Virus record (IMG/VR): IMGVR_UViG_3300046794_000317
Coordinates: 1-38,784 of that record
Strand: one strand, 5' to 3'
DNA length: 38,784 nt
From: a virus
Part shown: positions 1 through 38,784 of the stretch, one piece after another
Layout of the letters: every line of letters starts with the position of its first letter
Numbering within the stretch: position 1 is the first letter of the stretch
The notes under the pieces: model-generated
The model's input: only the letters and a program-made list of their open reading frames with translations
What the model was told of the DNA's origin: nothing
The model's database searches: none
Made by a program: the position numbers and the translations under genes

Positions 1-127
1 GGCGCCACAGATCGGCCTCGCGTGTGTGGCTGCGGTGCGGGCACTGGTCGACAGTCTTGCCGTCTTCGAATGCCCGCTGTCCTTCCAGGCGGGCCTGCTC
101 CTCGCGTTCGGCGATGATTACGTGCAG
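1..127. repeat. Left copy of 127-bp terminal direct repeat (circular overlap)
   Basis: Bases 1-127 are identical to 38658-38784. A gene interrupted at each end becomes a complete 60-codon frame when the two ends are joined through one copy, so the repeat is best read as an assembly overlap of a circular molecule. The exact length of 127 equals a common maximal assembly k-mer. A genuine short terminal redundancy is possible but less likely. Confidence 0.95.
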
Positions 128-133
128 TTGCAT
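1..133 (-). CDS. Rmf-like small protein, 5' part (gene continues at 38657)
   Basis: The ATG at 133-131 lies one base after the terL stop (TGA, 137-135), so the two genes are tightly coupled. Reading on from base 1 to base 38657 gives 60 residues ending at the TGA at 38610-38608. The middle of the protein (EGQRAFEDGK, then CPHR, then DLWRRGF) resembles the ribosome modulation factor/CrpP-type fold: a Gly-Ala-rich helix, a Cys-Pro turn, and a Trp-x-x-Gly helix. Family knowledge: Rmf dimerises and inactivates ribosomes, and small Rmf-like proteins are common in phages. A role in moderating host translation late in infection is inference. The family call rests on a short motif pattern only. Confidence 0.6.
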   Translation of the reverse strand, partial: MQLHVIIAEREEQARLEGQRAFEDGKTVDQCPHRSHTREADLWR

Positions 134-134
134 G

Positions 135-1619
135 TCAAATCCTTTCGCGGCCCAGCGCCTGAGACAGCTTCCACAGCTCGTCCAGCGAGGCCTGTTCGAA
201 GAACTTGGTCTCTTTCGGCTGGTCTGCCGGCGGCGGCTCGCGCCAGGCGATGGCCATCATCCGGAACGCGTCGGACAGGTGACTGCTCCAGTCATGCAGC
301 GGGGCGTCTCGGAACATTCGCTTCTCGGGGTCGTACTCGCGCCGGTAGGCCTCCAGCGCGGCGATGCCGGTGGCGCAGCCTTCCTCATCGATCCATGCCT
401 TCTTGAGCAGCGCTCGCGCGGCCTGAATACCATCCTGCAGGCTCAGGCTGGGCACGATGCGCACGCAGCCCCAGCCGAAGTGCGCGGCCAGCTGCTCCTG
501 AACGCTCTTGCCTTGGGCGGCGAACGTCTTGGCCTTGCCGTCGTGCGGCAGCCAGACCATGGCGTAGCGGTACGCCTTGCGGTGTGCGTGCGCGGGCAGC
601 TCCTCGCCGAAGCGGAAGCTGATCTTCCCGCCGATGATGTCCATTTCGCACTTGCGGCCAACCATGACGCCGACGAAGTGGTCCGGAGCCTCGCCGTGCG
701 CGGTGTAGCACTCCAGGATCCGGACCTCGCCTGCGATGACCTGGTAGAACCAGATGCTCGTATCGTCGCTGAAGCCGATGTCCCAGGCGGTATAGACCGG
801 GTAGTCGGGGTCGTGCGGTACCTTCGTGATGCGGTGCGCGCGGCGGGCGCCGGCCAGCTCCTTGCTGTAGTAGGCGCCCAGCACCGCGGCTTCGAAGGAG
901 CAGTGATATTCCTGCTGGAAGAAGGCGTCACCGGCGTCCTCGCCGAACAGCTCGATCTGCTCGGCTCGCTCCTGCTCCAGCTGCTCGGGCGTGAACACGC
1001 CGGTTTCGTCGGCGCTCGACACCTCGCCCCACCAGTCCTCGGACGTCTCGGCGGTCTTGAGCAGCTTGTACGCGTGGTTCTTGCCGCGTGGCGTGGTGAT
1101 GAACGCGGCCCAGCCGCCGTTCTCAAGCAGGATCGGACGCAGATACGCCCAGGCGGCCGGGTTGGCCAGCGCGAATTCGGAGAAGACAACACCCAGCGGC
1201 GGCGAGCCGACCAGGGAGTTGAAGTTGTCCGAGCCGATCACCTGCCACGTCGCCCCGTTGACGAAGCGGATCATCATCTCCTGCTCGCGCGTGCTGGCCC
1301 GAATCTCCATCGGGAAGGCTTCGTCGATCCGTCGCTTACCGGTGTGCGGGTTCACTGCCTCCCAGATCGCTTTGCGCGCCTGGTTGGCTTGCGGCAGCAT
1401 GTGCCAGTAGGTGGCCGGGCGCTTCATCGCGGCGACTGCCGCCCAGTGCAGGCAGATCTCGTCCTTGCCCCAGCGGCGGTGCGCGATCTCGACCGCGCGG
1501 GTGCCGCCGCGCTCCAGGTATGACCAGAATCCCATCTGGTACGGGCGCGGCTGCCAGTTATTCGGGATTCTGACCTTGCCCAAATTGCACAATCTCCACG
1601 ACGAGCGGGCCGCCGTCAC
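135..1619 (-). CDS. terL: Terminase large subunit (ATPase/nuclease)
   Basis: This is the DNA-packaging motor that docks on the portal, pumps DNA with ATP and cuts concatemers. The 494-residue frame has a Walker A-like HRRWGKDE at about residues 47-54, a Walker B-like VVFSE stretch near 150, and C-terminal acidic nuclease-like segments (AWDIGFSDD). The N-terminal IPNNWQPRPYQ block is typical of podovirus TerL proteins just after their start. The listed GTG at 1619 has no clear Shine-Dalgarno. A TTG at 1583, about 10 bases after a GGAG, fits the family better and would shorten the overlap with terS. It follows terS and precedes the Rmf-like gene and, across the circular join, the portal. Packaging type (cos or pac) cannot be told from the sequence. 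Confidence 0.93.
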   Translation of the reverse strand: MTAARSSWRLCNLGKVRIPNNWQPRPYQMGFWSYLERGGTRAVEIAHRRWGKDEICLHWAAVAAMKRPATYWHMLPQANQARKAIWEAVNPHTGKRRIDEAFPMEIRASTREQEMMIRFVNGATWQVIGSDNFNSLVGSPPLGVVFSEFALANPAAWAYLRPILLENGGWAAFITTPRGKNHAYKLLKTAETSEDWWGEVSSADETGVFTPEQLEQERAEQIELFGEDAGDAFFQQEYHCSFEAAVLGAYYSKELAGARRAHRITKVPHDPDYPVYTAWDIGFSDDTSIWFYQVIAGEVRILECYTAHGEAPDHFVGVMVGRKCEMDIIGGKISFRFGEELPAHAHRKAYRYAMVWLPHDGKAKTFAAQGKSVQEQLAAHFGWGCVRIVPSLSLQDGIQAARALLKKAWIDEEGCATGIAALEAYRREYDPEKRMFRDAPLHDWSSHLSDAFRMMAIAWREPPPADQPKETKFFEQASLDELWKLSQALGRERI

Positions 1620-1959
1620 CGCCGGTCAGCTCTTGGGTTACTTTCTTGCTGTACGTCTTCGGGCGCAGTAGCTGTGCGCGCTCCAGGCGGGCGTAGATTT
1701 GCAGCCGCGCCTTGGCAACTGCATCGCGGTCCACAGCGCACTTGTCGGCGATGCGCGCGCACTCGTCCACGTGAAACTCCAGCTGCATGTCCTTCGCGGC
1801 TTCGTACATCTCGCGGAATTCCTGGTGATCCGCCTTCCAGCGGAAAACCGTCGCCTTGCTCGGCATGCCCTTGATCGAGCAGATCTCGGCGATGCTCTTG
1901 TCGCCCTCGGCCACGGCCGCGCAGAACTTGGCGGCCAGCGCCTTCGTGTAGGTGGTCAT
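1558..1959 (-). CDS. terS: Terminase small subunit
   Basis: This is the DNA-recognition subunit that brings TerL to the packaging site. The 133-residue protein has an N-terminal helix-turn-helix (about residues 20-45, GMPSKATVFRWK) followed by a helical oligomerisation region and a short acidic/Gln-rich tail, the usual TerS plan and size. The ATG at 1959 lies directly downstream of a strong terminator hairpin (1969-2005), so its expression probably depends on antitermination. Its 3' end overlaps terL. Confidence 0.85.
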   Translation of the reverse strand: MTTYTKALAAKFCAAVAEGDKSIAEICSIKGMPSKATVFRWKADHQEFREMYEAAKDMQLEFHVDECARIADKCAVDRDAVAKARLQIYARLERAQLLRPKTYSKKVTQELTGGDGGPLVVEIVQFGQGQNPE

Positions 1960-1968
1960 GGCATTCGG

Positions 1969-2005
1969 AAAAAAGAACGGGCCCGGTCGTTAGGTACCGG
2001 GCCCG
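1969..2005 (-). terminator. Strong intrinsic terminator just upstream of terS
   Basis: A perfect 10-bp stem (1978-1987 with 1996-2005, CGGGCCCGGT/ACCGGGCCCG) is followed, in the leftward direction, by a U-rich tail from the A-run at 1969-1977. It lies 10 bp before the terS ATG. A second smaller hairpin (2010-2015/2025-2030) stands next to it. Confidence 0.8.
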
Positions 2006-2046
2006 CAAAGCCCCGATCGATCAGCGGGGCAGGAGACAAGGGTGGT

Positions 2047-2136
2047 TCAGGCGCGCATCGCGGCGCGCGTGTGCTCGAGCTGGAGCAAGACGCGCACCCA
2101 GCGGCGCTCGTCGTCGTGGGTCAGCTGGAAGTGCAT
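2047..2136 (-). CDS. Very small protein, 29 aa, function unknown
   Basis: An ATG at 2136 is preceded by GAGGAG at a normal distance and opens a 29-codon frame of basic, probably helical character (starting MHFQLTHDDERRW). It overlaps the 3' end of the upstream 65-aa gene by 16 bases, as expected for translational coupling. No family is recognised. The only support is the ribosome binding site and the gap-filling position between the 65-aa gene and the terS terminator. Confidence 0.5.
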   Translation of the reverse strand: MHFQLTHDDERRWVRVLLQLEHTRAAMRA

Positions 2137-2318
2137 GTGCGCTCCTCGAGGAAGGTATCAAGCAGGCATTGCTGCACTGTGCTCAATGGGTATCCAAGCC
2201 GCTGCTTTGCGTCGAGCCAGCAGACGGCGTAGACGTCGTCCGTCACGCGCTGGGCGCCGGGTTCGATCCGCGGGCTCAGCACAGTGCGGCCGTCGCAGAT
2301 CTGTTCGAAGAACCGCAT
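2121..2318 (-). CDS. Hypothetical late protein, 65 aa
   Basis: A small soluble protein of mixed composition (starting MRFFEQICDGRTV) whose ATG is 3 bases after the stop of the upstream secreted-protein gene. Its own ribosome binding site is poor, so it probably relies on coupling. It is the second gene of the late operon, before terS. No domain is recognised. Confidence 0.6.
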   Translation of the reverse strand: MRFFEQICDGRTVLSPRIEPGAQRVTDDVYAVCWLDAKQRLGYPLSTVQQCLLDTFLEERTCTSS

Positions 2319-2323
2319 GGTGA

Positions 2324-2584
2324 TCAGCGGTGGTGCCGGCGGTTGCGGGCGATGCCGCGCTTCTTCGCCGAGGCGCGCTTCTGCTGCGCGGCAGTGATTC
2401 CGGCGCTCTTGCGACCGTACAGGCCCAGGCTGCGGCGGCCACCCGAGGCGACGCGCTTGCCGGCTCCTACCGGGCGCGGCGCGGCACTGGTCATCGCGGG
2501 CTGAGCCATCACGGCAGGCATCGAGCCAGCACCGAGGATGGCAAGGGTGGCGAGCAGGGCAGAGCGGCGAAGTGAACTGAGCAT
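2324..2584 (-). CDS. Small secreted basic protein, first gene of the late operon
   Basis: The ATG at 2584 has a good AGGAG. The first 28 residues form a classical signal peptide (RR, hydrophobic ALLATLAILGAG, then AVMAQ). The mature part of about 58 residues is very rich in Arg, Lys, Gly and Ala and ends in a basic RNRRHHR. The gene begins directly after the late terminator (2609-2642), so it is the first product after Q readthrough. An export signal on a phage protein that does not look like a lysis factor is uncommon. A periplasmic or cell-surface role during infection or lysogeny is a guess; no family is recognised. Confidence 0.75.
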   Translation of the reverse strand: MLSSLRRSALLATLAILGAGSMPAVMAQPAMTSAAPRPVGAGKRVASGGRRSLGLYGRKSAGITAAQQKRASAKKRGIARNRRHHR

Positions 2585-2608
2585 GGGATTCTCCTGGGAG
2601 CGGAAAGC

Positions 2609-2642
2609 AAAAAGCCCCGCGTCATCGCTGACTGCGGGGCTT
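2609..2642 (-). terminator. Leader terminator of the late operon (tR'-like)
   Basis: In the leftward direction a 7-bp GC stem (2634-2640 with 2614-2620, extended by A-T pairs) is followed by five U. It lies about 75-110 bases downstream of the late promoter and before the first late gene, the layout of lambda pR'-tR', where transcription stops until Q modifies RNA polymerase. Confidence 0.8.
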
Positions 2643-2724
2643 CGGATCCTTCCGGACGCGACTCCGGCTCCCATCAGGGAACCGGATACGCATCTTGAAA
2701 GATGGAAATAAGTTGTAGGTACGA

Positions 2725-2753
2725 AATTTACTGCTGAGATTGCGGGCTGTCAA
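2725..2753 (-). promoter_or_regulatory. Late promoter, leftward
   Basis: TTGACA (2753-2748, minus strand), a 17-bp spacer, then TAAATT (2730-2725). It is in the only sizeable gap of the leftward region, directly after the Q-like gene, and is followed by the terminator at 2609-2642. It is AT-rich against a GC-rich background. Confidence 0.75.
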
Positions 2754-2763
2754 CAAATTTCGT

Positions 2764-3144
2764 TCAGGAACTATGAAATGTGTTGCACGGCTCCACTTCC
2801 TTGGCGATCGCGTCTTGCGCATCACGGAAGGCTTTCACGAAGACGGTCGCCGGCTTGTGGGCAATCCGCATGTTGCGGCAAACCTCGCCCGGGTGGGCCT
2901 GCTTGATGTAGCACCACCAGAGCAGCATGCGGTGCCTGGTCTCGATCTTGCGCATGCCGCGCTCGATCAGCTCGGCGTCGTCCTCGTCCAGCTTGCGGCG
3001 CTCGGGCGACGACCTGTCGCCCTCGGCTTCACGCCGCAGCTGTTCGCAGAACGCAGCCGTAGGGCTGAGCCCCGGACGTGGGTTGTCGTGGTAGACGCGC
3101 GCCCAGTTCTCCAGGCGCGAGCCGATATCGCGGCGTTCGCTCAA
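2764..3144 (-). CDS. Probable Q-like late antitermination protein
   Basis: The 126-residue protein is Arg/Glu-rich and helical. A middle segment has RHRMLLWWCYI, the pattern of phage antiterminator Q/DUF1133-type proteins in which a Leu-Leu-x-x-Tyr helix precedes a C-terminal helix-turn-helix-like region. The preferred start is the TTG at 3144-3142, which overlaps the stop of the upstream membrane-protein gene (TTGA) and has GGAGG at a normal distance. The identification rests mainly on position: it is the last gene of the early operon, next to a strong promoter followed by a terminator. Sequence similarity alone would be weak; another small DNA-binding regulator is the alternative. Confidence 0.6.
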   Translation of the reverse strand: MSERRDIGSRLENWARVYHDNPRPGLSPTAAFCEQLRREAEGDRSSPERRKLDEDDAELIERGMRKIETRHRMLLWWCYIKQAHPGEVCRNMRIAHKPATVFVKAFRDAQDAIAKEVEPCNTFHSS

Positions 3145-3290
3145 GGCGCGACCTCCTCCAGCACCTGGTCGACCGGCGCCGCCGGCAGCACCTGCTGCAC
3201 GCCGAGCCGGATCATGGCCGCGACCTTGAAGCCGAAAGAGAAGCCGCCAAGGAAGCCCAGGGCAAAGCAGGCGAGGGCGGCGGGGATCAC
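3141..3290 (-). CDS. Small single-helix membrane protein, 49 aa
   Basis: The GTG at 3290 overlaps the stop of the RuvC-like gene (GTGA) and is preceded by GGAGG. A single strongly hydrophobic segment (residues 2-26, Gly/Phe/Ala-rich) is followed by a short soluble tail that ends in acidic residues. It is coupled at both ends to its neighbours, which supports a real gene. Function unknown. Confidence 0.6.
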   Translation of the reverse strand: MIPAALACFALGFLGGFSFGFKVAAMIRLGVQQVLPAAPVDQVLEEVAP

Positions 3291-3757
3291 GCGGCCTCCG
3301 GCAGCTGCTCGAGCGAGCGGGCCAGCGACAGGATTGCCAGCGCATCCGCCTCGTTGTTGTCCTTCGGCCGGAAGCCCTTGGCGCGCGCCGTCTCGCACAT
3401 GGCCGCCTTGTCCGCGTTGCCCTTGCCGGTCCAGTGCTTCTTCACGACGCCGACGCCCACCGGGCGCAGCGGCACGTTGTTCGCCGCGCACCACATCTCC
3501 AGGCAGGCCAGGAAGCCGCCGTACACGTGCGCCGCCAGCGTGCCGGCGTGGTTCTTCACGTCCTCGTAGTAGACCGCGTGGATCTCGCCGGCCTGCAGGC
3601 GCTGCTCGGCCAGGAAGGCGCGGAACTTCAGCCAGCGCTGGCCGGCCGCTTCCATGCGGCGCGGCGCGAACGACTCGCTGCCGCTGACGACCGTGCCGGC
3701 GCGCGAGCTGCGCGCCCAGCCGGTGGTGGTGCCGATGTCGATGGCGAGGATGTTCAT
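3287..3757 (-). CDS. RuvC-like Holliday-junction resolvase/nuclease
   Basis: A 156-residue RNase H-fold endonuclease of the RuvC type, which would resolve branched DNA made by recombination-dependent replication before packaging. The expected acidic residues are visible: Asp7 in AIDIGTTTGWA, Glu65 in VYYEDV, and Glu136/Asp138 in the C-terminal NNEADALAI. The length is close to cellular RuvC. The ATG at 3757 overlaps the upstream stop (ATGA). It sits between replication genes and the Q-like gene, the position of rap/rus-type nucleases in lambdoid phages. Confidence 0.87.
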   Translation of the reverse strand: MNILAIDIGTTTGWARSSRAGTVVSGSESFAPRRMEAAGQRWLKFRAFLAEQRLQAGEIHAVYYEDVKNHAGTLAAHVYGGFLACLEMWCAANNVPLRPVGVGVVKKHWTGKGNADKAAMCETARAKGFRPKDNNEADALAILSLARSLEQLPEAA

Positions 3758-3945
3758 GGGCGGTTCTCCGGCTTCGATGCGTCGGTGACGTTGCGCAGCA
3801 CGTCCCGCAGTGCGGTGGCGGTGTAGGGTTCGCGGCGGTCGACGCACGCACCGCCCATCGTGATCACGTCAGCGACCAGTGAGACTGGCGTCGTGACAAC
3901 CAGGCCGACTGCGGCCTTTCCCAAGCTTCCCAGTGCTTTCAGCAT
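3754..3945 (-). CDS. Small phage protein with hydrophobic N-terminus, 63 aa
   Basis: The ATG at 3945 follows a GGGAGAA site. The N-terminal half is moderately hydrophobic (AAVGLVVTTPVSLVADVITM) and the rest is charged. Short proteins with this VSLVADV/TMGG pattern recur in temperate phages, but no function is known to me. It is coupled by ATGA to the RuvC-like gene. Confidence 0.7.
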   Translation of the reverse strand: MLKALGSLGKAAVGLVVTTPVSLVADVITMGGACVDRREPYTATALRDVLRNVTDASKPENRP

Positions 3946-3973
3946 TTCAGGTTCTCCCGTGTCGTTGTTGTAG

Positions 3974-3994
3974 CCGCCCGGGCTGGCCGGGCGG
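3974..3994 (-). other. GC hairpin between two early genes
   Basis: An 8-bp perfect stem (CCGCCCGG/CCGGGCGG, 3974-3981 with 3987-3994) with a 5-base loop lies in the 58-bp gap between the 119-aa and 63-aa genes. There is no U-tract in either direction, so it is more likely an mRNA processing or stability element than a terminator. Confidence 0.35.
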
Positions 3995-4003
3995 GTGGCG
4001 GCG

Positions 4004-4363
4004 TCAGATGCAAAGGCGGTCGCGCGCGCTGCTCAGCTGATGGATCAGGCGCTCAACGCGCTCTGCAGCCTGGTCGAGCATGTCAACCAGCATGCATTCG
4101 CTGGGCGCGCGGGTGGACGCGTTGCCAGCAGTCGAGTCCGGGCGCGAGACCGGGCCCAGACGGTCACCCAGCAAGTCAGCCTCCACCTGGAGCTGGCCGA
4201 GCCGTTCGAAGAGGCGTTGTCCCGATACTTCGACGGGCGGCTTGTCGCGCTGAGGCATCTGGCGGAGGGTTTCGTTTTGCGTGTTGACGCCCTGGTTGAT
4301 CCGGGCGGCGCCGATCAGGCTGTCGGCGGCCATCTTCTGCTGCAGTTCGCTGGGGTAGTTCAT
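4004..4363 (-). CDS. Hypothetical early protein, 119 aa
   Basis: The ATG at 4363 has an excellent GAAGGAG. The protein is soluble and mostly helical: an N-terminal Gln/Lys-rich part (SELQQKMAADSL), a variable middle, and a C-terminal amphipathic helix (LDQAAERVERLIHQL) likely to form a coiled coil. It lies in the replication operon between a 50-aa protein and the 63-aa protein. No family recognised. Confidence 0.7.
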   Translation of the reverse strand: MNYPSELQQKMAADSLIGAARINQGVNTQNETLRQMPQRDKPPVEVSGQRLFERLGQLQVEADLLGDRLGPVSRPDSTAGNASTRAPSECMLVDMLDQAAERVERLIHQLSSARDRLCI

Positions 4364-4406
4364 GCTTTGCTCCTTCGGGGTTGGTGCGCTCGCGCGCGAA
4401 ATGGTC

Positions 4407-4559
4407 TCAGGCCTGCTGCTGCTCAGCCTCACGGGTCATGCTCCGCAACAGCAGCAGGTCCAGCTGGATCCGCAGCTCAGCGGCCCGCTGTGCATGCGCT
4501 TCGATGAGGGCGGCCTCCTGCTTGGTGTGCTGCTGGGCGTCGAGGTGTTTGTTCGTCAT
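4407..4559 (-). CDS. Small helical protein, 50 aa
   Basis: The ATG at 4559 follows GGAG and is 11 bases after the stop of the P-like gene. The product is a single predicted amphipathic helix rich in Ala, Gln, Glu and Leu, with a leucine run (LDLLLLR). Such a protein could be a coiled-coil partner of the helicase loader, but that is only position-based inference. Confidence 0.6.
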   Translation of the reverse strand: MTNKHLDAQQHTKQEAALIEAHAQRAAELRIQLDLLLLRSMTREAEQQQA

Positions 4560-4570
4560 CGCGGTCTCCG

Positions 4571-5374
4571 TCAGGCCGGCAGCACAAAGCCGGTCTCTCG
4601 CAGTGCGCCGAAGCGTGCGAGCGGCTCGTCCGGCATCGCCAGTGCCTCCCGTGCCATCTGCACCTGGGTCGGCGTCAGCTTCTCGCCAGCGTCGGCGCGT
4701 GCCAGCAGGTTCCGGGCCCAGGCCTTCGGGTCGGTGCTGGCAGGGCGGTTCACGACGTTGCGGACCAGGTTCTCGATCGCCTGCTTTGCCGCGGCGTTCG
4801 ACGTGGTCGACTTGCCGGGGGCAGTCAGCTGCAGGTGAGGCTTCGGGATCTCGTCCCAGGTGGCTTTCGCCAGCTGCTGCTGGAGCGACTGTTCCCAGCG
4901 GGCCTTGACCTGGCTGTAGCTCTGCTCGCGCAGCTCCACGGCGATAGGCATGGCGGCCCAGTAAATCGCTGGGTGGGACCATTCGCCGTGTTCGCCGTTG
5001 ACGCGGGCCTGCACGCCGTTCACGGCCTCGTAGTACGCCTTGAGCGGGTCCAGCGATGGCCGGCAGGCCTGCACGAATTCGGCGCACGATGGCGGCCAGG
5101 CGAAGCGGCGGCGGCATTCGCGCAGCCCGACCTTGACGTCGGCCGGCGTGATGCCTTCCTCTTCGAACGCCTCGACCCAGCTCTCGGCCCAGTTGTCGAT
5201 CGCCTGCTGGTTCGGGAAGTTGCTGCGCCACTTGTGCGGGTAGGCGCCGTCCAGACGGTTGAACAGGTGATCGATGCAGGAGATGCCGAGGCTCGGCACC
5301 GGATCGAACCACTGCGAGAACGGGCGCGTGGTCGGCGACGAAGGCAGCTCGGGAATTTCGGCGAGGTTGGTCAT
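4571..5374 (-). CDS. Replication protein P-like helicase loader
   Basis: A 267-residue protein that would recruit the host DnaB helicase to the phage origin. Residues about 33-105 carry the lambda P-type block: a basic Trp-Arg segment before FPNQQAIDNW, then the VEAFEEEGIT helix, an Arg-rich helix (LRECRRRFAWPP) and EFVQACRP. The C-terminal half is Gln/Ala-rich and helical. The ATG overlaps the stop of the initiator-like gene by 4 bases. Order (initiator with internal origin, then P) is that of lambda O-P. Confidence 0.85.
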   Translation of the reverse strand: MTNLAEIPELPSSPTTRPFSQWFDPVPSLGISCIDHLFNRLDGAYPHKWRSNFPNQQAIDNWAESWVEAFEEEGITPADVKVGLRECRRRFAWPPSCAEFVQACRPSLDPLKAYYEAVNGVQARVNGEHGEWSHPAIYWAAMPIAVELREQSYSQVKARWEQSLQQQLAKATWDEIPKPHLQLTAPGKSTTSNAAAKQAIENLVRNVVNRPASTDPKAWARNLLARADAGEKLTPTQVQMAREALAMPDEPLARFGALRETGFVLPA

Positions 5375-6363
5375 GACGTGATCCGGTTGCGGTTGACGTG
5401 GGCGACGGGGTCAAACTTCTCGGGGCGGCCAGGATGCGCGGCATGCGGGGGTGTTGGCGGTGCGGCCAGAATCTGCACGACGATGGGCTCGAGGTAGGCG
5501 ATCGACACGTCGCCACCGCGGCCCTGGCGCTCGAGCGTGGCCTTGGCCTTCACGATGGCCGCGTTCAGCACGAGGTCGGTGACGCGCTCGTTCTGCGCCC
5601 AGGTGCAGGCCACGGTCGGATGCATGCCGTCAGCAGCAATGCCCTGGGCGCGCAGCAGCATGGCGATCTGCGTGTGGCGTTCCAGCTTCGGTTTCTGGCT
5701 CGGATGCTCCCGGTCGTCATCGGGCGCGGTAGTTGAAGGCTGAGCAGAGAGAGATGTTTTTAATTCTCCCTGTCCCTGTCCTTCTCCCTGTCCTTCTCCT
5801 TCTCCCTTAAGAGCGTTTTCCGTCGGATTTCCGACGGCTGTCTCAGGGTTTCCGGCGGAATCGCCTGCGCTTTCCAGCGGAATTTCTTTCGGTTCCTCTG
5901 GAAGAATGTCGGAAGTGGTGCCCGGTTCCGGCGGAAGCGGAAGCAACGGACGCCCTTCGGCCTCGCGCTGTTTGTTCGCTTTCCGGATGCGGTCACACTC
6001 TTTCTTCCACTGGTGGTGCAGCTTCGCCTTCCAGCTTTCCAGCGCTTTCTCGGCGACCACCGGGTGATAGAGGCGGCCGTCGGCGCACTTGATCCAGCCG
6101 TGCAGCGCGCCTTCGCGGACGTTCGCCCACTCCTTGACCACGCGGCCATAGCCGGCGGCCTTGGCGAGGAAGCGATCATCGTCAGGAAGGGATGCGGCGG
6201 GCACCTGATGCCAGGCGGCGCTCCAGAGAAGCACCGCGGCCCAGCATGCCTCGGGAGATTCGTACGCGGCCATGTCGCTGTCACGCAGGCGGGCGACGTC
6301 GAGCGGCATGAAGGCGAAGTCCTGCAGATTGCAGTCTGGTGGGGTGAGCGGGGCGGTCGTCAT
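5371..6363 (-). CDS. DUF1376-type replication initiator-like protein
   Basis: This gene occupies the lambda O position. Residues about 12-130 have the DUF1376/YdaU pattern (FAFMPLDVARLRDSD, then ACWAAVLLWSAAWHQVPAASL), a winged-helix-like domain common in phage replication proteins. Residues 140-215 form a low-complexity linker with a Gly-Glu/Gly-Gln repeat. The C-terminal domain (from about 225) is helical and resembles DnaT-type ssDNA-interacting tails. The ATG at 6363 is chosen over an upstream in-frame ATG because it overlaps the preceding stop (ATGA). The linker DNA contains the iterons described separately. The initiator role is inferred from domain, order and iterons. Confidence 0.8.
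   Translation of the reverse strand: MTTAPLTPPDCNLQDFAFMPLDVARLRDSDMAAYESPEACWAAVLLWSAAWHQVPAASLPDDDRFLAKAAGYGRVVKEWANVREGALHGWIKCADGRLYHPVVAEKALESWKAKLHHQWKKECDRIRKANKQREAEGRPLLPLPPEPGTTSDILPEEPKEIPLESAGDSAGNPETAVGNPTENALKGEGEGQGEGQGQGELKTSLSAQPSTTAPDDDREHPSQKPKLERHTQIAMLLRAQGIAADGMHPTVACTWAQNERVTDLVLNAAIVKAKATLERQGRGGDVSIAYLEPIVVQILAAPPTPPHAAHPGRPEKFDPVAHVNRNRITS
5761..5946. other. Probable replication origin: iteron array plus strand-biased tract
   Basis: Within the initiator-like gene, short palindromic elements of the form TTCCGNCGGAA start at 5817, 5828, 5849, 5871, 5893 (weaker), and 5936. Their spacing is 11, 21, 22, 22 and 43 bp, so all are on one helical face. On one side (5762-5809) is a pure-pyrimidine-like tract on the plus strand built of TCCCTG/TCCTTC units. 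Iterons inside an O-like gene next to a strand-asymmetric tract is the lambda ori design. The ori function is inferred. Confidence 0.6.
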
Positions 6364-6551
6364 GGCGGGCATGCCTCCGCCAGCTGCTGGCCAGCCTTCT
6401 CAGCCTCGCACAGGTCCCACTCGTGCTGCCAGGTGGAAATCACCGCCGTGCAGAACCAGTTGAAGCCGTGCTGGTCACGGCCGGCGCCGTGTGCGTGTGC
6501 AGCGCGGGCCTTCTCTCGGATCATTTCGCGGGAGACGATGGAGGTGTCCAT
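6360..6551 (-). CDS. Hypothetical early protein, 63 aa
   Basis: The ATG at 6551 overlaps the stop of the preceding gene and its own stop overlaps the initiator start (ATGA both times). The product begins MDTSIVSREMIREKARA and has a central Trp/Cys-containing helix (NWFCTAVISTWQHEW). Short proteins of this kind occur upstream of phage replication genes; function unknown. Confidence 0.65.
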   Translation of the reverse strand: MDTSIVSREMIREKARAAHAHGAGRDQHGFNWFCTAVISTWQHEWDLCEAEKAGQQLAEACPP

Positions 6552-6736
6552 CAATCCCTCCGCTCGGTCTTGCGGAACTTCTCGACGGCCTCAGCCAGCT
6601 CGTGACCGCTTTCCTTGTACTGGCCGGCAGCGCGCGCCTTCTCGCTGGGCGGCGCGATCTGCACGGCCTTGCGTCGATCGGCCCAGTTACAGGCCTTGGC
6701 GATCACCTTCGTCGCCTCGTAGTTTTCTGCTTCCAT
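6551..6736 (-). CDS. Hypothetical early protein, 61 aa
   Basis: The ATG at 6736 is 8 bases after GAGAGGAAG; a GTG three codons upstream is too close to that site. The protein is small, charged and helical (starting MEAENYEATKVIAK), with no recognised domain. It is coupled to the 63-aa gene downstream. Confidence 0.65.
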   Translation of the reverse strand: MEAENYEATKVIAKACNWADRRKAVQIAPPSEKARAAGQYKESGHELAEAVEKFRKTERRD

Positions 6737-6758
6737 ATTCTTCACTTCCTCTCTTGGC

Positions 6759-6773
6759 CCCAGGTCACCTGGG
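6759..6773. other. 15-bp perfect palindrome upstream of the 61-aa gene
   Basis: CCCAGGTCACCTGGG (7-bp arms around one base) lies in the 74-bp gap between the ribbon-helix-helix-like gene and the 61-aa gene. No U-tract follows in either direction. It could be a binding site for a dimeric regulator, for instance the neighbouring ribbon-helix-helix-like protein, or an RNA hairpin. Confidence 0.35.
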
Positions 6774-6810
6774 CTATTTCGTTACCGGCTCGTGCCGCAG
6801 CCGGAATCCT

Positions 6811-7062
6811 TTAAAGGTGCCTCCGGCCGTTGCTCACAGCGCGCGTTCGACCAGCCATGCGACCGGGACCCGGACATCCTCGGGATTCCCGGCCAGGCGG
6901 CGGGGTCGTACCATGCGTGCGCACGGCGTTGTTGCTCAGGCCGCGCAGGAAGGTGCTGCGCGCCATCCCGAAGGCCTGGCAGATGCGGTCCAGCCCGGAC
7001 AGCTCGGCTGGGTTGAACAGCACCTCGACGGTTTCGGTGCGGGTTGCGGGGTTGAGGCTCAT
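6811..7062 (-). CDS. Ribbon-helix-helix-like small protein, 83 aa
   Basis: The ATG at 7062 has AAGGAG at a good distance. Residues about 8-45 follow the RHH pattern: a short strand (TVEVLFNPAEL), a helix (SGLDRICQAFGM), then RSTFLRGL. The C-terminal 35 residues are Gly/Arg/Pro-rich and look disordered. It is the first gene after the cro terminator in the leftward operon. A DNA-binding regulatory role is inferred from the fold. Confidence 0.65.
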   Translation of the reverse strand: MSLNPATRTETVEVLFNPAELSGLDRICQAFGMARSTFLRGLSNNAVRTHGTTPPPGRESRGCPGPGRMAGRTRAVSNGRRHL

Positions 7063-7152
7063 GGTGTTTCTCCTTGGTGGTGCGGATTACGAGGACGGCC
7101 AGTTGGCCGGGGTGATGCTGGGCAAATGCCCTGTTGCAACTTTTTAGGCAAC

Positions 7153-7177
7153 AAAAAAAGCCGCGCGTTACTGCGGC
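7153..7177 (-). terminator. Terminator directly behind cro
   Basis: In the leftward direction GCCGC (7177-7173) pairs with GCGGC (7164-7160), followed by seven U from the A-run at 7153-7159. It overlaps the last codons of cro. Early genes further left would need readthrough or antitermination, as at lambda tR1; no N homologue is recognised. Confidence 0.7.
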
Positions 7178-7368
7178 TGGGATTCGGGTTGGGCGGGCTC
7201 TTGCGAACGCTGCGGCAGCGGAAATACATCCGGATGGTCGAGGCGCACCTGGGCCGGAATGCCACGGTCCTTCCAGTTCTGGACGCGCTGCACGCTGCAG
7301 CCGAGGAGTCCGGCCACCTTCGTGGCGCCGCCAAGGCTCTCAATCAGGTCTTTATCGGACATGGTCAT
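7168..7368 (-). CDS. cro: Cro-like helix-turn-helix regulator
   Basis: A 66-residue protein with a compact helix-turn-helix in residues about 8-40: LIESLGGATKVAGLLGC, then SVQRVQNWKDRGIP. This is the Cro/YdaS type, in which Q-x-V-x-N-W contacts DNA. The C-terminus is Pro/Gln-rich. It is the first gene from the leftward early promoter and is divergent from the repressor, the normal cro position. Two in-frame ATGs (7368 and 7362) are possible; neither has a strong ribosome binding site. Confidence 0.85.
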   Translation of the reverse strand: MTMSDKDLIESLGGATKVAGLLGCSVQRVQNWKDRGIPAQVRLDHPDVFPLPQRSQEPAQPESQPQ

Positions 7369-7392
7369 ACCGGAGATGGTTTAGATGGTCAC

Positions 7393-7422
7393 ATTAAACA
7401 CTATGTTTAAACTCGGTGTCAA
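7393..7422 (-). promoter_or_regulatory. Leftward early promoter (controls cro and replication genes)
   Basis: Minus-strand TTGACA (7422-7417), an 18-bp spacer, and TTTAAT (7398-7393). The spacer is almost the same as in the rightward promoter at 9670-9699, including the operator that fills it. Repression by the CI protein is inferred from the two overlapping operators. Confidence 0.8.
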
Positions 7423-7448
7423 CAACGTGTGTAACACATCTTGTTTAG
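7394..7448. promoter_or_regulatory. Left operator cluster for the CI/Cro proteins
   Basis: O1 at 7394-7410 is a perfect palindrome, TTAAACA-CTA-TGTTTAA, over the -10 and spacer of the leftward promoter. O2 at 7418-7434 (minus strand TTACACA-CGT-TGTTGAC) covers its -35, with its centre 24 bp from that of O1. A third imperfect copy at 7432-7448 (TAACACA-TCT-TGTTTAG) lies nearer cI. The consensus recurs only at the rightward promoter. Confidence 0.75.
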
Positions 7449-7468
7449 TTAAGCCGATAATTTCCGGC

Positions 7469-8209
7469 ATGCACATTCAAATGGAACGGCTGTACCGCGC
7501 GGCCAAGGAACTCAAGAACATCGGCAGCCAGGCCGAGCTGGCGCGTGCGCTGAACCAGTCCTCGCAAACCATCAACAACTGGGAGGCGAGGGGCATTTCG
7601 AAGTCTGGCTTCCTGATCGCGCAGACGGAGATCGGTTGTTCTGCTGCCTGGCTGATGACCGGCGAAGGGCCGATGACCGTCACCACCCAGGTGGCACAAG
7701 ATGTGGATTCGGACGGCTTCATCACGAACACTCACGGCGGTGCCGTCGACGGTGCACAGCGCGTGCAGGTCGGAAGCGGGCCGGAGACGATCCCTATCCG
7801 AGCGGTCAAGCTGCACCTGCAGGCTGGTGTGAGCGGATTTGTCGCTGAGCCAGACCTTGAAGTCGATCACGGATATTTCCAGGTTCCGAAATACGTGATC
7901 GAGCGTCTTCAGCTGAACCCAGCCGATCTGATAATCATGGCCGTCAAGGGCCGCAGCATGGAGCCGATGTATTTCGAGGACGATAAGGTTCTGGTAGATA
8001 CATCGAAACAGATTCCCAAGAATAACGAGTGCTTTGCCGTGAATTGGAACGGTGAGCCGATTGTGAAATGCCTCATTAAAAAGGCGAATGACTGGTGCCT
8101 TTATTCGTTCAATCCTAAATTCCCGAGCATCAGTGTTCGAAGCGGACAGGCGAGCATTATCGGGCAGGTTATTTGGCAGCCAGAGCGAATCGTAGTAGGA
8201 CGACTGTAA
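7469..8209 (+). CDS. cI: CI-type repressor with LexA-like (S24) self-cleavage domain
   Basis: A 246-residue lysogeny repressor. Residues about 8-65 are a helix-turn-helix (IGSQAELARALNQSSQTINN). Residues about 110-245 are a LexA/CI peptidase domain with the Ala119-Gly120 cleavage site (LQAGVSGF), nucleophile Ser163 in GRSMEP and general base Lys200 in PIVKCLIKK. RecA-stimulated cleavage and SOS induction of the prophage follow from family knowledge. The ATG at 7469 is chosen because longer versions would run through the operators; ATG 7481 is an alternative. The stop abuts the ATG of the HIRAN gene, so the lysogenic transcript carries both. Confidence 0.93.
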   Translation: MHIQMERLYRAAKELKNIGSQAELARALNQSSQTINNWEARGISKSGFLIAQTEIGCSAAWLMTGEGPMTVTTQVAQDVDSDGFITNTHGGAVDGAQRVQVGSGPETIPIRAVKLHLQAGVSGFVAEPDLEVDHGYFQVPKYVIERLQLNPADLIIMAVKGRSMEPMYFEDDKVLVDTSKQIPKNNECFAVNWNGEPIVKCLIKKANDWCLYSFNPKFPSISVRSGQASIIGQVIWQPERIVVGRL

Positions 8210-8599
8210 ATGGAAGAATGTATTGCGGCTCCCTTCATTGAAGGGGCTGGGAATTATCGAATTGATGTGGCTGGCGAATCATTCTATGAAGAGAGTTTCG
8301 CGGCTTTATGTGGTGAGCGGACGATTGAAGGCGTGCGTATTGAGTCCCGTGCGCAGTTGACGCTGCAGGATGACAACCCTCACGACAAGCACGCGGTCGC
8401 AGTGTCGATCGGCGGCCACCAGGTCGGCCACTTGTCCCGTGACGATGCGCGGGCTTTCCGTCGGCTGGTCCGGTACGGGCCGCTAAGCCTTCATGAGCGC
8501 TTCGAGTGCTCGGCCTTAATATGCGGCGGCTGGGATCGCGGCGACGGTGATGTAGGAAATTACGGCGTTCGGCTCGACCTGCTGCTCGACGAAGAATAA
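8210..8599 (+). CDS. HIRAN-domain protein
   Basis: A 129-residue stand-alone HIRAN domain. Visible landmarks are VAGESFYEESFAALCG, then LTLQDDNPHDKHAVAV and GGHQVGHLSRDDARAF, matching the HIRAN pattern of strands with a conserved Asn-Pro-x-Asp. HIRAN domains bind DNA ends, especially 3' ends, in HLTF and related proteins. The ATG follows the cI stop with no gap, so it is made in the lysogen. This is the position of lambda rexA. A role in lysogen protection or sensing of incoming or damaged DNA is inference. Confidence 0.83.
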   Translation: MEECIAAPFIEGAGNYRIDVAGESFYEESFAALCGERTIEGVRIESRAQLTLQDDNPHDKHAVAVSIGGHQVGHLSRDDARAFRRLVRYGPLSLHERFECSALICGGWDRGDGDVGNYGVRLDLLLDEE

Positions 8600-8638
8600 A
8601 AGGCGCAACGGCACGCCCTGATGCCGGATGGGGGTGAG

Positions 8639-9109
8639 ATGAAAACGATCGCTTTATTGATGGCCGTACTACTGTCGGGATGCGCAACTCCGTACCAATC
8701 GAGCGGTGCGCGCGGTGGATTTTCGGACGTGCAATTAGACACAAACGTTTTTCAGATTACGTTCAAAGGAAACGGTTTTACAAGCGCAAGTGACGTTTCC
8801 AATATGGCCCTGCTACGCGGGAGTGAGCTTTCATTAAAACACGGATTTCCATATTTCATTGTCGTTGCTAACAGCGATATTACTCGTACAGCACTGATGC
8901 AAACGCCGGCCTATGCAAATACGACGACAACTGGATATGGCACGCCTGTCCTGCGGTCCAATACGGTAATTACTGGCGGACAGACTTTTGCGGTGGCTCA
9001 TCCAGGAGCAATGACAACAATCGTATGCCTTGAAAAGAAACCGGAAGGCACCTTCGCCTACAACGCGCAATCGATATTTGATTCGCTGTCAAAGACCTAC
9101 ATGAAATAA
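8639..9109 (+). CDS. Lipoprotein, likely CC0125/CC1285-type
   Basis: The ATG at 8639 has a GGGGTGAG site. Residues 1-15 are a lipoprotein signal (MKTIALLMAVLLSGC, lipid on Cys15). The mature part (SSGARGGFSDVQLDTNVF, then TFKGNGFTS and ALLRGSELSLKHGFPYF) has the pattern of the CC0125/CC1285 family, small surface lipoproteins whose function is unknown. Codon use is more AT-rich than in the head genes. It lies second in the cI-linked cargo. In the lysogen it would be anchored in the envelope, where an exclusion role is possible but unproven. Confidence 0.8.
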   Translation: MKTIALLMAVLLSGCATPYQSSGARGGFSDVQLDTNVFQITFKGNGFTSASDVSNMALLRGSELSLKHGFPYFIVVANSDITRTALMQTPAYANTTTTGYGTPVLRSNTVITGGQTFAVAHPGAMTTIVCLEKKPEGTFAYNAQSIFDSLSKTYMK

Positions 9110-9127
9110 TCCCCGCCGAAGCGGGGA
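9110..9127. other. Hairpin between lipoprotein and membrane-protein genes
   Basis: CCCCGC and GCGGGG (about 9113-9118 and 9121-9126) form a short stem with no U-tract. It lies directly in front of the GGGAGGA ribosome binding site of the next gene and may modulate its translation or protect the upstream RNA. Confidence 0.35.
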
Positions 9128-9137
9128 GGGAGGATTG

Positions 9138-9533
9138 ATGACCTGGCAGATGTTTTGGTCTATTGCGGCAGCGGCATCCGGGTTCGCAAGCGCTACTTGG
9201 TTTGGCGCTGGCGCAGTCTTAATAACAGCCGATCAAATGGTTAATGCCGCGGATCCGCCGTGGAAGTCTGTTGAGGCAGACGCCGCCGCATTAGCTTCTC
9301 AATCAGCACAGTACTCAGCTGGTGCGCTGCTTCTTCTCGTTTCGTTTGTTCTTCAAGTTGTGGTAGTCCAAGCGTCAGCAGCCAATGGGCCAGTGCTTCA
9401 TCCAATTCTTGCAAGAACCGCTGTTTTATCACTTCTCGCGGCCTCTCTATTTCTCGTTGCTGGCTGGCCGATCTACGCAGCGCGAAGAACATACCTCCGA
9501 CGACGCATAGCAGCAATCCGAGGGACAACGTAG
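9138..9533 (+). CDS. Membrane protein with three predicted helices, 131 aa
   Basis: The ATG at 9138 follows a strong GGGAGGA. Hydrophobic segments are at about residues 5-30, 60-80 and 90-115, ending in a basic Arg-rich tail (RRTYLRRRIAAIR). It is the last gene before the terminator at 9565-9586. As a multi-pass protein after cI it is the positional counterpart of lambda RexB. An antisense frame (9241-9564) also looks plausible and cannot be wholly excluded. No family recognised. Confidence 0.72.
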   Translation: MTWQMFWSIAAAASGFASATWFGAGAVLITADQMVNAADPPWKSVEADAAALASQSAQYSAGALLLLVSFVLQVVVVQASAANGPVLHPILARTAVLSLLAASLFLVAGWPIYAARRTYLRRRIAAIRGTT

Positions 9534-9564
9534 TCGCTGCGGCATCTCCCATCCCGTCCTCCAC

Positions 9565-9586
9565 GCCCGCACTCGCGGGCTTTTTT
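9565..9586 (+). terminator. Terminator closing the cI-linked transcript
   Basis: A 6-bp stem (GCCCGC at 9565-9570, GCGGGC at 9575-9580) with an ACTC loop is followed by TTTTTT. It separates the repressor-cargo transcript from the rightward early promoter about 85 bp further on. Confidence 0.9.
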
Positions 9587-9657
9587 ACGCCCAGACGCCG
9601 GGCCGGCGCGCCAGAGGTGCTCGAGCAGAGGCCAGCTTACCGCAAGAACGCGGATGT

Positions 9658-9698
9658 ATAAACAAACTGTTGACACTGATTCTAAACATAGTGTTTAA
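9658..9698. promoter_or_regulatory. Right operator pair for the CI/Cro proteins
   Basis: 9682-9698 (CTAAACA-TAG-TGTTTAA) differs by one base from the reverse complement of the perfect left operator. 9658-9674 (ATAAACA-AAC-TGTTGAC) is a weaker copy over the -35. Centres are 24 bp apart, exactly as at the left promoter. Confidence 0.75.
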
Positions 9699-9699
9699 T
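9670..9699 (+). promoter_or_regulatory. Rightward early promoter (recombination operon)
   Basis: TTGACA at 9670-9675, an 18-bp spacer and TTTAAT at 9694-9699. It mirrors the leftward early promoter and is the only clear promoter before the small-protein/RecT operon. CI repression is inferred from the overlapping operators. Confidence 0.8.
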
Positions 9700-9751
9700 A
9701 GCTCCATCGCAACCAAGCTCAGCACCCGCCGAGCAGCAGATGGAGAGAACG

Positions 9752-9868
9752 ATGGATAGCACCACCACCCACAACCGCCGCACCACCGCCGACGTCATCG
9801 TCGACGCCGTGATGGTCATCTGCTTCGCCGGCATGGCCTACGGCCTGCTGCTGGCCCTGGGGTTCTGA
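9752..9868 (+). CDS. Very small membrane protein, 38 aa
   Basis: The ATG at 9752 follows GGAGAG about 53 bp after the -10 box. The product has a Thr/Arg-rich N-terminus and one hydrophobic helix (VMVICFAGMAYGLLLALGF). It is the first gene expressed from the rightward early promoter. Function unknown; early single-helix proteins often act on the host envelope, but nothing here proves that. Confidence 0.6.
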   Translation: MDSTTTHNRRTTADVIVDAVMVICFAGMAYGLLLALGF

Positions 9869-9869
9869 C

Positions 9870-10226
9870 ATGGACCGCCACCAATTCAATGAAGAGGACC
9901 GCGAAGGCCTGGTCGCCGAGCTGACCGAGCAGCTGCTGCGCGACTGGAATCGCAAGGTGGCCGCCGGCGACAAGCGCGCCACCACCGATTTGCAAAACAC
10001 CGTGCTGGACCGCCTGAGCGAGGCTGATGCAGCTGCCATCTTCATCCAGGCGCTGAGCGATCAGTCCGGCGCCGATGCGCACTTCGCGGCTCTGGTGGCC
10101 AAGGTGATGCGCGACGAGTGCGAAGCCGCAGCCGAAAACGCAGTCGACGCCATGGAGCGCCGCCGCACCGAATCTCGGAACGACAACCGCATCGCGCAGG
10201 CCGAGCTGGCCCGGGCGCTTCATTGA
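9870..10226 (+). CDS. Hypothetical early protein, 118 aa
   Basis: The ATG is one base after the stop of the 38-aa gene. The protein is acidic, helical and soluble (starting MDRHQFNEEDREGLVAEL), with repeated Ala/Glu/Asp-rich helices and no visible motif. Small acidic early proteins sometimes mimic DNA or bind host proteins; this is only a compositional remark. Confidence 0.72.
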   Translation: MDRHQFNEEDREGLVAELTEQLLRDWNRKVAAGDKRATTDLQNTVLDRLSEADAAAIFIQALSDQSGADAHFAALVAKVMRDECEAAAENAVDAMERRRTESRNDNRIAQAELARALH

Positions 10227-10235
10227 TCGGAGACC

Positions 10236-10688
10236 ATGATGAACACCGCCATCCAAAACGAAGGCCACGGCTATGCCGAAGGCGAAAAGTGCAACCGCAA
10301 GGGCTGCGCTGGCGTGATCGACTCGCATCGTGCCGAGAACTGCTCTTGCCACCTTTGCGCGCCGTGCGGCGCCTGCACCGCTCCTCGCGGCTTTTGCCCG
10401 GAATGTGACTGGGAGGAGGCGGACGAGGAAGTGATCAACGACTACGTCGTACAGGTCGACCGCCAGGCGGGCGTCTACAAATCCTGGGAACCGCGCCCGC
10501 TGGACCGCACGAAGATCGACTGGCGCACCAAGCCGCACAGCAACGCATCGATGATTTGCGAGGGTGTATTCCCGCTGGGGACGGCCGCTGCCGAAGTGCG
10601 GAAACTGGTGGACGGCACCTTCGGCGGTCGCTTCGAACGCTTCGACGCCGAGCGCGGCGAATTCAGGTTCATCGCCTACACGGACTAG
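10236..10688 (+). CDS. Cys-rich zinc-finger-like early protein, about 150 aa
   Basis: Between residues about 17 and 60 there are ten cysteines in CxxC-like pairs (KCNRKGC, CSCHLCAPCGAC, FCPEC), consistent with two zinc-binding sites. The C-terminal half (about 65-150) is a separate alpha/beta region that ends FRFIAYTD. Two consecutive ATGs (10236, 10239) can start it. It lies among the early rightward genes. A nucleic-acid or protein-binding role is likely, but no family is recognised. Confidence 0.75.
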   Translation: MMNTAIQNEGHGYAEGEKCNRKGCAGVIDSHRAENCSCHLCAPCGACTAPRGFCPECDWEEADEEVINDYVVQVDRQAGVYKSWEPRPLDRTKIDWRTKPHSNASMICEGVFPLGTAAAEVRKLVDGTFGGRFERFDAERGEFRFIAYTD

Positions 10689-10690
10689 CC

Positions 10691-10888
10691 ATGTGCACCC
10701 ACTGCAACGACACCGGCAGCCTTTCGAAAGCCCTGTGGGGTGATCTGGACTGCGCGCACTGCGGTGCCGCCACCGAGCGCGCAGCACTGAACATCTGGGC
10801 GCGCCGCGAGACCCCCGAAGTCGACCTGATCGATGCCTGGGTGCTCTACCAGCACGGCAAGGCCGCAGCGGCCAACCAGAACCAATAA
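10691..10888 (+). CDS. Small zinc-ribbon protein, 65 aa
   Basis: The ATG at 10691 is two bases after the preceding stop. Two CxxC knuckles (CTHC at residues 2-5 and CAHC at about 21-24) with a Gly-containing spacing suggest a zinc ribbon. The second half is helical and Ala/Asn/Gln-rich. Second of three Cys-pair proteins in a 1.4-kb stretch. Confidence 0.65.
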   Translation: MCTHCNDTGSLSKALWGDLDCAHCGAATERAALNIWARRETPEVDLIDAWVLYQHGKAAAANQNQ

Positions 10889-10925
10889 CCAACCGCCGGC
10901 GGCGCCGGCCAGAACGAGGAGCAGC

Positions 10926-11306
10926 ATGGACGTCACCTATATCGAGTTCCTGTACCCGGGACTCTTCCTTGCGGAGACCAGCAGCAGGCCGGTGCCAAGC
11001 CGCGAACTGCCCGAGGCGATTCCGGGCCGCGCCACGGGCTACCGCTTCTTCACCCGCCAAGAGGCGACGGTGAACGGCGAGAAGCTGGTCGGCCAGCCGA
11101 AGGACCACAGCCCGTTCACCTACTTCGGCAAGGAATTCAGCGCCGAGCAGGTGCAGGCGCTGGAAGGTAGCGAGTTCCGCGTGTTGCGCGACAACGTGCG
11201 CATCAACGGCTGGAAGCGTGTCGTGCAAACGGCCTACGGCCAGTGGTACCCGCTCGCGGATGATGAGCGAGTCGTTGATGACGCCGATGTGGAGCGTGCC
11301 CAATGA
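10926..11306 (+). CDS. Hypothetical early protein, 126 aa
   Basis: The ATG at 10926 has GAGGAGCAGC before it. The protein is soluble alpha/beta with many aromatic residues (YIEFLYPGLFLAETSSRPV, then GYRFFTRQEATVNG). The order of short strands suggests a small beta-barrel, but no family is recognised. It is coupled to the next gene by ATGA. Confidence 0.72.
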   Translation: MDVTYIEFLYPGLFLAETSSRPVPSRELPEAIPGRATGYRFFTRQEATVNGEKLVGQPKDHSPFTYFGKEFSAEQVQALEGSEFRVLRDNVRINGWKRVVQTAYGQWYPLADDERVVDDADVERAQ

Positions 11307-11479
11307 CCGCCGCCCGCATCGCGCGCCGCCTGGCGCGCAAGCCTGTCCAGCGCCGTGACCCAATCGCCTTCCTGCTGTTCTACCGCATGGACTGGTGCGA
11401 GCAGCACCCGGGCCTGATGCTGGCCATCGTCGGCGGCCTGATCCTGCTGGAAGGCGTGTTCGAGCAGGTGTTCGCATGA
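11303..11479 (+). CDS. Small membrane protein, 58 aa
   Basis: The ATG overlaps the upstream stop (ATGA), and its own stop overlaps the next ATG. The N-terminus is very basic (ARIARRLARKPVQRR) and is followed by one hydrophobic helix (LMLAIVGGLILLEGVF). The charge distribution predicts an N-in orientation. Function unknown. Confidence 0.6.
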   Translation: MTAARIARRLARKPVQRRDPIAFLLFYRMDWCEQHPGLMLAIVGGLILLEGVFEQVFA

Positions 11480-11616
11480 TCTGCGCATCCTGCGGCGGCC
11501 AGGTCACCTGGCGCGGCCCGATCACCAACCTGACCCATACCGAGTGTGCCGGCTGCGGTGCGATCAACAACCAGATCGTGGAGCAGCCGGACGAAGAAGA
11601 GGACGACGAGGAATGA
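11476..11616 (+). CDS. Zinc-ribbon mini-protein, 46 aa
   Basis: Two CxxC knuckles (CASC at residues 3-6, CAGC at about 25-28) with a beta-hairpin-like spacer (VTWRGPITNLTHTE) form a minimal zinc ribbon, followed by an acidic tail (DEEEDDEE). Coupled by ATGA on both sides. An acidic tail on a zinc ribbon would suit binding a basic host protein or RNA polymerase, but that is inference. Confidence 0.62.
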   Translation: MICASCGGQVTWRGPITNLTHTECAGCGAINNQIVEQPDEEEDDEE

Positions 11617-11717
11617 TCCGCTTCATCCGCCACCAATACCGGCACGCCTGCCGGACCGGCTTCGGCCGGCGCCAGGCGATCACCCGCGCGCTGCGCATCT
11701 ATACGAAAGGTTTCTGA
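11613..11717 (+). CDS. Very small basic protein, 34 aa
   Basis: The ATG at 11613 overlaps the upstream stop. The product is rich in Arg, His and Tyr (MIRFIRHQYRHACR). It fills exactly the space before recT and keeps the coupled-gene pattern, which is the main evidence that it is translated. Confidence 0.5.
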   Translation: MIRFIRHQYRHACRTGFGRRQAITRALRIYTKGF

Positions 11718-11718
11718 T

Positions 11719-12729
11719 ATGAGCAATGCCCTCGCCATCGTCACCGGCGCCATCCAGGAGGCGCGCGACGATTTCAGCCGCGTCCTGGTCGACCGCAGCA
11801 TCAGCTTCGAGCGCGAAAGCGGCTTCGCAATCCAGATCCTGCAGAACAACGACTTCGCCATGAAGGTCGCGATGGGCGCCAGGCCGTCGCTGCTGGCCGC
11901 CATCACCAACATCGCTGCCATCGGCATCAGCCTGAACCCGGCGCGCAAGCAGGCCTACCTGGTGCCGCGCGGCGGGAAGATCTGCCTCGACATCAGCTAC
12001 ATCGGCCTGCTGGACATCGCCGTCGCCTCCGGCTCGATCATGTGGGGCCAGGCGGAGCTGGTGCGCGAGAACGACGCCTTCCGCCGCGTGGGCATGGACA
12101 AGCAGCCGGTGCACGAGTTTGACCCGTTTGGCAAGAACCGCGGCGAGATCGTGGGTGCCTACGTGGTGGTGAAGCTGCACAACGGCGACTACCTCACCAC
12201 CATCATGGACATCGAGGAAATCCACAGCATCCGCGACCGCTCGGAATCGTGGAAGCGCAACGGCGGCGGCCCCTGGAAGACCGACGAAGGCGAGATGATC
12301 AAGAAGACCGTCATCCGTCGCGCCTACAAGCTGTGGCCGAAGACCGAGCGCCTGGACAGCGCGATGAACCAGCTGAGCGAGAACGGCGAGCGCCTGGTCG
12401 ACATCAACGACAAGCCGGGCGACTGGGTCGACGTCGCGCCGATGATCGCCGACGCCCTGGCCACTCGCACCGATGCGGACGCGCTGCGGTACTGGAAGGA
12501 GAACAACGGCCGCGTGGCCAACCAACCGAACGACCACAGGAAGCTGAAGGACGCGATCGCCGGTCACCGCCAGGCGCTGCGCGATGCCGCGGACGCCGCG
12601 CGCACGGTCGAGATGGAGCCGGCCAAGCCGACCAGCCGCGGCGCACCGGCGCCGGCCGCCGCCGAGACGCCGCCGCCGATGTCCGAAGAGGACGCCGATT
12701 TCCTGCGTAGCCAAGGAGCACAGCCGTGA
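11719..12729 (+). CDS. recT: RecT-family single-strand annealing protein
   Basis: A 336-residue annealing protein that would pair single strands made by the adjoining exonuclease during phage recombination and repair. The RecT core lies at about residues 15-240, with IGISLNPARKQAYLVPRGG, then ICLDISYIGLLDIA and a C-terminal GEMIKKTVIRRAYKLWP block, all typical of RecT/RedB proteins. The C-terminal 60 residues are Ala/Pro-rich and probably flexible. Its stop overlaps the exonuclease start, forming a Red-like pair. Confidence 0.93.
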   Translation: MSNALAIVTGAIQEARDDFSRVLVDRSISFERESGFAIQILQNNDFAMKVAMGARPSLLAAITNIAAIGISLNPARKQAYLVPRGGKICLDISYIGLLDIAVASGSIMWGQAELVRENDAFRRVGMDKQPVHEFDPFGKNRGEIVGAYVVVKLHNGDYLTTIMDIEEIHSIRDRSESWKRNGGGPWKTDEGEMIKKTVIRRAYKLWPKTERLDSAMNQLSENGERLVDINDKPGDWVDVAPMIADALATRTDADALRYWKENNGRVANQPNDHRKLKDAIAGHRQALRDAADAARTVEMEPAKPTSRGAPAPAAAETPPPMSEEDADFLRSQGAQP

Positions 12730-13694
12730 AATTCATCGAATGCCAGCAAGGCACCCCCGAGTGGTTCGCGTCCCGCGTCGGCAAGATCACCGCGTCCTGC
12801 TTCGCCGACGCCATCAGCACGTGCTCGCGTAAGTCTGGCGCGCGTGATGTTGGCGACCCGACGGCAGTAGCCGAGCGCTACGCCGCCGACCTGGCGATCG
12901 AGCGCATCAGCGGCCAGCCGCACGGCGAGCCGCCGAAGGCCTGGGTGCTGGAGCGCGGACACGAGATGGAAACGCACGCCCGCCGGTTCTACGAGGGCCG
13001 CACCGGCTCCTACGTCACCGAGGCCGGCATCTGCCTGACCGACGACGAGATCTTCGGCTACAGCACCGACGGCCTGGTCGACGACGACGGCCTCATCGAG
13101 ATCAAGGCGCCGATCGACAGCACGAAGATCCTGGCCATGTGGGCGACCGGCGACACGTCGGAATACGACCACCAGATGCAGGGCGGCATGTGGATCACCG
13201 GCCGGAAGTGGTGCGACTTCATCATGTACGTGCCTGACCTGGCCAGCATTGGCAAGGACCTGTACGTGAAGCGCGTGTTCCGCGACGATGCCTTCATCGA
13301 CGCGATGGTCGAGGGCCTGGCCAGGTTCGACAGGATGGTGGGCGGCTTCGTCGACGTGCTACGCGGCCCGATGGGCGATGAGGCGCTGGACGACCCGGAC
13401 TTCCAGGAAGTGCCGCCGGCGCTGGCAGAGCTCGGAGTGGCAACCGTCACGTCGATCGAGGCAGCGCGGCCGGCGCCCACGATGGTCCCACTGCTGCCCA
13501 GCATGCGGCTCGGCCAGATCAACGAGCGCCTGGCGCCGATCGCGCTGACCGCAGATGGCCTGGCGCGTCTCGGCTTCGCGCCGGCCGCGACCGACAAGTC
13601 CGCGAAGCTTTACCACGAAGCTGATTTCCCGGCGATGTGCGCGGCACTGATCCGCCACGTCGACGGCGTGGCCCAGCAGGCGAGGGCGGCATGA
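12726..13694 (+). CDS. YqaJ/lambda-Exo type exonuclease
   Basis: A 322-residue PD-(D/E)xK exonuclease that resects double-strand ends to give 3' overhangs for RecT. Residues 9-24 carry GTPEWFASRVGKITAS, the YqaJ signature. The metal site is Glu80 (RGHEME), Asp115 (STDG), and Glu125-x-Lys127 (IEIKAP), followed by the HQMQGGMW glutamine motif. The extra C-terminal 100 residues are not assigned. The partner order RecT then exonuclease is the usual one. Confidence 0.93.
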   Translation: MKFIECQQGTPEWFASRVGKITASCFADAISTCSRKSGARDVGDPTAVAERYAADLAIERISGQPHGEPPKAWVLERGHEMETHARRFYEGRTGSYVTEAGICLTDDEIFGYSTDGLVDDDGLIEIKAPIDSTKILAMWATGDTSEYDHQMQGGMWITGRKWCDFIMYVPDLASIGKDLYVKRVFRDDAFIDAMVEGLARFDRMVGGFVDVLRGPMGDEALDDPDFQEVPPALAELGVATVTSIEAARPAPTMVPLLPSMRLGQINERLAPIALTADGLARLGFAPAATDKSAKLYHEADFPAMCAALIRHVDGVAQQARAA

Positions 13695-13936
13695 CGCGCG
13701 CTGTCTACGAAGCCCAGATCGTGGCTGAGCTGGAGTTCGCCCGCGCCGCGGCCGGGCACTTTGCGCAAAACCCGCAGCACAGCACCTATACCGCGGGCGC
13801 CATCGAGCCGGGCTGCTTCCTGGCGATCCGTTGGGGTCTCGGCGAGGATTGCGTGATGATCGTCAAGCTCGATGAGGCCCACATGCCGACGAACTACATG
13901 GAGATCGTCCGCCAGTTCGAGGCGAAGGCTGCATGA
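13691..13936 (+). CDS. Hypothetical protein in recombination cluster, 81 aa
   Basis: The ATG overlaps the exonuclease stop (ATGA). The protein is alpha/beta with a conserved-looking MIVKLDEAHMPTNY segment and starts MTRAVYEAQIVAEL. Coupling and codon use support it. No function recognised. Confidence 0.68.
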   Translation: MTRAVYEAQIVAELEFARAAAGHFAQNPQHSTYTAGAIEPGCFLAIRWGLGEDCVMIVKLDEAHMPTNYMEIVRQFEAKAA

Positions 13937-14178
13937 CCGGCCTGCGCCCATGCCTCTGGACGGTCCTGCAGTGCAAGCAGCAGGACTTCCAGCGCTTCCT
14001 CGGCGTCGACGGTGAGAAGGCCGCCGCCAGCCGCGTGAAGGAGCTGTGCGAAGTCGGCTCCCGCGCCGAGCTGGATCGCGACCCGAAAGCCCAGGCGCGC
14101 TGGGATGTGCGGATCCGGCGCGCCTACCTGAAACACCAGCAGCACCCCACCAACCACAACCAGGACCAGGAGATGTAA
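13933..14178 (+). CDS. Hypothetical protein in recombination cluster, 81 aa
   Basis: The ATG overlaps the upstream stop. The product is basic and helical (QCKQQDFQRFLGVDGEKAAA, then QARWDVRIRRAYLKHQQ) with a His/Asn/Gln-rich end. It may bind nucleic acid, but no motif is recognised. Confidence 0.65.
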   Translation: MTGLRPCLWTVLQCKQQDFQRFLGVDGEKAAASRVKELCEVGSRAELDRDPKAQARWDVRIRRAYLKHQQHPTNHNQDQEM

Positions 14179-14181
14179 CCA

Positions 14182-14709
14182 ATGTTCGACCTTTCCCAGA
14201 CCGTCAAGCTTGCCAACCTGAACCCTCGCGCGGAGAAGCACGGCGAGGACACGAAGCCCGCGCTCGACCTTAAGATCGAGGCCACGTGCCAGAGCAGCGT
14301 GTTGATCCACTTCCACCACGAGCTGCGCCAGCACCTCTTCAAGAAGGACGAGAACCCCGACCTGGTCGACCAGGTGACCGAGGGTGACGGCCTGACGGTG
14401 CTGCGCTACCCGAAGATGGGCGCCATCAAATGGGACTGGGAAGGCACGGGTTACACCGCGGAGGTGGACTACGGACTGGGCGGCGAGAGCAACATCGTGC
14501 TGCACGACGTGAAGATCGACCACTTCACGATCGAGGCCATGAACGGCGGCTCCGTGTCGCTGTGTTTCCGCATCATCGCCCACCCGGACGCTGAGGACGT
14601 CGGCAAGCTCTGCGAGTTCATCCAGCGCGACATCGAGCTGGTGCTGACGCCGCCGGAAGCGAAGACTGCCGACGACCTGTTCCCGGACAACATGCGGAAG
14701 GCAGCCTGA
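14182..14709 (+). CDS. Conserved-looking phage protein, 175 aa, in recombination cluster
   Basis: A well-formed beta-rich globular protein (MFDLSQTVKLANLNPRAEKH, then YTAEVDYGLGGESNIVLHDV and MNGGSVSLCFRIIAHPDA). Proteins of this type travel with RecT/exonuclease pairs in phages of Gram-negative bacteria. An ssDNA-binding or recombination-accessory role is a context guess, not a sequence-based one. Confidence 0.72.
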   Translation: MFDLSQTVKLANLNPRAEKHGEDTKPALDLKIEATCQSSVLIHFHHELRQHLFKKDENPDLVDQVTEGDGLTVLRYPKMGAIKWDWEGTGYTAEVDYGLGGESNIVLHDVKIDHFTIEAMNGGSVSLCFRIIAHPDAEDVGKLCEFIQRDIELVLTPPEAKTADDLFPDNMRKAA

Positions 14710-14711
14710 CC

Positions 14712-15119
14712 ATGGCGCGCGGACCTGTTCAGCCCGGCGCGCTTCGCAGCAAGGAAGAGCAGCAGGCCGCGCGCGCCGCGGCTGTGGCAACGATCATCCA
14801 GCAGCTGGAGAGCGGCCCGAAGACCGCCGCTGACCTGTTCCCGCTGCTCGGATGCCTTCGGCCAACGCTCTCCAACTACCTGCGCTACATGCACAAGCAG
14901 CTGCGCCTGATCCACATGACCGGAGAGTATCGGAACCGCGGAGAGGTGTGGGCGCTCGGGGCTGATCCGGCGCTGCCGGCGGCCGACGACGAGCTGGACA
15001 AGATCATTGCGGTAAAGCGTGGCATCGGCCCGGCCCGGCAGATCGGCATGTTTCGCCATTGGATGGATGTAGCGCTGTTCGGGCCGGCCACGGCCCAACC
15101 GATGATTCAACAAGGATAA
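14712..15119 (+). CDS. Winged-helix DNA-binding protein, 135 aa
   Basis: Residues about 22-78 are a winged helix: VATIIQQLESGPKTAADLFP, a recognition helix (LRPTLSNYLRYMHKQ) and a wing (GEYRNRGEVWALG). The N-terminal 20 residues and the C-terminus are extended. It directly precedes the methyltransferase and may regulate the operon or guide the enzyme; neither is shown. Confidence 0.7.
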   Translation: MARGPVQPGALRSKEEQQAARAAAVATIIQQLESGPKTAADLFPLLGCLRPTLSNYLRYMHKQLRLIHMTGEYRNRGEVWALGADPALPAADDELDKIIAVKRGIGPARQIGMFRHWMDVALFGPATAQPMIQQG

Positions 15120-15124
15120 CAAGA

Positions 15125-16816
15125 ATGCTCCGCGAGACCCTCACCCAAGATATCACCCACTTCCACTTCTGCTGCGGCATCGGTGGCGCAGCCAAGGGCT
15201 TCAACAAGGCCAATCCGCGCATCCCCGGTATGCAAGCCAAGATGCGCTGCCTGGGCGGCGTCGACGTTTCGCCGTCGGCCATCCGCGACTTCGATCGCCT
15301 GGTGGGCGTGCCTGGCACCGTGATGGACCTGTTCACGCGCGGCCAGTACACCGCCTTCCATGGCAAAGAGCCGCCGGCGGCCTGGAAGGAGATGGGCCCG
15401 GTCGACATTCGCCGCGCCGCCGGCAACGAGCGCCCGAACATCGTGTTCATCAGCAGCCCATGCAAGGGCGCCTCGGGCCTGTTGTCCGAGAAGATGAGCC
15501 AGACCGCCAAGTATCAGGCGTTGAACGAGCTGACGCTGCGCTGTATCTGGTTGATGGCCGAGGCCTGGGCCGATGATCCGGTCGACCTGATCGTGTTCGA
15601 GAATGTGCCGCGGCTGGCCACGCGAGGCCGGCATCTGCTGGACCAGATCAACCAGGTGCTGCAGCGCTATGGCTACGCCGTGGCCGAGACCACGCACGAC
15701 TGCGGTGAGCTGGGCGGCCTGGCCCAAAGCCGCAAGCGCTTCCTGCTGGTGGCGCGCCACACGGAGAAGGTGCCGCCGTTCCTGTACGAGCCGGAGAAGA
15801 AGCGCCTGCGTGCCGTGGGCGACGTGCTCGGTCGCATGCCGTTCCCGGGCGATGCCGTGGCCGGCCCGATGCACCGCATCCCGCGCCTGCAGTGGAAGAC
15901 CTGGGTGCGCCTTGCCTTCGTCGAGGCCGGCAGCGACTGGCGCAGCCTGAACCGCCTGGCTGTCGAGAACGGGCACCTGAGCGATTACCTGATCGTGCCA
16001 GACATGCACCGCGGCGTGCTGGGCGTGAACGGCTGGGCCGATTCGATGGGCACGGTGACAAGCCGCAGCATGCCAATGAACGGGAACTTCGGCGTTGCCG
16101 ATCCGCGCTTCGATTCCGGCGTCTACGATTGCGGCCAGTACGGCCTGTGTGGCTGGAACGAGACGATGGGCGCGGTCATCAATGTGAAGAGTCCGGGCCA
16201 GGGCATGTTCGCGGTGCAGGATCCGCGATCGACCAGCGCGTTCGATGGCGCCGGCAAATACCAGATCACGCCCTTCGACCAGCCGGCGGGTACCGTGATC
16301 GCCGCCAGCACTACCGGCCAGGGCGCCTTCGCCGTCGCCGACCCGCGCACCAGCCTGAACACCCGCCAGCAGGGCGATGCCTACCTGACCGGCGGCCACT
16401 ACGGCGTGGTGCCGTGGGGCTCGCCCAGCGGCGCCGTAAGCGCGGCCGCGCGCCAGGACAACGGCCGCTGGTCGGTCGCTGACCCGCGCATCGACACGCT
16501 GCCAGCACCAGACCAGAAAACTGTCGCGATTATCCGCGCGCTGGACGGCACCTGGCACCGGCCGTTCACCACGCTCGAGCTGGCCGCGCTGCAGTCGCTG
16601 ATCGAGCCCGAGGAATACCTGCTGCTGGACGGGATGAGCGACAGCGTATGGCGCGAACACATCGGCAACCTGGTGCCGCCGGAGGCTGCATGCGCGATCG
16701 GGGAAGTGATGGGTACAACGCTGCTGCTGGCACGCGCTGGCGAGACCTTCGTACTGGGCTCGACGCCGATCTGGGTGCGGAATGTGGCGCTGGCTCTGAC
16801 AATGCCGGCGGCGTAA
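15125..16816 (+). CDS. C5 cytosine DNA methyltransferase with tandem-repeat target domain
   Basis: A 563-residue enzyme that transfers a methyl group from SAM to C5 of cytosine in DNA, likely protecting phage DNA from restriction. Motifs are in order: I (FHFCCGIGG, about 13-21), IV with catalytic Cys113 (PCKGAS), VI (ENVP, 159-162), VIII (QSRKR, 201-205), IX/X (TTLELAALQ and IGNLVPPEA near the end). Between VIII and IX lie four units of about 40 residues that each end in a F/W-x-V-x-D-P-R motif (328, 368, 408, 455). It is longer than typical phage Dcm proteins because of this. The ATG at 15125 follows the winged-helix gene by 5 bases. No cognate endonuclease is present. Confidence 0.9.
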   Translation: MLRETLTQDITHFHFCCGIGGAAKGFNKANPRIPGMQAKMRCLGGVDVSPSAIRDFDRLVGVPGTVMDLFTRGQYTAFHGKEPPAAWKEMGPVDIRRAAGNERPNIVFISSPCKGASGLLSEKMSQTAKYQALNELTLRCIWLMAEAWADDPVDLIVFENVPRLATRGRHLLDQINQVLQRYGYAVAETTHDCGELGGLAQSRKRFLLVARHTEKVPPFLYEPEKKRLRAVGDVLGRMPFPGDAVAGPMHRIPRLQWKTWVRLAFVEAGSDWRSLNRLAVENGHLSDYLIVPDMHRGVLGVNGWADSMGTVTSRSMPMNGNFGVADPRFDSGVYDCGQYGLCGWNETMGAVINVKSPGQGMFAVQDPRSTSAFDGAGKYQITPFDQPAGTVIAASTTGQGAFAVADPRTSLNTRQQGDAYLTGGHYGVVPWGSPSGAVSAAARQDNGRWSVADPRIDTLPAPDQKTVAIIRALDGTWHRPFTTLELAALQSLIEPEEYLLLDGMSDSVWREHIGNLVPPEAACAIGEVMGTTLLLARAGETFVLGSTPIWVRNVALALTMPAA

Positions 16817-16828
16817 TCGGCTGAGTGT

Positions 16829-16852
16829 GCGGCCCTCAATTAGAGAGGCCGC
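16829..16852. other. Hairpin between convergent genes
   Basis: GCGGCC (16829-16834) and GGCCGC (16847-16852), with an inner CTC/GAG pairing, form a stem between the methyltransferase stop and the end of the leftward 69-aa gene. It lacks a U-tract, so it may be only a weak or factor-aided terminator. Confidence 0.4.
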
Positions 16853-16861
16853 AAGCCTAGG

Positions 16862-17071
16862 TTATTGGGAATTGGCCTGGACCGTAGCGGAGTAATTCGT
16901 TGCGAGTGCCTGAATAATCGCGCCAACAATGGCTGGGTCAGTGCCCATCCCGAAGTTTGCGGTCGCGATATTTTTGGCCAACTGCACCTGCATTTCGGTG
17001 ATTTGGCGAGCTCTATCGATGCGCGAAGTCACGGTCGGGCTTAAGGGTGCAGATATAGGGGAACCGCCCAT
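16862..17071 (-). CDS. Isolated leftward protein, 69 aa, function unknown
   Basis: This gene runs against its neighbours. The ATG at 17071 has a near-ideal AAGGAGATAAAA in front of it. The product starts MGGSPISAPLSPTVTSRI and continues as amphipathic helix (TEMQVQLAKNIATANFGM) without cysteines or membrane segments. The opposite-strand frame over the same bases has no ribosome binding site. An own AT-rich promoter (17103-17111) is likely, so it could be expressed in the lysogen. Confidence 0.72.
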   Translation of the reverse strand: MGGSPISAPLSPTVTSRIDRARQITEMQVQLAKNIATANFGMGTDPAIVGAIIQALATNYSATVQANSQ

Positions 17072-17102
17072 TTTTATCTCCTTGATGTGTTATGGAAAGG
17101 AA

Positions 17103-17111
17103 ATATTAGCA
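17103..17111 (-). promoter_or_regulatory. Possible extended -10 promoter for the leftward 69-aa gene
   Basis: On the minus strand TGC-TAATAT (17111-17103) resembles an extended -10 element and lies 32 bp before the ATG at 17071. No good -35 is seen. The local sequence is AT-rich. Confidence 0.35.
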
Positions 17112-17596
17112 TGAGTGAAACTAATTTGCAGGATCACAATTTCCGCAATAATTTGTGTGATGGAGGCAACATCCTGCACGAAGCCAAGCGCCTGCGCCTG
17201 CTGGCCGCCGCGCTCGAGCTGCAGCACTACACCAGCACTGCGGCGAACGTGGTGCCGATCCCGGGCGGCGACCAGGTGATCGCAATCGGCTCGCCGGCGG
17301 CGGTGTCGCGGCTGCTGGAGATTGCGCCGGCCGTTGTAGGCGCAGGAGAACTGCCGCCGAAGCCGCACACGACCTACAACGGCTATAGCGACGGCAGCGA
17401 GCCGCTATGGACCGCCGAGCAGATGGACGATTACGCGCGCGCCGCGATCGCCCATGCGGTTGCGATCTGCGACGGCGTGGCGGCCAAGAGCAAGAATTCC
17501 CTGTTCCGCTCTGGAGCGAAGATCTGCGCCGGCGAGATTCGTGCTGCGCGGGGCGCCGACGACCAGGTCGACAGCGAAGGGGGCCACCATGATTGA
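17111..17596 (+). CDS. Hypothetical protein, 161 aa, upstream of xis-int
   Basis: The ATG at 17111 has AAGGAAA at a normal distance. The protein is soluble: an N-terminal Asn/Asp-rich part, an Ala/Leu-rich helix (AKRLRLLAAALELQHY), a beta-like middle (VVPIPGGDQVIAIGSPAAVS) and a C-terminal helix (YARAAIAHAVAICDGVAAKS). No family recognised. It begins a short rightward run ending with the integrase. Confidence 0.72.
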   Translation: MSETNLQDHNFRNNLCDGGNILHEAKRLRLLAAALELQHYTSTAANVVPIPGGDQVIAIGSPAAVSRLLEIAPAVVGAGELPPKPHTTYNGYSDGSEPLWTAEQMDDYARAAIAHAVAICDGVAAKSKNSLFRSGAKICAGEIRAARGADDQVDSEGGHHD

Positions 17597-17768
17597 ACGT
17601 AAGCAGGACCGGCGCCGCAGCGCGTCGTCGTACTTCACCAGTCCGGTAAATGACCGGCGCCGGCCGAGCTTCGAGCGTCGCGGCACGGTTCCCGACGCGC
17701 CGCCGCTGCAGCGCGAAGTGCAGCTGTACGGTGAACGCCGCCGGTTGCCGGATGCTGGGATGGAATAG
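17589..17768 (+). CDS. Small Arg-rich protein, 59 aa
   Basis: The ATG at 17589 overlaps the 3' end of the upstream gene and follows a GGGGG site. The product is strongly basic (ERKQDRRRSASSYF, then NDRRRPSFERRG) and probably unstructured or nucleic-acid binding. Its role is unknown. Confidence 0.58.
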   Translation: MIERKQDRRRSASSYFTSPVNDRRRPSFERRGTVPDAPPLQREVQLYGERRRLPDAGME

Positions 17769-17774
17769 GGGGGG

Positions 17775-18053
17775 ATGATGGGTGACTTGAACAGGCAGCA
17801 AATCTGCGCCGCGCTGGGCGTGAGCGAATCAACAATAAGGCGGCTCGAGCAGGCTGGTCTACCATATACGCCGGTGGGCGTGAGGTCGAAGCGGTACGAC
17901 CTGGGCGAGTGCAAGAAGTGGTTAAAGGAGAATCAGCAGTGTCAATCTGGGAAGATAAAGACGGTCGGAAGCACGTTGGAGTCATGGTCGAAGGCAAGCG
18001 AGTTCACCGAATCTTGCCGAAGGGTGCATCTGCGAGTGATGCCAAGCGTGTAG
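17775..18053 (+). CDS. xis: Excisionase-like (MerR/AlpA-type) DNA-binding protein
   Basis: Residues about 5-50 are a MerR-like winged helix (RQQICAALGVSESTIRRLEQ, then a wing VGVRSKRYDLGECKKWL), the fold of many phage excisionases and AlpA regulators. It is directly upstream of the integrase and overlaps its start by about 115 bases, a classic xis-int arrangement. The C-terminal 35 residues, encoded in the overlap, look less protein-like. Two ATGs (17775, 17778) follow a G-run. The gene symbol is by position and fold. Confidence 0.75.
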   Translation: MMGDLNRQQICAALGVSESTIRRLEQAGLPYTPVGVRSKRYDLGECKKWLKENQQCQSGKIKTVGSTLESWSKASEFTESCRRVHLRVMPSV

Positions 18054-18934
18054 AAGCCGAGATCCGCGCCGCTGTGGCGCGGGCGCCGAAGACCGTCAAC
18101 ATTCCGGGCGATCCGTCGATGATCGCCATCCTGAACCTGTTCGTCGAGCATTCGAAGACGCTGCGCAGTTCGGAGACGTCCAAATACCATGCCAAGCGTC
18201 TCGGGCCCTGGGCCGAGAAGTACAAGGCGAGCCAGGCGCAGGAGTTTGCCGACCAGGTGATCAAGGACATGAGCCAGCTGGTCGAGCACCCGAAGACGAA
18301 AGAGATGAAGCCAGCGTACGCGCCGGCCACGATCAACCGATCGCTGGCGTGCGCGAAGAAGGGACTAGACATCGCATGGCGACAGCGCCTGATCCCGGAG
18401 AACTACGGCCTGCGCATCAAACTGGTGAGCGTCAACAACAAGCGGGAGGTTTTCCTGACGGTTGATCAGGTGCGCCAGATCGCGCAGCACTGCTCCGAGC
18501 AGGCCCAGGCGGCGATCTGGTTTGCGCTGCTGACCGGCGCGCGCCGTGGCGAGATCTTCAAGATCCGGGCCGAGCACATCGGTGCGGAGACGATCACCCT
18601 GCCGGCCAGCCATACGAAGACCAACCGGATGCGCGTCATCCCGATCATCCCCGCACTGCGTCCGTGGCTCAAGCACCTGCCGCTGACGATCACGGTCGAC
18701 GGCGTGAAGTCGGCCTGGCGCCGTGCGCGCGTGACGGCCGGCATGGAGCACGTGAACTTCCACGACCTGCGGCACTCGTGCGCGAGTATCATGCTGGGCC
18801 TGGGCGTGGACCTCTACACCATCAGCAAAATCCTCGGGCACAGCACGATCCAGACCACGCAACGGTATAGTCACCTGCAGGTGGACGCGCAGCGCGCCGC
18901 GCTGGAGAAGCTGGGCGCCCTGGCCAGCAAATAG
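17939..18934 (+). CDS. int: Tyrosine integrase
   Basis: A 331-residue site-specific recombinase for insertion at, and excision from, the tRNA-Val target. The GTG at 17939 is preferred because AAAGGAG lies 8-9 bases before it; a longer ATG frame (17909) lacks a site. The N-terminal about 60 residues are an arm-type DNA-binding domain, about 60-165 a core-binding SAM-like domain, and 170-330 the catalytic domain with Arg202 (TGARRGE), Lys227 (HTKTNR), His275-x-x-Arg278 (HDLRH), His301 (LGHST) and nucleophile Tyr310 (RYSHL). It is followed by a terminator and attP. Confidence 0.95.
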   Translation: MSIWEDKDGRKHVGVMVEGKRVHRILPKGASASDAKRVEAEIRAAVARAPKTVNIPGDPSMIAILNLFVEHSKTLRSSETSKYHAKRLGPWAEKYKASQAQEFADQVIKDMSQLVEHPKTKEMKPAYAPATINRSLACAKKGLDIAWRQRLIPENYGLRIKLVSVNNKREVFLTVDQVRQIAQHCSEQAQAAIWFALLTGARRGEIFKIRAEHIGAETITLPASHTKTNRMRVIPIIPALRPWLKHLPLTITVDGVKSAWRRARVTAGMEHVNFHDLRHSCASIMLGLGVDLYTISKILGHSTIQTTQRYSHLQVDAQRAALEKLGALASK

Positions 18935-18953
18935 CCTGTGTAATTCCTGGTGC

Positions 18954-18979
18954 AAAACGCTGAATTTCAGCAGCGTTTT
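18954..18979 (+). terminator. Terminator behind the integrase
   Basis: A 9-bp perfect stem, AAAACGCTG (18954-18962) with CAGCGTTTT (18971-18979), around an 8-base loop. The stem ends in a short T-run. It works in principle in both directions. Confidence 0.6.
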
Positions 18980-19037
18980 ATGGCGTTCTGGACGGTGCGC
19001 TCCTCTATGAAACCCTGCGCAAAACCATCCTTCAATG

Positions 19038-19085
19038 GCATTCACACTGCAGGGGTCGCAAGTTCGAAACTTGCACTTCCCACCA
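19038..19085 (+). other. attP: attP core: 3' half of a tRNA-Val(CAC)-like gene
   Basis: The 48 bases read as the end of a tRNA: anticodon loop TTCACAC (19041-19047, anticodon CAC), anticodon-stem 3' strand TGCAG, variable GGGTC, T-stem GCAAG, T-loop TTCGAAA, CTTGC, acceptor strand ACTTCCC, A and CCA (19083-19085). The 5' part of a tRNA is absent. Integrases of this type cross over in the anticodon stem-loop, and the phage core rebuilds the host gene. Placement directly after int supports it. The host tRNA identity is inferred from the anticodon. Confidence 0.88.
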
Positions 19086-19115
19086 GAATAAAGCTGACAA
19101 ATCAGCGACTTAGAG

Positions 19116-19147
19116 AAAGCCGGAGCGGACACGCTACCGGCTTTTTT
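19116..19147 (+). terminator. Terminator just downstream of attP core
   Basis: AAAGCCGG (19116-19123) pairs with CCGGCTTT (19137-19144), followed by more T to 19147. It may stop transcription from int or, in the prophage, from the host tRNA. Confidence 0.75.
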
Positions 19148-19208
19148 ACGTCTGTGTAAATAGCCGGTGTAATCCCCGGCGGGTGTGCATCAGCGGCCCG
19201 GCCTTCAT

Positions 19209-19940
19209 CTACGCATTTACACCGATTACACCGGCCGGCACTGGCTGAGCCACCGGCTGCTCCGGCACCTGATGACGCCGCGGCTGCACGCGGGTGGTGG
19301 TGATCGACATCGGCAGGAATAGTGGCTCATCCCGTTGCGGGCCCTGCCGCTTCACGAACCCAATATTGATCCCGCCAGGCGCCGGCCGCACGCTCAAGCG
19401 CAGCGGCGCCGGTGAGGCGTCAACCTCGGCAGCCAGGGTGCGCATGTTGAAGAACAGCGTTTCGCCCTGCTGGGCGGCCAGGTGCAGGCGGCGCAGACTG
19501 TCGGCGCGGACGTGCTGCATGCGCGCGCTGTTCGTGCTCTGGCCGGGCCAGAAGAGCAGGGCACCGTAGCTGCCCGTGCGCAGCACCTGCTCGGCGGCCC
19601 ATAGTGCGTCTGCCGTGCGATCGGCGCGGATCCAGATGGCCGAGGCCGGAGGAATGCCCAGCGCGGCCAGCGACAGCGCCTGGGGCACGTGAGGCGGCGT
19701 AAGCAGCACGACGCGGCGGTCGGCCACCTTGGCCAGCGCCGGCGCCAGCAAGCGCATCTCTCCGATGCCCGGCTGCTGCACCAGCAGATCGACCAGCGTG
19801 CCAACTGGCCAGCCGCCGCCGGGGAGCTGATTCGACAGGGCCGGATGGCCCGTATCGACGCACCGCGTGCGGCCGCGCGCCAGCTGGGAAGCTCGCCAAA
19901 GCGACGGGTGAAGCGCTTCGAGGGCTGGCGCAGTGGTCAT
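19209..19940 (-). CDS. imuA: ImuA-like SOS mutagenesis accessory protein (orphan)
   Basis: A 243-residue RecA-related protein of the ImuA family (COG4544 type), in bacteria the first gene of the SOS-induced imuA-imuB-dnaE2 error-prone repair set. Visible blocks are LWRASQLARGRTRCVDTGHP, LPGGGWPVGTLVDLLVQ, PGIGEMRLLAPAL (degenerate Walker region), the hydrophobic VVLLTPPHVPQALSLAALGI, IWIRADRTADALWAAEQVLR, RLHLAAQQGETLFF and FVKRQGP, all in family order. The ATG at 19940 follows GGAGAG; a LexA box is 15 bp upstream. No imuB or dnaE2 is present. It lies between attP and the lysis genes; its last seven codons (GVIGVNA) are made of integrase arm repeats. Confidence 0.88.
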   Translation of the reverse strand: MTTAPALEALHPSLWRASQLARGRTRCVDTGHPALSNQLPGGGWPVGTLVDLLVQQPGIGEMRLLAPALAKVADRRVVLLTPPHVPQALSLAALGIPPASAIWIRADRTADALWAAEQVLRTGSYGALLFWPGQSTNSARMQHVRADSLRRLHLAAQQGETLFFNMRTLAAEVDASPAPLRLSVRPAPGGINIGFVKRQGPQRDEPLFLPMSITTTRVQPRRHQVPEQPVAQPVPAGVIGVNA

Positions 19941-19955
19941 GTTTCTCTCCAAAAA

Positions 19956-19975
19956 TACTGTATGCGTGTACAGTA
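19956..19975 (-). promoter_or_regulatory. LexA (SOS) box of the imuA gene
   Basis: TACTGTATGCGTGTACAGTA has both 7-base arms of the E. coli consensus intact (CTGT-N8-ACAG at 19958-19973). A TATACT -10-like hexamer (minus strand, 19977-19972) overlaps it. Host LexA should repress the gene until DNA damage. Confidence 0.88.
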
Positions 19976-20043
19976 TATCAAGGATCAAACTGACAACTGA
20001 TAAACCTCAGTCGGCTACCGAAACGGTGCCTCACCATGAGGGA

Positions 20044-20220
20044 ATGGAACCGCGTATTGACCTCGAGACCGCAAGCAAGGTTGACCTTGCGCTCAGCCTT
20101 CTTCCACTCATAACTTGGCTGGAGGCGTCATGCATGCTTGCGTACAGCGGAGTTCCGGAGGATGTAGCGGCGCGGGTGCTGACCCTGCCGGATGCTCGGC
20201 GGGCGCCGGCGGTAGAATAA
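20044..20220 (+). CDS. Possible small protein, 58 aa, divergent from imuA
   Basis: The frame starting MEPRIDLETASKVDLALSLL has a protein-like pattern: an amphipathic helix, then EASCMLAYSGVPEDVAARVL, then an Arg/Ala/Pro end. There is no good ribosome binding site (GAGGGA is adjacent to the ATG; a GTG at 20026 is the alternative). It overlaps antisense the 58-aa frame at 20108-20284, so at most one of the two may be real. Confidence 0.45.
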   Translation: MEPRIDLETASKVDLALSLLPLITWLEASCMLAYSGVPEDVAARVLTLPDARRAPAVE

Positions 20221-20284
20221 GCCGGCCGTCCACCACCCGCGCGACCAGCACCGCGCCGCGCGGCGTGATGACATGAAGGTCCAT
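20108..20284 (-). CDS. Possible last gene of the lysis operon, 58 aa
   Basis: The ATG (20284) overlaps the Rz stop as TGATG, so translation could be coupled. It starts MDLHVITPRGAVLVARVVDG, beta-like, then becomes Pro-rich. It overlaps antisense the frame at 20044-20220. Coupling favours it; the low-complexity end speaks against it. Confidence 0.45.
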   Translation of the reverse strand: MDLHVITPRGAVLVARVVDGRLILPPAPAEHPAGSAPAPLHPPELRCTQACMTPPAKL

Positions 20285-20772
20285 CAGGGCACCATACCGT
20301 TTTCATGCAGGAAGCGTTGGCATGCCCGACCGGTTGCTAGATCTTCCTCAACCTGAAGCTTCAGCGCGACAATATCTCGCTCAACGTCTGGTCGAACCAG
20401 CCGGCCGGGTGAATCGGTGCTGTCGCTGCCGGCGGCGCCTTCGGCTTTGGTGGGGGCGGGAGGTCCGCCACCACATACCGCGGAGCCGACGTACACGCGC
20501 CGAGTAACAATGCGCTCGCGAACAGGGGCCACTTCTTCATGCTTTTTCTCCGTGATGGTTGCGTTGCTGACGGCCTGGCGGACTGCCTCGGCCGCGTTGG
20601 TTTCGGTGCGCTTGCGCACGGCCTCGGCGTCGGCTGCTGCGCGCTCGGCGATAGCGTCAGCGCGGCCAGCTTCGAACCGCGCGGCGCCATAGTGCTTCAG
20701 GCCCAGCCAGCAGCCGACCGCCAGCACGGCCAGCAACAGCACGGCGGCCAGCAGCCGCTCGAGCGCGCTCAC
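20284..20772 (-). CDS. Rz: Rz-like inner-membrane spanin (i-spanin)
   Basis: A 162-residue i-spanin that, with Rz1, fuses inner and outer membranes as the last lysis step. One N-terminal membrane helix (residues about 5-25, LERLLAAVLLLAVLAVGCWL) is followed by a long periplasmic Ala/Glu/Arg-rich coiled-coil region. The GTG start overlaps the endolysin stop (GTGA), which decides it. Rz1 lies inside this gene in another frame. Order holin, endolysin, Rz/Rz1 is classical. Confidence 0.87.
   Translation of the reverse strand: MSALERLLAAVLLLAVLAVGCWLGLKHYGAARFEAGRADAIAERAAADAEAVRKRTETNAAEAVRQAVSNATITEKKHEEVAPVRERIVTRRVYVGSAVCGGGPPAPTKAEGAAGSDSTDSPGRLVRPDVERDIVALKLQVEEDLATGRACQRFLHENGMVP
20361..20540 (-). 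CDS. Rz1: Rz1-like outer-membrane lipoprotein spanin, nested in Rz
   Basis: A 59-residue frame wholly inside Rz. It has a lipoprotein signal ending in LLLGAC (lipid on Cys16) and a short Pro-rich mature part (DLPPPPKPKAPPAATAP), the hallmark of Rz1 o-spanins. The ATG at 20540 has GGAG at a good distance. The C-terminus ends LSEILSR. Confidence 0.87.
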   Translation of the reverse strand: MKKWPLFASALLLGACTSAPRYVVADLPPPPKPKAPPAATAPIHPAGWFDQTLSEILSR

Positions 20773-21236
20773 GACCGCACCTCGGCCGGCAGCACGTCGA
20801 AGCGCGCCAGGTCGCGGCCGCGCATGATCGAGATCAGCTTGTCGGCATAGCCCGGGTCGGTGGCATAGCCGGCCTTGGCCGCGGCGCGCGCCCAGCCTTC
20901 GCCGGTCTTCTCCAGGAAGCACTGGCGGTAGCGCGGGTTGTCGAGGAAGAAGCGGGCGTGGTCGACCAGGCTGTCGCCCATGCTGGCGTACGCGCGGAAT
21001 TGCGCCGTGATCGCCACGCGCTGGTCGTTCAGGACCTCGTGCGTGTTGATGGGCACGGTCGGGCCCTTCCAGCTGGGATCCGCCTTGATGCCGAACAGGT
21101 TGTTGCCGGGTGCGCGGTTGCCCCAACTCGATTCCAGCGCCGCCTGCGCGATCGTGAAGCTGGCCGGGATGCCGCTGGTACGTTGACAGGTGCGGGCTCC
21201 AACCAGGATCTGGTCGATGAATTTATCGGGCGTCAT
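20769..21236 (-). CDS. Endolysin: FlgJ-like N-acetylglucosaminidase (GH73)
   Basis: A 155-residue peptidoglycan hydrolase. It has the glucosaminidase pattern: SGIPASFTIAQAALESSWG with catalytic Glu35, NNLFGIKADPSWKGPTV, FRAYASMGDSLVDHARFF, then WARAAAKAGYATDPGYADKL. There is no signal peptide, so it should reach the cell wall through the holin. The ATG overlaps the holin stop (TGATG). Confidence 0.92.
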   Translation of the reverse strand: MTPDKFIDQILVGARTCQRTSGIPASFTIAQAALESSWGNRAPGNNLFGIKADPSWKGPTVPINTHEVLNDQRVAITAQFRAYASMGDSLVDHARFFLDNPRYRQCFLEKTGEGWARAAAKAGYATDPGYADKLISIMRGRDLARFDVLPAEVRS

Positions 21237-21616
21237 CAGACCATCTCCTTCACGTCCCTTACGATCTCGGCCAAGTCGGCATCGCGGCGCTTGTCGAGGA
21301 AGATGAACAGCGCGCGGATCAGCGCCCAGCCGGGCAGGCCGCAGGCGAAGGCGAAGGCCAGCATGGCGACCATCCCAAACGGATCCTCGACCCAGTGCTG
21401 GAAGCCGAGCCAGCGCACGAGCGCCGAGCCGCCGCCGATCGAGCTGACCAGGGTGCAGATCAGGGCGACGCGCCATTCCTGATCGGTCTTGGGCTTAGTC
21501 AGTGCCATGACCACGAAGGCGGCCAGGCTGGCGCCGATAGCACCCATGCCGGCGAGACCGCCGATGATCTTCCAGCCTGCTACGCCGGCGGCGGTGCCGG
21601 AAATTGGTTCACTCAT
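21236..21616 (-). CDS. Probable holin (three membrane helices)
   Basis: A 126-residue protein with hydrophobic segments at about residues 15-40, 50-70 and 80-108 and a charged C-terminus (FLDKRRDADLAEIVRDVKEM). Position directly before the endolysin makes a holin likely. The start is either MSEPISG (21616) or an ATG five codons earlier (21631); neither has a strong ribosome binding site, as is common for holins with tuned expression. A dual start cannot be excluded. Confidence 0.75.
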   Translation of the reverse strand: MSEPISGTAAGVAGWKIIGGLAGMGAIGASLAAFVVMALTKPKTDQEWRVALICTLVSSIGGGSALVRWLGFQHWVEDPFGMVAMLAFAFACGLPGWALIRALFIFLDKRRDADLAEIVRDVKEMV

Positions 21617-21640
21617 TTGATTTCGATCCATATAAAGAGA

Positions 21641-21663
21641 AAGGCCACCGCGCGGGTGGCCTT
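21641..21663 (-). terminator. Hairpin between tail genes and lysis genes
   Basis: AAGGCCACC (21641-21649) pairs with GGTGGCCTT (21655-21663). Reading leftward it is followed by a broken U-rich stretch (UUUCUCUUUAU). It may lower lysis gene expression relative to tail genes. Confidence 0.5.
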
Positions 21664-21686
21664 GTTGTAGTTGTTGAGGGAGAAGG

Positions 21687-22274
21687 TCAGGGAATCTCGT
21701 GGGGCTCGATGTCGCCCCAGATGATGTCGTCGGCGCGGCCGGCGCCGAGCACGCCGATGGTCTCGAGCTGGCGGAGTCCATCCTGCACGGCGGCCGCGTT
21801 CAGGTCTGCGTACGCGCCGGCTGCCAGGTCCTTCTCCATCACGCGCACGCTGGCAGCGGCCAGGCGCACTTCCTGCGTCGCGGTCGGGTCGTCCACCTGG
21901 GCCATCTCGAAGGCGATCTTCTCGGCCTGCGTGAAGCGGTTGCGGAAGGCCAGCTTCGTGATGTGGCGGATCGAGTTCGCCTTGAAGTCGTGGATTTCCT
22001 GCGCCGACCAGTCACGGACGGTCCGGGTTGAGACTACGACAGTGCGGCTTGCGTCGATGGTGAGGACCTCGCCCTCGTAGCTCTGGTACTTGCCCAGGGT
22101 CGGCCACTGTAATTCGAGGGGCCACCATCCCCATCCGGCATATTCGGCCACGCCGATCCAGGTGAGGTCCGCTATTTGGTCGATGGGGATCTGCGAGTTG
22201 GTGAGGAATTCCGGCACCGACTCGCGCGTGATGACGCCATCTTTCACTTTGACGCAGTTGCTGTAGTCGATCAT
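21687..22274 (-). CDS. Tail-fibre-associated/assembly-type protein, 195 aa
   Basis: The ATG at 22274 follows AAAGGAACA. The C-terminal half (FRNRFTQAEKIAFEMAQVDD, then LRQLETIGVLGAGRADDII) follows the pattern of small phage proteins encoded after fibre genes that resemble fibre assembly factors. The N-terminal half contains many Trp residues (YAGWGWWPLELQWP). The role as fibre chaperone or distal tail protein is inferred from place and pattern. Confidence 0.6.
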   Translation of the reverse strand: MIDYSNCVKVKDGVITRESVPEFLTNSQIPIDQIADLTWIGVAEYAGWGWWPLELQWPTLGKYQSYEGEVLTIDASRTVVVSTRTVRDWSAQEIHDFKANSIRHITKLAFRNRFTQAEKIAFEMAQVDDPTATQEVRLAAASVRVMEKDLAAGAYADLNAAAVQDGLRQLETIGVLGAGRADDIIWGDIEPHEIP

Positions 22275-22285
22275 GACTGTTCCTT

Positions 22286-23059
22286 TCACCAGAATTCGAT
22301 AAGGGCGAAGCCAGCGCCGCCAGTGTTTGTGGAACCACTCGATAAACCAGCGCCGCCGCCGCCGCCATCGCCGCCACTCGGTGCGCCACCAGCCACGCCG
22401 ATAGTGATCTGAGCTGCGCCGAGCGTGTTCGTTGGCGAGCTGGGCCCGATAGCGCCGGGGAAGGTCACGCCGCCACCGCCTGCTGCACCTGAGAGATAGC
22501 CGATGCCAGGCCCGCCTGTCCCACCGGTGGAACTACCTGCCGGGGGCTGAGAGGCAGCGCCTCCACGGCCTGCCGCGCCGCCCCCGCTGCCATTGGTGGT
22601 AGTCAGAGCGTTGCCGCCGTTCGCTCCGTTGAAGTTCACATCACCACCGGACCCGACACCGGCATTGCCACCTGGGCCATTGATCGTAGGCGCGCTCCCG
22701 TTTCCGCCGATTAGCTGGTAGCCAAGACCCTCGACAATCGTTGCTGTCCCATCAAAGCGCACGTTGATCAGAGTCCCCGGCGTCGCCTTGACGATATTGG
22801 AGCCAGCAAAAGCACCGCCGCCTCCGCCTCCCGCGCCGCCGCCAGCGACAACACCACCATTCCCGCCTTTGCCAGTAGCGCCCATGCGTGCATAGGTCGC
22901 CCACTCAGGAATGCGAACGACCTGGTCAGTGCGGACGATGATGAACTGCGCTGGGAAGCCGAGCGTGCTTGCGACAGCTGCGACCATAGTCCGTCGAGGC
23001 AGCCCGGGCGCACTGAGCCCCAGAGTCGGGCCGTTCTGCGTACCGTACGGATATGTCAT
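22286..23059 (-). CDS. Glycine-rich tail adhesin-like protein
   Basis: A 257-residue protein. The N-terminal about 60 residues are an ordinary attachment domain; residues about 70-245 are dominated by Gly-Gly-x and Asn/Ser/Thr runs (e.g. VVAGGGAGGGGGGAF), and the end is hydrophobic (GFALIEFW). Gly-rich domains with polyglycine-II bundles occur in phage receptor-binding tips such as the S16 adhesin, so it may be host-recognition tissue of the tail. It lies between two fibre genes. Function by analogy. Confidence 0.7.
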   Translation of the reverse strand: MTYPYGTQNGPTLGLSAPGLPRRTMVAAVASTLGFPAQFIIVRTDQVVRIPEWATYARMGATGKGGNGGVVAGGGAGGGGGGAFAGSNIVKATPGTLINVRFDGTATIVEGLGYQLIGGNGSAPTINGPGGNAGVGSGGDVNFNGANGGNALTTTNGSGGGAAGRGGAASQPPAGSSTGGTGGPGIGYLSGAAGGGGVTFPGAIGPSSPTNTLGAAQITIGVAGGAPSGGDGGGGGAGLSSGSTNTGGAGFALIEFW

Positions 23060-23061
23060 GA

Positions 23062-23487
23062 TCAGAAGTCCGTATATTCGGCCTTGGCGACGATGCCACC
23101 AGCCAGCGCTACTTGGGTGCCGAAGTACAGGCGATCACCAGCCTCCAGGCGCAGCGGCGTGGTCTCGCTGTAGTCGCCGAAGTAGGTCTTCGTGATGCCG
23201 GCGGCGGTGCCCAGCGTCTGGGCCGGCATCGTCACGGAATCGATCAGGCGCATGGTCGCGTAGGCGTCGGCAGATTTGGCGAGGAACAGGACGAGGCTCG
23301 TTGCGCCAGTCAGCGTTGCGCGTGGCTCAGCGCTCAGCCGCGTGACGATCGCGCCATCCACGCCGGCCTGCATGAGCTGGACGAGGTTGGTCGGCACGTC
23401 GGTGGCGATGTTGGCCGTTGCTGCGGTCGCGACCGCAGTGCTCGTTTTCGGGGTCTGCGCGAACGCAGCAATGTTGGTCTTTGCCAT
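23062..23487 (-). CDS. Tail fibre-associated protein, 141 aa
   Basis: An Ala/Thr-rich beta protein (MAKTNIAAFAQTPKTSTAVA, then LTGATSLVLFLAKSADAYAT and YFGDYSETTPLRLEAGDRLY), with even strands as in fibre or tail-tip domains. The ATG at 23487 is a few bases after the upstream stop. Similar proteins accompany Gly-rich adhesins in temperate phages. Exact role unknown. Confidence 0.65.
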   Translation of the reverse strand: MAKTNIAAFAQTPKTSTAVATAATANIATDVPTNLVQLMQAGVDGAIVTRLSAEPRATLTGATSLVLFLAKSADAYATMRLIDSVTMPAQTLGTAAGITKTYFGDYSETTPLRLEAGDRLYFGTQVALAGGIVAKAEYTDF

Positions 23488-23496
23488 GTTGGATCC

Positions 23497-23925
23497 TTAG
23501 AAGCAGAGGGCGGTGGCTTGCGCCTGGGCCAGAAGGGTTAAGTTGCTGAAAAGGGTGACGGGCTGCCAACTGGCCTGCGACCCGTCGGTGACGAGCGCCT
23601 TGCCTGCGTTACCGGCTTGCGCGGGTAATGCCTGCGTGGTGCCGCCGACCCAGACGCGGGTCGCGGCGTCAACGTCGTCGACATACTTCTTATTTGCCGC
23701 GTCACCGGCCAGCACCGGCGCTCGCAGCCCTGTGATCCCAAAGTTGTTCCACGGGATGTCGCTGGTCGGACCGCCCTGGCCGTCACGTGTGATGACGTTC
23801 GAAAGGGCGGCCGCAATGTCGTTGGTCTGGTCGTCGAAGTTCGCCGGCAGGATCGGAATCTGCTGGGCCGCTTCGTTCACCCAGACGTGCTTGGGTACAA
23901 AGAGCCCTTGCCCGTTGTATGGCAT
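23497..23925 (-). CDS. Tail fibre N-terminal-like protein, 142 aa
   Basis: The ATG at 23925 has AGGAG. Residues about 60-95 contain the fibre-type motif ITGLRAPVLAGDAANKKYVD, widespread in phage tail-fibre shafts, followed by a repeat-like beta part. It is short for a full fibre, so it may be an anchor for the Gly-rich and 141-aa proteins. Directly upstream is the hairpin at 23946-23968. Confidence 0.7.
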   Translation of the reverse strand: MPYNGQGLFVPKHVWVNEAAQQIPILPANFDDQTNDIAAALSNVITRDGQGGPTSDIPWNNFGITGLRAPVLAGDAANKKYVDDVDAATRVWVGGTTQALPAQAGNAGKALVTDGSQASWQPVTLFSNLTLLAQAQATALCF

Positions 23926-23936
23926 GTTGTTTCTCC

Positions 23937-23968
23937 TATAATGCGAAAGGCCGCACTTGGCGGCCTTT
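23937..23968 (+). promoter_or_regulatory. Perfect -10 box and hairpin before the rightward mini-gene
   Basis: TATAAT at 23937-23942 with a weak TTGTAT 16 bp upstream would fire rightward. A 9-bp hairpin (AAAGGCCGC 23946-23954, GCGGCCTTT 23960-23968) follows; it could also act as a leftward attenuator before the fibre gene. Confidence 0.4.
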
Positions 23969-23975
23969 TCAGGGG

Positions 23976-24116
23976 ATGAAATTGAACAGTTCTCAGATTG
24001 CAGGCTTCTGCGTGCTCGTCGGCATCGTTGGCTACCCGGCGCTGGTCTGGATCGTCAACAAGCTGGATGAGCGGCGCGCGCGTAAAACCGTGCGCCGCAT
24101 GCGAGACCTGAACTAA
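23976..24116 (+). CDS. Rightward single-helix membrane protein, 46 aa
   Basis: The only rightward gene inside the late region. It starts MKLNSSQIAGFCVLVGIVGY (ATG 23976) or two codons later at a TTG better spaced to AGGGG, has one membrane helix (AGFCVLVGIVGYPALVWIV), then a basic tail (LDERRARKTVRRMRDLN). Its stop is just inside the end of the convergent ejection gene. A moron expressed in the lysogen is a reasonable idea but unproven. Confidence 0.55.
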   Translation: MKLNSSQIAGFCVLVGIVGYPALVWIVNKLDERRARKTVRRMRDLN

Positions 24117-26128
24117 TTTCCTTCTTGGCTGACCGGCTTCGTCGAGCGCAACGCGCTGATGATCGACGAGTTGAGCTGGTCGGGCGGCGCGGTCAGCAAG
24201 CCGGTGTCGCCGAGCTGTCCTGCCAGTGCCCGCGCGATCATCTGCTTCTTACCCAAGGCTGTGATGGCCTTGCCGACCACGGGGATCTCCGACGCCATGT
24301 CAAGCACCGCGCTACCGGTGTTCGATCGGTTGACAGGTGAGAAGGCAGGTTCGGAGTGGATGTACGATCCCACCCGGCCGACTGTGTACAGGTCGTCCGT
24401 GATCTCCGGTCCATAGAGTGCATTCAGCTTCTCGGTGCCGCCCAGGTTTCGCAGTGCTTTCGCGTAGCGCTCGGGCGAAAACGACTTATCGCCACCCATG
24501 TTTTCACCGAACGCGCCACGCTGGATATGGTCTCCGACCTGCCCGCGCGCCACATCGAGCGCGGCCGGCGACTTTGTCTGCAGCAGGTCGACCAGGTTTT
24601 TCACGTGGTCGACATCGCCATTCACCAGGTATTTCTGGCCGAAGTCTTCCGGCGCGATCTTGCCCGCCGCAGCATCGGCCAGCGCCGGCACGTTGTCATG
24701 CAGGGCGAATCGCTGCGCAGCCATCTGCCGCGGGCCGGCGAACACGCCACCGCTGTCGTCGGCGCCCAGCACAGCACCCTTCACCGATTTCGCCAACTGG
24801 GTAAGCGCAGCATTCGTCGCCGGATCCGCGCTCCGGTTCGCGTTGATCACTTTCAGGAGCCGTTCCGCATCGTCGACCCCGAACACCTTCTGCTGGGTGC
24901 CACTCATCAGCCCGAGCGAGTCGAAGTTGTTCCGCACGCCGGTCGGCACCTTGTCGCCGAAGTTGTGCAGCACCTCGGCATAGTCCTGGGCCAGACCCTT
25001 GAGCGGCACGTTGAGCTTTGCGCCCGACGACTGCTCCGCAGCCTTATACGCGGCCGACACCTGCTTGCTCATCGAATCGTCGATGCTCGCAAGGGTGTCG
25101 ATAATTTGCTTACCACCGTGGTAAGGCTCCTGCGCGTCACCAACGGCGCCGCTCAGCACTTTCGCCAGTTGGGAATTCTGGGTGTTGAACTTCTGAAGCA
25201 GCGGCGCTCCGACTTCGAGGCCACGCCAGTTCTGTTCACGCGCGAACAAGGCGGGATCGCGCGTCACCTGGCCAAGGGTCAGCGACATCCCCAGGCGCTT
25301 GGCGTCGGCCGCACGCGCGGCTGATGCCGCATCGGCGCCCGGCGTGCTGGCCAGGATGGAGGCCGTGCTGTTCTGCAGCTCCTGCTGGACGGCGGGCGAG
25401 GGCGGCAACGGCGATTCACCGAGCACCGACTCCACGGCCGCAGGAGCAAGATGCGGATTGCCGGGTGATGGCGATACCGTGTTCCGCACCTTCGCAGCAG
25501 CACTGCCCGCAGCTGCACCGCCGAGCGATCCGGCGATGCCGCCAGCGATGCCGGCGCCCAGCTGCCACCCTGGTCCGAGGCCAGCCTCGCGGGCACCACC
25601 AGCAGCAGCAGCCCCGGTTGTTGCGGCGACGAGCTGGTTGCCTGGGACGGCGGTGAGCACCTTGCCGGCGGCGCGCACGGCGGGGCTGGTCGCGTTGGCC
25701 AGCACCTTGCCGGCCGCATTGGTAGGCCCCAGGCCGAAGCCTGCAGCTGCGACGTCCTGAACCATACGTTCATTGCCGTCTCGCGGCACCGGAAACACCT
25801 TGTCTTCCGCGCGCTGGATGACTTGCGACGGCATGCCCAGGCGGGGGATCGACGTACCGGCCACCGAATTGACGCCGTCGACGCCCAGGTTGATCGCGGA
25901 GTTCAGCGCATCGCCGAGCATAGCCGGAAGGCCGGTAACACCCGTAACGGCTGCGCGTCCGGTCAGGCCGAGCGCGCGGCCCATCTCGCTCAGGGCACCA
26001 GGCGGTGCCGGTTGCGGCTGTGACGGCGCCGCCACCTGAGCGTTCAGCCTGTCGAGCGGGCTGGCAGGCTTCGCGCCTGCCGCCTTCCCGGCCAGCTGCG
26101 AGTCCAGAAGATCGAGGGGGTTTGTCAC
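24113..26128 (-). CDS. DNA-ejection (internal virion) protein, 671 aa
   Basis: A long Ala/Gly-rich protein in the place of podovirus ejection proteins. N-terminal near-repeats PLDLLDSQLA and PLDRLNAQVA (residues about 4-13 and 23-32) precede a hydrophobic zone (about 45-220; LGAGIAGGIAGSLGGAAAGS) able to insert into membranes. The rest is helical and charged. Such proteins are expelled before the DNA and build a channel through the envelope. The ATG overlaps nothing; its upstream partner stops by ATGA coupling. Confidence 0.72.
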   Translation of the reverse strand: MTNPLDLLDSQLAGKAAGAKPASPLDRLNAQVAAPSQPQPAPPGALSEMGRALGLTGRAAVTGVTGLPAMLGDALNSAINLGVDGVNSVAGTSIPRLGMPSQVIQRAEDKVFPVPRDGNERMVQDVAAAGFGLGPTNAAGKVLANATSPAVRAAGKVLTAVPGNQLVAATTGAAAAGGAREAGLGPGWQLGAGIAGGIAGSLGGAAAGSAAAKVRNTVSPSPGNPHLAPAAVESVLGESPLPPSPAVQQELQNSTASILASTPGADAASAARAADAKRLGMSLTLGQVTRDPALFAREQNWRGLEVGAPLLQKFNTQNSQLAKVLSGAVGDAQEPYHGGKQIIDTLASIDDSMSKQVSAAYKAAEQSSGAKLNVPLKGLAQDYAEVLHNFGDKVPTGVRNNFDSLGLMSGTQQKVFGVDDAERLLKVINANRSADPATNAALTQLAKSVKGAVLGADDSGGVFAGPRQMAAQRFALHDNVPALADAAAGKIAPEDFGQKYLVNGDVDHVKNLVDLLQTKSPAALDVARGQVGDHIQRGAFGENMGGDKSFSPERYAKALRNLGGTEKLNALYGPEITDDLYTVGRVGSYIHSEPAFSPVNRSNTGSAVLDMASEIPVVGKAITALGKKQMIARALAGQLGDTGLLTAPPDQLNSSIISALRSTKPVSQEGN

Positions 26129-27855
26129 TTGATTGCTCCCATTTCGGACAGGGCCTTCACCTTTTCACGGAAGTGCGGATCCTGAGCCGCCATTCGCTTT
26201 GCAAACTCGGTCTGTTGCTTCGGGTCGTGCATCGAGTACCACTGGAATACGCGCGGGTCGGCAACGGCGTTGAACTGCGACTCGGCCTTCTGGTAAGCGG
26301 CCGGGTCGTTGTTCAGGTAGTGCTGTTGCAGAACGTTCGCCTTGGCTACCAGCATGCTGTTTGCGGCCTTCAGGTTCTCGGCTGCCTCCGCGATCGCCGC
26401 CTTCGGCATCTTGGAGTTCGGATAGGCCGAGCTGATGATCGCCCTGGCCGCATCGGTGGCCATCCCACCCTGGCCGAGCTGGGCGACGATCTGCGCGGCG
26501 TTCTTGTCCAACAGCACCTTGGCCGTGTTCGCGTCGGTGGCCTTTTCCGAGCCGGCCATCGAAAGCAGCGAATTCACATACTGCAGCTTGTCCGCAAACT
26601 GGCCGGTGCTCGCCCGAGATGCTAAGTCCTGGATTGCGTCCAAGCGCGAGTTCACGGTCTGTGCGTTCGACACCGCTTCGTTCAGCGGCTTCCATTTCTC
26701 GGCGAGGGCGGTCTGCTGGCCGGTGCGCGCCGTCTGGATCGTAGGATCGGCGCCGAGCCGTGGCTGCCCCTGCGCCTGCTGGTAGGCAGCGAGGGCAGCT
26801 TTCGCGTCCGGACTCCCTTTTGCGGCGGTAGCCTGCAGGTTGGCCAGCATCTCCGGCGATAGCGTGCCGCCGGTCCAGGTGCCGCCAACACCAGCTTGAG
26901 CACCACCGGCCGCCGCGGCCGGCCCGGCGCGCATTGGCACGGTCGACCCATTCGGCAGCGTCACGTCGCGGATCGCCGCGTCGGCCTTCGCCCTCTCTGC
27001 CGCACCTACATTCGACGCATTTCCCTGTGCGTAGCCAGGAATCGCAGAGGCAGTCGGCGCGACGGGATTCGTGAAGTCTGCCGTCATGCCGTCGGCCATT
27101 TTCGGATTCTGGAGCACTGGTTTGTTCGTGATCGGGTCGAGCGCGACGTTGCCCTGAGCCACCTGCACAGGGGCGATGTAATTCGCCTTGCTCACGGCGC
27201 CAGACAAAGCCTGATTCCATTGCGGGGAGCCGCGCTGGATACCTTGGGCGATCAGCTGCTTCTCGATGTCCGTCGGCGCGGGAGTGGTGCGATCGCGAAT
27301 ACGCGCCTCGATCTGCCCGGCCTGATCGTACAGTGCCTTAGCCTTTTCGCTGAATCCGAGGGCCTCGAGTGCGCCGCCGCGCTGGCGCAGCGTGCGCGCT
27401 TGCGCCGCTTCGGCTGAGCCATCGGCGGTCGGAGCGGACTGCGGCGGCTGCCCAGGCGCTACGGGCGCGCCTGCTGGAGCGGGCAAGCTCGCTGGCGGAG
27501 CGGCGGCTGGCGCCGCTGCGGCCATAGGGGCTTGAGCGCCGCTGGCGGCTGGCGGTGCGTCCTCGCTGTTTGCCGCCGCAAGCATGCGACCCTGCATTTG
27601 CGCCTGCGCCGCCTGTGCTGCGGCGACATCGTGAGTGGCGCCCTGCATCTTGCTGCTCGCCGTATAGCCGTTCAACGCCTGCGCCAGCACCGATAGTGGG
27701 CTGATGCGGCCATTCTGGCCGCCCGGCGCCTGGATCGGCTGCAACGACTGACCGCGCAGCGCCTGCGCGAGTGCCAGCTGCTGCTGGGCGGTCATTAGCT
27801 GCTCGTTGATGTCGGCGTTGCTCCTGCCGAGGTAAGAGGTATCGATCGCCATCAT
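26125..27855 (-). CDS. DNA-ejection (internal virion) protein, 576 aa
   Basis: An Ala/Gln/Pro-rich, largely helical protein (starts MMAIDTSYLGRSNADINEQL). A Pro/Ala linker lies at residues about 80-150 (PAAAPPASLPAPAGAPVAPG). The C-terminal part has regular heptads (AAENLKAANSMLVAKANVLQ). It is translationally coupled to both neighbours (ATGA). No enzymatic motif is seen. Assigned by place between the S74 protein and the membrane-active partner. Confidence 0.7.
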   Translation of the reverse strand: MMAIDTSYLGRSNADINEQLMTAQQQLALAQALRGQSLQPIQAPGGQNGRISPLSVLAQALNGYTASSKMQGATHDVAAAQAAQAQMQGRMLAAANSEDAPPAASGAQAPMAAAAPAAAPPASLPAPAGAPVAPGQPPQSAPTADGSAEAAQARTLRQRGGALEALGFSEKAKALYDQAGQIEARIRDRTTPAPTDIEKQLIAQGIQRGSPQWNQALSGAVSKANYIAPVQVAQGNVALDPITNKPVLQNPKMADGMTADFTNPVAPTASAIPGYAQGNASNVGAAERAKADAAIRDVTLPNGSTVPMRAGPAAAAGGAQAGVGGTWTGGTLSPEMLANLQATAAKGSPDAKAALAAYQQAQGQPRLGADPTIQTARTGQQTALAEKWKPLNEAVSNAQTVNSRLDAIQDLASRASTGQFADKLQYVNSLLSMAGSEKATDANTAKVLLDKNAAQIVAQLGQGGMATDAARAIISSAYPNSKMPKAAIAEAAENLKAANSMLVAKANVLQQHYLNNDPAAYQKAESQFNAVADPRVFQWYSMHDPKQQTEFAKRMAAQDPHFREKVKALSEMGAIK

Positions 27856-29243
27856 TTCACCTGTGCATAGTCGACGGCCAGATAGCCGCTCGGAGTCTTC
27901 ACCACGGCCTCCGGCTGCTTCTTCCGCAGTTCTTGCGCCAGAACGCCAACATGCGGCTTCGTGTCGCCCTTGTAGTTGTAGCTGTAGAGATTCGTGCCGG
28001 CAGGCGTTTCTCCAACCTTCTCGATGTTTTCTTTCAACCGCTTGTCGGAGAAGTACATCATGGCCGCCATGCTGCCGAGCTGCCCCAGCCCCTGCATGGT
28101 GCCGTTGTAGGCGCCGACCTGGTTGGCGTAGCCATTGTTGACGATCCCAGCCACGTCAGTCGGAGCTACGCTGGCGGTCGGCGTAGGCGCAAACGTCGGC
28201 ATCGATGCCTGCGCACCAGTTTGCAGCTGGTTGTACGTGTTCAGCGGTTGGTTGTAGGTCGCGAACGTGTCGGTCATGCCCTGGCCGTGTGCGGCATTGT
28301 TCACGCCTGCATTCGTAGTCGTGTTCCCGAACTGCGAATTGACTGCGCTGTTGTTCAGGCCGGCGTTGTACTGAGCCTGCGCGTTCGCCTGACCCGCGTT
28401 GAACTGGTTGTTTTGCGTGGTCACGTCGGCCGCATGGTTGGCCAGCTCGGCGTTCGAATGCGCCTGATCGTAGCCCTGCTGCTGCGCCTGGTTGGCGAAC
28501 TGGCCAGCGTTCAGGCTCATACCGAAGGCAGTGCTGCCGGCCGAGATGCCTTGGCCAAAGGCCGCATTCTGCGCCTGCTGCTGCTGGAAGGTCTGGTCGC
28601 GAGAAAGCTCGGATGCGGCCCGGTCCCAGGCTGCCGAGCCCTGTGTGATGCCCTGTGCGGCTAGCTTCGATTCCAGATCCGATGATTGATTCTTGAACTG
28701 CGGGTTCAAGTAGGCCATCTGGTTGTTATAAGCGGCATCCTGAGCACCTTTGATCACACCCGGAATGTCGCTCATACTGCCGAGGTTGCGTTGGATCTGG
28801 CCGCCGCCGTTGCCGGCGGTCGTCACATACTGGCCAGTATGTGCGGAGCTGGCCGGCCCCGCGCTCGTCGAGTACTTGCCGTTCAGGGCGGCCAGGTCGG
28901 CAGCGCTCATCCCGGTGTTCAGCGGGTTGACGCCGGAGGTGTCGATCGGCTTCGAATACTGCGACGCGACGTTGTTCAGCAGCGTCGTGCTGATGTCCTG
29001 CTGATGCTGCTGGTTCGCCACTTGGCTGTCGAAGATGCCCTTGACGGGCGCGCTCATCTCCGTCGTCTGGCTGTATTTCGGCGTGCCATCAGGATTCGTA
29101 CCGGTGATCTGGTAGGTGCTCGAGCCAAAGGGGCTGTACTGGTCGATACGGTTCAGATTGGCGTTCGCAATCGCGGTTTCCTTGTTGGATGCGCCCTGCG
29201 CTTGTGCGGTTGCCTTCGGATCTGGTGCGCTCGGCTTACCCAT
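27852..29243 (-). CDS. Virion protein with C-terminal S74 intramolecular chaperone domain
   Basis: A 463-residue protein. Residues about 30-370 are rich in Asn, Gln and Ala with quasi-repeats (AGQANAQAQYNAGLNNSAVN) and helical character. The last about 65 residues carry the peptidase S74/ICA motif SDKRLKENI, where cleavage takes place between Ser and Asp, then VGVLAQELRKKQPEAV. S74 domains trimerise fibres and spikes and are then cut off. Here the body looks like an ejection or stalk protein, not a beta-helix spike. GNAT overlaps its start by 8 bases. Confidence 0.78.
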   Translation of the reverse strand: MGKPSAPDPKATAQAQGASNKETAIANANLNRIDQYSPFGSSTYQITGTNPDGTPKYSQTTEMSAPVKGIFDSQVANQQHQQDISTTLLNNVASQYSKPIDTSGVNPLNTGMSAADLAALNGKYSTSAGPASSAHTGQYVTTAGNGGGQIQRNLGSMSDIPGVIKGAQDAAYNNQMAYLNPQFKNQSSDLESKLAAQGITQGSAAWDRAASELSRDQTFQQQQAQNAAFGQGISAGSTAFGMSLNAGQFANQAQQQGYDQAHSNAELANHAADVTTQNNQFNAGQANAQAQYNAGLNNSAVNSQFGNTTTNAGVNNAAHGQGMTDTFATYNQPLNTYNQLQTGAQASMPTFAPTPTASVAPTDVAGIVNNGYANQVGAYNGTMQGLGQLGSMAAMMYFSDKRLKENIEKVGETPAGTNLYSYNYKGDTKPHVGVLAQELRKKQPEAVVKTPSGYLAVDYAQVK

Positions 29244-29664
29244 TCTTCTTCTCCAAAAATTTGCAGTCCTCGCGCTTGAGCGAGTAGATGATCAATGCCC
29301 CTTCGGGGTCGGCGTCCTCGATGACGCATTCGCGCCGAAAGCCCAGGTTCTCGTCGAAGCGCTGCGCGTCGGAGTTCACCTCGCGCACGATGCCGATCAG
29401 CTTCCGACAGGCCAGCACGTTGAAGGCGTAGTGGAAGACCGCCTCCGCGAACTCTCGGGTTAGCCAACGCCGCCCGTCGCCCGCGACGTGGATCACTGCG
29501 CTCGCGCCGTTGTAGTTCTCCAGCCAGACCGCGCCCCGGATCGTTCCGGCGCGCACCAGGGTAATGGTCGAGTGCGCTGCCTGCGGCGCCACCTGACCGA
29601 AGCGCTGAACCATCCACGTCTTCACTTCGGCCGAGTCGCCGTAGAAAATCTGGTTCGCCGTCAT
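29236..29664 (-). CDS. GNAT-family acetyltransferase
   Basis: A 142-residue N-acetyltransferase fold: TLVRAGTIRGAVWLENYNGA, the CoA-binding turn region near GDGRRWLTREFAEAVFHYAF, then KLIGIVREVNSDAQRFDENL and GFRRECVIEDADPEGALII. The ATG at 29664 overlaps the nozzle stop (ATGA); longer frames are not used. Such enzymes are recurrent in podovirus tail operons, acetylating an unknown small molecule or protein. Confidence 0.83.
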   Translation of the reverse strand: MTANQIFYGDSAEVKTWMVQRFGQVAPQAAHSTITLVRAGTIRGAVWLENYNGASAVIHVAGDGRRWLTREFAEAVFHYAFNVLACRKLIGIVREVNSDAQRFDENLGFRRECVIEDADPEGALIIYSLKREDCKFLEKKNG

Positions 29665-31409
29665 AGCGTGGGTCCGCATGGTTGGAACATCACGTCGGTT
29701 CCTTGCCACTGGCAGACGGCATTCTTCGACGACACAACCATGTGCGGGGCGCCGGCGTAGCCGATGCCGCCGGCGCCCTGCCAGTTCCGGATCGTCCCGT
29801 TGTTCGTGCTCCACGGGCTGCCCCAGGCGGAGCCCCAGAGCGTGATGGAGATCGAGTTCGATGTGATCGCCGTAGGCGAACTGGTGTCGAAGTCGATATT
29901 GATCTGGCAGGCCGGCGCGATGCCTCGGCTCGCATACAGCAGGGGGCGAATGCCAGTGAACTGCTTCTGGCCTTGCACATCGAAATAGTTAAATGCCTGG
30001 AGACCATCAGCCACAATCGCGGCGCCGTTGTCGCTCAGGCCGACGTCCGCCTGGTAGACGAATCCATTCGGCGCGCCGAAGATCAGCTTGTCCTTGAACA
30101 GGGCCCAGCACAGGGCATTCCAACCGGTGAACCGGCACCAGGCACCGGTGATCGTGTTCATCACGTACTGGTAGCTGCTGAAGCCGGGCATGCTCGGCAC
30201 GTTGATAATGATCTTGTTCCCGATCGGGTAGAGGATCACCTGCCAGCCGAAGTTGGCGGCATAGAGCTGCACGTCGGTGTTAATCAGGTTCTGGATCTTC
30301 TGCGACAGAGCATTGTTCTGCTGGGAGCGATCGGTGAGCATCGCCTTCGACAGCGGATAAGCCCCGTCTGCCGAGAGGAACACCACATCGCTGCCCACCT
30401 TTGTGAAGCAGCGGCGCCCCACGGGCCGGCCCACACGAAAGTGGCTCGCGACCGACCAGTTCTCGGCATTCGTCGGGTCATAGCCCTGGTACACCGCAAT
30501 CTCGCCTTCGGATGAAACCGCGACGAAGAATTCTTGAAGGCCGGCCGAGTTGTCGACTGACCACGAGCAGACCGCCATCAGGTAACCGCCCAGCTTGAAC
30601 ATGCCGCCGAAGTCCAGGGCCTGTGCCGTGCCGCCGAGGGCATTCACAGGCAGGTACCAGCAGCGGCAGCTGTCTTTCTCGACCATGTAGATGCGCTGCT
30701 TGAAGCTCACTGCTTGGACCAGCAGCCGCGGGTCTACGCCGGTGATCGCTGGCGAGATCAGGTAGGTGCCGACGGCCGTGGCACTGCCGCCTGGGTCCGA
30801 ACGCAGTGCGATCGTGAACGTCGTTGCGCTTGTCACCGTAACGGCGAACGAGCCGTTGTACGCCGCCGGCGTGGCGCCGCTGATGATCACGAAATTCCCT
30901 GTCGCGAGGCCGTGCGCTGCGGCGGTCGTCACCGTGGCCGTCGCTCCGTTGTTCGTGGCTGAATTGATGCTCTGTGCCGTCGAGGTCGAAGCCACCACCT
31001 GCCACTGCGACCCGGTGTACACCAGTGGCGAATCGACACCATTGAACAGGTACAGGAACTGGCCATTAGCGGCCGTGCTGCCGAAGTTCAGGTCCTGCCA
31101 GCGCGCGGAGGTGAGGCCGGTGACCACTGCGGGGCCGACCTGGCCCCCGGCCGTCACATCGAAGATGTTCCCGCCGGCGGCGGCAAACAGGGTGCTGGTC
31201 GTCGCGCTGTTGTAGGTAGCCAGGGTCTCGACGTTGGCGCCCAGGCCCTTGGCAAGGTTCACCGACCCGTTGCGCAGGTTCACGGTGGATGGCGTGGGGA
31301 ACCAGTTGTCCAGCACGATCGCATCGGTCGGCGGCATGTTGGCAATGCCGTCCCGCGCATTCAGGCCCCCGACCGGCGCTGGGATACTTTTAACGGTTGC
31401 ACGAGCCAT
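29661..31409 (-). CDS. Tail nozzle/stabilisation protein (P22 gp10-like role)
   Basis: A 582-residue beta-rich protein with N-terminal SIPAPVGGLNARDGIANMPP, a pattern of podovirus nozzle proteins. Residues about 145-205 are an inserted small beta domain (ATATVTTAAAHGLATGNFVI) shared with the decoration protein. The remainder has propeller-like repeats (AVCSWSVDNSAGLQEFFVAV). It would close the tail below the adaptor and hold the DNA in. Start ATG overlaps the adaptor stop (TAATG). Confidence 0.82.
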   Translation of the reverse strand: MARATVKSIPAPVGGLNARDGIANMPPTDAIVLDNWFPTPSTVNLRNGSVNLAKGLGANVETLATYNSATTSTLFAAAGGNIFDVTAGGQVGPAVVTGLTSARWQDLNFGSTAANGQFLYLFNGVDSPLVYTGSQWQVVASTSTAQSINSATNNGATATVTTAAAHGLATGNFVIISGATPAAYNGSFAVTVTSATTFTIALRSDPGGSATAVGTYLISPAITGVDPRLLVQAVSFKQRIYMVEKDSCRCWYLPVNALGGTAQALDFGGMFKLGGYLMAVCSWSVDNSAGLQEFFVAVSSEGEIAVYQGYDPTNAENWSVASHFRVGRPVGRRCFTKVGSDVVFLSADGAYPLSKAMLTDRSQQNNALSQKIQNLINTDVQLYAANFGWQVILYPIGNKIIINVPSMPGFSSYQYVMNTITGAWCRFTGWNALCWALFKDKLIFGAPNGFVYQADVGLSDNGAAIVADGLQAFNYFDVQGQKQFTGIRPLLYASRGIAPACQINIDFDTSSPTAITSNSISITLWGSAWGSPWSTNNGTIRNWQGAGGIGYAGAPHMVVSSKNAVCQWQGTDVMFQPCGPTL

Positions 31410-32152
31410 TATTGTCCGTAGCCCGTATCGGGCACATTCGAGTGGTTGAGCATCTGGATCCCAGAGTCGGTCGTGTTCAGCGACAGCGTACGGGAGCCGG
31501 CCTGGCGCGCAAGCACGCGGTCGACGCAGTCTTGCCAGTCCTTTTTCTCGGTGTCGTAATCGAGACCTCGCGCGCGGCGAAAGCGCCAGATGATGCCCAA
31601 CACCATGCTGTCGTCGTCGAGGAGGTAGGTATCGGTGTCCTTAGACCAGGTGCGCTGGCCAGTGCCGGTAGACGACTGGCACCAGTTCGCCGAAAAATAC
31701 TCGAGCACGAGCTGGTTGGTATCGCTCGGCACCGGGTCGACCACGAAGGCGCCGCCGAAGATGCGGAAGCGCCTGCGCGGCCCGGTCGGCGAGATACCGG
31801 ACTTCAGCACCTGCCATTCCTGCGGGCTGAGCGGCCCCAGCAGCTGCCAGCGGAAGCTGCGGTCCCAGAAGGTCTGGGGGCAGAGGTGGTCGATGTCAGC
31901 CGGCAGCGGGTACGTGTCCTGGCCCGCTGTCAGGTTGAACACATACTCCTTGCGTAGCAGCTGCCACCCGCCAGTCGCCACGCCCCGAGCCATCGTTTCC
32001 TGACCCTCGCGCTTGGCCAGGGCCAGAATCTGCGCGACTTGTGTGTCCGGATTGCCGATGACAGTGCTCGGCGCGGCGAGGCCGAGTTCCGAGCACGCCT
32101 GTTGCACGAGCTGCAACAGGGAGGCGTGGTTCTGATTGACGAGGGCAGTCAT
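31409..32152 (-). CDS. Head-tail adaptor (tail tubular A/gp4-like)
   Basis: A 247-residue protein with an N-terminal helical part (LLQLVQQACSELGLAAPSTV) followed by VATGGWQLLRKEYVFNLTAG and DTYPLPADIDHLCPQTFW, typical of podovirus adaptor proteins placed between portal and nozzle. It would form the first ring on the portal after packaging. The ATG lies 4 bases after the previous stop. Confidence 0.82.
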   Translation of the reverse strand: MTALVNQNHASLLQLVQQACSELGLAAPSTVIGNPDTQVAQILALAKREGQETMARGVATGGWQLLRKEYVFNLTAGQDTYPLPADIDHLCPQTFWDRSFRWQLLGPLSPQEWQVLKSGISPTGPRRRFRIFGGAFVVDPVPSDTNQLVLEYFSANWCQSSTGTGQRTWSKDTDTYLLDDDSMVLGIIWRFRRARGLDYDTEKKDWQDCVDRVLARQAGSRTLSLNTTDSGIQMLNHSNVPDTGYGQ

Positions 32153-32155
32153 GTT

Positions 32156-32773
32156 TTACTCGCTGGCTTTCGTTTTCGAGGTGGCCTTTTTGACCTGTTC
32201 GGCCAGGTCTTTCATCTGCTGGGCCATGGCGGCGACCTGTTCGCGCAGCTGGGCGTTTTCGGCGGAGAGGCGCGATTCAGCGGCGTGCGCACCGGCCTTG
32301 TCGATCCATGCCTGCGCTTGCGTGCGCAGCTCGCGCGCGCCGAGCCAGTTCAGGGCGGTGTCCGGTAGCGCGGCCAGCTGCTCCACGGTGTGGATCCCCA
32401 TGGCCTTCAGCTCGAGCGCCTGGCTCTTGCTCAGCGGGTTCCACTGCTGGACCGGCAGGCCATCGCCGGCCTGTTCTTCCTGCGCCTGGAAGCGTGCCCA
32501 CTGCTTCGGGAAGCGGGTCAGGTCAGAAGGGCCGTCGACGTCGTCTTCCAGTTTGACCGGGCGATCAACTTTTTTGGTCTTATCGCCAGGGAACATGATT
32601 GTGATGAACGGCGTGTCTTCGAAGATCGCGCGACCTTCGGTGCGGCTCTTGGCATGGTTCTGCACTGCTTCCAGGCGGAACTCGGCGAACAGGCCGGCGT
32701 CGTCGCCGTGGGTAGCCACGGCCACGCTTTGGCCCGGGCTAAAGTGGTATTGCGCTTGTGCGAAATCGCTCAT
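32156..32773 (-). CDS. Structural protein with C-terminal coiled coil, 205 aa
   Basis: The ATG at 32773 has AAGGAAAA. Residues about 1-100 form a globular beta domain (FSPGQSVAVATHGDDAGLFA, then FITIMFPGDKTKK). Residues 113-155 are a helix-hairpin-like stretch (ALELKAMGIHTVEQLAALPD), and about 160-205 a coiled coil with a Lys-rich end. Similar proteins follow the capsid genes in podoviruses of Bordetella/Burkholderia type. A head completion or scaffold-aid role is inferred. Confidence 0.7.
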   Translation of the reverse strand: MSDFAQAQYHFSPGQSVAVATHGDDAGLFAEFRLEAVQNHAKSRTEGRAIFEDTPFITIMFPGDKTKKVDRPVKLEDDVDGPSDLTRFPKQWARFQAQEEQAGDGLPVQQWNPLSKSQALELKAMGIHTVEQLAALPDTALNWLGARELRTQAQAWIDKAGAHAAESRLSAENAQLREQVAAMAQQMKDLAEQVKKATSKTKASE

Positions 32774-32814
32774 TTTGGTTTTTCCTTTGGTCTATGCGAG
32801 GGAGGCGCCCGGCG

Positions 32815-32842
32815 AAAAAGAACGGGCAGCCGAAGCTGCCCG
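32815..32842 (-). terminator. Internal terminator behind the capsid/decoration genes
   Basis: CGGGCAGC (32823-32830) pairs with GCTGCCCG (32835-32842) around a CGAA loop. Reading leftward a U-rich tail (UUCUUUUU) follows. It would give a gradient of head over tail transcripts. The tail and stem foot match those of the terminator before terS. Confidence 0.75.
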
Positions 32843-32876
32843 CAAAAGTCCCTCGCCGGGAAAAGGTGCTACAGGT

Positions 32877-33743
32877 TTAAGTGATGGCGCCCTGGGCCAG
32901 CGGGAAAGTGCCCCACACAACCGCCTGGTTCGCCGCCAGCGTGCGTGCGCTGGAGCCCGCGCCGAGAGTGGCGCCGGCCGCGGTGGCGTACTGAACTCCC
33001 TGCATCTGCTTCGATGCGACCGCAGTCGGTTTCACGGTGCCGGCCGAATCCCAGTAGGTCTGATTGCCCACCGCCGGCGCGCCGTTGGTGTTGACCACCA
33101 TGGCGCCGCCGATCTGGAACCAGGCCCACTGGCCGGCGGCCGGGTAGTTGACCGACGCGCCCAGCGAGAGCCCGCTGTTGGCGGTGCCGGCCCAGACCTG
33201 CGATTGCAGCACCAGGTTGCCGGTGGCAGCGTCCAGCACGTGCGTGAACTGCACGATCTGGCCAGCGCCCAGGCCGCCGACATACGAACCGACGGTGGTC
33301 GCGGGACCTGCGGGCTGGTTCGGGTTGGCGCCCAGCTGCTGGGTCGACTGGTTGACGATCGAGCGCACGTCGAAGGTCAGGGTGGTCGCCGACGGCACGG
33401 TGGCGATCACGAACTGGTTGTTGTAACCCAGCGGCGCGGCGCCGCTGATGGTGACGGTCCCGCCGACGGCCAGGCCGTGGGCGACCGCCGTGGTCAGCGT
33501 GGCGGTGGTGCCCGCCAGCGCGATCGAGCTGATCGTCTGCGGGGCGATGGCGGCGACCTGGGCGAAGGCGAAGATCGCGCCGCCCAGCACCGGGTCCGTG
33601 GCGTCGACGAACTGCGACGGCAGGCTGTAGCGGCCGGACTTGCCGGCATTGGCACCGGCGAGCGCGTACGGGCCCGGGCTGACGGTGTCGATCAGGGTGA
33701 GATCGACGGAGCCGAGCAGGGCGTCTTGCATGATCCAGGGCAT
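32877..33743 (-). CDS. Capsid decoration/head-fibre-type protein, 288 aa
   Basis: The ATG at 33743 has AGGAG. The protein is beta-rich and low in charge. Residues about 70-128 are a small domain (TTATLTTAVAHGLAVGGTVT, then YNNQFVIATVPSATTLTF) of the E1-FCCH-like type found as inserts in phage surface proteins. The end (ARTLAANQAVVWGTFPLAQG) is strand-like. Its place right after the major capsid protein suggests it covers the head. Confidence 0.72.
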   Translation of the reverse strand: MPWIMQDALLGSVDLTLIDTVSPGPYALAGANAGKSGRYSLPSQFVDATDPVLGGAIFAFAQVAAIAPQTISSIALAGTTATLTTAVAHGLAVGGTVTISGAAPLGYNNQFVIATVPSATTLTFDVRSIVNQSTQQLGANPNQPAGPATTVGSYVGGLGAGQIVQFTHVLDAATGNLVLQSQVWAGTANSGLSLGASVNYPAAGQWAWFQIGGAMVVNTNGAPAVGNQTYWDSAGTVKPTAVASKQMQGVQYATAAGATLGAGSSARTLAANQAVVWGTFPLAQGAIT

Positions 33744-33783
33744 GGTGTGCTCCTATGAAGTTGAGGGAAGGTCTGCGCCCGGA

Positions 33784-34773
33784 TTAGGCGCCCAGCACGC
33801 CCTGCAGGCGGCGGTTCGAGATGGTCATGTTGCCGGCGAAGCCGATCAGCTTGACCATCGCATCCTGGTTGGTGGCGAAGCGCTCGTCGCCGATCGGGGC
33901 GAAGAAGCGGTCGCGGTGCGGACGCAGGTACATGTAATCCGTGTTCAGGAAGTACATGGTGTTGGTCGGTGCGCCGCCGCCGAAGCCGCCGTCCAGGACC
34001 ACGTCGGCGGTCATGTACTTGAGCGACTGGAAGCCGATCGAGGCCATCTCGTCGGACATGATCCGCTGGATGGACTGGAGCGATTCCAGGTAGGCGCGCC
34101 AGTAGTTGTTGTCCGCGACGATCAGGTCGGGCGAGTCCGAGCCGCGCACCAGCTGCACCCACACCTGGTTCATGTAGGACTGGATGTTGGCCGAGGTAAC
34201 CGGCGCGCCACCGTTGTTCTGGGCCGAGAAGGCCACGTTGCGCCAGAAGGAGCCGACCGAGCTCGAAGCATCGATGCCGCCGACCACGCCGCTGTTCGGG
34301 TTCTTGCTGATCAGCAGCTGCAGACCGCCGATCTGGCGGCCGCCGTCGGCGGTGCCGTCCGAGTAGCAGTCAAGTGCGGTGTTGTTGGTGATCGTCTTCT
34401 CGGCGTTCTGGATGCGCGATTCGAGCAGGTCGATGATCGCTTCCTCGCCGCTGTTCTGCAGCATCTCCAGGCCGGAGATCGAGACGGCGACGGCCGACTG
34501 CGCGTAGTTGAATTCCGCGCCGGTGAACACGTCACTCGGCGAGATGTTCACCGGCTCGTAGCCGGAGTAGCGCTTGTAGGTGCCGTTCATCGCGTATTCG
34601 AGTTCCTGCACGATGGTGCGGCCGCCGGAGATCGGCTTGACCTTGCCGCGCTTTTTCAGGCGGTTCAGCAGGGCGTTGTTCAGCGAGATGTTGTCCGCCA
34701 GGTGGCCGGTGCGATTACGCAGCGTGGTGGTTACGATCTCGTTCAGGGTGCTGCTGGGATTGATGAGAGACAT
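33784..34773 (-). CDS. Major capsid protein (HK97-fold expected)
   Basis: A 329-residue protein with a typical capsid profile: MSLINPSSTLNEIVTTTLRN, GGRTIVQELEYAMNGTYKRY, a spine-like helix (GEEAIIDLLESRIQNAEKTI), then PDLIVADNNYWRAYLESLQS and MYFLNTDYMYLRPHRDRFFA near the end. There is no N-terminal protease or delta domain; the separate scaffold gene precedes it. It is the expected most abundant virion protein. The gap to the scaffold is 10 bases. Confidence 0.9.
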   Translation of the reverse strand: MSLINPSSTLNEIVTTTLRNRTGHLADNISLNNALLNRLKKRGKVKPISGGRTIVQELEYAMNGTYKRYSGYEPVNISPSDVFTGAEFNYAQSAVAVSISGLEMLQNSGEEAIIDLLESRIQNAEKTITNNTALDCYSDGTADGGRQIGGLQLLISKNPNSGVVGGIDASSSVGSFWRNVAFSAQNNGGAPVTSANIQSYMNQVWVQLVRGSDSPDLIVADNNYWRAYLESLQSIQRIMSDEMASIGFQSLKYMTADVVLDGGFGGGAPTNTMYFLNTDYMYLRPHRDRFFAPIGDERFATNQDAMVKLIGFAGNMTISNRRLQGVLGA

Positions 34774-34783
34774 GGATTAGCTC

Positions 34784-35872
34784 CTAGATTCGGGATTTGG
34801 CTTCGCCGAAGTTGGCCGCGAGTTCGTCTCGCAGGCTGCGCTTCTGGGTCGGCGGATTCGGAACCACCCCCCCGGGCGCACCCGAGATAGAGGAACCGGC
34901 GTTGCGTGCACTCGCGACCCGCTGCGCCTTCGATGCGGCTGCGGTCTGCTGGGCCAACATGGCCTGGCGCGTGGTCGGGTTCATCCACACGGCCTGGTCG
35001 TAGGCATCCTGGAGGCCACTCGCCAGACCGTTGGTGAGCAGCTGGGACATGTGATCCCGAACCGCTTCCAGGTGTGGCGCGTTTACCTTGAACGCCTCGA
35101 TCTCGGCCTGTGCGGCGCGTGTTTCGAGTGCTTCCTGCTGTTGCTGCGTGCCCTGCGTGACCTGCGACCGGAGCGCTTGCAGTTCCTGCTGGAGCGCGCC
35201 GAGCCGCGGGTCTTGCGGCATGGGCTGGTGTTGCATGACGTGTTCGAGCGGGATCTGGTACGAGCGCATGATCTCGTGCACCATCTCCAGCTTCTGTTCG
35301 GGCGAGCCGCGCCGCAGCACGGCGTCGACGTTGAGCAGGCCGGCGACCGCCTGGTCGGGGGCTACGCCGATCGCGCGCATGGTCTCCATGTGCGGTTGCA
35401 GCGTCTGCGACATCGCACGCCCGAGGTTGCGCTCTTCGTCGTTGCGGGAGATCGCGCGGTGCATCTGGTCTTCGCGCTCGGCGATGTACCGGCGCACCTC
35501 GGGAGGGACATCGTTCCATTTGGCTTTCGCCTCGGCGGTCCAGGTGTGCGGGGCGGGGATCTCGGCCGGTGCGGCGGCCTGCTGCTGGTCGGCGGGCGCT
35601 GCAGCTGCACCCGCGCCGGTAGGCTGCGGCGTTGCTTGGGCAGGAGCGGCAGCGGCGCCAGCGTCATCGGCCGGCGCGGCCTTGGTGGCGAAGCGACCGG
35701 ATTCGTCACGTGCGCGGCCAGCCGTCACCTCCTTGCCGGTGCCGGCGTCGAAGGTGGGCGGCTCGCTCGCCTTCGCGAACTCCGCCTCCAGGGTTTCGCG
35801 CAGGCTGGGCTGCTGGTCGTCATTTGCGGTCGCGCCGGCGCCGCCGATTTCGTCTTCGGTGTCGAGGTTCAT
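34784..35872 (-). CDS. Scaffolding protein
   Basis: A 362-residue acidic, Ala/Gln/Pro-rich, mainly helical protein between portal and capsid genes. The N-terminal 110 residues are disordered (Ala/Pro); residues about 115-330 are helical with AEREDQMHRAISRNDEERNL and LQQELQALRSQVTQGTQQQQ. Near-identical motifs SLRETLEAEFAKA (about 23-35) and SLRDELAANFGEA (about 345-357) occur at the two ends and may be capsid-binding hooks. It would be released during maturation. Confidence 0.82.
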   Translation of the reverse strand: MNLDTEDEIGGAGATANDDQQPSLRETLEAEFAKASEPPTFDAGTGKEVTAGRARDESGRFATKAAPADDAGAAAAPAQATPQPTGAGAAAAPADQQQAAAPAEIPAPHTWTAEAKAKWNDVPPEVRRYIAEREDQMHRAISRNDEERNLGRAMSQTLQPHMETMRAIGVAPDQAVAGLLNVDAVLRRGSPEQKLEMVHEIMRSYQIPLEHVMQHQPMPQDPRLGALQQELQALRSQVTQGTQQQQEALETRAAQAEIEAFKVNAPHLEAVRDHMSQLLTNGLASGLQDAYDQAVWMNPTTRQAMLAQQTAAASKAQRVASARNAGSSISGAPGGVVPNPPTQKRSLRDELAANFGEAKSRI

Positions 35873-35914
35873 GCGAGGGTTCCAATGAAAAGGCCGCTCT
35901 GTGGCGGCCTGGGG

Positions 35915-36277
35915 TTATTTGCGCTGCTGCGCGAGGACTTGCTTCGTTGCTTCGATGAGCTGGGGCTTGACGTTGAAGTCGCCGGCCAGCGGTCGCGGCT
36001 TCTCGGGCAGCTTCTCACTCCCCACCTCGATGTAGCCGTTGCGGCGGAGGTACTCGCGATGCTGCTTGCGCCCCTCGATCATCGGCATCTTTCCGGTGGC
36101 CTTGTCGACGGCCACGGCCTGGTAGGCGGGGATGTCCGCCACCACGGCCGGCGCGCACACCTGACGGCCCATCGGCTGGCCGCAGCACTGTGGCAGGTCG
36201 TGGTTCATCCTGGCGATGCTGCGGTAGATGTCCTGAGCGGCGCCGCAGGCGCTGCACTTCATTGCATAGATGGGCAT
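35915..36277 (-). CDS. FmdB-like zinc-ribbon protein in the head operon
   Basis: A 120-residue protein that starts MPIYAMKCSACGAAQDIYRS, with Cys8-x2-Cys11 and Cys31-Cys32 forming a probable zinc ribbon of FmdB type. A Lys-rich middle (GKMPMIEGRKQHREYLRRNG) follows. Its ATG overlaps the portal stop (TAATG). Such small proteins are recurrent between portal and scaffold genes, but their task is unknown; regulation or assembly is possible. Confidence 0.77.
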   Translation of the reverse strand: MPIYAMKCSACGAAQDIYRSIARMNHDLPQCCGQPMGRQVCAPAVVADIPAYQAVAVDKATGKMPMIEGRKQHREYLRRNGYIEVGSEKLPEKPRPLAGDFNVKPQLIEATKQVLAQQRK

Positions 36278-38595
36278 TAATCCTCTCCTGAACCCTGGTT
36301 GGCGGCGCTGATCTGGGCCGCGTCGAGCGTGGTCTCGGCACCGAGTTCGGCCACCTCGAGGGCGACCTGGCCCTTCATCGCCTGCAGGATGAGCTGCAGG
36401 GTGGCGTTCATCTGCGCCTGGCGCTCCTGTGCCGCTGCTTCCTGTTGCGCCAGCCGTTCCTCCATCGCCATGCGCATCTGGTCGCGGTGCGCCTCCAGCG
36501 CGGTTTCCTGAGCCACCTGCCGCTGCTGCGCATCCTGCGCGGCATAGGCGGTCTGCTGCTCAAGGCGCGCCTTGAACTCCTCCAGCTCCTTTTGTAGGGC
36601 CAGCTCACGCTCGCTCTGGGCCGTCTCGGCTTGGATCCGATCGCGGTTGACCTGGATGTCGGCCTGGGCCTTCGCCTGGACCTGCTGGGCGACGGCGTCG
36701 GCTTTCACCTTCTCCGGGTCGGGCTTAGCCGGCTGTTTCGCGGCGTCTTCCAGCTGCTTCATGGTCGCTTCAAACACGTTCTCCAGCGTGCGGCCGGCCT
36801 TGAAGCTACGCAGGGTGAACATCAGCATCTGGCCCAGCAGCGGGCCCATCTGTGGGTTCTGCTGGATGGCCGGGATGGCCTGCTGGAGGAAGGTAGCCAC
36901 CGCCTTGAGCATTTCCATGCGCTCGGCCTTCTGCAGCTGCTCGTCCTCACCGATTGTCGAGTCGGTCTCGATGTCGATGCGGAAGTTGCGTGCTGCATCG
37001 TCCTGCAACAGCTGGCCAACCTGTTCCCAGGTGGGCTTCTGCAGCAGCTCGATCTGCTCCGGCGTCGGCTGCGGCGCTGGAGCGGGCGGCGCGGGCGGCT
37101 GCGCTGGCATTCCCATCATCGGCATTTGCGGCGCCGGCGGCTGCAGAGAAGCCTGTACCTGCTGCTTCTGCTGCTCGGTCGGCAGGTCGACGCCGCTGAT
37201 CTTGGCCAGTGTCTCGATGCCGAAGTGCTCGGCCATTACCTCGCCCATGATGCGCAAGGTGTCGCGGACGAACCGGGACACCTCGTCCTGCATGTCGCGC
37301 AGGCGGATCGATGCGAAGGCCGATTTCGTGCGCGTGGCCGTCGCGGTCTCGGACGGGTCGTTGGCACCGCGGATGATGTCCGACAGGCCAGTGATCTCGT
37401 ACAGGTCCTGCTTCACGCGATCGCGCGAGTCGTACAGCTGGACCAGCACGGCCGCGACTTCCTGGATGGGCAGCATCTGGATCGCGCCGGCGATGCCGCC
37501 TTTCTCGGCGAATGCCGCCCACGAGTCGACCGGAATGAGCTGATTCTCGATCCCTTCCGACAGCAGCCGCTGCACGCCCTGCGCGCTGGCATCGTAGACG
37601 CCCGCCACCTTCACCGCTTTCACGATGCTGGCGATGCGCGCGGTCAGCGTGTCGAGCTCGTCGGCCTGGTCCTGGTACAGGACGAAATCCGGCGTTGGGA
37701 TCATCGACTCGTTGTCGAGCGTGCCATACAGTGGGCGGGCGCATGGGAAGAACCCCGACAAGCGCAGCGGGTCGGATTTCTCGTCCAGCAGGCCGTCCGG
37801 ATACTCCTTGCACAGCCAGATGGCGGTCTTGCTGATTTTGTCCCAGATCTCGTAGATCATCGCCTTTTTGAGGCTGTCGGCGGTCGCGTCACCCTTGTCC
37901 TTGCCGTCGGTAGCGGCCAGCGGGATTTTTTTGCCGATCACTTCGCCGAAGCGTTGCACGCATTCGGCGCGCGTCAGGTAGACGATGCGCCAGACCGCGC
38001 GCACTTCCGACCAGGTGCGTGCCACGGTGTGCCCGAAGTCCTTCCAGTGCACATAGTCGGCCAGGCATTCCTCGTGCTCGATTTCTTCCAGCGGCTCCGG
38101 GGCGCCGGACAGCTTGTCCTGCGGCGCCGGGTCAGCATCGTCGGTCAAAGCGCCGGTATCTTGCTCTTGTTCGGCCTGGGCGAAGTGCGGCACATAGCGC
38201 ACCCAGACGACACCACGGCCAGGCAGGAAGCGGTCCAGCACGGCCGCGCGCATGATGTCCTTGAACGACTGCGTCTTGATGCAGTAATCCAGGCAGCGCT
38301 CCAGCACCTCGGACGCCTCGCGGCCAACCGGGTCTTCGTCCTTGAACCGGCGCTCAACCTCCGGCACCGGGTTCTTGGCGTAGACGGCCGGCATCAGCAC
38401 CTGCAGGTTCGACCACAGGATGTTGTACTTGGTCCGGGCCTCGTCGGCCGGGCCCTTCCGGTCGTCCTTGTAGCGCTTGACGATCTTCGTGCTGCGGGTC
38501 TCCCAGCGCTTGGCCGACGACTCGTACCGCTGAATTTCGGCCATCCAGCGGGTGAATTCCGGATGCGCTGGGGTGTTTGTGGTGGCCTGCGCCAT
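36277..38595 (-). CDS. Portal protein
   Basis: A 772-residue portal of the long P22-like type, the dodecameric DNA gate and docking place of terminase and tail. The N-terminal half has typical portal helices (YKDDRKGPADEARTKYNILW, ASEVLERCLDYCIKTQSFKD). Residues about 495-515 are Pro/Met-rich, and about 640-760 form a long Gln/Ala/Glu coiled coil that would be the internal barrel. The ATG at 38595 follows AAGGAAAA. It follows the Rmf-like gene. Confidence 0.92.
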   Translation of the reverse strand: MAQATTNTPAHPEFTRWMAEIQRYESSAKRWETRSTKIVKRYKDDRKGPADEARTKYNILWSNLQVLMPAVYAKNPVPEVERRFKDEDPVGREASEVLERCLDYCIKTQSFKDIMRAAVLDRFLPGRGVVWVRYVPHFAQAEQEQDTGALTDDADPAPQDKLSGAPEPLEEIEHEECLADYVHWKDFGHTVARTWSEVRAVWRIVYLTRAECVQRFGEVIGKKIPLAATDGKDKGDATADSLKKAMIYEIWDKISKTAIWLCKEYPDGLLDEKSDPLRLSGFFPCARPLYGTLDNESMIPTPDFVLYQDQADELDTLTARIASIVKAVKVAGVYDASAQGVQRLLSEGIENQLIPVDSWAAFAEKGGIAGAIQMLPIQEVAAVLVQLYDSRDRVKQDLYEITGLSDIIRGANDPSETATATRTKSAFASIRLRDMQDEVSRFVRDTLRIMGEVMAEHFGIETLAKISGVDLPTEQQKQQVQASLQPPAPQMPMMGMPAQPPAPPAPAPQPTPEQIELLQKPTWEQVGQLLQDDAARNFRIDIETDSTIGEDEQLQKAERMEMLKAVATFLQQAIPAIQQNPQMGPLLGQMLMFTLRSFKAGRTLENVFEATMKQLEDAAKQPAKPDPEKVKADAVAQQVQAKAQADIQVNRDRIQAETAQSERELALQKELEEFKARLEQQTAYAAQDAQQRQVAQETALEAHRDQMRMAMEERLAQQEAAAQERQAQMNATLQLILQAMKGQVALEVAELGAETTLDAAQISAANQGSGED

Positions 38596-38607
38596 GGGTT
38601 TTCCTTG

Positions 38608-38784
38608 TCAGGGTCGTTTGCTCATCTGGGCGCCGAACTGCGCATTTGCAAAGCCGCGGCGCCACAGATCGGCCTCGCGTGTGTGGCTGCGGTGCGGGCA
38701 CTGGTCGACAGTCTTGCCGTCTTCGAATGCCCGCTGTCCTTCCAGGCGGGCCTGCTCCTCGCGTTCGGCGATGATTACGTGCAG
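38608..38784 (-). CDS. Rmf-like small protein, 3' part (cut by the right end)
   Basis: The same gene as at 1-133: here the frame runs from the window edge to the TGA at 38610-38608, missing only the first two codons, which are found at 133-128. The terminal part (RGFANAQFGAQMSKRP) follows the Trp-Arg-Arg-Gly motif. It ends 12 bases before the portal ATG. Confidence 0.6.
   Translation of the reverse strand: MHVIIAEREEQARLEGQRAFEDGKTVDQCPHRSHTREADLWRRGFANAQFGAQMSKRP
38658..38784. repeat. Right copy of 127-bp terminal direct repeat
   Basis: Identical to bases 1-127; see the left copy. One of the two must be removed when the circle is closed. Confidence 0.95.

Follow-up and report, generated by a model that had tools for sequence, protein, structure and literature searches.

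Does an array of short palindromes inside a phage gene serve as the origin from which that phage replicates its genome? The question is raised by a viral sequence of 38,784 nt (IMG/VR record IMGVR_UViG_3300046794_000317, positions 1 to 38,784; here called the window), in which such an array lies within a gene encoding a putative 333-aa initiator (5371..6372, minus strand). The evidence presented below makes it very probable that the array is a phage theta-replication origin located inside its own initiator gene, on the plan known from lambda.

The putative initiator gene and its surroundings

The 333-aa protein as a whole matches PHROG 22470 ('replication protein'), and residues 21–109 (6046..6312, minus strand) match the Pfam domain DUF1376 (PF07120; E = 3.3e-8, 34.2 bits, above the gathering cut-off of 30.1). 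A preliminary description of the locus had named a 330-aa DUF1376 protein; the domain assignment holds and the length is corrected here to 333 aa. Among named relatives of the gene, the closest occurs in Massilia sp. Leaf139 (L057). Phage_rep_O (PF04492), the Pfam domain matched by both lambda O (5.7e-36) and Gifsy-2 O (1.5e-30), gave no match to the window's protein at E values up to 1. A profile comparison between DUF1376 and lambda O likewise returned nothing, and is uninformative because the same method also missed YdaU, a known DUF1376 member. DUF1376 appears to be without detectable sequence relation to the DNA-binding domain of lambda, and the two may be remote kin. A sequence search of the PDB retrieved no solved relative of the DUF1376 domain. 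An iteron plasmid replicon of the Rep_3/RepA type was considered and rejected, given that the 333-aa protein carries no plasmid Rep domain and that the repeats are palindromic and intragenic.

The next gene, which overlaps the initiator gene by 4 bp (4571..5374, minus strand), encodes a lambda-P-like helicase loader (PF06992, 7.5e-14; PHROG 109). This replication operon and a divergent gene for a CI-like repressor (7385..8206, plus strand) form a lambda-like immunity/replication layout, and RecT-like, RecE-like, and integrase genes lie beyond the repressor on the plus strand. No par gene was found in the window region among those tested. The record is classed as linear; terminase genes at its left edge (1–1959) and the portal gene at its right edge (36277–38595) share a strand, suggesting that the window is a permuted circular temperate phage genome. 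Near the replication region of Burkholderia phage Magia (L049:310–690), a C-type lectin fold is annotated, a possible target of a diversity-generating retroelement.

The iteron array and its conservation as DNA

The core of the array is an 11-bp palindrome, TTCC-N3-GGAA. On the plus strand, palindromic elements start at 5818 (TTCCGTCGGAT), 5829 (TTCCGACGGCT), 5850 (TTCCGGCGGAA), 5872 (TTCCAGCGGAA), 5893 (TTCCTCTGGAA), and 5926 (again TTCCGGCGGAA), with measured steps of 11/21/22/21/33 bp that replace the 11/21/22/22/43 bp given earlier. Conservation was assessed in 24 close relatives with roughly 60–83% identity over the matched part (25 sequences with the window). It confirms palindromic repeats inside the gene and reduces the previously claimed six or more copies to five true iterons, at 5818, 5850, 5872, 5893, and 5926; the copy at 5829 is not a full site because relatives conserve only its half nearest 5829–5832. 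In the coding direction, the 0-based offsets of the five iterons relative to the start of the gene are 436, 469, 490, 512, and 544, with steps of 33/21/22/32 bp that are nearly symmetric about the third copy.

Iteron 1 (TTCCGCCGGAA on the coding strand; 5926..5936) has arms that are invariant in 25/25 sequences. A conserved TTCC half-site (5911..5914, minus strand) begins 22 bp past its start, with positions 22 and 24 conserved in 24/25 sequences, position 23 in 18/25, and position 25 in 16/25. The remaining iterons, assigned from palindrome and conservation, are iteron 2 (TTCCAGAGGAA on the coding strand; 5893..5903) at +33, iteron 3 (TTCCGCTGGAA; 5872..5882) at +54 in the centre of the near-symmetric array, iteron 4 (TTCCGCCGGAA; 5850..5860) at +76 in a reading frame that differs from that of the other four, and iteron 5 (ATCCGACGGAA; 5818..5828) at +108, which adjoins a GGAA half-site (5829..5832, minus strand) conserved in 25/25. 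Exact TTCCN3GGAA sites occur five times in the whole window versus 0.35 expected, a number reached in 0 of 100 shuffles, and four of them fall in the cluster, within 87 bp. With protein and codon usage held fixed, the palindrome score of 27 compares with a null of 9.8 ± 1.5 and is equalled in 0 of 200 shuffles. GC skew, a check suggested in the preliminary description, was uninformative, with no inflection or switch at 5.8 kb and no origin signal.

All five sites keep the same offsets in nearly every one of the 24 close relatives. The TTCC and GGAA arms hardly change at any of the three codon positions, while the spacers and the encoded residues vary widely. The top third-base frequency is 0.95 in the iteron arms versus 0.61 outside them (p = 2.6e-7), and exact sites are seen in 111 of 125 instances, compared with a mean of 2.9 and a maximum of 10 under synonymous codon resampling. 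Selection acts on the iteron DNA sequence itself. Iterons left unconserved at synonymous sites had been named beforehand as the outcome that would speak against an origin; strong synonymous conservation was found instead in the 24 relatives.

Past the last iteron, the block CTCTTAAGGGA (5803..5813, minus strand; identical in 24/25 of the close-relative set) is followed by a purine tract of (GGACAG/GGAGAA)n on the coding strand (5764..5806, minus strand), a candidate unwinding or helicase-loading region, and by a short, conserved AT-rich element at the end of the tract (GGAGAATTAAAAA; 5757..5769, minus strand). This is the strand-asymmetric pyrimidine tract noticed earlier beside the repeats, with its purines on the coding strand. 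Close relatives keep the order of the CTCTTAAGGGA block, the purine tract, and AATTAAAA or similar. Since CAG units make the maximum-purine-fraction statistic a poor one for the tract, it was judged by codon use and hexamer frames. Among the close relatives, Gly codons in the tract are GGA in 149/149 cases versus 96/528 elsewhere in the same genes; a GGGACA/GGGAGA tract follows in 131 DUF1376 genes, in one frame in 123 and in the other two in 8. The tract, though conserved, is not strongly AT-rich; a short element resembling AATTAAAA or TATAAA accompanies it beside the array, and there is no long AT-rich stretch.

Long GGGACA repeats fit a G-quadruplex motif, for which a role in the origin is speculation. 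CTG is an enterobacterial primase start, and the pyrimidine strand opposite these repeats carries CTG, speculatively a possible site for primase to begin. Past the AT element, many DUF1376 genes contain a C-run/G-run hairpin (CCCCC..A..CCCCC..GGGGG, encoding PPxxPPxGG), as in L057, L024, L025, L027, L054, L056, L097, L122, L124, and ydaU (L191). The hairpin goes with certain C-terminal domains, is absent from the window, and may be an element of single-strand initiation or of a primosome.

Repeat classes, candidate recognition helix, and domain exchange across the family

About 185 DUF1376 genes were collected, of which 175 unique genes were scanned by a de novo palindrome search against a protein-preserving null (40 shuffles per gene). 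As a positive control, lambda O yielded exactly its four annotated iterons, with 0/200 shuffles as high. Arrays beating 40/40 shuffles were found in 95 of the 175 genes compared with 2/108 neighbouring downstream control ORFs; the other 80 fail the scan at 0/40, some of them for having just two or three copies. The repeats fall into TTCC-N3-GGAA, GTCCC-N2-GGGAC, TGTCC-N3-GGACA, and other classes across DUF1376 groups. Steps in the TTCC class cluster at 11/21–22/32–33 bp (R = 0.88 at period 11), and both main classes have steps near 11, 21–23, and 33–34 bp. When 2.9 million viral contigs were scanned with the DNA pattern and no protein information, 72 hits were returned, 66 of them in DUF1376-type ORFs. 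The in-gene array layout is common to well over a hundred other phages and is a family-wide architecture, not the peculiarity of one phage.

Hits at L207:10533–10585 and in L217 and L244 were rejected as false positives, the pattern arising there from a 21-nt repeat that codes for MEEQDFP in an unrelated protein. Separately, TTCC-N3-GGAA arrays at L247:3769–3821 and L241:2345–2397 lie in ORFs without a DUF1376-type domain, that of L247 being followed by the purine-rich tract AAAGTAAAGTAAAGG; these ORFs look like other phage initiators sharing the origin layout.

Directly upstream of the iterons, the gene encodes a candidate recognition helix (HHQWKKECDRIRKANKQRE, about residues 119–139; 5956..6018, minus strand) whose version tracks the iteron class. 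The basic segment just past the domain reads CDRxRKxNK in 48/48 scorable TTCC-class genes and CARIKKHN in 55/55 scorable GTCCC-class genes, so that helix version and iteron class agree in 103/103 scorable DUF1376 genes. This perfect pairing suggests a recognition code. On a tree built from the remainder of the domain, the class changes about nine times; independent switches number eight on the best tree, only two of them well supported, and with these two the association corrected for ancestry is not significant. Ancestry alone may explain the pairing, because well-supported branches provide just two independent contrasts.

The C-terminal half varies independently of the iterons across DUF1376 genes. 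L025 and L032 have a C-terminal domain in common, and in both a DnaB gene comes next, yet they differ in helix and iteron class, and C-terminal domains pair with DnaB or with a P-like loader regardless of iteron class; the type present in the window, and also in L006, goes with a P-like loader. YdaU of the Escherichia coli K-12 Rac prophage has, behind DUF1376, a C-terminal domain that shares 46% identity over 120 aa with the C-terminal domain of Gifsy-2 O; the latter protein has Phage_rep_O at its N-terminus, along with an iteron array of its own. DUF1376 therefore occupies the place of the origin-binding domain of lambda O. We regard this exchange of DUF1376 and Phage_rep_O as the strongest functional argument after synonymous conservation.

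Other combinations were observed at the C-terminus. Rac-SA53 ydaU (L196:1501–2571) has DnaT (PF17948) as its C-terminal domain, and the C-terminus of K-12 YdaU shows a weak match to DnaT structures, from which it is suggested that phage initiators may carry DnaT-like helicase-loading domains. In Escherichia phage 673R7, 'protein O' (L193:1054–1842) has a YdaU-type C-terminal domain behind a third N-terminal domain, by Pfam neither DUF1376 nor Phage_rep_O, and its gene contains GCGTTA repeats and a GAGGAAGAGAAAGAGGAAGATATAAATA tract.

A broader reading combines these observations: DUF1376 would be a large origin-binding family with a helix code, a DNA cassette of helix and sites, and an oriJ identical with the ydaU array. 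We consider this combination evenly poised between right and wrong. Under it, CDRxRKxNK would select TTCC-N3-GGAA and CARIKKHN would select GTCCC-N2-GGGAC; because the target sites are encoded a few codons downstream of the helix, the two would move together as a single DNA cassette, exchanged among C-terminal domains that recruit helicase. The Rac origin oriJ of E. coli, which is active in experiments, would on this view coincide with the iterons inside ydaU; the exact location of oriJ was not found in the open-access literature.

A probable origin within the gene and its counterparts

We conclude that the locus is very probably a lambda-type in-gene origin with DUF1376 as its putative origin-binding module; that the protein binds and unwinds the DNA, that helicase is loaded, and that the site is active as an origin are inferred. 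Dimers of the DUF1376 protein would bind the five 11-bp palindromes, which lie approximately along one side of the DNA helix, and assemble a compact nucleoprotein complex resembling the O-some of lambda. The complex would strain or expose the adjoining purine tract and AT-rich element, and the C-terminal domain of the initiator would recruit the lambda-P-like loader from the next gene, delivering the host DnaB helicase.

Were the palindromes a by-product of protein-level repeats, they would stem from codon bias and a repetitive linker rich in Pro and Glu, and three iterons do encode P-x-E in one frame within a low-complexity linker. Copy 4, however, lies in another frame, the amino acids of the arm codons vary while their third bases stay constant, and iterons occupy at least two reading frames in 49/52 TTCC-class genes and 60/61 genes of the other main class. 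Synonymous resampling destroys the sites, and a by-product is hardly credible.

An operator array, at which the DUF1376 protein or another regulator controls transcription (autoregulation) and not replication, is somewhat easier to entertain and still improbable. Helically spaced palindromes would also suit a repressor, and the array sits in an early operon adjoining a repressor gene; against this, it lies about 430 bp into the coding region rather than at a promoter, has a conserved purine/AT element after it, adjoins a helicase loader gene, and is associated with domains that are exchanged with those of lambda O. Very improbable, too, is a site for partition, incompatibility, or recombination (parS-like, or res/att-like) in place of initiation: iteron arrays also serve plasmid partition and copy control, and parA-like genes occur in some relatives (phi297), but the par genes sought around the window's array are absent and arrays are nearly always inside the DUF1376 gene, with replication genes following.

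On the reading as an in-gene origin, DUF1376, which has no assigned function and occurs across many Proteobacteria in phages and prophages, would gain a specific function as an origin-binding initiator, and the location and anatomy of replication origins would be given for the phages and prophages that carry it. Recurrence of the lambda arrangement with a domain not recognizably related suggests that physical linkage of binding sites to their binding domain is itself favoured. The two repeat classes with their matched helices also constitute a natural test of protein–DNA recognition.

Among known systems, Stx phages P27 and 933W have iterons inside O, in numbers unlike that of lambda, with an AT-rich neighbour (PMC7466680). 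They share in-gene iterons with the window and differ in that O proteins, not DUF1376, act on lambda-like iterons. For Pseudomonas phage MD8, repeats are reported within an O-like gene that lies next to a P-like one, in a paper that does not name DUF1376 (PMC8508860); MD8 is absent from the DUF1376 hits collected here. In the open-access literature searched, no report joins DUF1376 with a replication origin. Rac ydaU/ydaV resembles the window in its N-terminal DUF1376, its palindrome-like TGTTCAAACA at 33- and 23-bp steps in the linker, and the ATPase loader that follows, but has another iteron sequence and a weaker array (2/200 shuffles; 28/200 for Rac-SA53).

The closest model is lambda, in which dimers of O bind the iterons within gene O and a neighbouring AT-rich stretch opens before DnaB is brought in by P (PMC3349717, PMC7466680, PMC8508860). 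The preliminary description had likened the locus to lambda ori, which lies within gene O, with a DUF1376 protein in place of an O homologue, a comparison strengthened by the lambda-P-like gene downstream and by the replacement of Phage_rep_O with DUF1376 before a common C-terminal domain. Both systems have palindromic iterons at 20–24 bp steps in the middle of the initiator gene and a P-type helicase loader next, and in both a purine-rich/AT-rich element lies downstream of the iterons on the same strand, that of lambda also being purine-rich on the coding strand. They differ in the DNA-binding domain (Phage_rep_O, PF04492, in lambda; DUF1376 in the window), in the iterons, which in the window are 11-bp TTCC-N3-GGAA palindromes at 33/21/22/32 bp, and in the neighbouring element, which is a 38-bp AT-rich stretch in lambda and, in the window, a tract of GGGACA/GGAGAA hexamers plus a short AT element.

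Follow-up and report, generated by a model that had tools for sequence, protein, structure and literature searches.

We found that a small HIRAN-domain protein, encoded directly behind the cI repressor gene of a temperate phage, is a new occupant, unrelated to RexA, of the rex slot of lambda-type immunity regions, a kind of locus already known. Sequence comparisons suggest that this HIRAN gene is a fixed element of the immunity cassette, retained while repressors, operators and other passenger genes are exchanged around it.

The HIRAN gene and the lambda-type immunity region

The stretch of DNA analyzed here, which we call the window, is the entire IMG/VR record IMGVR_UViG_3300046794_000317 (38,784 bases). 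It carries the gene set of a temperate phage: portal, major head and integrase genes, a lambda-P-like replication gene, and genes for RecT and a YqaJ exonuclease. The nearest relatives of its HIRAN protein are found in Massilia-type (Oxalobacteraceae) genomes and in metagenomic phages and, because close relatives occur in Massilia-type genomes and phages, the host is probably a Massilia-type member of the Oxalobacteraceae. At the DNA level, no relative of the region was found in INPHARED beyond a 120-nt piece of 69% identity, and a search of the region for RNA elements and tRNAs found none.

The cI gene (7469..8209, + strand) encodes a repressor with an HTH and an S24 (LexA-type) peptidase domain (Peptidase_S24, E=9.5e-19; Phage_CI_repr, 1.1e-4; phrog_4 repressor, 1.1e-37), in which the Ala-Gly, Ser and Lys of self-cleavage are recognizable. 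Its true start is probably the ATG at 7469 or at 7484 rather than 7385, because the open reading frame start at 7385 lies upstream of, or overlaps, the operator. A cro-like repressor gene (YdaS/P22-Cro-like HTH; 7168..7368, - strand) opens the leftward early operon; its product matches phrog_8008, a DNA-binding protein (E=1e-19), and, with both scores under the cut-off, the Pfam families YdaS_toxin (1.4e-6) and P22_Cro (1.7e-4).

Two outward-facing early promoters with identical boxes, TTGACA-N18-TTTAAT, enclose cI and its passengers. The leftward promoter (7393..7422, - strand, read from 7422 to 7393) reads into cro and the lambda-P-like gene, and the rightward promoter (9670..9699, + strand, read from 9670 to 9699) reads into the RecT/YqaJ recombination operon; the whole window contains two matches to this pattern, versus 0 expected by chance. 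Each promoter holds the same 15-bp palindrome, TAAACACTATGTTTA. Copy 1 (7395..7409) lies between cro and cI and overlaps the leftward promoter, and copy 2 (9683..9697), its exact reverse complement, lies to the right of the terminator and within the rightward promoter. A search of the palindrome at up to 3 mismatches returned 3 matches, two of them the exact copies, versus 0.11 expected, and we take the shared palindrome to be the putative CI operator. An intrinsic terminator, GCCCGCACTCGCGGGC TTTTTT (9565..9586, + strand), closes the cI operon, and no promoter-like sites were found within the run of cI and its passengers.

This layout mirrors that of the lambda immunity region. As in lambda cI-rexA-rexB, the passengers are co-directional with cI and lie between early promoters that share a common operator (putative here), with cro and the replication gene on one side and the recombination genes on the other, and the first passenger is a putative DNA-binding protein (PMC11077077). 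The passenger run thus fills the rexAB place, with cI before it and the recombination-operon promoter after it. An earlier note on this DNA had described three genes that follow cI without an intervening promoter, end at a terminator and sit exactly where lambda carries rexA and rexB, and both descriptions held: the promoter scan was empty within the run, and the position matches to the level of the two early promoters and their common palindrome. The note also expected expression in the lysogen. The arrangement with cI fits this expectation and, because of the twin promoters with their palindrome and the terminator, we infer that the cI-passenger transcript is made in the lysogen only.

Elsewhere in the window, a gene for a C5-cytosine methyltransferase (563 aa; 15125-16816, + strand; PF00145, E=1.7e-10) has recombination genes on one side and the integrase on the other. 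A complete ImuA translesion-synthesis gene (19209-19940, - strand; NF033429, E=7.5e-61), unusual for a phage, is flanked by the integrase gene (17939-18934) and an Rz-like spanin gene (20284-20772). Either the phage carries it as an SOS gene, or the record is permuted and this part derives from the host.

Conservation of the HIRAN protein across cI cassettes

The HIRAN gene (8210..8599, + strand), the conserved core of the cassette, begins with an ATG that abuts the cI stop codon (TAA-ATG) and encodes 129 amino acids. The product matches Pfam family PF08797 (E=6e-8; 32.8 bits versus a curated cut-off of 24.7). Its AlphaFold model (pLDDT 91.8) aligns over 97 residues with bacterial HIRAN 3k2y (Z 8.9, rmsd 3.3) and also matches the HIRAN structures of HLTF (Z 7.0-7.6), and the next, unrelated rows drop to Z 3.4. 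The HIRAN identity given in the earlier note, which had called the product a DNA-end-binding HIRAN protein, is thereby borne out; end binding is plausible from the residues of the predicted pocket, as described below.

The HIRAN protein was the only query in these searches for relatives, and neighboring genes played no part in the selection. Seventeen distinct HIRAN proteins, the window's included, are at least 57% identical to that of the window, and all 17 are encoded on the same strand as an S24-type repressor and 0 or 1 gene downstream of it. Across 16 cassettes, which include L144 (HIRAN 46% identical), the median pairwise identity was 61% for HIRAN versus 21% for the repressors. The HIRAN and repressor identity matrices were not significantly correlated (Mantel r 0.19, 281 of 5000 permutations), and we rejected direct coevolution of HIRAN with CI. 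Because HIRAN is so much more alike than the repressors and the correlation is weak, HIRAN appears to have remained fixed while the repressor was swapped. Values of dN/dS for HIRAN ranged from 0.04 to 0.17 (five pairs were computable), and purifying selection appears to act on the gene. For L074, L083, L120 and L123, gene starts were set by hand from the alignment. Related phages that have an S24 repressor but no HIRAN also exist.

A repeated word on both sides of the cI-HIRAN operon was significant in nine cassettes (the window, L003, L004, L005, L072, L079, L080, L082 and L084): shuffles reached the same level in at most 1 of 200. The shared words differ between phage groups. The same test was not significant in L002, L006, L074, L075, L083, L120 and L123, and we claim an operator bracket solely for the nine. 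In L004, L080, L082 and L084, HIRAN lies about 65-135 nt from the right-hand repeat and is therefore the sole recognizable passenger; it is also the sole recognizable passenger in L005. L079 carries a tandem HIRAN pair (4983-5765; 62% and 49% identical to the window's) after one cI and within one operator bracket. The one exception to this placement, the HIRAN of L156 (50% identical), lies outside a cI operon, near a serS-like gene and with no S24 gene seen, and is preceded by a membrane gene resembling that of L006.

Earlier reports place HIRAN in phages, within HipA-type modules and close to diDNases (PMC6469090, PMC8262856, PMC11706625); in the open-license literature, we found no paper on a HIRAN gene fixed in a cI operon. 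The window protein resembles the HIRAN domains of HLTF/Rad5 and bacterial 3k2y in its fold and in most residues of the pocket for DNA 3' ends, but it has S, D and H in place of R71, N90 and Y93 and is a stand-alone protein of 129 aa without a helicase or kinase. It also resembles the HIRANs of HipL/HipN (hipIN modules, PMC8262856) and of HIRAN-HipA-diDNase clusters (PMC11706625) in its mobile or defense-associated setting; no HipA-type kinase or HipS domain was found in the window proteins or in ten scanned cassette passengers. Searches with the PADLOC defense models gave no significant match, the only hit being PDC-M03B (E=0.0029), apparently through the HIRAN part. Finally, the window differs from lambda in the protein that fills the slot, which has a HIRAN fold where lambda has the RexA/RdgC fold, and no RexA or RexB family was among the Pfam matches up to E=1 for the three window proteins.

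Proposed role of HIRAN in the lysogen

Decades of debate surround the function of genes at the rex position of lambda. Here, a second and unrelated putative DNA-binding protein is fixed at that position, in an Oxalobacteraceae (Massilia-type) phage group; if RexA and HIRAN arrived independently, a protein that binds DNA structures and is co-produced with CI would seem to meet a general need. Natural versions of this small cassette are many, with HIRAN alone, twice, or with differing envelope partners.

The HIRAN domain of HLTF binds single-stranded and fork-like DNA, with Y72 and Y93 stacking on bases, and mutation of N90/N91 eliminates all of its DNA binding (PMC4666394). Residue F142 contributes to duplex binding in HLTF and is mostly absent from the bacterial HipL/HipN HIRANs (PMC8262856). 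In an alignment of the window HIRAN with HLTF, the equivalents of N91, D94 and H110 are kept, K113 is replaced by R, and the Y72 and F142 positions are aromatic; R71 is replaced by S, N90 by D and Y93 by H. The same pattern recurs among the cI-linked copies: the equivalents of N91, D94 and Y73 are present in 18/18 and that of H110 in 17/18, K113 is R or K in 18/18, and the Y72 and F142 positions are aromatic in nearly all, while R71 is Ser, N90 mostly Asp, and Y93 mostly His and otherwise Tyr. Because the HLTF pocket is mostly kept in the cI-linked clade, HIRAN likely binds DNA ends or single-stranded DNA; because R71, N90 and Y93 are replaced, the strength and specificity of that binding are uncertain. 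In Massilia-type chromosomes (L145-L153), a HIRAN domain lies C-terminal to an apparent DnaQ-type 3'-5' exonuclease within one open reading frame, and these exonuclease-HIRAN frames suggest that HIRAN works at DNA ends.

Our preferred reading, to which we give about even weight, is that HIRAN is a RexA-like DNA-binding protein of the lysogen that excludes other phages and/or acts on the lysis-lysogeny switch. HIRAN is the first of the passengers in a lambda-type immunity cassette and would be made with CI in the lysogen. The small cytoplasmic protein would bind DNA 3' ends, or junctions of single- and double-stranded DNA, through its HLTF-type pocket. Unusual DNA, such as the ends and forks of phage DNA that is entering or replicating, or of a damaged chromosome, would be sensed, and the protein would respond by impeding the intruder and/or biasing the switch of the prophage. 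HIRAN would be a functional analogue of lambda RexA and not its homologue, and the lipoprotein and membrane protein encoded behind it would be separate, interchangeable envelope genes (for lysogenic conversion or surface exclusion) on a common transcript.

Two main branches remain: exclusion of an intruder, which includes DNA-end capture, and effects on the phage's own switch, the chief rival. A conserved place beside cI does not alone establish exclusion activity, and lambda RexA can serve the switch instead, its DNA binding not being strictly needed for exclusion (PMC11077077). HIRAN might act purely as a switch or SOS modulator that binds 3' single-stranded ends and tunes RecA filaments or repressor self-cleavage, thereby setting the induction threshold. 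The gene follows S24 repressors, most of which have the Ala-Gly/Ser/Lys self-cleavage pattern, and it is retained even where it is the sole recognizable passenger (L004, L005, L080, L082 and L084), both of which would fit such a modulator. So would the behavior of RexA: this occupant of the slot in lambda biases the switch, and its structure is related to that of RdgC, a protein that reduces RecA-dependent LexA cleavage (PMC11077077). Nevertheless, direct contact with CI is unlikely because identities among the HIRANs do not follow those among the repressors (Mantel r 0.19), and related S24-repressor phages manage without HIRAN. On balance, we regard a role confined to the switch as possible but rather unlikely.

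A more specific form of the exclusion branch, which we consider doubtful, is that HIRAN proteins constitute a new class of superinfection-exclusion proteins that sit at the membrane's inner face and recognize the free end of a phage genome as it comes in. In the wider HIRAN family, basic residues follow an N-terminal membrane anchor in many members, an arrangement that would place HIRAN in the cytoplasm. The members of the cI-linked clade are soluble proteins, often adjoining a gene for a small membrane protein. If such recognition at the membrane were true, the cell would mark phage DNA by its linear end during entry.

Improbable, in our estimate, is a role in repair that benefits the host, in which HIRAN would help the lysogen or prophage survive DNA damage by processing forks or ends. 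HIRAN domains of HLTF do function in fork repair (PMC4666394), and host copies of HIRAN share one reading frame with an exonuclease, but general repair leaves the retention of HIRAN in the immunity operon in 17/17 cases unexplained.

The envelope genes behind HIRAN

The second passenger encodes a lipoprotein of the CC0125/CC1285 family (156 aa; 8639..9109, + strand; NCBIfam NF047637, E=8.4e-23, 81.7 bits versus a curated cut-off of 40). The ATG at 8639 is a better start than that at 8621, since it yields a normal signal peptide and lipobox (LSGC), and the lipobox Cys (C15) is invariant across 16 sequences. The envelope lipoprotein of the earlier note is thus confirmed, with its start moved to 8639. 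The protein is a clear member of its family, which is chromosomal in some Burkholderiales, but here it is phage-borne and lies within a cI operon. Its closest relative, 81% identical, is found in L008, behind another cI, without HIRAN and with a different shared word, ACTGTATCAATTG. GC3 is 0.48 in the lipoprotein gene and 0.44 in the third gene versus 0.81-0.93 in three early-region genes, and these two genes look recently acquired because of this atypical composition. The predicted fold did not point to a mechanism: the best PDB match of the model (pLDDT 79.7) had a Z of 5.6, which is background, and viral matches were absent at E<=0.001. A weak match to Cor (phrog_1119) was set aside, as it spans the signal peptide only.

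The third passenger (131 aa; 9138..9533, + strand) encodes a probable small membrane protein, an orphan recognized by hydropathy. Its ATG at 9138 lies behind GGGAGGGAGG, a strong Shine-Dalgarno ribosome-binding site, and its product has two hydrophobic helices above the hydropathy threshold. Searches of phages, viral contigs and 62 Massilia-type genomes found no relatives. Comparison with 392 family genomes gave two marginal matches (E about 7e-4, an internal stop in each), which lie within a host membrane gene and appear to be fortuitous. The two helices agree with the multi-pass membrane protein of the earlier note; the gene itself is probable, and it has a competitor on the other strand, an antisense open reading frame (9241-9552, - strand) that overlaps it and has its own Shine-Dalgarno sequence and one N-terminal hydrophobic helix.

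Codon usage gave divided answers for this region. A codon model trained on slot passengers preferred the true strand in 31/31 controls and favored the + strand for the third open reading frame by 0.088 per codon, a value equal to that of the smallest control; a model trained on phage core genes preferred the - strand. The latter preference, a weak DUF7269 match of the antisense frame (E=0.002, under the cut-off) and the failure to find homologues for either frame would be consistent with a small membrane protein encoded in antisense in place of the third gene, or with neither frame being a gene. Overlapping antisense exclusion genes are known in Pseudomonas phage Fc02 (PMC9936078). Against this stand the strong Shine-Dalgarno sequence of the + strand frame, its good spacing between the lipoprotein stop and the terminator, the lean of the passenger-trained model toward the + strand, albeit at the lower edge of its controls, and the result of the promoter search, which found none for the antisense frame. 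We conclude that the third gene is probably real on the + strand, and that the antisense or no-gene alternative, while worth keeping in view, is the less likely one.

The earlier note had further proposed that HIRAN, lipoprotein and membrane protein form one two-compartment exclusion system, and had called for a check of their neighbors. We searched for the trio in viral contigs, INPHARED phages, genome contigs and 392 family genomes, each gene in at least one of these sets, and found the three together nowhere outside the window. The three genes do not travel together, and different phages pair HIRAN with unrelated proteins: a two-helix protein in L002, a zinc-ribbon membrane protein in L003 and L006, an exported phrog_2320 protein in L072 and L123 with similar proteins in L074 and L144, tail-anchored proteins in L075, and a DUF2513 protein in L120. 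No envelope gene is visible in six HIRAN cassettes (L004, L005, L080, L082, L084 and L079).

We also compared HIRAN cassettes with related S24 slots that have no HIRAN. By-eye counts gave envelope passengers in 9/15 HIRAN cassettes versus about 16 of the 22 HIRAN-less cI slots, the latter starting with membrane, exported or lipoprotein genes. Because slots lacking HIRAN are no poorer in envelope genes, these genes appear to be a property of the slot and not of HIRAN, and we rejected the membrane partner as a HIRAN-specific companion. What favors a joint system is that, by layout, the trio genes share one transcript; that membrane or exported genes adjoin HIRAN in L002, L003, L006, L072, L075, L083, L123 and L144; that a pair of transmembrane zinc-ribbon protein and HIRAN recurs (L006 and L156); and that cI, a membrane-anchored HIRAN and a lipoprotein stand in series in the Sheuella-type L097 and L099. 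With the trio seen once, its partners unrelated and at least six cassettes holding HIRAN but no envelope gene, we consider a joint two-compartment system very improbable.

Rex-like defense systems made of two prophage genes offer a comparison. The RexAB-type PP_5643/5644 of P. putida (PMC12894663) and gp30/gp31 of mycobacteriophage Butters (PMC7542560) are likewise cytoplasmic and membrane proteins encoded by a prophage, and they protect the lysogen. Those proteins, however, are constant interacting pairs, as lambda RexAB is a constant pair, whereas the envelope genes in HIRAN cassettes vary between phages and are often absent, and the orphan membrane protein of the window does not regularly accompany HIRAN.

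The arrangement nearest to the trio was seen in a Sheuella-type lineage (L097:4779-6220, L099:4737-6211 and L129), in which a membrane-anchored HIRAN comes after an S24 repressor; in L097 and L099 (about 36% identity), a lipoprotein of 284-287 aa is next in line, and the partners are unrelated to those of the window. Finally, an exported or anchored protein with the motif KDPxSAxFR...CGxVNaKNsyGGYtGF recurs in cI-distal slots with and without HIRAN (L072:5432-5776, L123:6471-6833, L033:3231-3713, L014:3476-3688 and, reversed, L144:1130-1483); in L072 and L123 it corresponds to phrog_2320, a family of unknown function.

Follow-up and report, generated by a model that had tools for sequence, protein, structure and literature searches.

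A partnerless imuA gene behind a LexA box in temperate phages of Massilia-type bacteria

The imuA locus and its LexA box

The DNA analyzed here, hereafter the window, is the whole of IMG/VR record IMGVR_UViG_3300046794_000317 (38,784 nt), a complete circular temperate phage genome whose first 128 bases recur at its end as a 128-bp terminal direct repeat. On its minus strand lies an orphan imuA gene (19209–19940; ATG at 19940, stop codon ending at 19209) that encodes a Walker-less RecA-fold protein of 243 amino acids. In bacteria, ImuA works with ImuB and DnaE2 as an SOS mutasome.

In the window, imuA occupies the slot between attP and the lysis cassette, a customary site for lysogenic cargo. 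On one side are a tyrosine integrase gene (17909–18934, plus strand; phrog_1, E 3e-49) and the attP core (19052–19085, plus strand), which corresponds to the 3ʹ end of a tRNA-Val(CAC) gene by a 34-bp identity to Massilia tRNA-Val. This 34-bp sequence is matched exactly at tRNA-Val genes in four of the five Massilia genomes searched and with two mismatches in the fifth. On the other side, upstream of imuA, the lysis cassette comprises genes for an Rz-like spanin (20284–20772, minus strand), a glucosaminidase (20769–21236), and a putative holin (21236–21616) assigned solely by position and small size. Because the genome is circular and has imuA placed between its attP and lysis genes, an order shared by related phages, imuA is a phage gene, and the possibility that it belongs to a host flank was ruled out. 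The window further encodes a terminase, a portal protein, a P-like helicase loader, RecT, a YqaJ-type exonuclease, and a cytosine-C5 methylase (15125–16816, plus strand), approximately 530 bp of whose gene are about 80% identical to a methylase gene of Achromobacter phage CF418P1. A CI-like repressor with an S24 peptidase domain is encoded at 7469–8209 on the plus strand (PF00717, E 7e-19; phrog_4), and the serine in GRSMEP, a lysine, and an Ala-Gly site are readable in it, as expected from the original prediction of a self-cleaving type of prophage repressor. Immediately downstream is a gene for a HIRAN-domain protein (8210–8599, plus strand).

By sequence profile, fold, and clade, the window protein is a member of the ImuA family, as had been proposed from the sequence. 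It matches the ImuA_translesion model NF033429 over model positions 1–181 of 181 with 205.2 bits (E 7.5e-61; curated cutoff, 150), and SulA models score below their cutoffs (25.3 versus 150 bits; Pfam SulA, 12.9 versus 23.1). No PHROG family matched the protein, and a search for close ImuA proteins among 50,697 annotated phage records gave no match. While a phmmer search of the PDB with the single ImuA protein found nothing, a profile search instead reached RecA and SulA. The AlphaFold model (mean pLDDT 75) likewise resembles RecA in fold (Z 14.6), with SulA close behind (Z 13.9; 1OFU). Both Walker motifs are missing: the P-loop position reads QQPGIGEMR, and the position of the Walker B aspartate is W131.

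Fifteen base pairs upstream of the imuA ATG is a LexA box, TACTGTACACGCATACAGTA, a 20-bp palindrome of the form TACTGT-N8-ACAGTA on the minus strand (19956–19975, core 19958–19973), with the intact arms and spacing originally reported. No other exact CTGTN8ACAG occurs in the window; approximately 10 sites with at most one mismatch are expected by chance in 38.8 kb, and a single box alone would be weak evidence. The imuA box is far beyond chance, however, because it is kept 15 to 18 bp before imuA in all 34 viral homologues from a first search of IMG/VR (33 with exact CTGTN8ACAG, one, L014, with CTGGN8ACAG) and because chromosomal Massilia imuA promoters bear a box of the same type. A −10-like hexamer, TATACT (19972–19977, minus strand), overlaps the box and recurs in 33 of these 34 homologues, with GATACT in L030; no good −35 element is present at 16 to 18 bp from the hexamer in the window copy. 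In two related phages, a second LexA-type box is found on the far, att-facing side of imuA (L148:3945 and L149:3946).

Divergent from imuA is a 58-codon gene, C3 (20044–20220, plus strand), whose product is predicted to form three helices and matches nothing in Pfam or PHROG. Relatives of C3 lie upstream of imuA in 24 of the 34 first-set viral loci. The family (L118–L162; about 60 amino acids, MxxRTDLxTASRVDLALILLP...GVPxEVAARVL..RR) is found where the lysis genes meet att in Massilia-type phages, but imuA is present at only 17 of the 45 C3 loci, in one case as a fragment, which rules out C3 as an obligate imuA partner. In some phages lacking imuA, other small genes with LexA boxes fill the place beside C3 (L139:1572, L145:588, L146:383, L155:4935, and L156:4935; all on the minus strand), as if this slot collects SOS-controlled cargo.

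A mobile ImuA lineage and its missing partners

Homologues of imuA were found at the lysis/att end of 46 IMG/VR records, a count drawn with a query set skewed to Oxalobacteraceae from viral records that are in many cases fragments, and containing a few near-identical records. The first scan yielded 34 viral loci at 63% to 87% identity. A further 12 intact orphans of this ImuA type came from a profile scan, which also returned one truncated copy and two records that were set aside; 11 of the 12 adjoin recognized phage genes. L163 was left out due to dnaE2-like DNA downstream of its imuA, as was L164, whose ImuA is nearer to those of Burkholderiaceae and whose imuA has no recognized phage gene as a neighbor; L232, a second complete imuA-imuB-dnaE2 operon, and L233 and L234, whose extra copies are imuA fragments, were also left out. 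Searches for more distant viral ImuA proteins with Pseudomonas and Rhodanobacter queries found none, and, as these scans used few exact peptide patterns, they are weak negatives.

Gene order in the viral loci is constant, running from the lysis genes, often through C3, to imuA and then, where the contig extends, to att and integrase. Conservation of imuA beside att in related phages, a lack of which the original prediction had named among its refuting outcomes, is supported. Since the window portal protein was found in just one of 30 other phage records, imuA is carried on differing phage backbones. This search was used in place of a phrog_2 terminase scan, which gave too few matches for typing the carriers. 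Three of the viral loci have an Hcp-like (type VI secretion) gene on the opposite strand adjoining imuA (L019:4360–4848, L022:3938–4426, and L028:3736–4224), and one record (L208:4022–4290, the same record as L143) contains a truncated or frameshifted phage imuA that retains its LexA box.

In bacterial genomes, imuA is nearly universal, occurring in 60 of 62 genomes of a Massilia-group genus. An orphan second imuA is present in eight of the 62; seven adjoin phage-type genes, and one is on a plasmid. The plasmid orphan (L036:5986–6705 and L220; Massilia putida plasmid NZ_CP019036) is the second gene, after one for a 115-amino-acid hypothetical protein, with a LexA box approximately 400 bp upstream of imuA. 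One genome copy, L235, has a disrupted N-terminus. All eight genomes bearing an orphan also have chromosomal imuA-imuB, a co-occurrence that is uninformative because nearly all of the genomes have imuA.

The phages themselves lack the partners. Searches for ImuB and DnaE2 were empty in 31 phage records (the window and 30 related records) and positive in all three Massilia control genomes, which agrees with the original statement that neither partner is in the phage genome. None of the 31 records holds an imuA-imuB-dnaE2 cassette in one element.

A tree was built from 111 ImuA proteins collected by similarity to the query. It groups the plasmid orphan with 33 copies from phages or prophages in a single clade (99/90), next to 70 chromosomal Oxalobacteraceae sequences. 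Because this set was gathered by similarity, the analysis was repeated with independently found copies from the genus-wide profile scan, and the split between orphan and chromosomal copies held (one change, with none of 500 shuffles as low). The window gene is read as a phage-adapted orphan within a single mobile lineage of ImuA in Oxalobacteraceae phages.

Substitution patterns indicate that the orphan copies are under purifying selection, with a core dN/dS of approximately 0.16 for phage copies and 0.23 for host copies (Nei–Gojobori; approximate, since phage dS is high). In nearly all host loci, imuA and imuB share about 74 nt, an overlap that is gone in phages, where the last 30 codons are free to vary (entropy 2.55 bits versus 0.9 in hosts). 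The host tail has a low dS, and the overlap with imuB largely explains its conservation.

Candidate roles of the phage protein

RecA has an acceptor surface that takes the N-terminal (RecA-NT) motif of the neighboring subunit. By profile alignment to RecA residues ~110–144, on which the interface argument depends, the equivalent surface in the window ImuA is formed by residues 99–131 (codons at 19548–19646, minus strand), a segment whose conservation in phage orphans at least matches that in hosts (entropy 0.45 versus 0.55 bits). In mycobacteria, induced mutagenesis requires a RecA-NT-homologous motif of ImuB that binds ImuAʹ (PMC11791113). Following the Walker B-like strand of the window protein is a nine-residue loop insertion (residues 132–140; codons at 19521–19547, minus strand) that is typical of phage copies, occurring in 68% of them and in 0% to 1% of host ImuA proteins.

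The original prediction was that the phage may adjust host mutagenesis or RecA activity during induction, or raise lysogen mutability. Of its parts, the orphan ImuA, its LexA box, the self-cleaving type of repressor, and conservation among phages are supported, with the amendment that the partners missing from the phage are present in Massilia-type hosts; for this reason, a role in supplementing the host mutasome is feasible. On the favored reading, phage ImuA, induced during SOS, would act as an adaptor within the host ImuB–DnaE2 mutasome and supplement or re-tune it, a proposal that we consider about evenly balanced between right and wrong. We infer damage induction, ImuB docking, and a translesion effect, which would proceed as follows. 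Upon DNA damage, host LexA would be cleaved, and phage imuA, driven by its own promoter, would be expressed alongside host imuA-imuB and dnaE2. The RecA-like acceptor surface of phage ImuA would dock with the RecA-NT motif in host ImuB, and the phage protein would thereby supplement or re-tune the ImuB–DnaE2 translesion machine. The same damage would inactivate the prophage repressor, and the phage could replicate its damaged genome with greater translesion capacity; surviving lysogens might be more damage tolerant or mutable.

Several points weigh against such an adaptor. The host already makes its own LexA-controlled ImuA, which leaves the benefit of a second copy unclear. The loop insertion and the loss of the host-type C-terminal tail could alter or abolish contacts with ImuB or DnaE2. 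Moreover, the conserved acceptor residues fit binding to RecA equally well.

Action on RecA is the main rival, possible though unlikely. Here, phage ImuA would bind the N-terminal motif of RecA or a filament end and lower recombination or coprotease activity, with the outcome that repair shifts away from recombination, that SOS is damped after induction, or that the phage RecT and exonuclease are favored. The RecA fold with its retained acceptor surface is compatible with this role, to which the orphan state is irrelevant, and the window phage encodes its own RecT and YqaJ-type exonuclease. There is also a precedent in Myxococcus xanthus, whose ImuA binds RecA and inhibits recombination according to Sheng 2021, as cited in PMC11791113. 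However, the M. xanthus protein belongs to the ImuA3 group, which is ATPase active, whereas proteobacterial ImuA1 proteins, like the window protein, are without Walker motifs (PMC12926913), and the literature searched gave no RecA-binding data for ImuA1. A broader version, likewise possible though unlikely, is that a phage-dedicated ImuA with an altered RecA-L1-like loop and tail acts on host RecA, re-tunes ImuB–DnaE2, or both. If this is true, the altered protein would serve the phage as a switch that sets recombination against error-prone synthesis, through which a prophage sways repair, mutation, or lysis of damaged lysogens.

Two other roles are less likely than action on RecA. Phage ImuA might titrate host ImuB into a non-productive complex, such that mutagenesis of phage and lysogen DNA is reduced during SOS. 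The phage has no partners, and its ImuA keeps the acceptor surface while the 132–140 insertion and the tail diverge, a pattern in favor of a dominant-negative protein; yet about one-third of phage copies are without the insertion, and host tail conservation is mostly due to the 74-nt imuB overlap, as seen in the low host tail dS. Such a role is improbable. A still more doubtful proposal is an SOS cell division inhibitor that acts on FtsZ in the manner of SulA. The structural closeness to 1OFU and weak SulA profile matches give it some basis, and an alignment pairs R75 and L80 of the window protein with R62 and L67 of E. coli SulA, which, along with W77 and K87, we take to be functionally important. 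The latter two residues are replaced by S90 and S100, leaving two of four key residues, every SulA cutoff is missed widely, and the protein is approximately 70% identical to chromosomal ImuA encoded in an operon with imuB.

Finally, the view of imuA as a chance acquisition from a host, of no use to the phage, is already disfavored and very remote: the damaged copies in L208/L143 and L235 are what a passenger might leave, but the dN/dS of ~0.16, the conserved promoter and box, and the long persistence of a single clade across phages whose portal proteins differ argue against it.

Novelty and relation to known systems

Carriers of orphan ImuA are many temperate phages of soil Massilia bacteria. 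No earlier description of a phage-borne orphan ImuA was found in the literature searched for ImuA with phages or prophages, a collection covering a minority of subscription papers. The ImuA family itself is known; a phage-specific, partnerless ImuA lineage with its own LexA-box promoter appears to be new. Of the subunits of the widespread ImuA–ImuB–DnaE2 mutasome, ImuA is the least understood, and a long-lived, imuB-less lineage under strong selection with its own LexA-box promoter offers natural variants with which an ImuB-linked role might be separated from a RecA role. The distribution of orphans in eight of 62 Massilia-group genomes points to a single subunit, borne by prophages and one plasmid, that could alter host SOS mutagenesis.

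The chromosomal ImuA proteins of Oxalobacteraceae (ImuA1 group) are of the same family, with ~58% to 74% identity, the same type of LexA box, and the same conserved core. Unlike these, phage copies have no adjacent imuB or dnaE2 and no 74-nt overlap, have a variable tail and, in two-thirds of cases, the nine-residue insertion, and form a separate clade carried by phages and one plasmid. SulA (PF03846, 1OFU) shares the Walker-less RecA-core fold and is under LexA control, as is predicted for the window gene from its box, but the window ImuA fails its profile cutoffs and lacks two of its four key residues. SOS mutagenesis genes are also found on other mobile DNA, as complete imuABC cassettes on plasmids or ICEs such as ICEPni2 (PMC7466150); those elements carry all three genes, whereas the phages here carry imuA alone.

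The nearest precedent for the proposed role, by analogy, is HumD of phage P1. HumD is LexA regulated (PMC9603915) and, according to McLenigan 1999 as cited in PMC4713147, is an orphan UmuDʹ homologue supplied to host UmuC. The two proteins differ in origin: HumD is UmuDʹ-like and serves the Pol V system, whereas the window protein is an ImuA of the DnaE2 system with a RecA fold rather than the LexA/S24 fold of UmuDʹ, and they share no homology. The likeness is one of role only, each being an orphan phage homologue of an SOS mutasome accessory protein, LexA regulated in the case of HumD and predicted to be so in the case of the window protein, whose partner would come from the host.
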